A stretch of 32,784 nt of DNA from Candidatus Dojkabacteria bacterium (GTDB taxonomy: Bacteria; Patescibacteriota; Dojkabacteria; JAHIVN01): assembly GCA_016932045.1 (NCBI GenBank), contig JAFGDO010000024.1, forward strand, positions 1 to 32,784, given 5' to 3'. The position numbers were made by a program, and so were the translations under genes. The stretch's first letter is position 1, and every line of letters begins with the position of its first letter. Below are positions 1 to 32,784 of the stretch, one piece after another. The notes under the pieces are model-generated. The model searched no databases and was not told the origin of the DNA. It worked only from the letters and a program-made list of their open reading frames with translations.

Positions 1-58
1 AATGGTAGCACAACGGTCTCCAAAACCGTTAGTAGAGGTTCGAATCCTCTCGCTCCTG
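1..58 (+). tRNA. tRNA-Trp (anticodon CCA), 5'-truncated by the window edge
   Basis: The anticodon stem ACGGT/ACCGT encloses the loop CTCCAAA, giving anticodon CCA for tryptophan. A five-base-pair T stem (AGAGG/CCTCT) with loop TTCGAAT follows, then acceptor 3' strand CGCTCCT and discriminator G at 58. CCA is not encoded. The acceptor 5' strand and most of the D arm lie outside the window. tRNA-Trp immediately upstream of secE-nusG is a common bacterial arrangement. Confidence 0.93.
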
Positions 59-78
59 CAAAGTTAAGTTCTTCAGAA

Positions 79-118
79 CAAAACCGTCAGTCCAGGTTCG
101 AATCCTGGTAGACCTGCA
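79..118 (+). pseudogene. tRNA 3'-half fragment (T arm plus acceptor 3' strand)
   Basis: Bases 79-118 align without gaps to 21-60, the 3' half of tRNA-Trp. Both begin CAAAACCGT, carry a perfect five-base-pair T stem around TTCGAAT (here CCAGG/CCTGG) and end in CCTGCAAA. No matching acceptor 5' strand (AGGTCTA) or D arm precedes it; instead there is a short GTTC-TTCA-GAAC hairpin at 69-80. The T-stem bases differ from tRNA-Trp but still pair, so this is a fragment of a different tRNA or a compensated duplicate. It is unlikely to make a normal tRNA. Confidence 0.6.
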
Positions 119-224
119 AAATTGTAGTTTTACATGGATTTTAATACTGAGCTTGCCGAAGTACAAAACTTTTGGTTATAAGTTTTTCTTCTCCTTTAAT
201 ACATATAGGTCAAATTTCGTAAGC

Positions 225-253
225 TTCCACAATTCTAAATAATGTTGTATAAT
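225..253 (+). promoter_or_regulatory. Probable promoter of secE-nusG-rplKA
   Basis: A perfect -10 TATAAT lies at 248-253, 17 bases after a weak -35 TTCCAC at 225-230. It is 28 bases before the secE start and is the only good promoter between the tRNA remnant and secE. Confidence 0.6.
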
Positions 254-281
254 CATTGTTCAGTAAGTTAAGCAGAAAAAA

Positions 282-467
282 ATGAAAAAGCTATTGAGGC
301 CAATTACACTAACTATAAAAGAATTAAAACTTGTTGAATGGATAAGTTTCAAGCAGACTGTCAGATATACTCTGCTGGTTCTTGTAATATCTTTCTTTAT
401 TGGTATAATAATCGTCGTTTTTGACACTATTCTCTTTAGAGGAAGAAATATAATTCTGGAACTTTAA
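282..467 (+). CDS. secE: Preprotein translocase subunit SecE
   Basis: This 61-residue protein has the size and plan of the short bacterial SecE, the clamp subunit of the SecYEG channel. An amphipathic N-terminal helix ends in the typical VEWISFKQTVRYT stretch at about residues 18-30. A single membrane helix (LLVLVISFFIGIIIVVFDTI) follows at about 31-50. It lies 10 bases upstream of nusG in the conserved secE-nusG-rplKA order, which supports the assignment as much as the sequence does. The ATG is preceded by GCAGAAAAAA and no clear Shine-Dalgarno sequence. The short C-terminal tail after the helix is normal for the family. Confidence 0.92.
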   Translation: MKKLLRPITLTIKELKLVEWISFKQTVRYTLLVLVISFFIGIIIVVFDTILFRGRNIILEL

Positions 468-477
468 TCTTGAAAAA

Positions 478-1107
478 ATGGAAAAAAAGAAATCAAACAA
501 GAAAATTCAGAAGAAAAAAGTAAAAAAGACAACTCCGAAAAAAGTGATCAAAAAAACCGCAAAGAAAACTACTTCAAAGAATAAGGATTTGCAGTGGTTT
601 ATAGTAAATGCTTACTCAGGTCATGAAAACAGAGTTGCTACACAACTTGAAGCTAGGATTAAGGCTAGCGGGATGGAAGACCTGATTACAGAAATTCTTG
701 TCCCTACTCAGGACAAAATTGTCGTAACAAAGGGCAAAAAGAAAAACGTAAAAGAGAAAATTTTTCCCGGTTATGTACTTGTGAAAATGGCATTGAATAA
801 CGATACGTGGCCAGTAGTCAGAAATACTGATGGTGTAATAGGATTTGTTGGTACTGGGAAAAAACCAACCCCTTTAAATCCTGAAGAACTTAAAAGTATA
901 ATGGCATTTACTAAAGTAAAACAACCCACCTTCCAAACCTCGTTTAGTATTGGAGATGCAGTAAAGGTTGTTGACGGACCATTTAAAGATTTTGTCGGGT
1001 CCATAAATGAGATAAATCAGGATAAAGGACAAATCAAAGTCCTACTTTCTGTCTTTGGCAGAGAGACACCTGTTGTTTTAGATTTCTTGCAGGTAAAAAA
1101 ATTATAA
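478..1107 (+). CDS. nusG: Transcription termination/antitermination factor NusG
   Basis: NusG binds RNA polymerase to suppress pausing and links it to Rho or the ribosome. The NGN domain spans about residues 38-150, with the family signatures [22 protein letters not shown] and a [13 protein letters not shown] stretch. A KOW domain ([21 protein letters not shown]) lies near 155-209. The first 37 residues are an added tail of almost only Lys, Thr, Ser and Asn, absent from typical 180-residue NusG proteins; it may contact RNA, which is inference. The gene starts 10 bases after secE. A rho gene at 24128-25390 supplies the classical partner. Confidence 0.97.
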
Positions 1108-1180
1108 AGCATCAGATGATCGACACGATCTATTTGATCATCGAGATCATTTTAATCATTCATTCGTTAATCGTAAAAAC

Positions 1181-1603
1181 ATGGCAAAACCAGTAAAAGC
1201 AACAATAAAACTTCAAATCCAAGCTGGGAAAGCTACACCAGCTCCCCCAGTCGGACCAGTACTTGGACAGCATGGAGTAAACATACAGCAGTTTTGTAAT
1301 GAATTTAATGAGAAAACTCAGGATAAGGGCAACTTCATCATACCCTGTGTTTTGACTATTTATGAAGATAGAAGTTTTGATATGCTGTTAAAAACCCCTC
1401 CAACTTCTGACCTTTTAAGAAAGGCGGCAAAAATTGATAAGGGTTCGGGAATACCAAATAAAGAAACAAAGGGTAAAGTGACAAAACAGCAAATTGAAGA
1501 AATCGCAAAAATGAAGATTGAAGACCTAAATACAACTGATTTAGAAAAAGCAGTAAAGATAGTAGAAGGAACGGCTCGTAACATGGGGATAGAAATAAAA
1601 TAG
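1181..1603 (+). CDS. rplK: 50S ribosomal protein L11
   Basis: L11 sits at the GTPase-associated centre of the large subunit, where it binds 23S rRNA and supports factor-dependent GTP hydrolysis. The 140-residue length is standard. The N-terminal domain shows [21 protein letters not shown], including the proline-rich hinge to the factor site. The C-terminal rRNA-binding domain contains [18 protein letters not shown], and the chain ends in the usual [10 protein letters not shown]. The 73-base gap after nusG carries a weak inverted repeat (GATGATC at 1115-1121 with GATCATC at 1136-1142) without a T-run, so read-through from nusG is likely. The ATG follows CGTAAAAAC; there is no Shine-Dalgarno sequence. 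Confidence 0.97.
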
Positions 1604-1665
1604 ATATTCCAATGATAAGATTTAGTATGGAATTGACTATATTAACTTATGATTTAAGATAGAAT

Positions 1666-2358
1666 ATGCATCGTTCAAAAAAATATAAGAATGCCAGAAA
1701 ATTAGTTGAAAAAAGTAAGGTGTATACCTTAGATGAAGCTTTAGACCTTCTCCCCAAAGTTAGTACATCTAAATTTGATTCTTCTATAGAGTTACACATA
1801 AACCTAAACCTCTCAGAAAAACAAAAAAAGATCAGCATAAAAGGTAGCGCTACTCTACCCCATCAGGTAGGACCGAAAGTAAAAATTGCAGTCCTGACAT
1901 CTTCTGATCATTTTGGGGAGGCTCAAGATGCTGATACCGTAGGCAGTGACGACCTTATTAAGAAAATACAAGATGGGTGGACAGATTTTGATGTTCTGCT
2001 AGCTACTCCTGATATCATGCCAAAGATTGCAGTTTTAGGAAAAATTCTTGGACCAAAAGGGAAAATGCCAAACCCCAAAAATAATACAGTCACAACAGAT
2101 ATAAAGGACACAATCGAAAGCTATAAAAAAGGAAAAACTGATTTCAAAGCAGACGCACAGGGGGGAATTCATCAGGTTGTCGGCAAGATAAGCTTAAAAA
2201 AAGATCAACTACTTGAAAATATTCAAACATTTCTAAAAGCTGTATTTAATGAAGTGAAAAATCTTCAGGCAAACCCATTTAAGACAATATACCTGTCCCC
2301 TACTATGGGACCGAGTATCCGACTAGATGTAAATGTGATGCTAAAAGATTTGACTTAA
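1666..2358 (+). CDS. rplA: 50S ribosomal protein L1
   Basis: L1 forms the mobile stalk that handles deacylated tRNA at the E site and, in many bacteria, represses its own L11-L1 mRNA. The 230-residue length is standard. Signatures include the start MHRSKKYKNARKLVEK, the LGPKGKMPNPKNNTVT loop near residues 128-143, and the C-terminal TIYLSPTMGPSIRLDV. The gene follows rplK by 62 bases with no terminator visible, so the two are likely cotranscribed. A structured leader separates it from rplJ. No convincing L1-binding site upstream of rplK was found. Confidence 0.97.
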   Translation: MHRSKKYKNARKLVEKSKVYTLDEALDLLPKVSTSKFDSSIELHINLNLSEKQKKISIKGSATLPHQVGPKVKIAVLTSSDHFGEAQDADTVGSDDLIKKIQDGWTDFDVLLATPDIMPKIAVLGKILGPKGKMPNPKNNTVTTDIKDTIESYKKGKTDFKADAQGGIHQVVGKISLKKDQLLENIQTFLKAVFNEVKNLQANPFKTIYLSPTMGPSIRLDVNVMLKDLT

Positions 2359-2375
2359 AGGTCTTTTTATCGTAA

Positions 2376-2504
2376 GATCAGTTTGTCTTTTAAATACTAT
2401 CAGAGACAATAGGTGTTTGTGATCAATTCAAAACATTAGATTCTTCACAAACTTAAAATTCCTATCGAGATAGAAGTTTCTCTAAAGCTTATATTGAGCA
2501 ATAT
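2376..2504 (+). promoter_or_regulatory. Ribosomal protein L10 leader (autoregulatory mRNA element)
   Basis: The rplA-rplJ gap folds like the known L10 leader. GATCA (2376-2380) can pair with TGATC (2420-2424), and TTGTCT (2383-2388) with AGACAA (2404-2409). The family-like string AGACAATAGGTG starts at 2404. A hairpin arm GTTTGTGA (2415-2422) pairs perfectly with TCACAAAC (2445-2452). AGG at 2411-2413 can pair with CCT at 2461-2463, followed by ATCGAGA. These blocks match, from memory, the AGACA..AGG-hairpin-CCU..CGAG pattern of L10-binding leaders. The 3' part, ATCGAGA (2464-2470) and GAAGTTT (2473-2479), can also form an antiterminator with the downstream terminator arm. Some helices are mutually exclusive, as expected for a switch. 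Confidence 0.75.
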
Positions 2505-2538
2505 AAACTTCGTCTCGATGACGAAGTTTTTTTATTTT
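2505..2538 (+). terminator. Attenuator terminator in the rplJ leader
   Basis: AAACTTCGTC (2505-2514) pairs perfectly with GACGAAGTTT (2520-2529) around the loop TCGAT, and a T-rich tract continues from the stem's last Ts to 2538. The left arm is complementary to upstream sequence: AAACTTC (2505-2511) with GAAGTTT (2473-2479), and TCTCGAT (2513-2519) with ATCGAGA (2464-2470). That 14-base-pair antiterminator would exclude the terminator. The terminator lies 100 bases before rplJ. Confidence 0.85.
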
Positions 2539-2640
2539 CTACGAGTGAGAAAAACTCATAGACAGAAGCTTTAATTATAAAAAACTTGAAGTCAAAGAAT
2601 ACTTTTAGTCATTAAAAAAATAAATCATTAATTCTAAACA

Positions 2641-3168
2641 ATGGCAAAAACAAAGGTACAAAAAAAACAAATGATAGCGGAATACGTTACAAAAATTAAC
2701 GACTCCAATGCTTTATTTGTGATATCGCCCACTTCACTTACGCCAAATGAGGCAAATGGGCTGAGAAAAAAACTTAGAGTCCTGAATGCATCTTTTAATG
2801 TTGTAAAAAACTCACTTATAAAGAGGGCTCTTCAAGAAGCTGGTAAAGAACAGGAAAAACTGCAATTCTCGAATGAGAATGCTGTAATTTTCTGCAAACA
2901 AGATGCAAGCGAAGGGGCAAAGATTTTAAATAACTTTATTGAGGAAGTAAAAAAAGGGGAAATCAAAGGAGGCTTTCTTGATGGCGATTTTCTTACAAAG
3001 GAAGATATTGAAGAGTTAGCAAAACTTCCTTCAAAAGAAATTATGATCGGGATAACAATCGGAGCAATTGGTGCTCCAATATCAGGATTTGTAAATGCCT
3101 TAAATGGTAATATCGTAAATTTTCTCAATGTACTCAAGAATATTTCGGAATCTAAAGAGAAAAAATAA
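2641..3168 (+). CDS. rplJ: 50S ribosomal protein L10
   Basis: L10 anchors L7/L12 dimers to 23S rRNA to build the ribosomal stalk. The 175-residue protein opens with MAKTKVQKKQMIAEYVTKI and contains the conserved LRKKLRVLNASFNVVKNSLIKRAL region of the rRNA-binding domain. The C-terminal helix that recruits L7/L12 is at about 145-170 (GFVNALNGNIVNFLNVLKNI). It follows the L10 leader, so the protein probably regulates its own and rplL expression by attenuation. The 51-base gap to rplL has no strong terminator, consistent with a shared transcript. No Shine-Dalgarno sequence precedes the ATG. Confidence 0.96.
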   Translation: MAKTKVQKKQMIAEYVTKINDSNALFVISPTSLTPNEANGLRKKLRVLNASFNVVKNSLIKRALQEAGKEQEKLQFSNENAVIFCKQDASEGAKILNNFIEEVKKGEIKGGFLDGDFLTKEDIEELAKLPSKEIMIGITIGAIGAPISGFVNALNGNIVNFLNVLKNISESKEKK

Positions 3169-3219
3169 ACTTAAAAACTTTTAGTTCATTTCATAGTTTA
3201 CATTTTACTTTTATTTAAA

Positions 3220-3657
3220 ATGGCAGAAAAGAAAGAGGAAAAAAAGGAAAAAGAAAAAAAGACTGATGTTAAACTCACCTCTGACCAAGAGAAAATCCTC
3301 GAAATAGTCGAGAAAATGTCTGTTCTCGAACTTTCACAGCTTGTAAAGGCACTTGAAGAGAAGTTCGGAGTAACAGCAGCAGCACCAGTAGCTACCGTAG
3401 CAGCGGCTCCCCAAGGAGAAGATAAAAAGGGTGAGGAGGAAGAAAAGACATCATTCAATGTTGTTCTTAAAGATGCTGGTAGCCAGAAAATTGCTGTAAT
3501 TAGAGCTGTTAAAGCTGCAACTGGCCTAGGTTTGAAAGACGCAAAAGATCTTGTTGATAGTGCCCCAAAGCCTGTAAAAGAGAATGCAAAAAAAGAAGAA
3601 GCTGAGGAACTGAAAAAGCAACTAGAAGAAGCAGGTGCAACTGTTGAACTTGAATAA
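3220..3657 (+). CDS. rplL: 50S ribosomal protein L7/L12
   Basis: L7/L12 is the multicopy stalk protein that recruits translational GTPases. The N-terminal dimerisation region ([27 protein letters not shown]) is at about residues 25-51. An alanine/proline-rich hinge with an acidic insert ([10 protein letters not shown]) follows at about 52-75. The C-terminal factor-binding domain starts near 76 and includes [24 protein letters not shown]. At 145 residues it is longer than the usual 120-130. The extra length is a 17-residue Lys/Glu tail at the start and an acidic hinge. It closes the ribosomal cluster and is followed by a strong hairpin. Confidence 0.97.
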
Positions 3658-3675
3658 AGATTTTAGAAAATTATT

Positions 3676-3710
3676 AATCTCGTTACAGAGTTTTGCTCTG
3701 TAACGAGATT
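3676..3710 (+). terminator. Strong hairpin ending the ribosomal-protein transcript
   Basis: A perfect 15-base-pair stem (3676-3690 with 3696-3710, left arm AATCTCGTTACAGAG) with loop TTTTG lies 19 bases after the rplL stop. No T-run follows directly, so it may be a processing or 3'-protection stem or a Rho-assisted terminator rather than a classic intrinsic one. Confidence 0.7.
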
Positions 3711-3719
3711 ATGTAGTCA

Positions 3720-3748
3720 TTGTTTCAAATACCTCTTTATAGTATAAT
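3720..3748 (+). promoter_or_regulatory. Promoter of the ligase cassette
   Basis: TTGTTT (3720-3725) and a perfect TATAAT (3743-3748) are separated by 17 bases, just downstream of the rplL hairpin. No other gene start lies before the 7TM gene at 3850, so this probably drives the five-gene cassette with a leader of about 95 bases. A second TTGACT at about 3791 lacks a good -10 partner. Confidence 0.65.
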
Positions 3749-3849
3749 CCCAATGTAAAAGACAAAACTGTCCAGCCCCCTTGTGTTTGGTTGACTGATA
3801 TTTGATGACTGAGGATAAATTATAAATCTTTAGTTTTTAATTGAAACAT

Positions 3850-4536
3850 ATGAACCCAATTATACAAACACTTGTTGAAACCAAAGGTGTCCCGGAAACG
3901 TCAATTATACTTCTGCTTACTCTTCCTATAATAGCAACAATTATTGCAATCTGGCGGCAAATAGTAGGCCTCAGAACTTTTGGAATATATGCTCCAATCC
4001 TTATCACATTTGCTTTTTATCAATTCGGAATTACTCCGGATGGCATAAACGTTGGACAGGGATTAAAATATGGCTTGGCCCTATCGATCGTTGTTTTTGT
4101 CTCGGCTACATTAGCACATGAAATGACAAGAAAAATCCGCTTACATTATTTACCTAAAATGTCCATCGTCCTTTCGATCGTAGCAATGGCAGTTTTTATA
4201 TTTATTGGACTTGCTGCTGGCCTCGATAAAGGTGGTTTTATATCTGTCGATACTCTCCCCGTTCTCCTTTTAATCACTGTTTCAGAGCAGATGATCAGTC
4301 TATATATAAAAAAGGGTCGTAAAGCAGCATACTTTCTGACAGTTGGCACACTGGTCATATCAGTACTATCCTACTATCTAATTTCTTGGAAATGGGTTCA
4401 CGAGACTCTTCTTAAGTATCCATTGATATCTCCTGCAACATTGCTGGTAAACCTTATTATTGGAAAATGGACAGGCTTTAGGTTCAAAGAATACTTTAGA
4501 TTTAAAAACATTCTAGTATCAAGTGAGTCTGATTGA
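3850..4536 (+). CDS. 7TM (UUP1 / 7TM_transglut-type) membrane protein
   Basis: The protein of about 228 residues has roughly seven hydrophobic segments. It resembles the C-terminal 7TM half of the UUP1 / inactive-transglutaminase-7TM family, with motifs such as GLRTFGIYAPILITFAF near the start and SPATLLVNLIIGKWTGFRFKEY at the end. The soluble inactive-transglutaminase half that usually precedes this domain is absent. In other bacteria this family sits beside a RimK-like ligase (alpha-L-glutamate ligase-like) and a RimB-like protease, as here, so it may be the membrane component of the ligase system; that role is inference. The last 14 bases overlap the next gene. ATG at 3850 is preferred; a TTG at 3841 is in frame. 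Confidence 0.72.
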   Translation: MNPIIQTLVETKGVPETSIILLLTLPIIATIIAIWRQIVGLRTFGIYAPILITFAFYQFGITPDGINVGQGLKYGLALSIVVFVSATLAHEMTRKIRLHYLPKMSIVLSIVAMAVFIFIGLAAGLDKGGFISVDTLPVLLLITVSEQMISLYIKKGRKAAYFLTVGTLVISVLSYYLISWKWVHETLLKYPLISPATLLVNLIIGKWTGFRFKEYFRFKNILVSSESD

Positions 4537-5941
4537 AACTTTAAAAAACCAAAAGAAGGTTCTAGGCATAAATGAGAGAAATCTCAAGTATATCCGTCCT
4601 TTGAATAAGAAAAAAGCAAAAAGAATTGCTGACGATAAACTTTTGACAAAAATTATTCTGACAAAAGCAAATATCCCAGTGCCAAAACTTATCGCCTCCA
4701 TCGCAAATTACACCGAGCTTGAAAATTTCAACTGGGATAATCTTCCAAAATCTTTCGTCATAAAACCTGTAACAGGTCTTGAGGGTGGTGGGATAGAGAT
4801 ATTCTACAACCGCGACCGAAACGGCAATTGGATTAAAGCAGATAAAAGCAAGGTTTCACTAACACAACTAAAGGATCTTGCCCGAAACATTCTTGACGGA
4901 AAATACTCTCTTCACAATACTCCCGACAAAGTCTTCTTTGAAGAAAGAGTCAAATTCCACAAAGCATTCAAATATTACGCTTATAAAGGTGCTCCAGATA
5001 TCAGAGTAATCACTTATAATTTCATTCCAATTATGGCTATGATTCGCCTGCCAAACAAAGAATCCGATGGCAAAGGTAACCTTGCAAAAGGATGTGTAGG
5101 AGCAGGAATTGATGTCGCAACAGGTGTTACAACATCTGCAATTATAGGCAAAAGCCAGCCCATTGAAAATGTCCCTGGTACATCGCTACGATTTGGAGGG
5201 TTAAAAATCCCATACTGGAATAAAATTCTCAGGTATGCCGTAGAAGCCCAGAAGGCAACAGGACTAGGCTTTGCTGCTATTGACTTTCTAATTGACAGAG
5301 AACAAGGCCCTGTAGTTGTAGAACTTAATGCTCGTCCAGGCCTTTCTATTCAGCTTGCAAATAAGGACGGTATGAGATGGCGACTGGAAAAGGCGCGAGG
5401 GTTAAAAGTAAAAAGCGTAAGTCATGGAATACGTCTTGGAAAAGACTTATTCGGTGGAGAAATTGAAGAAGAAGTTGAGAATATAACTGGTAAACAAGTT
5501 ATAGGATTTGTAGAATGGGTAACAATATTTGGGAAAAAACAAGATCAGCAGGAAAGAGTCAAGGCTAAAATAGATACTGGTGCTTTATTTACATCAATCG
5601 ACACTAAGCTGATGATTAAACTTGGATATAAAGATGCCCTGGATTATTTCGCAAAATTTAAAATTCCAGATACTCTCACACGAGCAGAGGCAAAAGAACT
5701 TAGCCAAAGGATAGGTGAAAAGCTCGAGAAACATGATGATATTGTTGGCCGTGCCATTGTTCATTCAAGCCACGGAACAACACTACGACCAACAATAGAG
5801 ATCCCCATATCTATATCTGGTGTAGAAATAAAGGTCAGGGCAAATGTGGTTGACAGAAGCCGCCTGATCTATCCTGTTATTGTCGGTAGACGCGATTTAA
5901 CTCAATTTATAATCGACCCAATCAAAAAGTTTAAGGGGTAA
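4523..5941 (+). CDS. RimK-like ATP-grasp ligase fused to a RimB-like retropepsin
   Basis: Residues 1 to about 300 match alpha-L-glutamate ligase-like proteins. They include VLGINERNLKYIRPLN (13-28), ADDKLLTK (36-43), the ATP-grasp loop KPVTGLEGGGIEIF (81-94) and the metal-binding end ELNARPGLSIQLAN (267-280). Such enzymes form amide bonds through an acyl-phosphate. Residues 325-472 match the family named ATP-dependent zinc protease/RimB: FVEWVTIF, the aspartic-protease-like KAKIDTGALFTS (348-358) with its single DTGA, then a VGRRDLTQ end. In most genomes these are separate proteins, so the fusion implies coupled ligation and trimming of one product (inference). The GTG start overlaps the 7TM gene by 14 bases, suggesting translational coupling. 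Confidence 0.85.
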   Translation: MSLIETLKNQKKVLGINERNLKYIRPLNKKKAKRIADDKLLTKIILTKANIPVPKLIASIANYTELENFNWDNLPKSFVIKPVTGLEGGGIEIFYNRDRNGNWIKADKSKVSLTQLKDLARNILDGKYSLHNTPDKVFFEERVKFHKAFKYYAYKGAPDIRVITYNFIPIMAMIRLPNKESDGKGNLAKGCVGAGIDVATGVTTSAIIGKSQPIENVPGTSLRFGGLKIPYWNKILRYAVEAQKATGLGFAAIDFLIDREQGPVVVELNARPGLSIQLANKDGMRWRLEKARGLKVKSVSHGIRLGKDLFGGEIEEEVENITGKQVIGFVEWVTIFGKKQDQQERVKAKIDTGALFTSIDTKLMIKLGYKDALDYFAKFKIPDTLTRAEAKELSQRIGEKLEKHDDIVGRAIVHSSHGTTLRPTIEIPISISGVEIKVRANVVDRSRLIYPVIVGRRDLTQFIIDPIKKFKG

Positions 5942-5959
5942 CCTATTGAGAAATTTTCT

Positions 5960-6931
5960 ATGATTAAAAGATATACTAAAAATATAAATTTTGACTTATA
6001 TTTAAACGCAGCCCACAAGCTTGGCATTAAATATAATAGTATAATAAAGACGAAAAACATCGGCTATTTCGAAAAAAATGGGAAGAGATTAGTAACGCTA
6101 GGACACTGGATTGGGATTAATAACGCAATTTCTCATATTTTCGCAACAAAAAAATATATTTCCTACCAACTGTTGGCAGCAAAAGGCCTGCCTCATCCAA
6201 AGGCAAAACTCATAGAAGAAACTTGCAAATTCGTCGATATCGAAAAGCTATCTATCCTAGTACCTAAACCTTGGGTTGTAAAACCGCTAAAAGGATCAGA
6301 AGGAAAAGGCGTTTCAGTAAAGTTAACTAAAGGTGAAGATCTCAAAAAAGCAGTCGACTTTGCAAGACAAATACACAAGACTACCATCCTTGAAGAATAC
6401 GTAGAAGGTAACCACTTTAGAATTCTTGTATTTAGAGGCAAAATTATCGATATTGTAAAAAGGATCCCAGCTTACGTAGTAGGAAACGGCAAAGATTCAA
6501 TAAAACAATTGATCGAGAAGAAAAATAGCCGAAGAGAAAAGGCTGGAATGGCTGCAATAAGAGTTGACGAAGAGCTACTAAGACAGCTTAAGGAGCAGAA
6601 ACTTTCTATTGACTCTATCGTAGGAAAAAAAGTAAAGGTAGAACTACGCAAAAATTGTAATTTGTGTGCTGGCGGTGAAACCAAGCGAATTAGGTACAAC
6701 CATATACATAAAGACAACTTAAAGATGTTTATTGAAGCAGTAAAAGCATTGGAGCTTGATCTGGGTGGTATTGATTTCATCACACCCGACATCTCCGAGT
6801 CTTTCCACAATGTTAAATGCGCAATAAACGAGATAAATAAAGCTCCGATGGGAAATGTACACTATTTTGCAGATATGGAGCTAAATAACTTTACGTCAAA
6901 AGAAATTTTAACAACTTATTTTAACTTATAA
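5960..6931 (+). CDS. Free-standing cyanophycin-synthetase-like ATP-grasp ligase
   Basis: The 323-residue protein resembles only the central ATP-grasp part of cyanophycin synthetase (CphA). The parallels are TKKYISYQLLAAKGLPHPKA (63-82), WVVKPLKGSEGKGVSVKL (105-122), LEEYVEGNHFRILVFRGKI (144-162), the pair PAYVVGNGKDSIKQLI, CNLCAGGE (233-240), and the metal site GGIDFITPD (269-277) with INEINKAP (289-296). The Mur-ligase half of CphA is missing here, but a protein like it is encoded two genes downstream. By family it would activate a carboxylate with ATP and add an amine. The substrate cannot be read from the sequence; aspartate or arginine should not be assumed. It lies 18 bases after the preceding stop. 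Confidence 0.8.
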   Translation: MIKRYTKNINFDLYLNAAHKLGIKYNSIIKTKNIGYFEKNGKRLVTLGHWIGINNAISHIFATKKYISYQLLAAKGLPHPKAKLIEETCKFVDIEKLSILVPKPWVVKPLKGSEGKGVSVKLTKGEDLKKAVDFARQIHKTTILEEYVEGNHFRILVFRGKIIDIVKRIPAYVVGNGKDSIKQLIEKKNSRREKAGMAAIRVDEELLRQLKEQKLSIDSIVGKKVKVELRKNCNLCAGGETKRIRYNHIHKDNLKMFIEAVKALELDLGGIDFITPDISESFHNVKCAINEINKAPMGNVHYFADMELNNFTSKEILTTYFNL

Positions 6932-6942
6932 GCACAGAAACA

Positions 6943-7848
6943 ATGAAAATTGGAATATTTGGTTCGCCTCAAACACCGGAGTCACATTGGCTTGACGAAG
7001 AAGGACAAAAAAGGAAGCACGATGTTGTCAGATTTTCAATTGATGAAATCGCCTTTAAAGTTAAAAATGATGAATTCAAAATAATTTCACAATATGATTT
7101 CAGTACCTTTGATATATTCCTTGTAAGAGGTATGTGCAGAACATACTTTGTGAATAAAATCCCATTCGATAAATCGACAGAATCACTTCTTTTTTTACGA
7201 TATGTCAGTGACATACTCAATAAGCCAATTGTCGATGAAAGACTCACAAAAAGCACAATGATTTTAAGCAAGATGGCAACAGCCTTAAACTTAAGTAGAG
7301 AAAAGCTTCCTCAACCAAATACTCTTCAATTTACAGGTAAAGCCCAAGTATTGAAAGAAGTAGACGACTTTCCCTATCCTGTGATTATCAAAAATCCTGC
7401 AGGTCGAAAGGGAGAAAACATGTATAAAATTGATACAAAAGAAGATTTGATAAAGTTCTTGGAAGAAATGCCCGAGCAGCTGCCTTTTCTCTTTCAAGAA
7501 TATTTACCAACTGACGGGGATATAAGAGTACTAGTAATCGGATATGATACCATAATAGGAGCAATGAAAAGGCACCTTGTCCCGGGAGACTTTAGGGCAA
7601 ACATATCTCGAGGAGCCGATGCAGAAGAGTTTAAGCTTACAGATGAAGTTATTGATATTGCAAAAAAAGCAGCGATGGTTACGCGTACTGAATTCGCTGG
7701 AGTAGATCTCATTGAGTCGAAGGGAAAATATTACGTTATTGAAGTAAACCGAACACCACAATTTAAGGGATTTCATAAGTATACCGGAGTAGACCCATCT
7801 CCATTTATCTTTGATTATCTTGAAAAGAAGGTTGAAAATCAAAAGTAA
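6943..7848 (+). CDS. RimK-family ATP-grasp ligase
   Basis: The 301-residue protein has the RimK/GshB-type ATP-grasp order. A pre-ATP domain (MKIGIFGS) is followed by VDERLTKSTMILSKMATA (97-114) and PVIIKNPAGRKGENMYKI (146-163) for ATP phosphates. Then come FQEYLPTDGDIRVLVIG (184-200), RANISRGADAE (218-228) and the metal-ligand end FAGVDLIES / YVIEVNRTPQFKG (251-276). Relatives add glutamate or other amino acids to proteins, peptides or cofactors such as lysine-biosynthesis carrier, tetrahydromethanopterin or ribosomal S6. It is the third ATP-grasp protein in this operon, 11 bases after the previous gene and overlapping the next. Specificity is unknown. Confidence 0.85.
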   Translation: MKIGIFGSPQTPESHWLDEEGQKRKHDVVRFSIDEIAFKVKNDEFKIISQYDFSTFDIFLVRGMCRTYFVNKIPFDKSTESLLFLRYVSDILNKPIVDERLTKSTMILSKMATALNLSREKLPQPNTLQFTGKAQVLKEVDDFPYPVIIKNPAGRKGENMYKIDTKEDLIKFLEEMPEQLPFLFQEYLPTDGDIRVLVIGYDTIIGAMKRHLVPGDFRANISRGADAEEFKLTDEVIDIAKKAAMVTRTEFAGVDLIESKGKYYVIEVNRTPQFKGFHKYTGVDPSPFIFDYLEKKVENQK

Positions 7849-9079
7849 AAAACCACTCCTTATTAACATCACTGGAACATGCGGCAAAACAATAACTGCC
7901 AAAATTATTGAGATCGTCTTAACCAAATCAGGTTATAGAGTGGGTCTTGCTAGCACCATAGGAATATACTTCAAAGGTAGAAGGGTCAAGAAAAAAGATA
8001 GATCCGGCCCAAAGTCTTTCCAATATTTATTTCAAAGATCTAAAGAGCTAGATGTTGTGATATGCGAGAATGTTCTACGGCATATACGCCACGACACCTA
8101 CTACCCTGCTCTATCTGACGTATGTTTGATAACAAATGTCTCCGATGACCATATTCATCAGACAAAAACAAAGACTGTAAGAGAAATAGCACAAATTAAA
8201 AGCAAAATTCTTAAAAGATCTAAGAAAAATGGATTTATTATCCTAAATGGCGACAATAAATATACACTTAACATTGCTCAAGCCAATACTGACAAGAAAC
8301 TCATATTATTTACAACAAAGCCGAAGAAGGTTAAACTCTTAAAAAAAATAAAACCACTGGCTATATACCTTTACAAAAAGCCTCAAATATTAAAAGTTAG
8401 TAATTATAAAATGGAGCAAGTGGTGAAAGATGTAAGCAAATTACCCCTAACTTTGAATCTAAAGCTTACATTCAATATCTACAACTTACTGGCTGCAATA
8501 AGCGTTTTAGATAACCTTCCAGGTATAAGCCTGTATTACAATCAACTACAAAAAACTTTGGCGAAAATAGTGCCAAGTTATTCAAGCATCCCAGGAAGAT
8601 TCAACATTTTCGACTTCGGAAAATTTACAGTAATACTTGATAATGCAAAAAATCCCTTAAGCTATAAAAAGTCTTTAACGGCAGCAAAATCCATACCTCA
8701 TAAAAGACTTATTACAGTATTAAAAGCTTCAAATACAAGAACTAGCCAATTTATAAAAAAGATAGGCCAGATTGCTGCGCGACATTCAGACTTTATCTAC
8801 ATTAAAGAATCAAGGCAACCAAAGGGAAGAAAGAGAAAAAGGATAAAAGGAGAAACAGCAGCACTGCTAAAAGAAGGAGCATTAAAAGAAGTGTCAAAGC
8901 CTAATAAGCTAAAAGTCATATTGGATGAAGAACAAGCGGTAAAAAATGCTATTTTGAAAGCAAAAGCAGGAGATCTCTTGCTAGTCTTTGGATATAGAGT
9001 CGATGCCTTGCATAAGTTAATCAAAAGTATGCAAAAAAATGAGCTACACTCCCTTAAGGCTTCTCCGAATTACATCTAG
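7811..9079 (+). CDS. Free-standing CphA-like Mur-ligase domain protein
   Basis: The protein of up to 422 residues matches the C-terminal Mur-ligase half of cyanophycin synthetase. The P-loop ITGTCGKT is at 20-27, and ENVLRHIRHDTYYPALSDVCLITNVSDDH spans about 86-114, parallel to the CphA segment around ET..GGIL and TN..DH. Further matches are NIYNLLAAI (222-230), PGRFNIF (261-267), LDNAKNP (276-282, usually DYAHNP) and GETAALLKEGAL. Mur ligases form amide bonds through acyl-phosphates. With the CphA-like ATP-grasp two genes upstream it makes a split pair. The start is unresolved: in-frame TTG codons at 7811, 7820 and 7832 all overlap the preceding gene. The 3' end overlaps mreB by 36 bases. 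Confidence 0.8.
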   Translation: MIILKRRLKIKSKKPLLINITGTCGKTITAKIIEIVLTKSGYRVGLASTIGIYFKGRRVKKKDRSGPKSFQYLFQRSKELDVVICENVLRHIRHDTYYPALSDVCLITNVSDDHIHQTKTKTVREIAQIKSKILKRSKKNGFIILNGDNKYTLNIAQANTDKKLILFTTKPKKVKLLKKIKPLAIYLYKKPQILKVSNYKMEQVVKDVSKLPLTLNLKLTFNIYNLLAAISVLDNLPGISLYYNQLQKTLAKIVPSYSSIPGRFNIFDFGKFTVILDNAKNPLSYKKSLTAAKSIPHKRLITVLKASNTRTSQFIKKIGQIAARHSDFIYIKESRQPKGRKRKRIKGETAALLKEGALKEVSKPNKLKVILDEEQAVKNAILKAKAGDLLLVFGYRVDALHKLIKSMQKNELHSLKASPNYI

Positions 9080-10048
9080 GTGGTTTAGTGCCTCAGCCGT
9101 ACCTTTTACAACACAATAAATAGGTTCATCTACAACATGAGCCGGAACTCCAATTGCTTTAGTAAACAGATCGTCAATGTTTCGAAGTTGAGCTGTTCCA
9201 CCACTGAGTACCATGCCTCTTTCTATTACATCAGAGGCAAGCTCCGGTGGGGTTCTCTCTAAAACTCCTCTTATTGCAGAAAGAATTTGTTTGAGAACTG
9301 GAGTTAAAGCGTCAACAATATCATTTGAGTTAATAATCATTGACTTTGGCATACCTGTGGAAGCATCTCTTCCTTTTATCTCGGTCTTCAGGGGACTATC
9401 AAGGTGAGTCGCACTCCCTATTGCTACTTTTATCTTCTCAGCCATCTGCTCACCTATCAAAAGACCTAGCTCCTTGCGAATGTAGTTAGTAACTGCCTCG
9501 TTTAGCGAATCCCCCGCAACACGAACACTATCAAATGAAACTATACCATTCATTGATATAACAGCAATTTCGCTTGTTCCACCCCCCATATTTACAATCA
9601 TGTTTCCAGCAGAAGTATTTATCGGAAGTCTCGCCCCAATAGCTGCTGCTATTGGTTCAGGCAGAAGGTAAACATTTCCAGCACCAGAAGTAACAGCTGC
9701 TTCAATTACAGCTCTTTCTTCTACTGTAGTAATTCCCGCGGGAACACTAATCATAACCTCAGGTTTGAAGATGCGTATCTTTCCTATGGCCTTATTCATA
9801 AAGTACTTCATCAATGCCTCTGTTAGCCGATAACTTGCTATGACTCCCTCTCGCAAGGGTCTTTTGGCAACAATATTTTCAGGAACTTTACCAATCATAT
9901 CCTTAGCTTCTTGCCCAATTGCAAGTATCTTCCTGTCCTCAACAGAAACAGCAACAACTGTAGGTTCGTTGATAACTATCCCCTTACCTTCAACATAAAC
10001 CAAGGTATTGGATGTGCCTAGGTCAAAGCCTATTCGTTTAGCTAACAT
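9044..10048 (-). CDS. mreB: Rod-shape-determining protein MreB
   Basis: MreB is the bacterial actin that organises lateral cell-wall synthesis under the membrane. The 334-residue length is normal. Signatures include the phosphate-1 loop RIGFDLGTSNTLVYVEGKG (5-23), the connecting region ISVPAGITTVEERAV, NMGGGTSEIAVIS for phosphate 2, and LSGGTAQLRNIDDLF for the adenosine motif. mreC and mreD are not adjacent. The gene is convergent with the ligase cassette and overlaps its last gene by 36 bases at the 3' ends, which leaves no room for a terminator between them. A near-consensus promoter lies just upstream. Confidence 0.97.
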   Translation of the reverse strand: MLAKRIGFDLGTSNTLVYVEGKGIVINEPTVVAVSVEDRKILAIGQEAKDMIGKVPENIVAKRPLREGVIASYRLTEALMKYFMNKAIGKIRIFKPEVMISVPAGITTVEERAVIEAAVTSGAGNVYLLPEPIAAAIGARLPINTSAGNMIVNMGGGTSEIAVISMNGIVSFDSVRVAGDSLNEAVTNYIRKELGLLIGEQMAEKIKVAIGSATHLDSPLKTEIKGRDASTGMPKSMIINSNDIVDALTPVLKQILSAIRGVLERTPPELASDVIERGMVLSGGTAQLRNIDDLFTKAIGVPAHVVDEPIYCVVKGTAEALNHLDVIRRSLKGV

Positions 10049-10080
10049 CTACATCACTTGAAAAAGTATTAATTAAGCAG

Positions 10081-10109
10081 ATTATATATATTCAAGGGAA
10101 AAGGTACAA
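10081..10109 (-). promoter_or_regulatory. mreB promoter
   Basis: On the minus strand TTGTAC (10104-10109) and a perfect TATAAT (10081-10086) are spaced by 17 bases, about 33 bases upstream of the mreB ATG. Confidence 0.75.
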
Positions 10110-10254
10110 GGCCGAAGGTGAAAAGCAAAGGGTAAAAATGTATTAAGTATAAGATCTCACCTCAACCATCCGACCATACAGCCATCTAGCAATTATCACT
10201 CTACAATCATCAATTTTCAGTCCAACATCTAGCATCTATCTCTGATTCCCTACG

Positions 10255-10283
10255 TTGAACATTGCCCATTTATCTGCTATACT
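10255..10283 (+). promoter_or_regulatory. Promoter of the PEGA-domain gene
   Basis: TTGAAC (10255-10260), a 17-base spacer and TATACT (10278-10283) with an upstream TGC (extended -10) precede the gene. A Shine-Dalgarno-like TAGGAG at about 10294-10299 sits before the ATG at 10309. The rest of the 260-base gap to mreB holds AT-rich sequence with no other feature seen. Confidence 0.75.
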
Positions 10284-10308
10284 CAGAACAATTTAGGAGA
10301 TCCGGCTT

Positions 10309-11742
10309 ATGAAAAGACATATTGTAGTTATAGTATTTGTTACAATATTTATTTCAGCAGTATCAATTATAGCTATTCTCGTTGCTAGAGGATTTACTTT
10401 TACAGGCACCGAGATAAAAGAAAACGGAATTATTAATGTTGTCTCACAACCTGAAGGTGCAAACATAACTATCAATGGGGAAGAAACGGCAGTTACACCA
10501 GAAAAGATCGAAGTTGTTGCAGGGAAAATAGAAGTTATCATCTCAAAAGAAGGATACAAAGAGTGGAAAAAAGAGATAGATCTTGAACCTTCAATAGTTA
10601 CCGACATATATGCAACACTCTTTCCAGAAACCTTATATCTTGAACAGATTACTTTTACAAGTATAGATAAAGCATTTTTCTCGCAAGATGGAGCGATCGC
10701 TTTATATACAGTCTCTAATCAAACCAATAGCGGTATCTGGCTGGCTAAGTTGGAAAAAAGCATCTTTGAGCTTTCCTCGCCTCAACCTACGAGAATTGCT
10801 TCTCTAAGTATTATCCCTGAAAACAATACAAATACTCAGAATTATGATTTTATTATAGCTCCAGACAATACTCGAGCTATAGTTATCTGTCCTCAAGAAG
10901 AATATACGCTTTTTCAGCTTCTTAATCTCGAGAACTCAAAAGCAGAAACGATTAACATCAATAAAAAGATAGGATTCAATCCTGCCTCGGTTTCTTTCAG
11001 CTTTAATCGAAATCATCTTTTGATAAAAGATATCGCAATTTATGTAAATTACGATATCGAAAAAGATCAAGTAACATTTATCTCAAGAGTAACTGAAGAA
11101 TATGCACCACAAATTATTCAGTCTGGTAGCGATTTGCTGTTGCTCGAATATAGTTTCGACAGAAGAAGCAGAACCTTATACAAGATCACGGCAGCCCTAA
11201 ATAAAACTACTGTTGAGTTACCTCAGGAAATAGCAGGTGAATCAATAAAGAGAATGTTTGGATCCAAAAATAATGGCGACTTGATTGTCATATCAACTCA
11301 AGACTCATCTTTTATCCTTGATTTAAAGACAAATTCACTCCCTATTCAAATTTCAGAGGGACCGATTAACATTGTCAGTTGGTCACCAAATGGCAATTCT
11401 TTTTTGTATACTGAAAGTGGAGAGGTTCTGAAAACAGCATCGACTATGAGACTTCCTAGTGGCAAACTGGAATTGAAAACATACACTCTTTTAGAAAATT
11501 ATAAACCTGAAAACATAAGCCTTTCCTGGAGTAACAACTCACAACAAGTACTTTCTTTTGATAGCGAAAAAATGAAACTATTTATTCAAGATAAGGATTC
11601 TTTAAATAGAAGACTCCTATATGAAGGTACTCTTTCTTATAGAGATGCATTCAAGTTCTCTCAGAACGAAACTTTCTTAGTTCTGCTCTTAAAAGATGAT
11701 GGGGAATACTCAAATCTTTACTCCTTCAAATTAACTATTTAG
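10309..11742 (+). CDS. Membrane-anchored PEGA-domain protein
   Basis: An N-terminal signal anchor (about residues 3-26, IVVIVFVTIFISAVSIIAILVA) is followed by a PEGA domain at about 42-105. That domain shows NVVSQPEGANITINGEE, the TP..I and AG...V.IS..GYKEW pattern typical of this surface-associated fold. Residues 110-477 are a long region of short repeated beta strands with motifs such as SWSPNGNSFLYTESGE and LSWSNNSQQVLSFDSE, suggesting a TolB/WD40-like propeller. It is probably an exported, membrane-tethered protein that binds a wall or surface ligand; no enzymatic residues are apparent. It is the only + strand gene between the ligase cassette and the right end. It has its own promoter and a Shine-Dalgarno sequence, unlike most genes here. 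Confidence 0.8.
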   Translation: MKRHIVVIVFVTIFISAVSIIAILVARGFTFTGTEIKENGIINVVSQPEGANITINGEETAVTPEKIEVVAGKIEVIISKEGYKEWKKEIDLEPSIVTDIYATLFPETLYLEQITFTSIDKAFFSQDGAIALYTVSNQTNSGIWLAKLEKSIFELSSPQPTRIASLSIIPENNTNTQNYDFIIAPDNTRAIVICPQEEYTLFQLLNLENSKAETININKKIGFNPASVSFSFNRNHLLIKDIAIYVNYDIEKDQVTFISRVTEEYAPQIIQSGSDLLLLEYSFDRRSRTLYKITAALNKTTVELPQEIAGESIKRMFGSKNNGDLIVISTQDSSFILDLKTNSLPIQISEGPINIVSWSPNGNSFLYTESGEVLKTASTMRLPSGKLELKTYTLLENYKPENISLSWSNNSQQVLSFDSEKMKLFIQDKDSLNRRLLYEGTLSYRDAFKFSQNETFLVLLLKDDGEYSNLYSFKLTI

Positions 11743-11799
11743 CAAGGAAATCTTTTACCGCATCTTTCTCAAATCCCTCTTTATTGCTTTCGTATTGTT

Positions 11800-11822
11800 A
11801 AAGAAGTGCGCCAGACAGGAGT
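11800..11822 (-). repeat. Short copy of the tRNA-Arg 3' end
   Basis: The stretch AAAGAAGTGCGCCAGACAGG and the following AGTC closely match the start of the tRNA-Arg region at about 11950-11972 (AAAGAATGCGCTAGACAGGAG, then TC). They differ by one inserted base and one substitution. It covers the acceptor 3' strand and part of the T stem only, about 150 bases downstream of the real tRNA in its own reading direction. It may be a tRNA fragment from past recombination; the match is short. Confidence 0.4.
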
Positions 11823-11838
11823 CCTCAAAGCAAAATTT

Positions 11839-11906
11839 GGCTATACCGAGGCTAACGCAGTATAGCCTTAGTTTGACCTAGTCCCGCAAAGCTTGCCGAA
11901 GCGGGA
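11839..11906. repeat. Two adjacent inverted repeats downstream of the PEGA gene
   Basis: GGCTATAC (11839-11846) pairs with GTATAGCC (11860-11867). TCCCGC (11882-11887) pairs with GCGGGA (11901-11906) around a loop containing GCTTGCCGAAG. Neither is followed by a clear T-run on either strand. They lie between the convergent PEGA gene and tRNA-Arg and may act as transcript ends. The loop 11-mer also occurs at 151-161. Confidence 0.5.
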
Positions 11907-11955
11907 GAACCTTTGCCTTAAAGCTCTTTTTGTTTCTATCCTATGGAATAAAGAA

Positions 11956-12029
11956 TGCGCTAGACAGGAGTCGAACCTGTGACCTACGCGTTAGGAGTGC
12001 GTTGCTCTATCCAACTGAGCTACTAGCGC
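11956..12029 (-). tRNA. tRNA-Arg (anticodon CCT)
   Basis: Read on the minus strand, acceptor GCGCTAG pairs with CTAGCGC. The D arm is AGCTC..GAGC, and the anticodon loop CTCCTAA gives anticodon CCT. The T arm is ACAGG-TTCGACT-CCTGT. Discriminator is A; CCA is not encoded. The anticodon stem has one A-C mismatch at its loop end. Confidence 0.95.
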
Positions 12030-12061
12030 AGACAAGTAAGGATATTCATTACTAATGGGAA

Positions 12062-12067
12062 ATTATA
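12062..12067 (-). promoter_or_regulatory. Extended -10 element for tRNA-Arg
   Basis: Minus-strand TTGCTATAATT contains a perfect TATAAT with a TGC extension, 33 bases before the tRNA. The same string precedes tRNA-Ala(GGC). No good -35 is present; that position falls in the end of the ndk gene. Confidence 0.55.
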
Positions 12068-12075
12068 GCAAAAGA

Positions 12076-12705
12076 TTATTTCTTTTTCACGCTACTCTTC
12101 TCTATAGTCGGAGCTAACTTATGCATAGCTCTATGAGCATAAAGTTCATAGTCAGAAAACAGTTCCCCCTTTGTAAACCATAAGTTTATCTCGTATTCTG
12201 CTTCTTTTTCGTTTCCGGAGGCATGAAGTATATTATAAACCGAACGTAACTCATCATTTGCTACTTCATAATTATCCCAGCTAAAATCTCCTCTGATAGT
12301 ACCCGGAACTGCTGTTTTAGGTCTTGTATCTCCCGCTAATTTTCTAACTACTTCTATAGCATCTGGTCCTTCCCAAACCATAGCTAAAACTGGGCCTCTT
12401 GTAATAAGCTCAATATTCCACTTTTTAATCAATTTTCCTAATTCAAGTGCATCATTAGTACCAAATTTTTCTTTCGGATCAATACCTTTCTTTTTGTATT
12501 CATCCAGGGTATGCTGCCCGAATCTTTTTAGATTTTCCTCTGAACTGGCATAATGTTTATCTCCCATATCCTCAGTAGCCGCAAGAAATTCAAGGGCAAC
12601 CAGTTTTAATCCGACTCTTTCAAGCCTTAAAATTACCTCACCCATGAGACCTCTCATAACAGCATCATGCTTTATAACAACAAGTGTTCTTTGATTTTCA
12701 ATCAT
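12076..12705 (-). CDS. ndk: Nucleoside-diphosphate kinase paralogue (second in tandem)
   Basis: Ndk transfers the gamma phosphate among nucleoside triphosphates through a phospho-histidine. The 209 residues are well above the usual 140 because of an insert at about 52-105 between the early helices and VWEGPDA. Catalytic features are kept: the lysine in VVIKHDAV, VRKLAGDTRP, GTIRGDF and the active-site NILHAS with His. The normally conserved KPDG is KHDA here, a departure near the nucleotide phosphates. It follows its paralogue by 9 bases, so the two are cotranscribed and likely arose by duplication. The paralogue differs mainly in the insert and tail. Function is probable, but substrate preference may have shifted. 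Confidence 0.85.
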   Translation of the reverse strand: MIENQRTLVVIKHDAVMRGLMGEVILRLERVGLKLVALEFLAATEDMGDKHYASSEENLKRFGQHTLDEYKKKGIDPKEKFGTNDALELGKLIKKWNIELITRGPVLAMVWEGPDAIEVVRKLAGDTRPKTAVPGTIRGDFSWDNYEVANDELRSVYNILHASGNEKEAEYEINLWFTKGELFSDYELYAHRAMHKLAPTIEKSSVKKK

Positions 12706-12714
12706 AGAGATATA

Positions 12715-13323
12715 TTAATAAATGTCTAAATAATCGATTCTTTCATAGTAACTCAAATCCTTATATTTTTTCCCAAACCAGATCTTTATTTCTCTTCTAG
12801 CCTCTTCAACACAATCTGAAATATGCAGTAAATTCTTAAATACAATTCTGCCTGATCTTATGGCAAGATCAGGTGTATCAAATGCAAATGACCCCCGAAT
12901 AGAGCCTAGTTCGGCAAAAGTTGGCACAGTACTTCCTGCTAACTTTCTCACTCTCTCTACTGCCTTATTACCTTCCCAAACTGAAATAATCACCGGAGCC
13001 TCGCATAGATATTTTGAAAGATTTTTATAAATTATCTTTCCAATCTCCAAAGGATCATCTACTCCGAAGTCTTGTTGTACTAACTTTTTATTTCCCTCAT
13101 AATTTTGAATCGTTTTCTTGCCTACGCCTTCAAGCCACTCTTTACTATTTCCTGGATAATGTTCTGCCACTTGCTTTTTTTGTGGTAAAACCATTCTTGC
13201 TGCGCAAAGTTTGAGACCCTGTTCCTCGAAACGTTGAAATATCTTTCCTACAAGCCCCCTTTTGACTCCATCAGGCTTAATCATTACAAAGGTTTTTTCT
13301 ATAGATGGATATTTCTTTTCCAT
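12715..13323 (-). CDS. ndk: Nucleoside-diphosphate kinase (first in tandem)
   Basis: The 202-residue protein carries the canonical FVMIKPDGVKRGLVG start, an insert at about 60-110, then ISVWEGNKAVERVRKLAGSTVP and GSIRGSF. The catalytic histidine is in NLLHISD. The C-terminal tail (REIKIWFGKKY) resembles that of the paralogue downstream. Because KPDGV is intact here, this copy is the better candidate for general nucleotide-pool balancing. It lies 49 bases after the comEC metallo-beta-lactamase frame on the same strand, placing it at the end of a probable comEA-comEC-ndk-ndk transcript. Confidence 0.9.
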   Translation of the reverse strand: MEKKYPSIEKTFVMIKPDGVKRGLVGKIFQRFEEQGLKLCAARMVLPQKKQVAEHYPGNSKEWLEGVGKKTIQNYEGNKKLVQQDFGVDDPLEIGKIIYKNLSKYLCEAPVIISVWEGNKAVERVRKLAGSTVPTFAELGSIRGSFAFDTPDLAIRSGRIVFKNLLHISDCVEEARREIKIWFGKKYKDLSYYERIDYLDIY

Positions 13324-13372
13324 ATTATTAGTTATTTCCTGTTTAAAAACTTAAGGGATTTTACATCTCATT

Positions 13373-14266
13373 TCACCTTTTTTCAAGCTCCATATAAATT
13401 GCTCCATTCCCCACAGTAAATTCTATTCTTCCATTTCTATCTGTTCTCAAAATCTCAATATTGTAACTCGAAATTTTATCAATTATCTCTTCAGCTGGAT
13501 GACCAAACTTATTATCATAACCACATGAAATGATTATATAATCAGGATTAACTGCTGTAAGAAAATCGTCGGAAGTTGCAGTTTTGCTTCCATGATGAGC
13601 TGCTTTCAACACAAGACTATTGATATCAGAATTAGAAGATACTATTTCGCTTTCTTGCTCAGACTCAATATCCCCAGTAAGAAGAAAAGAGAAATCACCA
13701 TAATACCCTCTCAGAACAACCGAATTCTGGTTATCATTCTCTGCCTCAAAGGGCTCCTCCGGCCATAGACAATCCAGATGAACACCATCAATATCTATTG
13801 AATCACCGGCTATAAATTCTTTCATCTCTATTCCCATCTCATAACCGATATCTTTAATTCTATCTAGATTATCATCCCGAATTTCAAGATCGCTTGTTAT
13901 AAATACATCCACATCATAATTTTCTAAAACGAAGCTTAATCCTCCAATGTGATCACTATCGGCATGGGTTCCTATAACTACATCTATTTTTTTATCCCAA
14001 AAAGGCATTACTTCACCAAGCTCAACGAGTACTTCCTCAGACTCTCCTCCATCGATCAATATATTTTGGTAATTAGATGTACTGATAAGTATACTGTCAC
14101 CTTGACCAACATCAAGAAAATATAGATGAAACTCTTGATCTAGAGATATAAAAGTCATCAACTCTAGAATTATCAGAAGAATTAGAAAAACAAAAAAAAT
14201 CCTTGATTTTTGCAGTTTCTCTACTAGAACTTTATATTTTTTTAGATTCTTGATATTTAATCTCAA
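13373..14266 (-). CDS. comEC: ComEC C-terminal metallo-beta-lactamase domain (separate frame)
   Basis: After one membrane helix (about residues 23-40) comes the ComEC-type metallo-beta-lactamase domain: HLYFLDVGQGDSILI, ILIDGGES, the metal motif THADSDHIGG (His-x-Asp-x-Asp-His), LLTGDIE and AAHHGSKTAT. In competent bacteria this domain is fused to the ComEC channel and may degrade or guide the non-transported DNA strand. Here it is an apparent separate ORF starting at TTG, overlapping the channel ORF by 35 bases. The overlap contains a T7 run on the + strand (A7 in the mRNA) at 14237-14243. Loss of one base there joins both into a single protein of about 786 residues, the normal ComEC length. 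The split may be a sequencing error, a recent mutation or a slippage site. Confidence 0.88.
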   Translation of the reverse strand: MRLNIKNLKKYKVLVEKLQKSRIFFVFLILLIILELMTFISLDQEFHLYFLDVGQGDSILISTSNYQNILIDGGESEEVLVELGEVMPFWDKKIDVVIGTHADSDHIGGLSFVLENYDVDVFITSDLEIRDDNLDRIKDIGYEMGIEMKEFIAGDSIDIDGVHLDCLWPEEPFEAENDNQNSVVLRGYYGDFSFLLTGDIESEQESEIVSSNSDINSLVLKAAHHGSKTATSDDFLTAVNPDYIIISCGYDNKFGHPAEEIIDKISSYNIEILRTDRNGRIEFTVGNGAIYMELEKR

Positions 14267-15734
14267 CTGAAAGTAAAACTAAAATTACACATAGCAATCC
14301 CGAAAGAAGAGTGCTAGTCTCGGGATTTATATCCATCATCGCGTAGTCAAGACTCCCGAATAGCTTAATAATTTGAATCATATATTCAAGAACTATCCAT
14401 AAGAAGTATACAAAAATTTTTGCAATAGGTAAAAGAGTAAAAACTAGTATTATCAGAATTAGCCCCCCGATTGTTATTAAAGGAACAACAGGGAGAATCA
14501 GAAAGTTAACCAAAGGAGCAATAATTGAAATCTGATTAAAATTAAACAGTGTTATCGGAAGTGTATAAGCAATAGCAGAAAGTGTTGAGGCTACATCCTC
14601 TCTTGAGAACTCAGGAATAAACTGTAATTTCCCCTCTAACGATTTGGTAAGAATTACAAGACCAAAAGTTGACAAGAATGAAAGTTGAAAGCTCAAAAGT
14701 TTAAAAGTAAAAGGATTAATGAATAAAAGTATAGATACGGTCAAGGGCAATAGTGTATTTATAGCTGACTTTTTACCAGATATCTTTCCAATAATCATAG
14801 CAATTGACATTAAGCCGGCACGTAGGACTGGTATATTACTAATTCCAACAAATACCATAAACAAAATTATAAATACCAAAGAAAGTTTTAACATATACTT
14901 CCTTCCGATTAGTAAAGATATAAATGATATCGAAGAAACAAGAACTGAAATATTATAACCAGAGACAGCAATAATGTGAGTAGTACCCGTACTACGAAGA
15001 TCCTTTTCAAGTTCTTCGCCCAGAATTTGATCACCCCCAAAAACTATGCCAGTTAAAAGAGAAGCATGAGGTTCAGTTATAATAGAACTAATTCTATCAA
15101 TTATAATCCCCTTATATGTTGTGGGTATATTTTGTAACCATACTCCCGAATTATCAGTATACATCGCTCCGTCGATTCTTGTTACAATAGAATATATATT
15201 TTTCGCATTTAATGAATTTTTATATGACCCCTTAAAGTATTTAGGAAGTCCTTCGATATCTCCACTTATTTTTACTCTTTGTCCACAGTCTACCCCACTA
15301 CCAACTTCTTCTGTCTTAATTAGCACTTTACCGAATATTCTGCTTTTACTGCCCTTGTCATCAACAATTATATTATCAATAAGTAGGTAATTAGCATTTA
15401 TGACTTCTCCGCAAGAAGCTATCCCTTCAAATTCTACGTGCTGATTTTCATAACTTAAAATATGATACCTTGATGTGACTAAAAAGTCTTCAAGCTGCAA
15501 TCTTACTAATCCCAGCAGTATTGAAAGAATAAATACCAAGAATCTCAACCGATTTCCAGTGTCAAAGCTAAAAATAAAGATAAAAGTAATTAACATCAAC
15601 ACAATTACGATATATGTTATTTCCTCCTTACTTAATGAATCTCCAACAATGATACCTAAACAAAACCCTACTGAGGCTATTAATAACAAGTATCTCTTAA
15701 ATGTATGAAGTATAAAGTCTATTCGTTTTTTCAT
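14232..15734 (-). CDS. comEC: ComEC DNA-uptake channel, N-terminal and competence domains
   Basis: ComEC is the inner-membrane channel for single-stranded DNA during natural transformation. The 500-residue frame starts with membrane helices and a DUF4131-like soluble region (about 25-200). The Competence domain then shows TGTTHIIAVSGYNIS (about 260-274), the RAGLMSIAM helix and LLSFQLSFLSTFGLVIL, followed by several C-terminal helices. It ends at ESKKI then stop, exactly at the A7 run described for the downstream frame. comEA lies 3 bases upstream, a standard com operon arrangement. With RadA also present nearby, natural DNA uptake is plausible, although the type IV pilus, ComF and DprA genes are not in the window. 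Confidence 0.9.
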   Translation of the reverse strand: MKKRIDFILHTFKRYLLLIASVGFCLGIIVGDSLSKEEITYIVIVLMLITFIFIFSFDTGNRLRFLVFILSILLGLVRLQLEDFLVTSRYHILSYENQHVEFEGIASCGEVINANYLLIDNIIVDDKGSKSRIFGKVLIKTEEVGSGVDCGQRVKISGDIEGLPKYFKGSYKNSLNAKNIYSIVTRIDGAMYTDNSGVWLQNIPTTYKGIIIDRISSIITEPHASLLTGIVFGGDQILGEELEKDLRSTGTTHIIAVSGYNISVLVSSISFISLLIGRKYMLKLSLVFIILFMVFVGISNIPVLRAGLMSIAMIIGKISGKKSAINTLLPLTVSILLFINPFTFKLLSFQLSFLSTFGLVILTKSLEGKLQFIPEFSREDVASTLSAIAYTLPITLFNFNQISIIAPLVNFLILPVVPLITIGGLILIILVFTLLPIAKIFVYFLWIVLEYMIQIIKLFGSLDYAMMDINPETSTLLSGLLCVILVLLSVEIKYQESKKI

Positions 15735-15737
15735 TTT

Positions 15738-16340
15738 TTATACAGTAATCAAATCCTTGATCTTACTAAAAGTAGCTTCACCGATTCCTTTAATATTTTT
15801 TAGCTCTTCTATATTCGAATAAGGCCGTCCATCAATAATTCTTTGGGCATATGATGGACCTATCCCTGGTAGCGAATCTAATTCTTCTAAACTAGCAGTA
15901 TTTATGTTTATCTTTCCAGATTTGGATTGACTAATGAAGCTACCCTCTATAGGTGAGGTGTTTAGCTCTCCTTTAGCAGGTATAAAGATCTTCTGCTCAT
16001 CCACAAGTTTCTGTGCACGATTTAGGTCTTTATTTATGTAATCACTATCGGCATTCTCTGTAAAACCTCCAGCTGTATTGATAGCATCTTCTACTGTCTG
16101 ACCTTCCTGAAATTTATAAACACCCGGATTATTAACTTCCCCACTTATATCAACACTTATCGTCTTTACTGTTTCTTCTGCCTTTTGACTTTCCGGATCT
16201 TCCTTCCTTGTATCTATAACAACATCTCTCGAAACTCCTAGATTTTGCAACTTAATCAATACTAGACAGCCAATCGCGGCTGCTAAAATAGCCAAACTAA
16301 CGACAATTAAACTTCTGTTTTTCTCTACAAAAGCACCCAC
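15738..16340 (-). CDS. comEA: Competence protein ComEA (DNA receptor)
   Basis: ComEA is a membrane-anchored receptor for incoming double-stranded DNA. The 200-residue protein has an N-terminal membrane helix (about 10-28), an SLBB domain (VDISGEVNNPGVYKFQEGQTVEDAIN, about 63-88) and a tandem helix-hairpin-helix domain. The latter is at about 138-200, with NINTASLEELDSLPGIGPSYAQRII and LKNIKGIG. The domain order and length are standard for Gram-positive-type ComEA. The start is a GTG; no upstream in-frame ATG is better. It is the first gene of the com-ndk run, 93 bases downstream of the cyclophilin gene; no convincing promoter was found in that gap. Confidence 0.93.
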   Translation of the reverse strand: MGAFVEKNRSLIVVSLAILAAAIGCLVLIKLQNLGVSRDVVIDTRKEDPESQKAEETVKTISVDISGEVNNPGVYKFQEGQTVEDAINTAGGFTENADSDYINKDLNRAQKLVDEQKIFIPAKGELNTSPIEGSFISQSKSGKININTASLEELDSLPGIGPSYAQRIIDGRPYSNIEELKNIKGIGEATFSKIKDLITV

Positions 16341-16433
16341 TTCTTATTTTTAGAGTAAGGTAAAATACACAGTATTAACCCAGCACTTACTATACTGTTA
16401 CAAATGAAATTCTGTATAAAGCATAAAAACCTA

Positions 16434-17228
16434 CTAGGATACCTTTATCTCAATATCATTTATGATGATATCCTCCAAAGGTCTGGGGAAATTTGAAGAG
16501 GGGTCGTCTACTTCGATATTTTCAATATTTAGAATAACTTCCCACCCGGAAATCACAATACCAAACACTGTATGTCTTCCCTCAAGTCCTTTAACCGCCT
16601 TGTCATCTGAAGATGCTGTAACAATAAAAAATTGACTACCATTTGTATTTGGACCATCGTTTGCCAAAGCAATAGATTTTTGTTCTAAATGAAGAGACTC
16701 TACTTCAGAATTGGTCGAATAACCTAAGTTCTCAAGCTGCTGGATTTTTGCGTTTGAAAAGTTCATACTATCCCAATTAATCTCATCTTCAAATGTATAT
16801 CCTGGCCCTCCTAAACCATCATTATCAAGGTTTGAATCTAAAGTGTTTCTGTCTCCCGCTTGTATCAAAAGACCTTTAGCTAAACGATGAAATTTAACAC
16901 CGTCATAATAATCCTCGTTAACAAGAAAAACAAAATTGTTTACAGCTACAGGAGCATTCCTCTCATAAAGATCGATTTCGAAATCGCCATAATTTGTTTT
17001 AAATACAGCTTTATAGTTTTTGCTGGTATCAATAGACATTTCAGGTGGATTATCATAAGTTTTTTCCCCGTGTATGAGTTTATCAAAGAAACATCTAAAG
17101 CCTAAAATTCCACATTCCTCTGACGATGTTAACCCCGGGACAGCAATGTCAAGCAATATAAGTAAAGCAAATATTGCAACAACAATACCTAAAACATAGA
17201 GAAAAAAATCCTTGTTTTCCTTTATCAT
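16434..17228 (-). CDS. Membrane-anchored cyclophilin-type peptidyl-prolyl isomerase
   Basis: Cyclophilins catalyse cis-trans isomerisation of proline peptide bonds. An N-terminal helix (FFLYVLGIVVAIFALLILL) anchors the protein. The cyclophilin domain occupies about residues 60-264, with FKTNYGDFEIDLYERNAPVAVNNF, the catalytic arginine in GVKFHRL, IQAGDR, ANDGPNTNGSQFFIV and LEGRHTVFG. The arrangement suggests folding of secreted proteins outside the membrane. ATG at 17228 is preferred; an in-frame TTG at 17237 would add three residues. A near-consensus promoter lies just upstream, so it is probably transcribed separately from leuS. Confidence 0.93.
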   Translation of the reverse strand: MIKENKDFFLYVLGIVVAIFALLILLDIAVPGLTSSEECGILGFRCFFDKLIHGEKTYDNPPEMSIDTSKNYKAVFKTNYGDFEIDLYERNAPVAVNNFVFLVNEDYYDGVKFHRLAKGLLIQAGDRNTLDSNLDNDGLGGPGYTFEDEINWDSMNFSNAKIQQLENLGYSTNSEVESLHLEQKSIALANDGPNTNGSQFFIVTASSDDKAVKGLEGRHTVFGIVISGWEVILNIENIEVDDPSSNFPRPLEDIIINDIEIKVS

Positions 17229-17256
17229 GAGGCTCAAGTAAGAAATAGCTTTCTAT

Positions 17257-17285
17257 ATTGTAAACTATCTTGAGTTGAATGTCCA
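17257..17285 (-). promoter_or_regulatory. Promoter of the cyclophilin gene
   Basis: Minus-strand TGGACA (17280-17285), a 17-base spacer and TACAAT (17257-17262) lie about 30 bases before the ATG at 17228. Confidence 0.7.
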
Positions 17286-17315
17286 GAGGAAAAGATGCCC
17301 TGATCGAAATGACGT

Positions 17316-17354
17316 AAATGATCTAGTAGGTACTGTAGCTCATATAGATCATTT
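17316..17354 (-). terminator. Hairpin downstream of leuS
   Basis: AAATGATCTA (17316-17325) pairs perfectly with TAGATCATTT (17345-17354), 20 bases after the leuS stop on the minus strand. The T-run is weak (ATTT then ACG), so it may terminate inefficiently or protect the 3' end. Confidence 0.5.
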
Positions 17355-17374
17355 GTATCACCTAACTAAAGCCC

Positions 17375-19804
17375 CTATACAACAAAACTTATAATCTTGT
17401 CTTTCACGAATATAACTTTCTTTACTTTCTGTTTTAAATATTTTTTCACTTTCTCAGATTCTCTTGCCACCTTTTCTATCTCCCTCTGGCTGGCTCCAGC
17501 TTGTACCAAAATCGTATCACGCAACTTACCATTAATTTGAACAGCTATCGTAACCTCCTCTTCTTTAATAAGATCCTTATTATACTTAGGCCAGCCATGT
17601 TGGTGGATACTATATTTATTTCCCAGCTTCTCCCAGAGCTCTTCAGTTATATGTGGAGCAAATGGAGCCATCACAAGACACAATGTTTCAAGTGCCTCTG
17701 TTCTTTCATTTGCCGTAAAGTCTTTTGCGCTTTCCTTATACCAATTAACGAAACTCATAATTTTTGCAATTGCAGTATTGTAGCTCAATCTCTTGATATC
17801 TTTTTCTACTCCAAATATTGTCCTATGAACAATAGACATGTTCTTTACTCCTTTTCCTTCTTCTCCTATATCTTTAAATAGGGACCATACTTTCTTGACA
17901 AATCTATGCATACCCCTCATTCCAGTATCCCTCCAGTCTCCTCCTTGTTCGAAATCTCCCAAAAACATAAGGTATAGTCTTACCGCATCCGCACCATACT
18001 TTTGAATATACTCATCCGGATTAATGACATTGCCTTTTGACTTACTCATTTTTGCACCTTCCTTGATTAGCAATCCATGTCCAAAGAATCTCTCAAACGG
18101 CTCCTCAAAATTAATGAAACCCCAATCATTTAAAGCCATAGTAACAAACCTCGAGTATAGAAGATGTAAAACTGTATGCTCTTTCCCTCCGATATACATG
18201 TCAACCGGAAGCCACTTTTCAGTACGTTTCTTGTCAAATGGAACGTAATCAAATTCTGTTGAAGGATAACGCAAGAAATACCAGCAAGAGTCAACAAAAG
18301 GATCAGAAACATCGGTTTCTCTTTCTGCTTTACCCTTACACTTTGGACACGTAGTTTCAACAAAATCCTTCTGCTTAGCAAGTGGACCTAGTCCACTTCC
18401 ATCAGGAAGAACGTCTTCAAACTTTTCGATATCGGGTAGTAGTACCGGCAAATCCTTTTCGGGAACAGGTACCCAGCCGCATTTTTGACAATGTATCATC
18501 GGTATTGGCGGTCCCCAATAACGTTGTCTTGAAATACACCAATCTCGAAGCTTATAATTCACAGTTTTCTTACCCCACCCTTTCTTCTCGATATAATCCA
18601 TAATCTTTTCCCTTGCCTCTTTATGATCAAGATCATCTAAGAATTCTGAATTCATCATAATACCATCGTGATTTACCTTCTCTTCCTTATCAATTACTGA
18701 TTCATCTCCATCATAAGTCTTCATTACTCGAATGACTTCCAGATCAAATTGCTTTGCAAACTGAAAGTCCCTTAAATCATGCCCAGGTACACCAACAACT
18801 GCCCCTGTACCTACATGACCAAGAACAAAATCTGTAACATATATTGGCATCTTGTAACCAGTGAGTTGGTTTAAACAGTAACTGCCCGTAAAGACACCCG
18901 TCTTCTTCTTCCCTTCAGCTATTCTCTCGATATCTGCCTTTTTCTTTGCTTTTTCAATGTATTTATTCACCTCGTTTAAATGATTCTTTTTTGTAATTTT
19001 CAAGACCTCTGGATATTCCGGCGCAAGGACTACGAAGGTTGCTCCAAAGTTCGTTTCGGGATATGAAGTAAAGCAGGTCACTGTTTCCTCTGAATCCTGT
19101 ACCTTATAAGTAATATTAATTCCTACACTCTTTCCAATCCAGTTTTTCTGTCCGATCTTTACTTCCTCGCTCCAGTTAATCCATTCTAAATTCTTCAGTA
19201 ACCGGTCAGCATAATCAGTGATTCTCCAAAACCATTGCTCCATATCCTTGGTTGTCGTTTCGCTCTTACATCTTTCACACTTTCCACCTTCAACTTGTTC
19301 ATCAGACAACACAGTTTTGCACGAAGGACACCAGTTAACTGTGGCCTTTTTTCGGTATGCTAATCCATGCCTATACATTTGGACAAAAAGCCACTGAGTC
19401 CATTTATAATAATTTGGATTATATGTCTCTACCCTCCGAGTCCAGTCATATTGATTTCCGGTCATCATAAGTTGCTCGTAAAAATGTTTTTCCGTCCTTT
19501 TTGAAACATCTCTTATATGCTCTCCAATTTTGATTGCATAATTTTCACTATGAATGCCAAAGCCATCAAGACCTATAGGCTCAAAAACGTCATATCCCTG
19601 CATACGCATATACCTCCCCCAAATATCACTACCGGTAAAGGCGTACATATTACCAACATGGAGGCCCTCAGCTGATGGATAAGGGAACATCATCAAGTTA
19701 AAATAGGGATTATTGGCACCCTTACTATCTAACTGATAAATAGCACTTTCGTGCCATCTTTCTTGCCATTTCTTTTCAATATCTTCATGGATATATTTTT
19801 TCAT
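17375..19804 (-). CDS. leuS: Leucyl-tRNA synthetase
   Basis: LeuRS charges tRNA-Leu in the cytoplasm. The 809-residue length fits bacterial LeuRS. The class I HIGH motif appears as PYPSAEGLHVGN (about 42-53), and the KMSKS loop as AKMSKSKGN (about 576-584). A zinc-site sequence WCPSCKTVL...CERCKSE lies near 158-181. The CP1 editing domain includes TSYPETNFGATFVVLAPEYP and VGTGAVVGVPGHDLRDFQFA. The anticodon-binding region is near 650-760, with MAPFAPHITEELWEKLG, and the C-terminal domain ends in VKKVIFVKDKIISFVV. A T-box leader upstream makes uncharged tRNA-Leu the expected inducer. Confidence 0.98.
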   Translation of the reverse strand: MKKYIHEDIEKKWQERWHESAIYQLDSKGANNPYFNLMMFPYPSAEGLHVGNMYAFTGSDIWGRYMRMQGYDVFEPIGLDGFGIHSENYAIKIGEHIRDVSKRTEKHFYEQLMMTGNQYDWTRRVETYNPNYYKWTQWLFVQMYRHGLAYRKKATVNWCPSCKTVLSDEQVEGGKCERCKSETTTKDMEQWFWRITDYADRLLKNLEWINWSEEVKIGQKNWIGKSVGINITYKVQDSEETVTCFTSYPETNFGATFVVLAPEYPEVLKITKKNHLNEVNKYIEKAKKKADIERIAEGKKKTGVFTGSYCLNQLTGYKMPIYVTDFVLGHVGTGAVVGVPGHDLRDFQFAKQFDLEVIRVMKTYDGDESVIDKEEKVNHDGIMMNSEFLDDLDHKEAREKIMDYIEKKGWGKKTVNYKLRDWCISRQRYWGPPIPMIHCQKCGWVPVPEKDLPVLLPDIEKFEDVLPDGSGLGPLAKQKDFVETTCPKCKGKAERETDVSDPFVDSCWYFLRYPSTEFDYVPFDKKRTEKWLPVDMYIGGKEHTVLHLLYSRFVTMALNDWGFINFEEPFERFFGHGLLIKEGAKMSKSKGNVINPDEYIQKYGADAVRLYLMFLGDFEQGGDWRDTGMRGMHRFVKKVWSLFKDIGEEGKGVKNMSIVHRTIFGVEKDIKRLSYNTAIAKIMSFVNWYKESAKDFTANERTEALETLCLVMAPFAPHITEELWEKLGNKYSIHQHGWPKYNKDLIKEEEVTIAVQINGKLRDTILVQAGASQREIEKVARESEKVKKYLKQKVKKVIFVKDKIISFVV

Positions 19805-19931
19805 ATAATTATGTAATAAAGTTAATCTATATAATACATCTCAACTTCTAGCAACTACAGTTTCGACTGCCAATCAATACCACGAGTATTGCCCCATGGG
19901 AGTTAATTCACTACTTTAAATATAAATCAAA

Positions 19932-20197
19932 AAAAGGTCCTTCTCTGAATATGTATTCCATACTCAAATAAGGACCTTTTAATGTGTATATAGTAATTCG
20001 TGATTCTTTTATCGACAGTACTAAGCTACAAAATACGAACTACTTATCAGGTGGTACCACCTTTTTTCCCATGCATTCAACGTAATACATGGCTCTATCA
20101 GCTGTTTCGGGCTTACCCGGGATGAATTACTTTACTTCTTCCTTCAAAAAAAAGGATCAGCTTTCAAACATCCTGCAAGTGGAGGAGTCTTCCACTT
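19932..20197 (-). promoter_or_regulatory. T-box leader of leuS with terminator
   Basis: Minus-strand AAGGTGGTACCACC (core at 20050-20061) matches the T-box sequence AGGGTGGTACCGCG. The UGGU would pair with an ACCA tRNA end. Just upstream a stem III-like hairpin forms: CCATGTATT (20084-20092) with AATGCATGG (20069-20077), including one G-U pair. Downstream is an 11-base-pair terminator, AAAAGGTCCTT/AAGGACCTTTT (19932-19942 with 19970-19980), its stem extended by an inner helix and followed by a T-run. The position before an aminoacyl-tRNA synthetase supports the call. Stem I and its leucine specifier codon were not resolved, and antiterminator-terminator spacing is longer than usual. Confidence 0.75.
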
Positions 20198-20204
20198 CTA
20201 GCAT

Positions 20205-20232
20205 ATATTAAATTACAAGGATAATATCACAA
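20205..20232 (-). promoter_or_regulatory. Probable leuS T-box promoter
   Basis: Minus-strand TTGTGA (20227-20232), a 16-base spacer and TAATAT (20205-20210) would start transcription just before the first leader hairpin. An alternative -10, TATTAT, lies a little upstream. Confidence 0.45.
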
Positions 20233-20285
20233 ATCGAGTTTTTTTTAAATGTCACACTTAAAATTATCAATCCTACTAAATCAAA

Positions 20286-20359
20286 TGGAGTCACGGGGAA
20301 TCGAACCCCGAACCTCTTGCATGCCATGCAAGTGCTCTAGCCAATTGAGCTATGACCCC
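20286..20359 (-). tRNA. tRNA-Ala (anticodon GGC)
   Basis: Acceptor GGGGTCA/TGACTCC contains the G3-U70 pair that identifies alanine tRNAs. The anticodon stem CTTGC/GCAAG holds the loop ATGGCAT, giving GGC. The T arm is CGGGG-TTCGATT-CCCCG. Discriminator is A; CCA is not encoded. Confidence 0.96.
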
Positions 20360-20388
20360 TCGCTAATTTGCTCCAACCTTTAAACTTA

Positions 20389-20394
20389 ATTATA
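20389..20394 (-). promoter_or_regulatory. Extended -10 element for tRNA-Ala(GGC)
   Basis: Minus-strand TTGCTATAATT carries TATAAT with a TGC extension 30 bases before the tRNA, identical to the element before tRNA-Arg. Confidence 0.6.
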
Positions 20395-20942
20395 GCAACC
20401 TTTCTTCCAATTTAAAAACGAAACATACAAGAATTCTGATTACTATATGACTTAATATATCTCAAAAAAGCATAAAAAGTAAATACACATTTCAGGTATA
20501 AACAATTTTAACACTAAGCATAGCTTCAAAAGAATATACCTTTTTGTATAACCTCATTGACATCATTTTTATGTAGTAATGTCTACTTTTATCACAAAAC
20601 TACTTCAAGGTCATTTACGAGAAACCCTCAAATATAAAATTGACTAATTTAACACCAAGTTTAACACCTATTTCTTCTGAATAATCTTAAAAGTTACTTT
20701 TTCCCAAATAGTAACCCTAGATACGTCCGGAGTGCTTAATGTAACAAATTAACTATAATGTGAACTACTCGATCGTAAATCCACTTCTGCAATCCACATG
20801 GCCCTCACTTATGATACGAATCGAGATTAGGATGGGGTGTACATATTGCATTAGAATCTTATTAATATACAAAAATACTAGGGGGTTAATCAGAAACAAT
20901 TCCAGTATATGAAAACGTAGTTGCACAGACAATAGTGTTATA
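20395..20942. other. Gene-free spacer between two tRNA-Ala genes
   Basis: About 550 AT-rich bases hold no ORF of note, no clear terminator and no repeat. A TATAAT at 20754-20759 on the + strand has no -35 partner and no gene downstream. GACAT/ATGTC at about 20570-20592 is a short inverted repeat of doubtful meaning. I see no supported feature. Confidence 0.6.
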
Positions 20943-21014
20943 TGGAGTTGGGGGGAATCGAACCCCCGGCCTCACCCATGCGAAGGGTGCGTTCTACCAC
21001 TAAACTACAACCCC
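20943..21014 (-). tRNA. tRNA-Ala (anticodon CGC)
   Basis: Acceptor GGGGTTG/CAACTCC again has G3-U70. The anticodon stem CACCC/GGGTG holds TTCGCAT, giving CGC. The T arm is CGGGGG..TTCGATT..CCCCC, and the discriminator is A. The D arm (TAGTTTAGTGGTAGAACG) resembles tRNA-Gly, but the acceptor identity pair and anticodon both indicate alanine. Confidence 0.9.
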
Positions 21015-21050
21015 ACTAAGACAGATGAGAGCTAGTGACGATCTACAACT

Positions 21051-21079
21051 ATGCTATGATTCCATACAACCTGGTTCAA
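21051..21079 (-). promoter_or_regulatory. Promoter of tRNA-Ala(CGC)
   Basis: Minus-strand TTGAAC (21074-21079), a 17-base spacer and TAGCAT (21051-21056) lie 36 bases before the tRNA. Confidence 0.5.
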
Positions 21080-21110
21080 TAATTAAACGCAGAACCTACC
21101 TTCCATCCTC

Positions 21111-22580
21111 TTAATCGTTTCGATTATCTTGATCATTTTTATCGTTCATCTCATCTTCTTCCCCAATGAAATACTTCTTCCAAAAAAGCTTAAGTTCAGG
21201 ATCTAATCTTAGAAAGATTTTACCATAATCATCAAGGGTTGTCCGAGCAGGTGGTAATATTCTGATCCAATATTGCACCATCTGAAAGACAGATAAAAAT
21301 ACTAAGAAGGCTGAGGACGTTAAAATAAAAGCCCGACACCAAGCTTTTTTAATTGACGAATAAAAAGCAGCAAGTCCTATTGCAAAAATACCCAAATAAT
21401 CAGTAAAAGCCCTATGCCCATAACTCCAACCATACTCCCAATTCCACCAGCTACTGACTAGATAAACCTGCAACACAAAAATCAAAAGGCAAGGGAGAAG
21501 ATATTTCCTTGCTTTACCCCTAAGAAGAAATAACCCTATAAATGCAATAATTAACAATGGCGACCAAAAGAATAACCCTTTCGAGGTACTAAATAGTACT
21601 TTGAATAATTTTGGCTGAAAAAACAAAAAACCCTCCTCACCATAGGAATAGTAAAAAAAACTACCGGCGGCATATTTCCAATACAAAAATTGGGGTAATA
21701 GTACGATAAGAATTACCAAAAGAATAATAATTAACTCATACCAACTTCCTCTAAACAGTTTAATCCTCTTTTTTACTTGACTTAGAGAATTAATACCATG
21801 CAAAAGTGGAAAAAAAAGACAAATCGCGTTCGTTTGCCGTACAAGAACAATAAGCCCTAGTGTCAAACCAAGACAGATTGACTTTTTAACACTCATATCC
21901 ATTAACCAAATGGGGGTAAAATACATTAAGGCTGTAATTAAGAAGAATGAATATACATGGCTAAAAATATTCTCATAAAGAGCATAGTTTAGGAGATTTG
22001 TACCTAAGATGATTGCACATAAAGTAAAAAAAGTAGTTAGTGACGAAAAGTACTTTGACAATAGCTTTTTTAAGAATAATATTCCAAGCAAGAAGTAGAC
22101 AATCCCACCATAAAAAGCGCTATACTGATAAAAAAACGACCAGCCAGTAGTTTCAAGACCGCAAATCATCGTAAGAATATGCCCTAGTATATAAAAAGGC
22201 ATAAGTAAAAATGCCACTCCAACTGGATATTTATCCAGAAAATTACCGTTTTGAAGCTGTTTAAATCCCAATATCTCAGCTTCTTCTGGATTATACTGTC
22301 TCTCAAAAGTATTCTCTCCTTGAGTATATGGATTGCCCTCATCTATCATAAACTTAAAAGTCAAATCCTTGTTATTGAAAACTGCAGGAAGATAGGCGTA
22401 ATATCCAACAGCGTCCTCTCTTACAGGAGCTTTTCGAACAGCATTTGAATAGTATAAGCCTACTAATAATAAAGGGTAGATTATTAAAATAAGGAGAATA
22501 ATTCTTCCTAAATTATTCATGAGAATCTCCACAATCTCTTCAAATTTTTTGAGATAACTTTTCTTTTTCTCCAAAAACAT
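21111..22580 (-). CDS. Polytopic membrane protein, GT-C glycosyltransferase-like
   Basis: The 489-residue protein has about ten or more hydrophobic segments. An acidic motif after the first helix (APVREDAVGYYAYLPAVF, about 51-68) is where GT-C enzymes that use lipid-linked sugars carry a catalytic or metal-binding aspartate. Other notable stretches are DKYPVGVAFLLMPFYILGH, LVRQTNA and SSWWNWEYGWSYGHRAFTDYLG, seen in related uncharacterised membrane glycosyltransferases. The charged tail (DEMNDKNDQDNRND) is cytoplasmic in style. Acceptor and sugar cannot be deduced. The gene is monocistronic with its own promoter. GT-C is a likely class, not a proven one. Confidence 0.6.
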   Translation of the reverse strand: MFLEKKKSYLKKFEEIVEILMNNLGRIILLILIIYPLLLVGLYYSNAVRKAPVREDAVGYYAYLPAVFNNKDLTFKFMIDEGNPYTQGENTFERQYNPEEAEILGFKQLQNGNFLDKYPVGVAFLLMPFYILGHILTMICGLETTGWSFFYQYSAFYGGIVYFLLGILFLKKLLSKYFSSLTTFFTLCAIILGTNLLNYALYENIFSHVYSFFLITALMYFTPIWLMDMSVKKSICLGLTLGLIVLVRQTNAICLFFPLLHGINSLSQVKKRIKLFRGSWYELIIILLVILIVLLPQFLYWKYAAGSFFYYSYGEEGFLFFQPKLFKVLFSTSKGLFFWSPLLIIAFIGLFLLRGKARKYLLPCLLIFVLQVYLVSSWWNWEYGWSYGHRAFTDYLGIFAIGLAAFYSSIKKAWCRAFILTSSAFLVFLSVFQMVQYWIRILPPARTTLDDYGKIFLRLDPELKLFWKKYFIGEEDEMNDKNDQDNRND

Positions 22581-22601
22581 TCACTAAGATCTATTATTAC
22601 A

Positions 22602-22629
22602 AGTATACTATAGATAGCCCAATTATCAA
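22602..22629 (-). promoter_or_regulatory. Promoter of the GT-C-like gene
   Basis: Minus-strand TTGATA (22624-22629), a 16-base spacer and TATACT (22602-22607) lie 22 bases before the ATG. Confidence 0.65.
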
Positions 22630-22882
22630 ACGACACTATCACTCAATCGGCAATCATCAATTGTCAATTATTCAAAGTTAGAAGGTAAAAATAACTATCC
22701 GCCCATACAGCTATAAACTTCATAGCTATGCAAAGATGTCCAGCCCCCGCTCGAATATCAGTTATCGAACACACTTAAAAGGAATTAATTTCAGAAGGGA
22801 AAAATATCGTATAGCAGAGCTACCTCACAATTGCTGATTGGAATTATTTATGCGTAGGTACGAAGGCTTTTTAAATCCTACA
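22630..22882. other. Spacer between the M23 and GT-C-like genes
   Basis: The spacer contains a small hairpin, AGCTAT (22709-22714) with ATAGCT (22722-22727). It also contains the 12-mer TGTCCAGCCCCC (22737-22748) that recurs at 3769-3780. No gene and no strong terminator were found. Confidence 0.4.
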
Positions 22883-24037
22883 TTATATAGGAACATAAGC
22901 AAGAGGATTGACCCATACACCATTCCTTTGAACCCCAAAGTGCAAGTGAGTCCCGGTACATCTTCCAGTACATCCCATATACCCAATCGGTTGCCCCCTT
23001 GTAACCTTCTGACCTTCTCTTACATAGATTGAAGCATGATGAGCATACAAGGTTACAAAGCCATTCCCATGATCTATCATTATCTGCAATCCTCCAGCAC
23101 CATACCATCTCGCCATTGTAACAGTACCACCATCTGCTGCAACAGTAGTACAACCACCCGCTTGTGCTATGTCCACTCCCCCATGCCATGCTGAAAACCA
23201 ATTTGTTATACGACCACAACCACATGGGCGTACAAATGAACCAGTTCCGCCACCTCCGCCACCAGAATAAGTCGGTGGAGGAGATGATGCAGTTACAACA
23301 GGAGGTTTTACAACAGGCTTTGGCTGAGGCATACGTCCATTGGGAACAAGCAACTGTTGCCCTTCCATAAGAACTTTTGACTCCAACCAGTTTATGTCAA
23401 AAATATCCTGCATTGCGGCTTCATACTTTGTTGCTATCGACTCCAGTGAATCTCCCTTTTTGACAGTATGGATCACGCCATTAATAGGGAGTATCTCTAA
23501 TTCCTGACCAACTTTTATATAATCACCAACAATACCATTCGACCACCTTATTGTATCAGTTGAAATACCAAATTTATCTGCAATTGAAGCTAAAGTATCA
23601 CCTTTCTGAACAACGTACTTCTGAACATCAAATCCTCTTGAAAGGGATGAATCGGCAACAATTGCCTGAATAGAAGCACTTTCATCAAGATAGTCAGCGT
23701 CCCCCAACTGTTCCGATGGAAATTCCAAATATTCAAATGCAGACGAGCTAAATAAATTTAGCCGTCCAGCTAAACCCCCAATAGCAATAACGATTGTCAA
23801 TAAGCCTACGGAGAACTGAAAAGCGGATTTATAAAAACTACTTCTTCCCCAGAACATCCTTTTTACTATTCCCCCTTTCGTATCACCAAGAAGCATAATG
23901 ATCCAAATCACAAAAGCCCACATGTAGATGATAAACTGCCTTATCCGAAGGAAAGAATATCTAAGGAAAGAGAATATAAACCCTATGAGATCTCTAGGTA
24001 GGGATTGAGAAGAATCATCCTTTGTACGATTTTTCAT
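22883..24037 (-). CDS. LysM-repeat M23 peptidase (envelope endopeptidase)
   Basis: The protein has N-terminal hydrophobic segments (about residues 37-55 and 73-90). Two LysM peptidoglycan-binding repeats follow at about 139-183 (YVVQKGDTLASIADKFGI) and 186-231 (HTVKKGDSLESIATKYEA). A proline/glycine-rich linker (about 235-265) precedes an M23 domain at about 268-384. The metal-binding residues are visible: the WHGGVDIA site (His, Asp) and the GTHLHFG site (His-x-His), with LYAHHASI between. Such enzymes cut peptide cross-links in peptidoglycan or regulate amidases. All catalytic positions appear intact, so activity is expected. It has its own promoter and a purine-rich stretch (AAGAAAGAAAG) before the ATG. 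Confidence 0.95.
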   Translation of the reverse strand: MKNRTKDDSSQSLPRDLIGFIFSFLRYSFLRIRQFIIYMWAFVIWIIMLLGDTKGGIVKRMFWGRSSFYKSAFQFSVGLLTIVIAIGGLAGRLNLFSSSAFEYLEFPSEQLGDADYLDESASIQAIVADSSLSRGFDVQKYVVQKGDTLASIADKFGISTDTIRWSNGIVGDYIKVGQELEILPINGVIHTVKKGDSLESIATKYEAAMQDIFDINWLESKVLMEGQQLLVPNGRMPQPKPVVKPPVVTASSPPPTYSGGGGGGTGSFVRPCGCGRITNWFSAWHGGVDIAQAGGCTTVAADGGTVTMARWYGAGGLQIMIDHGNGFVTLYAHHASIYVREGQKVTRGQPIGYMGCTGRCTGTHLHFGVQRNGVWVNPLAYVPI

Positions 24038-24099
24038 CTTTCTTTCTTAATCTAAGGTTATTACATGTATCTTCTAACAACTCCTTTTAAGTGCCTCTA

Positions 24100-24127
24100 A
24101 TTATACTACTTGTCATGAATATTTCAA
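24100..24127 (-). promoter_or_regulatory. Promoter of the M23 gene
   Basis: Minus-strand TTGAAA (24122-24127), a 16-base spacer and a perfect TATAAT (24100-24105) lie 63 bases before the ATG. The -35 directly abuts the end of rho. Confidence 0.75.
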
Positions 24128-25390
24128 CTAAATATCTTCATGCAAGGTTGCCAAGAACTCTCTATTATCTTTGGTCTTTTTCATTCTCTCAAGTAATACC
24201 TCAGTTCTTTCATCTTCTTTAAAAGTGTCAATCATTCTCCTAATCCTCCATGATTGCATAAGTACTTCTTGAGAAAGTAGTAGTTCTTCATTTCTTGTCC
24301 AAGATTTTTGTATGTCAATAGCAGGATAGATCCTTTTTTCAGACAGTCTTCGTTCTAAATGAAGTTCCATGTTCCCTGTTCCCTTGAACTCCTCGTATAC
24401 CAAATCATCCATTCTGCTTCCTGTATCGACGAGTGCAGTAGCAACAATTGTCAGACTCCCCCTCTCTTCAAAATTCCTAGCAGCTCCAAAGAAACGCTTT
24501 GGAGGATATAAAGCAACTGGGTCAAACCCTCCAGATAAAGTCCTCCCCGAAGGAGGTGCAGTCATGTTATATGCCCTAGCAAGCCTTGTGATACTATCCA
24601 TAAGGATCATCACATCGCTACCCTGCTCGACCAACCTCTTAGCCCTTTCGAGGGCCATCTCGGCCACACGTGTATGATTCTCAGCAGGTTCGTCAAAGTT
24701 CGCAGCAACGACTTCACCTTCAACTGATCTTTCCATGTCGGTAACTTCCTCAGGCCTTTCTCCAATAAGAACTACCATAAGATGGATGTCCTTATCATTA
24801 GCCCTGACTCCATGAGCAATATCTTTAAGAAGCCAAGTTTTACCAGCTTTCGGTGGAGAAACTATCATTCCTCTCTGTCCTTTACCAATTGGTGCAAGAA
24901 TATCTATCACCCTTGTAGAAAGCATCTCACTTTTTGTTTCCAGTTTTATTTGTTTGTTGGGAAATACAGGGGTTAGTTTTGAAAAAGTTGGTCTTGATAC
25001 TGCCTTCTCAGGATCCAGTCCGTTTACAACTTCAATTTTTAGAAGACTTAAATATTTTTCTCCATCTTTTGGAGGTCTAGCCCTCCCTGATATAAAATCT
25101 CCCGGCCTTAGATTAAATCTCTTAATTTGAGAACTTGAAATGTAAACATCGTTCTCACTTGGAAGCATTTTGAGCGAACGCAGAACGCCATGACTGCCAT
25201 CATTCTTTATCTCAAGTACACCTTCAGCAAAGATATTTCCGCCCTTTTTGGTCTGTTCTTCGAGAATTTTCAAAATTAACTCATCCTTCCTAAGCTCGGC
25301 ATACATCTTAAGCCCTAGTTCTTTTGCAAATTTCCTAAGATCGGCTAAAGTCTTGATATCCAGCTCAGCAATAGTCACTTCTTTTTTCAC
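24128..25390 (-). CDS. rho: Transcription termination factor Rho
   Basis: Rho is a hexameric RNA helicase that ends untranslated transcripts. The 420-residue protein has the N-terminal Rho-N helix region, then the OB-fold RNA-binding domain (GVLEIKNDGSHGVLRS, YISSSQIKRFNLRPGDFISGRARPP). The ATPase domain shows IGKGQRGMIVSPPKAGKT as Walker A, VVLIGERPEEVTDMERSV, ILMDSITRLARAYN as Walker B and the Q-loop GTGNMELHLER. No acidic or disordered insert is present, so it is a minimal Rho. The GTG start is preceded by an AT-rich leader of about 80 bases and a consensus promoter. No autoregulatory structure was seen in that leader. Confidence 0.98.
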   Translation of the reverse strand: MKKEVTIAELDIKTLADLRKFAKELGLKMYAELRKDELILKILEEQTKKGGNIFAEGVLEIKNDGSHGVLRSLKMLPSENDVYISSSQIKRFNLRPGDFISGRARPPKDGEKYLSLLKIEVVNGLDPEKAVSRPTFSKLTPVFPNKQIKLETKSEMLSTRVIDILAPIGKGQRGMIVSPPKAGKTWLLKDIAHGVRANDKDIHLMVVLIGERPEEVTDMERSVEGEVVAANFDEPAENHTRVAEMALERAKRLVEQGSDVMILMDSITRLARAYNMTAPPSGRTLSGGFDPVALYPPKRFFGAARNFEERGSLTIVATALVDTGSRMDDLVYEEFKGTGNMELHLERRLSEKRIYPAIDIQKSWTRNEELLLSQEVLMQSWRIRRMIDTFKEDERTEVLLERMKKTKDNREFLATLHEDI

Positions 25391-25477
25391 GTAGATATAA
25401 TAAAAATTTAAGATAATTACATGGAAATTATTAAATTTGAATTTGCTCGAAAATCAGAAATTGAGGTGTATATAAGC

Positions 25478-25506
25478 AGTATAAGTTACAAATAATCTTT
25501 TGTCAA
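25478..25506 (-). promoter_or_regulatory. rho promoter
   Basis: Minus-strand TTGACA (25501-25506, consensus), a 17-base spacer and TATACT (25478-25483) lie 88 bases before the GTG start. This separates rho from the structured element upstream. Confidence 0.85.
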
Positions 25507-25699
25507 ATCCAAAATTTCAAATCCTAAATAACAAATAAGCTCCAATATTCAATTCAGTTAATTCTAAAATACTTAAATCTGTTTTGAGAATTTTAATTGA
25601 GATGTGGTTTTTATTTGCTATTCACGACTTGAAAATTCTTATTCAACAATCAGTTATACTATTTCTATCATAGGAAATCAAAAAAAGTGACTATTGAAT

Positions 25700-25890
25700 A
25701 GAAACGGGATCGGCACTGCCCCAACCGACCCCGATAGAAATTTTTCCGTAAAAAAACTTTTATCGAAGTCGCTGCCTATGCCATGTAATAAAAAGAACGA
25801 TTATCACTAATACCGAGAGTCCAGTAGGTTGTACGCGAACCAGACTCTGGGCATTAGTGACAATTATATTAGTCTAATTATAAAACGAGC
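25700..25890 (-). ncRNA. Candidate structured small RNA of unknown family
   Basis: Downstream of a near-consensus promoter the minus strand holds three helices, more GC-rich than the flanks. The first is TCACTAAT/ATTAGTGA (25853-25860 with 25804-25811), continued by CCCAGAGTC/GACTCTCGG with one mismatch and GGTT/AACC. The second is a 14-base-pair arm with one wobble and one mismatch (25732-25745 with 25752-25765). The third is CGGGGTCGG/CCGATCCCG (25725-25733 with 25705-25713) followed by TTTCTATT, a possible terminator. The second and third overlap by two bases. No ORF is present and rho has its own promoter downstream. Length (about 190) would suit 6S RNA, but end-to-end pairing was not found, nor SRP, tmRNA or RNase P signatures. 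Confidence 0.5.
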
Positions 25891-25903
25891 TAAATATAAC
25901 ATT

Positions 25904-25933
25904 ATTATACCCTATAACATTTTATATTGTCAA
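25904..25933 (-). promoter_or_regulatory. Near-consensus promoter of the candidate small RNA
   Basis: Minus-strand TTGACA (25928-25933) and TATAAT (25904-25909) are both perfect hexamers, separated by 18 bases. No coding gene begins within 500 bases downstream, so the product is probably the structured RNA. Confidence 0.75.
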
Positions 25934-25939
25934 GAACCT

Positions 25940-26207
25940 ACCATCCCATAGTATCTCTTGTTTTGGGGCTTTATCACAGCCTTTTTACAAAATCAAAGTA
26001 CAAGTTAAACCTTACGGGATAGGGCCACACCTCCCCAATCACCTCGTCTCGGGGACCACATCCAAAACAATACTCAAAAGCCCATTCAGACCAGTTTTAA
26101 AGCCTCGCTGAATCAATTTCATCTTCCGGTATTCTAAAAGTAGGTAACATCAAGATTTTAAAAATATCGACATTTTCATAGGAGAAGAAAGAATTACTCT
26201 CACTGAC
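25940..26207. other. Unexplained GC-richer spacer between radA and the small-RNA promoter
   Basis: Minus strand after the radA stop: ATTCAG/CTGAAT encloses an 18-base loop at about 26083-26113, and CCCC/GGGG arms lie within about 26030-26055. A 27-codon ORF starting MKLIQRGFKTGL ends in TGA near 26050, and a -1 frame continues without a stop for about 30 codons (ending FDFVKRL). The base composition differs from neighbouring spacers. It could be a second RNA, a decayed gene or a repeat copy; nothing was recognised. Confidence 0.35.
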
Positions 26208-27536
26208 TCAAAGTATTTCCTGCAACTCTTTAACTGAACTCACTCTTAATGCCTTTTTCACCCCATAAACGCTTGAAGAGGCCTCTTTAGGTAGTATAAT
26301 ACCCTGCTTGTATCCTAGCCTCCCCAACGCTTTTACCTTATCCTCAAGAAGCCCGGGAGAGTGAATTTGCCCTGTCAGGCTTACCTCACCTACGCAAACG
26401 CGTCCTGGATCTACTTCTCTGTCAAAATACGTCGATAACAACGCAAAACAGATACTTAAATCCAAAGACGAATCATCTACTTTCAGACCATTTGCGATAT
26501 TTACATAAACATCCTTATCTAGGAAGTTTGCTTTAGTATATTTGGTCAGCAAAGCACAAAGCATTTGTACTTTTGACTTTCGAATGCCACTTACAATTCT
26601 CTGAGGAACACTAAAAGTGGCCCTTGTTGTCAATGCCTGCACCTCAATAAGTATTGCTCTCCTACCTTCAAATATAATCCCCTTACAAACACCAACCCTA
26701 GGATCCTTTGATGCGATAAACATCTCTGCAGGATTGCTTGCATCAACAAAACCGGTTCTTGTAAAATTGAAAACACCTATTTCCTGAGTCGAACCAAATC
26801 TATTCTTCACCGCTCTTATAAACCTGACTCTATTAGAGTTATCACTGTCAATATAAAAAACTACATCAACCAAGTGTTCAATCATCTTTGGTCCTGCAAG
26901 TTCTTTTGACTTCGTCACATGTCCAACTAAAAAGAATGTTGCTCCAGTCTTTTTAGCAAAGTTTACTATCCTCGTTGTACATTCCTTCACCTGTCCTACC
27001 CCGCCTGGTAATCCCTTTAAATGATTTGTTTTTACAGTCTGAATCGAATCTAGTATTACCAAACCATATTTATCTTCTTTGAGAGTAGCAATTATAGAAT
27101 CAATATCTTCTCCACAAATGACATCTAATTTCTTTTTCACTCCTAATCTCTTGGCATGGATAGTTATTTGTTCCTGAGACTCTTCTGCACTTACATATGC
27201 ACATTTATATCTTAAAGAATTAATATTACTCACTAGTTGAAGTAACAGCGTTGTTTTCCCTATCCCCGGTTCACCTCCTAATAGTATCACTTCCCCTTTC
27301 ACTAAGCCTCCTCCAAGAACTCGGTCTAATTCTTGCAGTTTTGTACTAATTCTTCTTTCTACCCCGCGTCTAGCTGACGGGATTTTTACCACTTTCAGCC
27401 TAGTAATAGTTTTGCCCTCTGCTTCATCCCCCTTCTCTACCTTTTTTAAACTCTCCCAGGTACCACAGCGAATACACCTTCCCATCCACTTTGGAGTTTC
27501 AAATCCGCATTCAATACATGCGTATAATTCTTTCAT
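26208..27536 (-). CDS. radA: DNA repair protein RadA (Sms)
   Basis: RadA is a RecA-related helicase that extends recombination branches and aids transformation. The 442-residue protein shows the N-terminal zinc finger CIECG..CIRCG (about 7-24), Walker A GGEPGIGKTTLLLQ (about 81-94), Walker B LVILDSIQTV and the RadA-specific KNRFG (about 246-250). The C-terminal Lon-like domain ends with VCVGEVSLTGQI and GVKKAL. The gene lies 80 bases downstream of clpC on the same strand, a common partner order in Gram-positive bacteria. A Shine-Dalgarno-like GGAG precedes the ATG by 12 bases. The presence of comEA and comEC in the window fits a role in natural transformation. Confidence 0.97.
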   Translation of the reverse strand: MKELYACIECGFETPKWMGRCIRCGTWESLKKVEKGDEAEGKTITRLKVVKIPSARRGVERRISTKLQELDRVLGGGLVKGEVILLGGEPGIGKTTLLLQLVSNINSLRYKCAYVSAEESQEQITIHAKRLGVKKKLDVICGEDIDSIIATLKEDKYGLVILDSIQTVKTNHLKGLPGGVGQVKECTTRIVNFAKKTGATFFLVGHVTKSKELAGPKMIEHLVDVVFYIDSDNSNRVRFIRAVKNRFGSTQEIGVFNFTRTGFVDASNPAEMFIASKDPRVGVCKGIIFEGRRAILIEVQALTTRATFSVPQRIVSGIRKSKVQMLCALLTKYTKANFLDKDVYVNIANGLKVDDSSLDLSICFALLSTYFDREVDPGRVCVGEVSLTGQIHSPGLLEDKVKALGRLGYKQGIILPKEASSSVYGVKKALRVSSVKELQEIL

Positions 27537-27616
27537 AGCAATGAGGTTCTCCTATACTCTGAAGGTTAAATTAAACACCTGAAATAAAAAGCATACATTC
27601 AACAATATATCTACTT

Positions 27617-30070
27617 TTAATCGTCGTATGGAGTGAATTGAATCTTGCCTTTATCACTCTTCACTAATACTTTCTTAACAGGTTTTTTGCTCTCGAGAAT
27701 CAAATCAGAAAGTTGATTTTCGATCAGTTCTTGGATCTTTCTTCTTAAATTCCTCGCTCCATACTCGTCACTAAAACCATCCTTAGCTATTCTTTTTATT
27801 ACTGATTCTTCTACCTTTACCCCTACCCCTTGATCTTCTAGACGTTCGCTTACTTCTTTAAGCAAAAGTTTAGTAATTTTTTGTGCATCATTTTCGTCTA
27901 GTCCCCTAAAGATAACAACATCATCAATTCTGTTTATAAATTCCGGTCTTAAAGCCCTCTTTAACTTCTCAGTTAATCTCTCCCTCATTCTCTCATAGGC
28001 TTCGTCCTTTTCTTTTTCCTCACTCTGCACTTTAAACCCGAGAACCTTGTCTCTACCTATATCTTCGGCCCCAATATTCGAAGTAAGAATAATAATTGTA
28101 TTCTTGAAATTTACCTTCCTTCCTCTACTATCCGTAATTTGGCCTTCTTCGAGTATTTGTAAAAGAATATTGAGAAGATCGGGATGCGCTTTTTCAATCT
28201 CATCAAATAAAACTACACTGTATGGGCGTTTCCGTATATCTTCAGTTAGCTGTCCTCCTTCTTGAAAACCCACATATCCCGGCGGAGCACCAATAATCTT
28301 AGCTACACTATGCTGTTCCATATATTCACTCATATCGACTTGAATTAAAGCCTTCTCACTCCCCAGAAATTCATGTGCAACCACCCTCGCCATCTCTGTT
28401 TTACCTACACCAGTGGGACCAAGAAACAAAAAAGAAGCAAGTGGTCTTCTCTCGTCAGAAATACCTAATCTCGATCTTTTTAATGTTGCTGTAACACGTT
28501 TTACAGCCTCGCTCTGTCCTATTATTCTTTTAGCCACCCTCCTTGTGAGACCTCTTAGCGCTCTTCTTTCGCCGATTGACAACGTGGTCACAGGGATATT
28601 CGTCCACTCGCTTACGACTTTTTTTACATCCTCACTTGTCACATTAAATTCACCTTGTTGTATACGTCTCTTTTGCTTATCTGACACAATCTGTATGTCA
28701 TCCTCTAATAATTTCTCTTCTTTTCGGAAATCCAGTGCTTTATCAAACATATGTTCTTTTAGAGCTTTTTTCTTTTTTGTTTCTAGTGTAACCAATTTCT
28801 GCTTTATTTTATTATACCCTGCATAATCTGCTTCCTGTCTTAACTTTTCTGCTGCTGCAGCTTCATCCAAAACGTCAATTGCTTTATCGGGTAAAAAACG
28901 ATCTGAAATATACCTATCTGACAACTTTATAGAAGCAGCAATAGCTTCATCTGAAATTCTTACGCCATGATACTCCTCCAAGCGCCCTCGAATGCCTTTT
29001 AAGATCTTTGCAGCATCATCAACGGTAATCTCATCAACGTACACAGGCTGAAACCGTCTTGAAAGAGCGGCATCTTCTTCAAAATACTGCCTGTATTCCG
29101 ATGTTGTTGTTGCTCCAATAACCCGAATACTTCCATCTGTCAGCCGAGGCTTAAGTATATTTGCTATATCCATAGTTCGGTCAGGACCAGCTGCACCTGC
29201 ACCAACTATCATATGTATCTCATCAATAAAAAGCACTTTGTTTGGCGATGAAGCAACCTCTGAGACCAAAACTAGAAGTCGCTGTTCGACATCTCCTCTT
29301 ACCTTACTGCCTGCTATAATGGAAGCTATATCAATCTGATAAATCTCGAGATTCTTCATTGATTCCGGCACATCACCCCTTGTAATTCTTTGTACAAGCC
29401 CTTCTACAACTGCTGTCTTCCCAACACCTGCTTCACCTACTAGAATTGGATTATTTTTCGTATGTCTGGCAAGAATTCTGATAAGTCTATCTGTCTCCTT
29501 GGTCCTGCCGATAATTGGCATCAATTTGCCCTTCTTTGCAAGCAAGTTTAGATTCCTACCAAAATAGTTGATAGCCTCACCTTCACCCTTTTCCGATGGA
29601 GACTCCTTAACAAAGACACCGGGAGCGTATGTACCATAAGCTAAGAGTTTCCTTTTCATTGATTTAAAATCAAGTCCTGCTATCTCCAGTTCCTTTACAA
29701 AATCTCGATTCTTGTTCTTTAGGATTGCAAGAAGTATATGCTCCGTACCAACGTATACGTGTCCTAGCTCATGAGACAATAAAAACGCCGACTTTACAAT
29801 CTCTTTTACCTCATCAGAGATAGTAATTTCTGCAACTTTATCCTTTGAAGGAGGAATTCTGTCCTTTATGCTCTTTACCGTTTTAGATAGATCTATTCCC
29901 AAGGACCTCAAAAATCTTGCTGCTAGCCCTTTATCTAGAGATAAAAGAGCTATAAATACATGCTCAACCATGACCTCAGAAGCCCGTGTCTCCCTAGCCA
30001 AATTAAAAGAATTAGCTAATACTTCTTTCGCATTTTCCGTCAATTTTTCTAACTTTGTCTCCCTGCTCAT
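27617..30070 (-). CDS. clpC: ATP-dependent Clp protease ATP-binding subunit ClpC
   Basis: ClpC unfolds proteins for ClpP. From the preferred ATG at 30070 it has about 817 residues. Two Clp-N repeats (about 5-145) are followed by AAA domain 1 with GEAGVGKT and LFIDEIHMIVGAG. A UVR-type coiled segment (KALKEHMFDKALDFRKEEKLLEDD) distinguishes ClpC from ClpB. AAA domain 2 shows GPTGVGKTEMAR and VVLFDEIEKAHPD. The LGF tripeptide in DKVLGFKV is at the expected ClpP-docking loop. A GTG at 30112 would add 14 residues, but a TATAAT at 30114-30119 places the likely transcription start downstream of it. ClpP is not in the window. The gene is between rpsA and radA. Confidence 0.95.
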   Translation of the reverse strand: MSRETKLEKLTENAKEVLANSFNLARETRASEVMVEHVFIALLSLDKGLAARFLRSLGIDLSKTVKSIKDRIPPSKDKVAEITISDEVKEIVKSAFLLSHELGHVYVGTEHILLAILKNKNRDFVKELEIAGLDFKSMKRKLLAYGTYAPGVFVKESPSEKGEGEAINYFGRNLNLLAKKGKLMPIIGRTKETDRLIRILARHTKNNPILVGEAGVGKTAVVEGLVQRITRGDVPESMKNLEIYQIDIASIIAGSKVRGDVEQRLLVLVSEVASSPNKVLFIDEIHMIVGAGAAGPDRTMDIANILKPRLTDGSIRVIGATTTSEYRQYFEEDAALSRRFQPVYVDEITVDDAAKILKGIRGRLEEYHGVRISDEAIAASIKLSDRYISDRFLPDKAIDVLDEAAAAEKLRQEADYAGYNKIKQKLVTLETKKKKALKEHMFDKALDFRKEEKLLEDDIQIVSDKQKRRIQQGEFNVTSEDVKKVVSEWTNIPVTTLSIGERRALRGLTRRVAKRIIGQSEAVKRVTATLKRSRLGISDERRPLASFLFLGPTGVGKTEMARVVAHEFLGSEKALIQVDMSEYMEQHSVAKIIGAPPGYVGFQEGGQLTEDIRKRPYSVVLFDEIEKAHPDLLNILLQILEEGQITDSRGRKVNFKNTIIILTSNIGAEDIGRDKVLGFKVQSEEKEKDEAYERMRERLTEKLKRALRPEFINRIDDVVIFRGLDENDAQKITKLLLKEVSERLEDQGVGVKVEESVIKRIAKDGFSDEYGARNLRRKIQELIENQLSDLILESKKPVKKVLVKSDKGKIQFTPYDD

Positions 30071-30113
30071 AATTAATTCTATCAAAAATATGGGTATACT
30101 GCGAAACCACACA

Positions 30114-30119
30114 ATTATA
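30114..30119 (-). promoter_or_regulatory. clpC -10 element
   Basis: A perfect minus-strand TATAAT lies 44 bases before the preferred ATG; the -35 region (TAAAGT) is weak. It argues for the ATG at 30070 as the true start. Confidence 0.45.
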
Positions 30120-30267
30120 TGCCTCTCTATTACAGCCTACTTTATATTACCACACAAAATCTATATGTAAATACCAAACGATACTTCTCAAGTATTTATA
30201 TTGAAATAAAAAAACATATTAGAATTCATTGTGAAGTCAACATTTTTATGGTATTACGAGGAAAAAA

Positions 30268-31467
30268 CTACACTGCACCCTCAAGACTTCTCAACTCTTC
30301 GGCACTCTCTTCCTTTAACACCTTTTTACCGTCCTTTTTCTTTGCAACCCTCTTTAGGCTTAAGCCGAGATGTCTCTCACTTTTCGAAATAGATATAATC
30401 TCTAGATCATATACCTTATCAATCTCTACAAACTTACCTGGATCAGTAACTAATCCATCAGATAATTCTGAAATATGTATTAAACCATTAACTTCGTCAT
30501 CTATTCTAACAAATGCTCCATAAGCGACAATCTTTGTAATTTTCCCCTTCACAATCTGTCCGACTTTATACTTCTTTATTATATTATTCCAAGGATCTGG
30601 CTGAAGCTGTTTTATACTATATGCTATACGGCGACCATCATCTTCAATACCGATAATTTTAACCTTAACTTCATCTCCAACTTTATAAAAATCTGCAGGA
30701 TTATCAACTTTGTCCCATGAAATTTCAGAAAGGTGAACAAGACCTTCGAGACCCTTGGCATTTACAAATAAACCAAAGGGAGCGATCCCTGTCACCTCAC
30801 CATCCAAAACATCTCCTACCTGGCATTGCTTCAATGTTTCCTCACGACTTTCAAGACCCATCTCGGCATCTACAAGTTTTTCTGAGAGGATCACCCTGTT
30901 TTTCTTTTTATTAATCTCAATGACCTTAGCTTCAATCTTTTCATTAATAAGACCGGCTAACTTCTTTTGCAATTCCCTTGCAGCCTGTTTCTTATCGTCA
31001 AAACCGCTTAATGGATATATTCTGCTATTTGATAATTGTGAAGTTGGTATAAATCCTCTGAAATTCTCATCTATCTCCTCAATAGTTACAATCACACCTC
31101 CATTATTTGCCTCGATGACTTTTACATCTAGTGTCTCACCATCATCAATAGCCTTATCAAGCCGTTCCCATTTCCGTGCTTCTCCAGTCTTCCGTATAGA
31201 TAATTCCATTTGTCCCTTGTCATTCTCGGGATTAGAAACATACACTAGAAGCTCCTCTCCTATTGCTAATTTCTCCCTCTTTCCGTTTAGACTTAACTCT
31301 CTTCCACTGATAACACCTTCCGCCCTTCCGCCAACATTGACTAGTACTTCTCCTTCTTTGACCCTTACAACACTTCCCTTTGTTACATCACCTTTTTCAA
31401 AAACTTTTGGAAAAGTTTTTAGTGCTTCTAAATAATCTTCAATTGTATCTTGAATTGATGAACTCAT
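30268..31467 (-). CDS. rpsA: 30S ribosomal protein S1 (four S1 domains)
   Basis: S1 binds mRNA on the small subunit and helps initiation. The 399-residue protein has four S1 OB-fold repeats at about 25-100, 108-195, 210-285 and 295-370. Typical signatures are GVISGRELS, the third-repeat PFGLFVNAKGLEGLVHLSEISWDKV and the fourth-repeat AYGAFVRIDDEVNGLIHISELSD. This is the four-domain form common in Gram-positive-type and reduced genomes, shorter than the six-domain E. coli protein. The Shine-Dalgarno sequence AGGAGGG (31478-31484) is the strongest in the window. The start is 51 bases after the 5S gene with no terminator between, so read-through from the rRNA operon is possible. Confidence 0.92.
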   Translation of the reverse strand: MSSSIQDTIEDYLEALKTFPKVFEKGDVTKGSVVRVKEGEVLVNVGGRAEGVISGRELSLNGKREKLAIGEELLVYVSNPENDKGQMELSIRKTGEARKWERLDKAIDDGETLDVKVIEANNGGVIVTIEEIDENFRGFIPTSQLSNSRIYPLSGFDDKKQAARELQKKLAGLINEKIEAKVIEINKKKNRVILSEKLVDAEMGLESREETLKQCQVGDVLDGEVTGIAPFGLFVNAKGLEGLVHLSEISWDKVDNPADFYKVGDEVKVKIIGIEDDGRRIAYSIKQLQPDPWNNIIKKYKVGQIVKGKITKIVAYGAFVRIDDEVNGLIHISELSDGLVTDPGKFVEIDKVYDLEIISISKSERHLGLSLKRVAKKKDGKKVLKEESAEELRSLEGAV

Positions 31468-31477
31468 TTAAATTAAA

Positions 31478-31484
31478 CCCTCCT
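31478..31484 (-). promoter_or_regulatory. Strong ribosome binding site of rpsA
   Basis: Minus-strand AGGAGGG, ten bases before the ATG. Most other starts in this window lack such a site, so S1 mRNA stands out. Confidence 0.85.
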
Positions 31485-31518
31485 TTTTGTTATTTTTGCA
31501 TCTGTTTATTCAATAAAT

Positions 31519-31634
31519 CTTGGCAATGACCTATCTTCCAAACCCGTTGCCGGGAAAGTATTTTCGGCGCTATAGTGTTTTACTTCTCTATTCGAAATGG
31601 GAAGAGGTAGTTCCACTATGCTACAATCACCAAG
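31519..31634 (-). rRNA. rrf: 5S ribosomal RNA
   Basis: The minus-strand ends CTTGGTGAT and ATTGCCAAG pair as helix I. The interior includes the family-like CCTCTTCCCATTTCGAA and the GGTAG..CC-type loop E segment. The 116-base length and the position after 23S agree. Confidence 0.93.
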
Positions 31635-31716
31635 CAACAAACCGGAAATCCTACAATCAACAATATTAATGACTGTACTTCCGACCTATTGTCTGATGAT
31701 TTTTAATGATCAAGAC

Positions 31717-31780
31717 TGAACTAGTTGATCTAATTGATTTGCCTAATTAATGTCATTAAATCATTTAATCAACTAGTTCA
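31717..31780 (-). repeat. Long inverted repeat in the 23S-5S spacer
   Basis: TGAACTAGTTGAT (31717-31729) pairs perfectly with ATCAACTAGTTCA (31768-31780), and the helix continues inward with a bulge. It is a likely processing stem of the rRNA precursor. Confidence 0.75.
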
Positions 31781-31826
31781 TTTCTCTTCTCTCTAAAAAC
31801 TGGATAGAAAACAGGGTTTATATCAT

Positions 31827-31859
31827 ACCTAAGTCTAAGACAATATCTTAGACCTAGGT
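31827..31859 (-). repeat. Second inverted repeat just after the 23S 3' end
   Basis: Fourteen-base arms (31827-31840 and 31846-31859) with one G-U pair in the minus-strand RNA enclose a five-base loop. Position suggests a processing site for the 23S 3' end. Confidence 0.7.
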
Positions 31860-31875
31860 AGATAAAACTAAGAAA

Positions 31876-32784
<909 letters not shown>

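Follow-up and report, generated by a model that had tools for sequence, protein, structure and literature searches.

The closest described relative of the locus examined here is the rloABC system of Pseudomonas aeruginosa, the subject of a genetic study in 2025 (PMC12239564). RloA, a retropepsin of the RimB/RloA family, is secreted and cuts stretches of eight or ten glutamates, deletion of rloB or rloC rescues rloA1-3 mutants, and rlo mutants show an altered cell shape (PMC12239564). Comparable chemistry is seen in other systems. According to the available part of one report, RimK together with RimB gives free polyglutamate of up to 28 residues in vitro, and a RimBK hybrid, present mostly in Flavobacteriales and Rhodobacterales, carries a retropepsin active on polyglutamate and an ATP-grasp ligase on one chain, with RimB N-terminal to RimK; a 7TM partner is not mentioned in that part (PMC11957791). 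Glutamate is also ligated by the methylofuran enzymes, whose product is a single large, branched polyglutamate chain with a coenzyme as the acceptor (PMC8141765). Finally, the tails of tubulin are edited by ligases and by MATCAP/TMCP carboxypeptidases (PMC10499314).

The stretch of DNA analyzed here (the window; 32,784 nucleotides) belongs to a 1.46 Mb genome that is 94.5% complete and is assigned to the class Dojkabacteria (Patescibacteria) through its named relatives (e.g., L077, L078, L094, L102, and L112). Five plus-strand genes occupy positions 3841-9079 between rplL, the last gene of an upstream rplK-rplA-rplJ-rplL group, and a convergent mreB. Profile matches confirm the five products, at the places where the reading of the sequence alone (hereafter the sequence-only reading) had put them: a 7TM protein, B (3841-4536; PF14402, 6.8e-23; RloB model NF052267, 3.4e-16), a ligase-retropepsin fusion, C-A (4523-5941; TIGR02291, 3.7e-75; PF14397, 7e-61; PF05618 retropepsin, 1.2e-7, above the cut-off), a CphA-like ATP-grasp half, D (5960-6931; TIGR02068 positions 205-452, 5.8e-55; PDB 7wac, 7.4e-35), a RimK-family ATP-grasp ligase, E (6943-7848; TIGR00768; PF08443, 1.4e-30), and a CphA-like Mur-ligase half, F (7811-9079; TIGR02068 positions 481-861, 3.8e-75; PF08245 and PF02875; PDB 7txv, 1.1e-31). 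The junctions are tight, as that reading had stated with a range of 11-18 bases, and the range fits the first three (a 14-base overlap between B and C-A and gaps of 18 and 11 bases after C-A and D). At the fourth, E and F overlap by 38 bases with the listed start of F, or by 17 with TTG 7832, its likely start. The more likely start of B is ATG 3850 rather than 3841. It is plausible that the five genes form one transcript. Between rplL and the cassette lies a stem-loop of 16 pairs (3675-3711, strand not assigned), which is a possible end of the rplL transcript; terminator matches did not rise above those in shuffled sequence, and the stem-loop was reported in the minus-strand orientation only.

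Comparison with rloABC reveals the same three kinds of protein, i.e., a RimB/RloA-family retropepsin, a PF14402 7TM domain, and an ATP-grasp ligase probably of the TIGR02291 type, with the polyglutamate-binding residues kept. The sequence-only reading had presented the locus as a candidate undescribed system built on a 7TM/ATP-grasp/retropepsin trio known from other bacteria; the trio matches rloABC and has thus already been characterized genetically. The arrangement is nevertheless different. Whereas P. aeruginosa has three genes, a secreted RloA, and an RloB with a transglutaminase domain, in the cassette the retropepsin sits at the C-terminus of the ligase, there is neither a signal peptide nor a transglutaminase domain, and three extra ligases are present. 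A search of the open literature returned no paper on a Patescibacteria version of the system and no description of a writer-eraser fusion with a 7TM partner, of the add-on ligases, or of the MATCAP swap discussed below.

In C-A, an ATP-grasp ligase of probable RloC type (residues ~1-310) is followed by a RimB/RloA-type retropepsin (~325-470), which is the opposite of the order in the RimBK hybrid. The fusion that the sequence-only reading had called RimK-retropepsin is thus real, while its ligase is probably of the TIGR02291 type and not RimK proper; it aligns with most of the TIGR02291 model at 252.9 bits, below the cut-off of 314.2. The structure model of C-A (pLDDT 91.9) places the ligase fold nearest to RimK-RpsF (Foldseek top match 5zk6), CphA, and ArgX-LysW, and the key ATP-grasp residues are essentially invariant across 148 proteins. 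The catalytic D351-T-G motif is present, and together with D351 the predicted polyglutamate-binding residues K349, R422, and R445 are kept, as judged from their inferred equivalence to RloA residues. Among 112 retropepsin-only proteins the residues aligned with RloA K46, D48, R114, and R137, which serve in substrate binding and catalysis (an equivalence based on the alignment), are kept in 92, 108, 107, and 96, respectively. C-A has no strongly hydrophobic stretch, and its retropepsin, being fused to the ligase chain, is probably cytosolic.

B is 231 residues long as listed, scores 81.9 bits with PF14402 against a cut-off of 25, and matches the RloB model at positions 315-506 only, which correspond to the C-terminal 7TM domain. 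The profile search gave no match to the transglutaminase family PF14400, i.e., this domain is absent from B. The AlphaFold2 model has a pLDDT of 93.3, and no structure match was significant (best PDB match E 0.53), so that neither a GPCR nor a transporter fold could be assigned. The charges of the loops, read by the positive-inside rule, predict a cytosolic C-terminus, which in the window reads RF-KNILVSSESD. A poly-acidic tail was considered as a general feature of B and rejected, the tails of the Moranbacteria proteins not being acidic. Other genomes retain the 7TM part of B but vary in its outside domain, which may be a transglutaminase, a PKD domain, or absent: a homolog from outside the phylum (L133) has both PF14400 and PF14402, and the longer Patescibacteria proteins examined (L107, L162, and L163) carry a PKD domain instead of the inactive transglutaminase.

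The sequence-only reading had described a single cassette of five genes. As a conserved unit this set is rejected, and a search for the same order in relatives reduces the conserved core to B and C-A. A B homolog is found in 35 of the 39 genomes of the Dojkabacteria class (window genome included), and B lies directly upstream of C-A in all 34 Dojkabacteria loci read. The same pair is present at named Patescibacteria loci (L076-L131), and a hand count of strong matches finds C-A in 114 of 380 sampled Patescibacteria genomes. Outside Patescibacteria, A, B, and C each have a gene of their own, usually arranged A-B-C as in rloABC, and B is near 510 residues in length. What follows the pair varies: nothing, one to three RimK-like genes, a D-like or longer D-like gene, a GNAT-ATP-grasp fusion, a DUF3541 gene, or MATCAP. 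The DUF3541 protein recurs in cassettes of distant Patescibacteria (L032:8101-9057, L033:8097-9053, L097, L182:3645-4622, and L228). None of the PADLOC models for anti-phage defense matched the cassette at 1e-3.

D, E, and F are accordingly exchangeable add-ons to the core. E exceeds the cut-off of the RimK family model TIGR00768 (147.1 versus 143.4 bits). D and F resemble the ATP-grasp and Mur-ligase halves of CphA, respectively; however, they are encoded by two genes, lack the N-terminal domain, and are not the core of the system, and as separate genes they score 186.7 and 253.5 bits against a TIGR02068 cut-off of 850. F is diverged: its P-loop reads GTCGKT, and where cyanophycin synthase has DYAHNP the aligned residues are DNAKNP, without the usual His. 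F is linked to the cassette in one of the 39 class genomes, that of the window; as a class-wide component it was rejected, the matches elsewhere being distant Mur ligases (22-35% identity). The view that having both CphA halves in such a cassette is rare was borne out, F-type proteins being linked to it only in the window, in L117, where D and F are adjacent, and in L182, where they are fused. We conclude that D and F belong together because L117 pairs them and the CphA-like protein in the L182 cassette is almost complete (771.6 bits with the cyanophycin synthetase model).

Relatives of the window locus add a second type of eraser. At 36 loci, C or C-A runs on into a MATCAP domain, and the HExxxH motif with a downstream EG is present in 35 of these. 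The retropepsin DTG/DSG motif is kept in only four of the 36 MATCAP-fused proteins versus 108 of the 112 others; in the remaining four non-fused proteins the Asp is replaced by Asn, and three of these (L223, L224, and L228) have a separate MATCAP gene. The C-terminus of B changes along with the eraser. It ends in -EE, like detyrosinated tubulin (PMC10499314), at 34 of the 36 MATCAP-fused loci and in -E at the other two, whereas without the fusion -EE is found at four of 135 loci, each with a MATCAP gene nearby, and in six of 1488 other open reading frames. MATCAP fusion, decay of the retropepsin, and a terminal -EE or -E on B coincide at L162-L176, L189-L207, L034, L040, and L052. The converse fails, since B lacks -EE at several of the loci where MATCAP is encoded separately. 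A ribosome binding site for the next gene was rejected as a general cause, as -EE persists while the distance to the following start codon ranges from 12 to 434 bases (e.g., L163, L167, L193, L198, and L206). One further locus encodes, beside a RimK-like gene, a 702-residue protein (L042:9476-11584) that contains an HEIGH motif but matches neither Pfam nor NCBIfam, possibly an unrecognized metallopeptidase.

For the association of -EE with MATCAP, Fisher's test gives 5e-29, a value that we set aside because the loci are related and include a few duplicates. A tree built from the ligase domain gives about three origins of the MATCAP fusion and about four of -EE, with every -EE gain on a MATCAP branch, for which a rough parsimony estimate gives about 0.005; an independent-pairs test on the tree did not reach significance, the pairs being too few. 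This quick tree has many weak forks, and the link is therefore suggestive of co-evolution of the B tail with the MATCAP takeover, not proof of it. Its bearing on the window is indirect, given that the window B ends in -SESD, that Moranbacteria tails are non-acidic, and that PF08014 (MATCAP) has no match in the window genome (94.5% complete). The parallel with tubulin is likewise one of analogy: no tubulin is involved.

The tail of B is our best acceptor candidate on two grounds: its end changes with the type of eraser, and RimK and ArgX, the ligases of the nearest solved structures of this fold (RimK-RpsF and ArgX-LysW), extend a carrier protein at its C-terminus. In the scenario that we favor, C-A would be writer and eraser on a single cytosolic chain: its ATP-grasp domain would ligate glutamate or a similar amino acid to the acceptor carboxylate, and its retropepsin, as a dimer, would trim the acidic chain. 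B would act as the partner in the membrane and, through its short cytosolic tail, probably as the acceptor, an assignment that for the window is an inference from relatives. D, E, and F would be optional ligases that lengthen or branch the chain, with D and F providing backbone-adding and side-chain-adding activities in the style of cyanophycin synthetase. The two-gene core would probably attach a glutamate-rich tail and take it off again at the membrane, in a manner resembling the editing of tubulin tails. That the whole cassette is a Patescibacteria variant of Rlo operating in this way strikes us as an evenly balanced proposition. The sequence-only expectation of reversible amino-acid tailing at a membrane, with four predicted ATP-dependent ligase sites and one protease, is supported and builds on the known trio; no evidence was found for a wall target, and both the fusion and the topology predicted for B argue for an acceptor on the cytosolic side of the membrane. 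Against our reading stands the secretion of RloA (PMC12239564), from which the P. aeruginosa chain should be outside, while the C-A fusion is what would place the eraser in the cytosol here.

Three other readings were considered. The enzymes might produce polyglutamate or a branched chain resembling cyanophycin, either free or linked to lipid, which B exports and the protease sets to length. The free polyglutamate made by RimK with RimB (PMC11957791), the cyanophycin-synthetase halves D and F with the near-complete protein of L182, and the P. aeruginosa eraser acting outside, which means that something must cross the membrane, are all in keeping with this proposal. We nevertheless regard it as unlikely: B has no significant match to a transporter fold, many genomes have B and C-A without a polymerase-like add-on, and a polymer does not predict the -EE tail with MATCAP. 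That same tail is left unexplained if B, as a sensor or scaffold, does no more than regulate C-A and hold it at the membrane, while some other protein or a wall precursor serves as acceptor. Such a role would suit the exchange of outside domains around a constant 7TM part, as in receptors, the shape change of P. aeruginosa rlo mutants, and the convergent mreB that adjoins the cassette in many Dojkabacteria; the mreB neighborhood is, however, limited to some families, and we consider this role improbable. The last reading takes ribosomal proteins as the targets, by analogy with the action of RimK on S6: in the window the cassette comes after rplK-rplA-rplJ-rplL, many Dojkabacteria families likewise have it behind rplL, and E is a RimK-family ligase. 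Yet the core lies away from rplL in Moranbacteria, Kerfeldbacteria, and others, and its conserved partner is a membrane protein, which makes ribosomal targets very improbable.

The preferred reading, with the B tail as acceptor, would name a concrete candidate for the substrate of the Rlo system (PMC12239564), namely the C-terminus of a 7TM protein. We also raise, tentatively and accepting that it may well prove wrong, a more general membrane tail code, in which a fused ATP-grasp writer reversibly lengthens the cytosolic end of a receptor-like 7TM protein, retropepsin and MATCAP are interchangeable erasers, and the tail becomes -EE under MATCAP; the eraser swap in this proposal rests on about three independent fusions and four -EE gains. 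If true, it would connect a system that is widespread among Patescibacteria, most of them uncultured, with the ligases and carboxypeptidases that edit tubulin tails.

Elsewhere in the window, two tandem, diverged nucleoside-diphosphate-kinase-like genes are found on the minus strand (12076-13323), recognized by eye from their translations. A similar tandem is also present in some relatives.

Follow-up and report, generated by a model that had tools for sequence, protein, structure and literature searches.

Genomic Context and Architecture of the RNA Locus

The window, i.e., the whole analysed stretch of 32,784 nucleotides, belongs to the class Dojkabacteria (WS6, Patescibacteria) and derives from an assembly of 1.46 Mb (G000), and its rho and radA genes have their closest counterparts in genomes of candidate division WS6, for example OLB21 (rho, 73% identity). 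A predicted small RNA is encoded on the minus strand between these two genes, and the features of the locus, listed in the direction of transcription, are as follows:

26208–27536, minus strand: radA (NCBIfam TIGR00416), the upstream neighbour of the RNA
25904–25933, minus strand: sigma-70 promoter TTGACA-18-TATAAT (12/12)
25885–25898, minus strand: predicted transcription start and site of the boxA-like sequence of most relatives, degenerate here (motif scoring)
25802–25862, minus strand: P1 hairpin with the family-specific loop UUCGCGUACAACCUA, recognised by covariation and matched by model R1 at 25805–25859 (58.2 bits)
25732–25765, minus strand: P2 hairpin, variable, absent in some relatives and here able to extend into the 5′ arm of P3
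25705–25733, minus strand: P3 hairpin, a terminator-like structure with a covarying stem and the loop UUGGGGCAGU, in which GGGCAGU is invariant
25690–25704, minus strand: T-containing tail past P3, TTTCTATTC, weak here, the probable 3′ end
25478–25506, minus strand: separate promoter of rho, TTGACA-17-TATACT
24128–25390, minus strand: rho (NCBIfam TIGR00767/NF006886), the downstream neighbour of the RNA

Elsewhere in the window, an ordinary ribosomal protein L10 leader (RF00557, 46.9 bits) precedes rplJ at 2382–2542 on the plus strand.

A sequence-only reading of this DNA had proposed a new small RNA under a near-perfect minus-strand promoter. The promoter at 25933–25904 is indeed the sole 12/12 match in the window (spacer 16–18; 0.07 expected from shuffles), and a promoter of at least 11/12 is present upstream of the RNA at 79 of 84 homologous loci. 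The 208 nt downstream of it fold at −65.1 kcal/mol (z = −5.4, a stability equalled by 0 of 200 shuffles), which bears out the strong folding proposed, and the RNA is ORF-free as described, with no minus-strand ORF of at least 20 aa. A coding function was also considered and rejected, as there is no ORF on the RNA strand and the changes among relatives are compensatory rather than following a codon pattern. The GC-rich terminal hairpin of the earlier reading was found at 25733–25705 and corresponds to P3, and at 57 of the 72 P3-bearing loci it is followed by at least six T among the next ten bases, so that promoter and terminator can both be regarded as established from the sequence comparison. 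In the complete genome G022, a perfect 12/12 promoter-like match also lies right before a tRNA-like gene (G022:C1:291016-291139), for which ARAGORN gives the anticodon UUA (possible UAA reader).

Conserved Hairpins P1, P2 and P3

The long hairpin reported earlier at this locus was recovered as P1 (25862–25802), whereas its eight closing pairs proved to be an undercount: the P1 of the window has 13 closing pairs, one C·C mismatch, 10 further pairs and a 13-nt loop (z = −6.25). Read inwards, it consists of a covarying outer stem, a conserved unpaired C and a 7-bp block ending in U·G, followed by G·U and G-C below the loop. The general P1 template begins with a stem of 4–15 bp, then U-A, C-G, C-G and one unpaired C, and continues with seven pairs (the last usually U·G), G·U, G-C and a family-specific loop of 5–47 nt.

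The first P1 set was collected with a pattern that imposed CC, GG and CUG, and its structure-blind alignment (MAFFT) was 97.6% paired with a covariation of 0.70 versus 0.23, its members having been selected for pairing. A later model search, in which CC, GG and CUG were not imposed, yielded 102 distinct copies, and in their alignment, which was fitted to the model and therefore leans towards it, 95.4% of pair cells show standard pairing, 457 cells are doubly changed versus 141 in shuffles, and the covariation score is 0.65, compared with 0.20 after shuffling and a maximum of 0.23 after sliding, in agreement with the first alignment. The unpaired C is retained in 101 of the 102 copies and faces A in 51, U in 30, C in 18 and G in 3, and a non-G partner in 99 copies is what would be expected of a kept mismatch. 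Moreover, the G·U adjoining the apical closing pair occurs in 97 copies. One to three P1 copies are present per RNA, with two in L132, L158 and L119 and three in L121, while L148 contains two P1+P3 units. A second P1 of genome G002 (47 bits; L244 2419–2473, G002:C97) lies in an operon leader (csoR-like metal repressor/DsbD-like) and is the only clear P1 met within an mRNA leader.

P3 combines a constant loop with a covarying stem, in which eight pairs are doubly changed; the stem variants include GGGUCGG/CCGAUCCC, GGGAUCGAU/AUCGAUCCC and GGGUUGG/CCAAUCCC, as well as unrelated stems in L009 and L172. The number of P3 copies per RNA ranges from zero to two (two in L009), and P3 is missing from family f10 and genus g15, where P1 stays. 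The P3 loop was seen to pair with linker segments (ACUGC...) in L006, L015 and L016, an interaction rejected as not general.

The boxA-like Start

In most relatives, the sequence at the start site is (U/A)GNUC(U/A)UUNAAA. The strict pattern is present in 38 of 84 relatives, versus 1.3 in shuffles and none to one in neighbouring windows, and a weighted score of 9 or more is reached by 61/84 relatives versus 8–11/84 in control windows, the best score in this window being only 7.9. The rrn leaders of several members of the class contain TGCTCTTTAACAA or TGTTCTTTGAAAAC. It is established that boxA binds NusB–S10 and thereby shields untranslated RNA from Rho. The boxA-like sequence at the 5′ end of most relatives might therefore function as a boxA, allowing the NusB–S10 machinery to shield the untranslated transcript from Rho. 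The Nus complex of E. coli is the subject of a published study (PMC5725501).

DnaA boxes (TTWTCCAC[AC]) number 28 in the 27.6 kb upstream of the RNA promoter versus 12 in 311 kb elsewhere in the loci, i.e., they are about 26 times denser there; they belong to 18 of 84 genomes (e.g., L175 and L245–L248), and none lies near the RNA in the window or in G022. TGTGGATA also recurs within the 5′ part of the RNA in families f5 and f16.

Distribution of the RNA

Counted by covariance model or motif, with the model-recovered loci of family f2 included, the RNA is present in 81 of 86 Dojkabacteria genomes. The P1 covariance model alone detects it in 70/86 and the P3 pattern in 57/86 (a reversed control pattern gave 0 matches), while blastn detected it in 40 of the 58 relatives. 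Among the remaining five genomes, G023, G053 and G056 have no rho match either, the contig of G066 stops about 100 nt from rho, and G016 has a weak P1-like hairpin, seen by eye only. At 700 nt upstream of rho, the G016 locus (L185) contains a highly modified form with GC-rich long hairpins instead of P1/P3. With rare exceptions, each genome has one RNA locus. In a second small class of Patescibacteria, P1 without P3 occurs in five of eight genomes, where it stands alone and has a U-run or terminator after it, and the rest of the 380-genome phylum sample is negative apart from two borderline matches in G403 and G178 (E 0.001–0.007), which were judged to be chance.

No Rfam family matches the RNA at gathering level, and no credible match was found at relaxed E-values with Rfam 15 (4227 families) in the window or in 16 loci, which cover about ten families of the class as well as the second class; the relaxed matches on P1 were to miRNA models, far under their cut-offs. 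The helices are kept among relatives with plentiful compensatory changes. A known Rfam family or a lack of helix conservation, either of which could have spoken against the sequence-only reading, has thus not been found, and its proposal of a new small RNA is upheld. To our knowledge, small regulatory RNAs are hardly known in Patescibacteria, and a literature search joining Patescibacteria names with non-coding or motif RNA found nothing. By comparative evidence, this predicted small RNA is previously undescribed, its P1/P3 hairpins are strictly conserved class-wide, and it is the local representative of a new RNA family spanning the class Dojkabacteria and the second small class of Patescibacteria. 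As the RNA has a single locus and is kept throughout a class with genomes of only about 0.5–1.6 Mb, it is probably of importance to the cell, and an important role is made very probable by the strictness with which its hairpins are conserved.

Copies in Phage Genomes

The IMG/VR contig L356 (43 kb), which encodes a replication initiation protein, RecT and an exonuclease, carries a promoter-like TTGACA, the boxA-like AGATCTTCC, P1 (E 5e-12, with a C·A mismatch) and P3. Contig L355 (44.7 kb; RusA, an O-like replication protein and a RecE-like protein) contains a P2–P3 pair at 10760–10840, which follows a 37-codon ORF and precedes early genes, and a P1 match is absent from the contig. Since the RNA itself is on these contigs, the L356 and L355 phages presumably infect Dojkabacteria. 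Four other viral pattern matches (L357–L360) were rejected as chance, being in or at genes without P1.

Independence of the Transcript and Alternative Explanations

It is very probable that the RNA is expressed as a stand-alone transcript of about 190 nt, with its own very strong promoter and an end at P3. However, in most genomes (60 checked) the RNA immediately precedes rho in the same orientation, also where radA has been lost, and P2 can be extended into the 5′ arm of P3 in the window as well as in several relatives, with a matching change in L022, which would also suit a cis-acting rho leader whose P2 and P3 form an antiterminator/terminator switch setting rho expression. We consider this unlikely, because rho has its own promoter, unlinked loci exist and some next genes are convergent. 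The separate promoter proposed earlier for rho is present at 25506–25478 in the window, and a strong promoter (at least 10/12) lies between P3 and rho in 47 of 60 genomes versus 5.5 expected. Moreover, most f4 genomes carry the RNA upstream of rplJ, with a clpC-like gene on its other side and rho about 6 kb distant; in f8, the RNA and rho are 240 kb apart or lie on different contigs; and the gene next to the RNA is convergent in G009, G203 and G135. A shared transcript and constant linkage, as expected of a rho attenuator, are therefore not found, and together with the U-tracts after P3 these observations establish the independence from rho and support the independent transcript of the sequence-only reading. 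The switch as such pairs well in the window and in L002/L003/L022 and was rejected in view of the uncomplemented 5′ arm of P3 in f2 and the optional nature of P2, which L247 and L248 lack between P1 and P3. The boxA-like motif beginning most copies, with its resemblance to the rrn leaders of the class, and the phage copies adjoining replication and recombination genes could alternatively indicate a processive antitermination element of the nut/put type, in which boxA and hairpins would load factors on RNA polymerase for reading through later terminators. This is very unlikely, given that P3 is immediately followed by a U-tract in most P3-bearing loci, the downstream genes are convergent in the three genomes named above, and the downstream rho mostly has its own promoter.

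The invariant P3 loop on a covarying stem also resembles that of base-pairing small RNAs, and the loop GGGGCAGU might pair with ACUGCCCC sites in target mRNAs, with P1 merely a stabiliser. Such an antisense regulator seems quite unlikely, as the 41 ACTGCCC sites of the complete genome G022 do not mark any clear set of translation starts, and as f10 and g15 dispense with P3 and keep P1. A strong promoter, a single locus, a stable fold and class-wide presence would equally fit a diverged housekeeping RNA (6S, SRP RNA, RNase P or tmRNA), to none of which the sequence-only reading could match the RNA. Its judgement was correct, and this identity is extremely improbable. RNase P RNA lies at other loci in 19 of 20 genomes, and no match to its model (RF00010) is found here; tmRNA is located at another place in G022, and the present locus has no tRNA-like domain with a tag reading frame; and the 6S RNA covariance model (RF00013) has no match here and detects 6S at other loci in the near relatives G001 and G002, both of which also have this RNA. 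As for SRP RNA (RF00169), P1 was considered as a candidate and rejected: there was no match here to a domain IV with a GNRA/GGAA loop, a search of 116 Patescibacteria genomes (E up to 0.1) detected no small SRP RNA, and the Ffh M domain, the partner expected, was not found in 13 genomes of the Dojkabacteria, with controls detected in both searches. The RNase P, tmRNA and SRP identities are thereby already refuted.

Proposed Function

The working parts of the RNA would be one to three P1 hairpins plus, in most lineages, P3 with its GGGCAGU loop. A kept mismatch and wobbles within covarying stems, fixed spacing and variable copy number are the reasons for a model of protein sites similar to CsrB or 6S RNA, since repeated protein sites typically show varying hairpin numbers, as in L132, L158, L119, L121, L148 and L009. 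P1 and P3 are thus somewhat more apt than not to be sites recognised by one or two RNA-binding proteins. By binding such protein(s), the repeated hairpins would enable the presumably abundant RNA to act in trans like CsrB/RsmZ or 6S, either as a multivalent scaffold or by sequestering its partner(s), and a multivalent protein-binding RNA acting in trans from a stand-alone transcript is the reading that we regard as probable. Several findings count against this trans-acting model: the RNA adjoins rho on the same strand in most genomes (60 checked), which fits a leader too; a P1 is located in the csoR operon leader of G002, and early genes follow the phage copies; f10 and g15 have no P3; and the boxA-like match in the window is poor.

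More tentatively, and with doubt prevailing, the RNA could be a core RNA of a deep-branching lineage with ultra-small genomes, i.e., a new ribonucleoprotein or global regulator made of reiterated C-mismatch/G·U hairpins that controls RNA polymerase, Rho or the ribosome, and phages might copy the RNA to interfere. P1 and P3 provide precise probes for fishing out the RNA-binding protein served, while the phage copy offers an independent route to function. As well, the missing SRP RNA and Ffh M domain extend the picture of what these bacteria lack.

Comparison with Known Systems

The RNA shares its position upstream of rho with the E. coli rho leader (rhoL), from which it differs in that rho has a separate promoter here, the RNA is unlinked in several lineages and there is no leader peptide. 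In most relatives, a boxA-like start with hairpins after it recalls rrn leader boxA, lambda nut and HK022 put, as does the phage copy; in contrast to these, the RNA has an intrinsic terminator, not genes to read through, and its hairpin sequences are unrelated. Similar to 6S RNA (RF00013), it is predicted to be a stand-alone structured RNA of about 190 nt, but it is composed of the separate hairpins P1, P2 and P3, with no long closing stem and no large central bubble. In the CsrB/CsrC/RsmZ small RNAs, a stand-alone transcript with a strong promoter likewise carries reiterated fixed-motif hairpins in varying number, corresponding to the one to three P1 copies per RNA found here, whereas the hairpin loops of the present RNA contain no GGA (in P1, GGA pairs with UCC) and there is no sequence relation. 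With the structured RNA classes discovered by comparative genomics (Rfam 15), the RNA has in common the kind of evidence, namely covariation, promoter and terminator.
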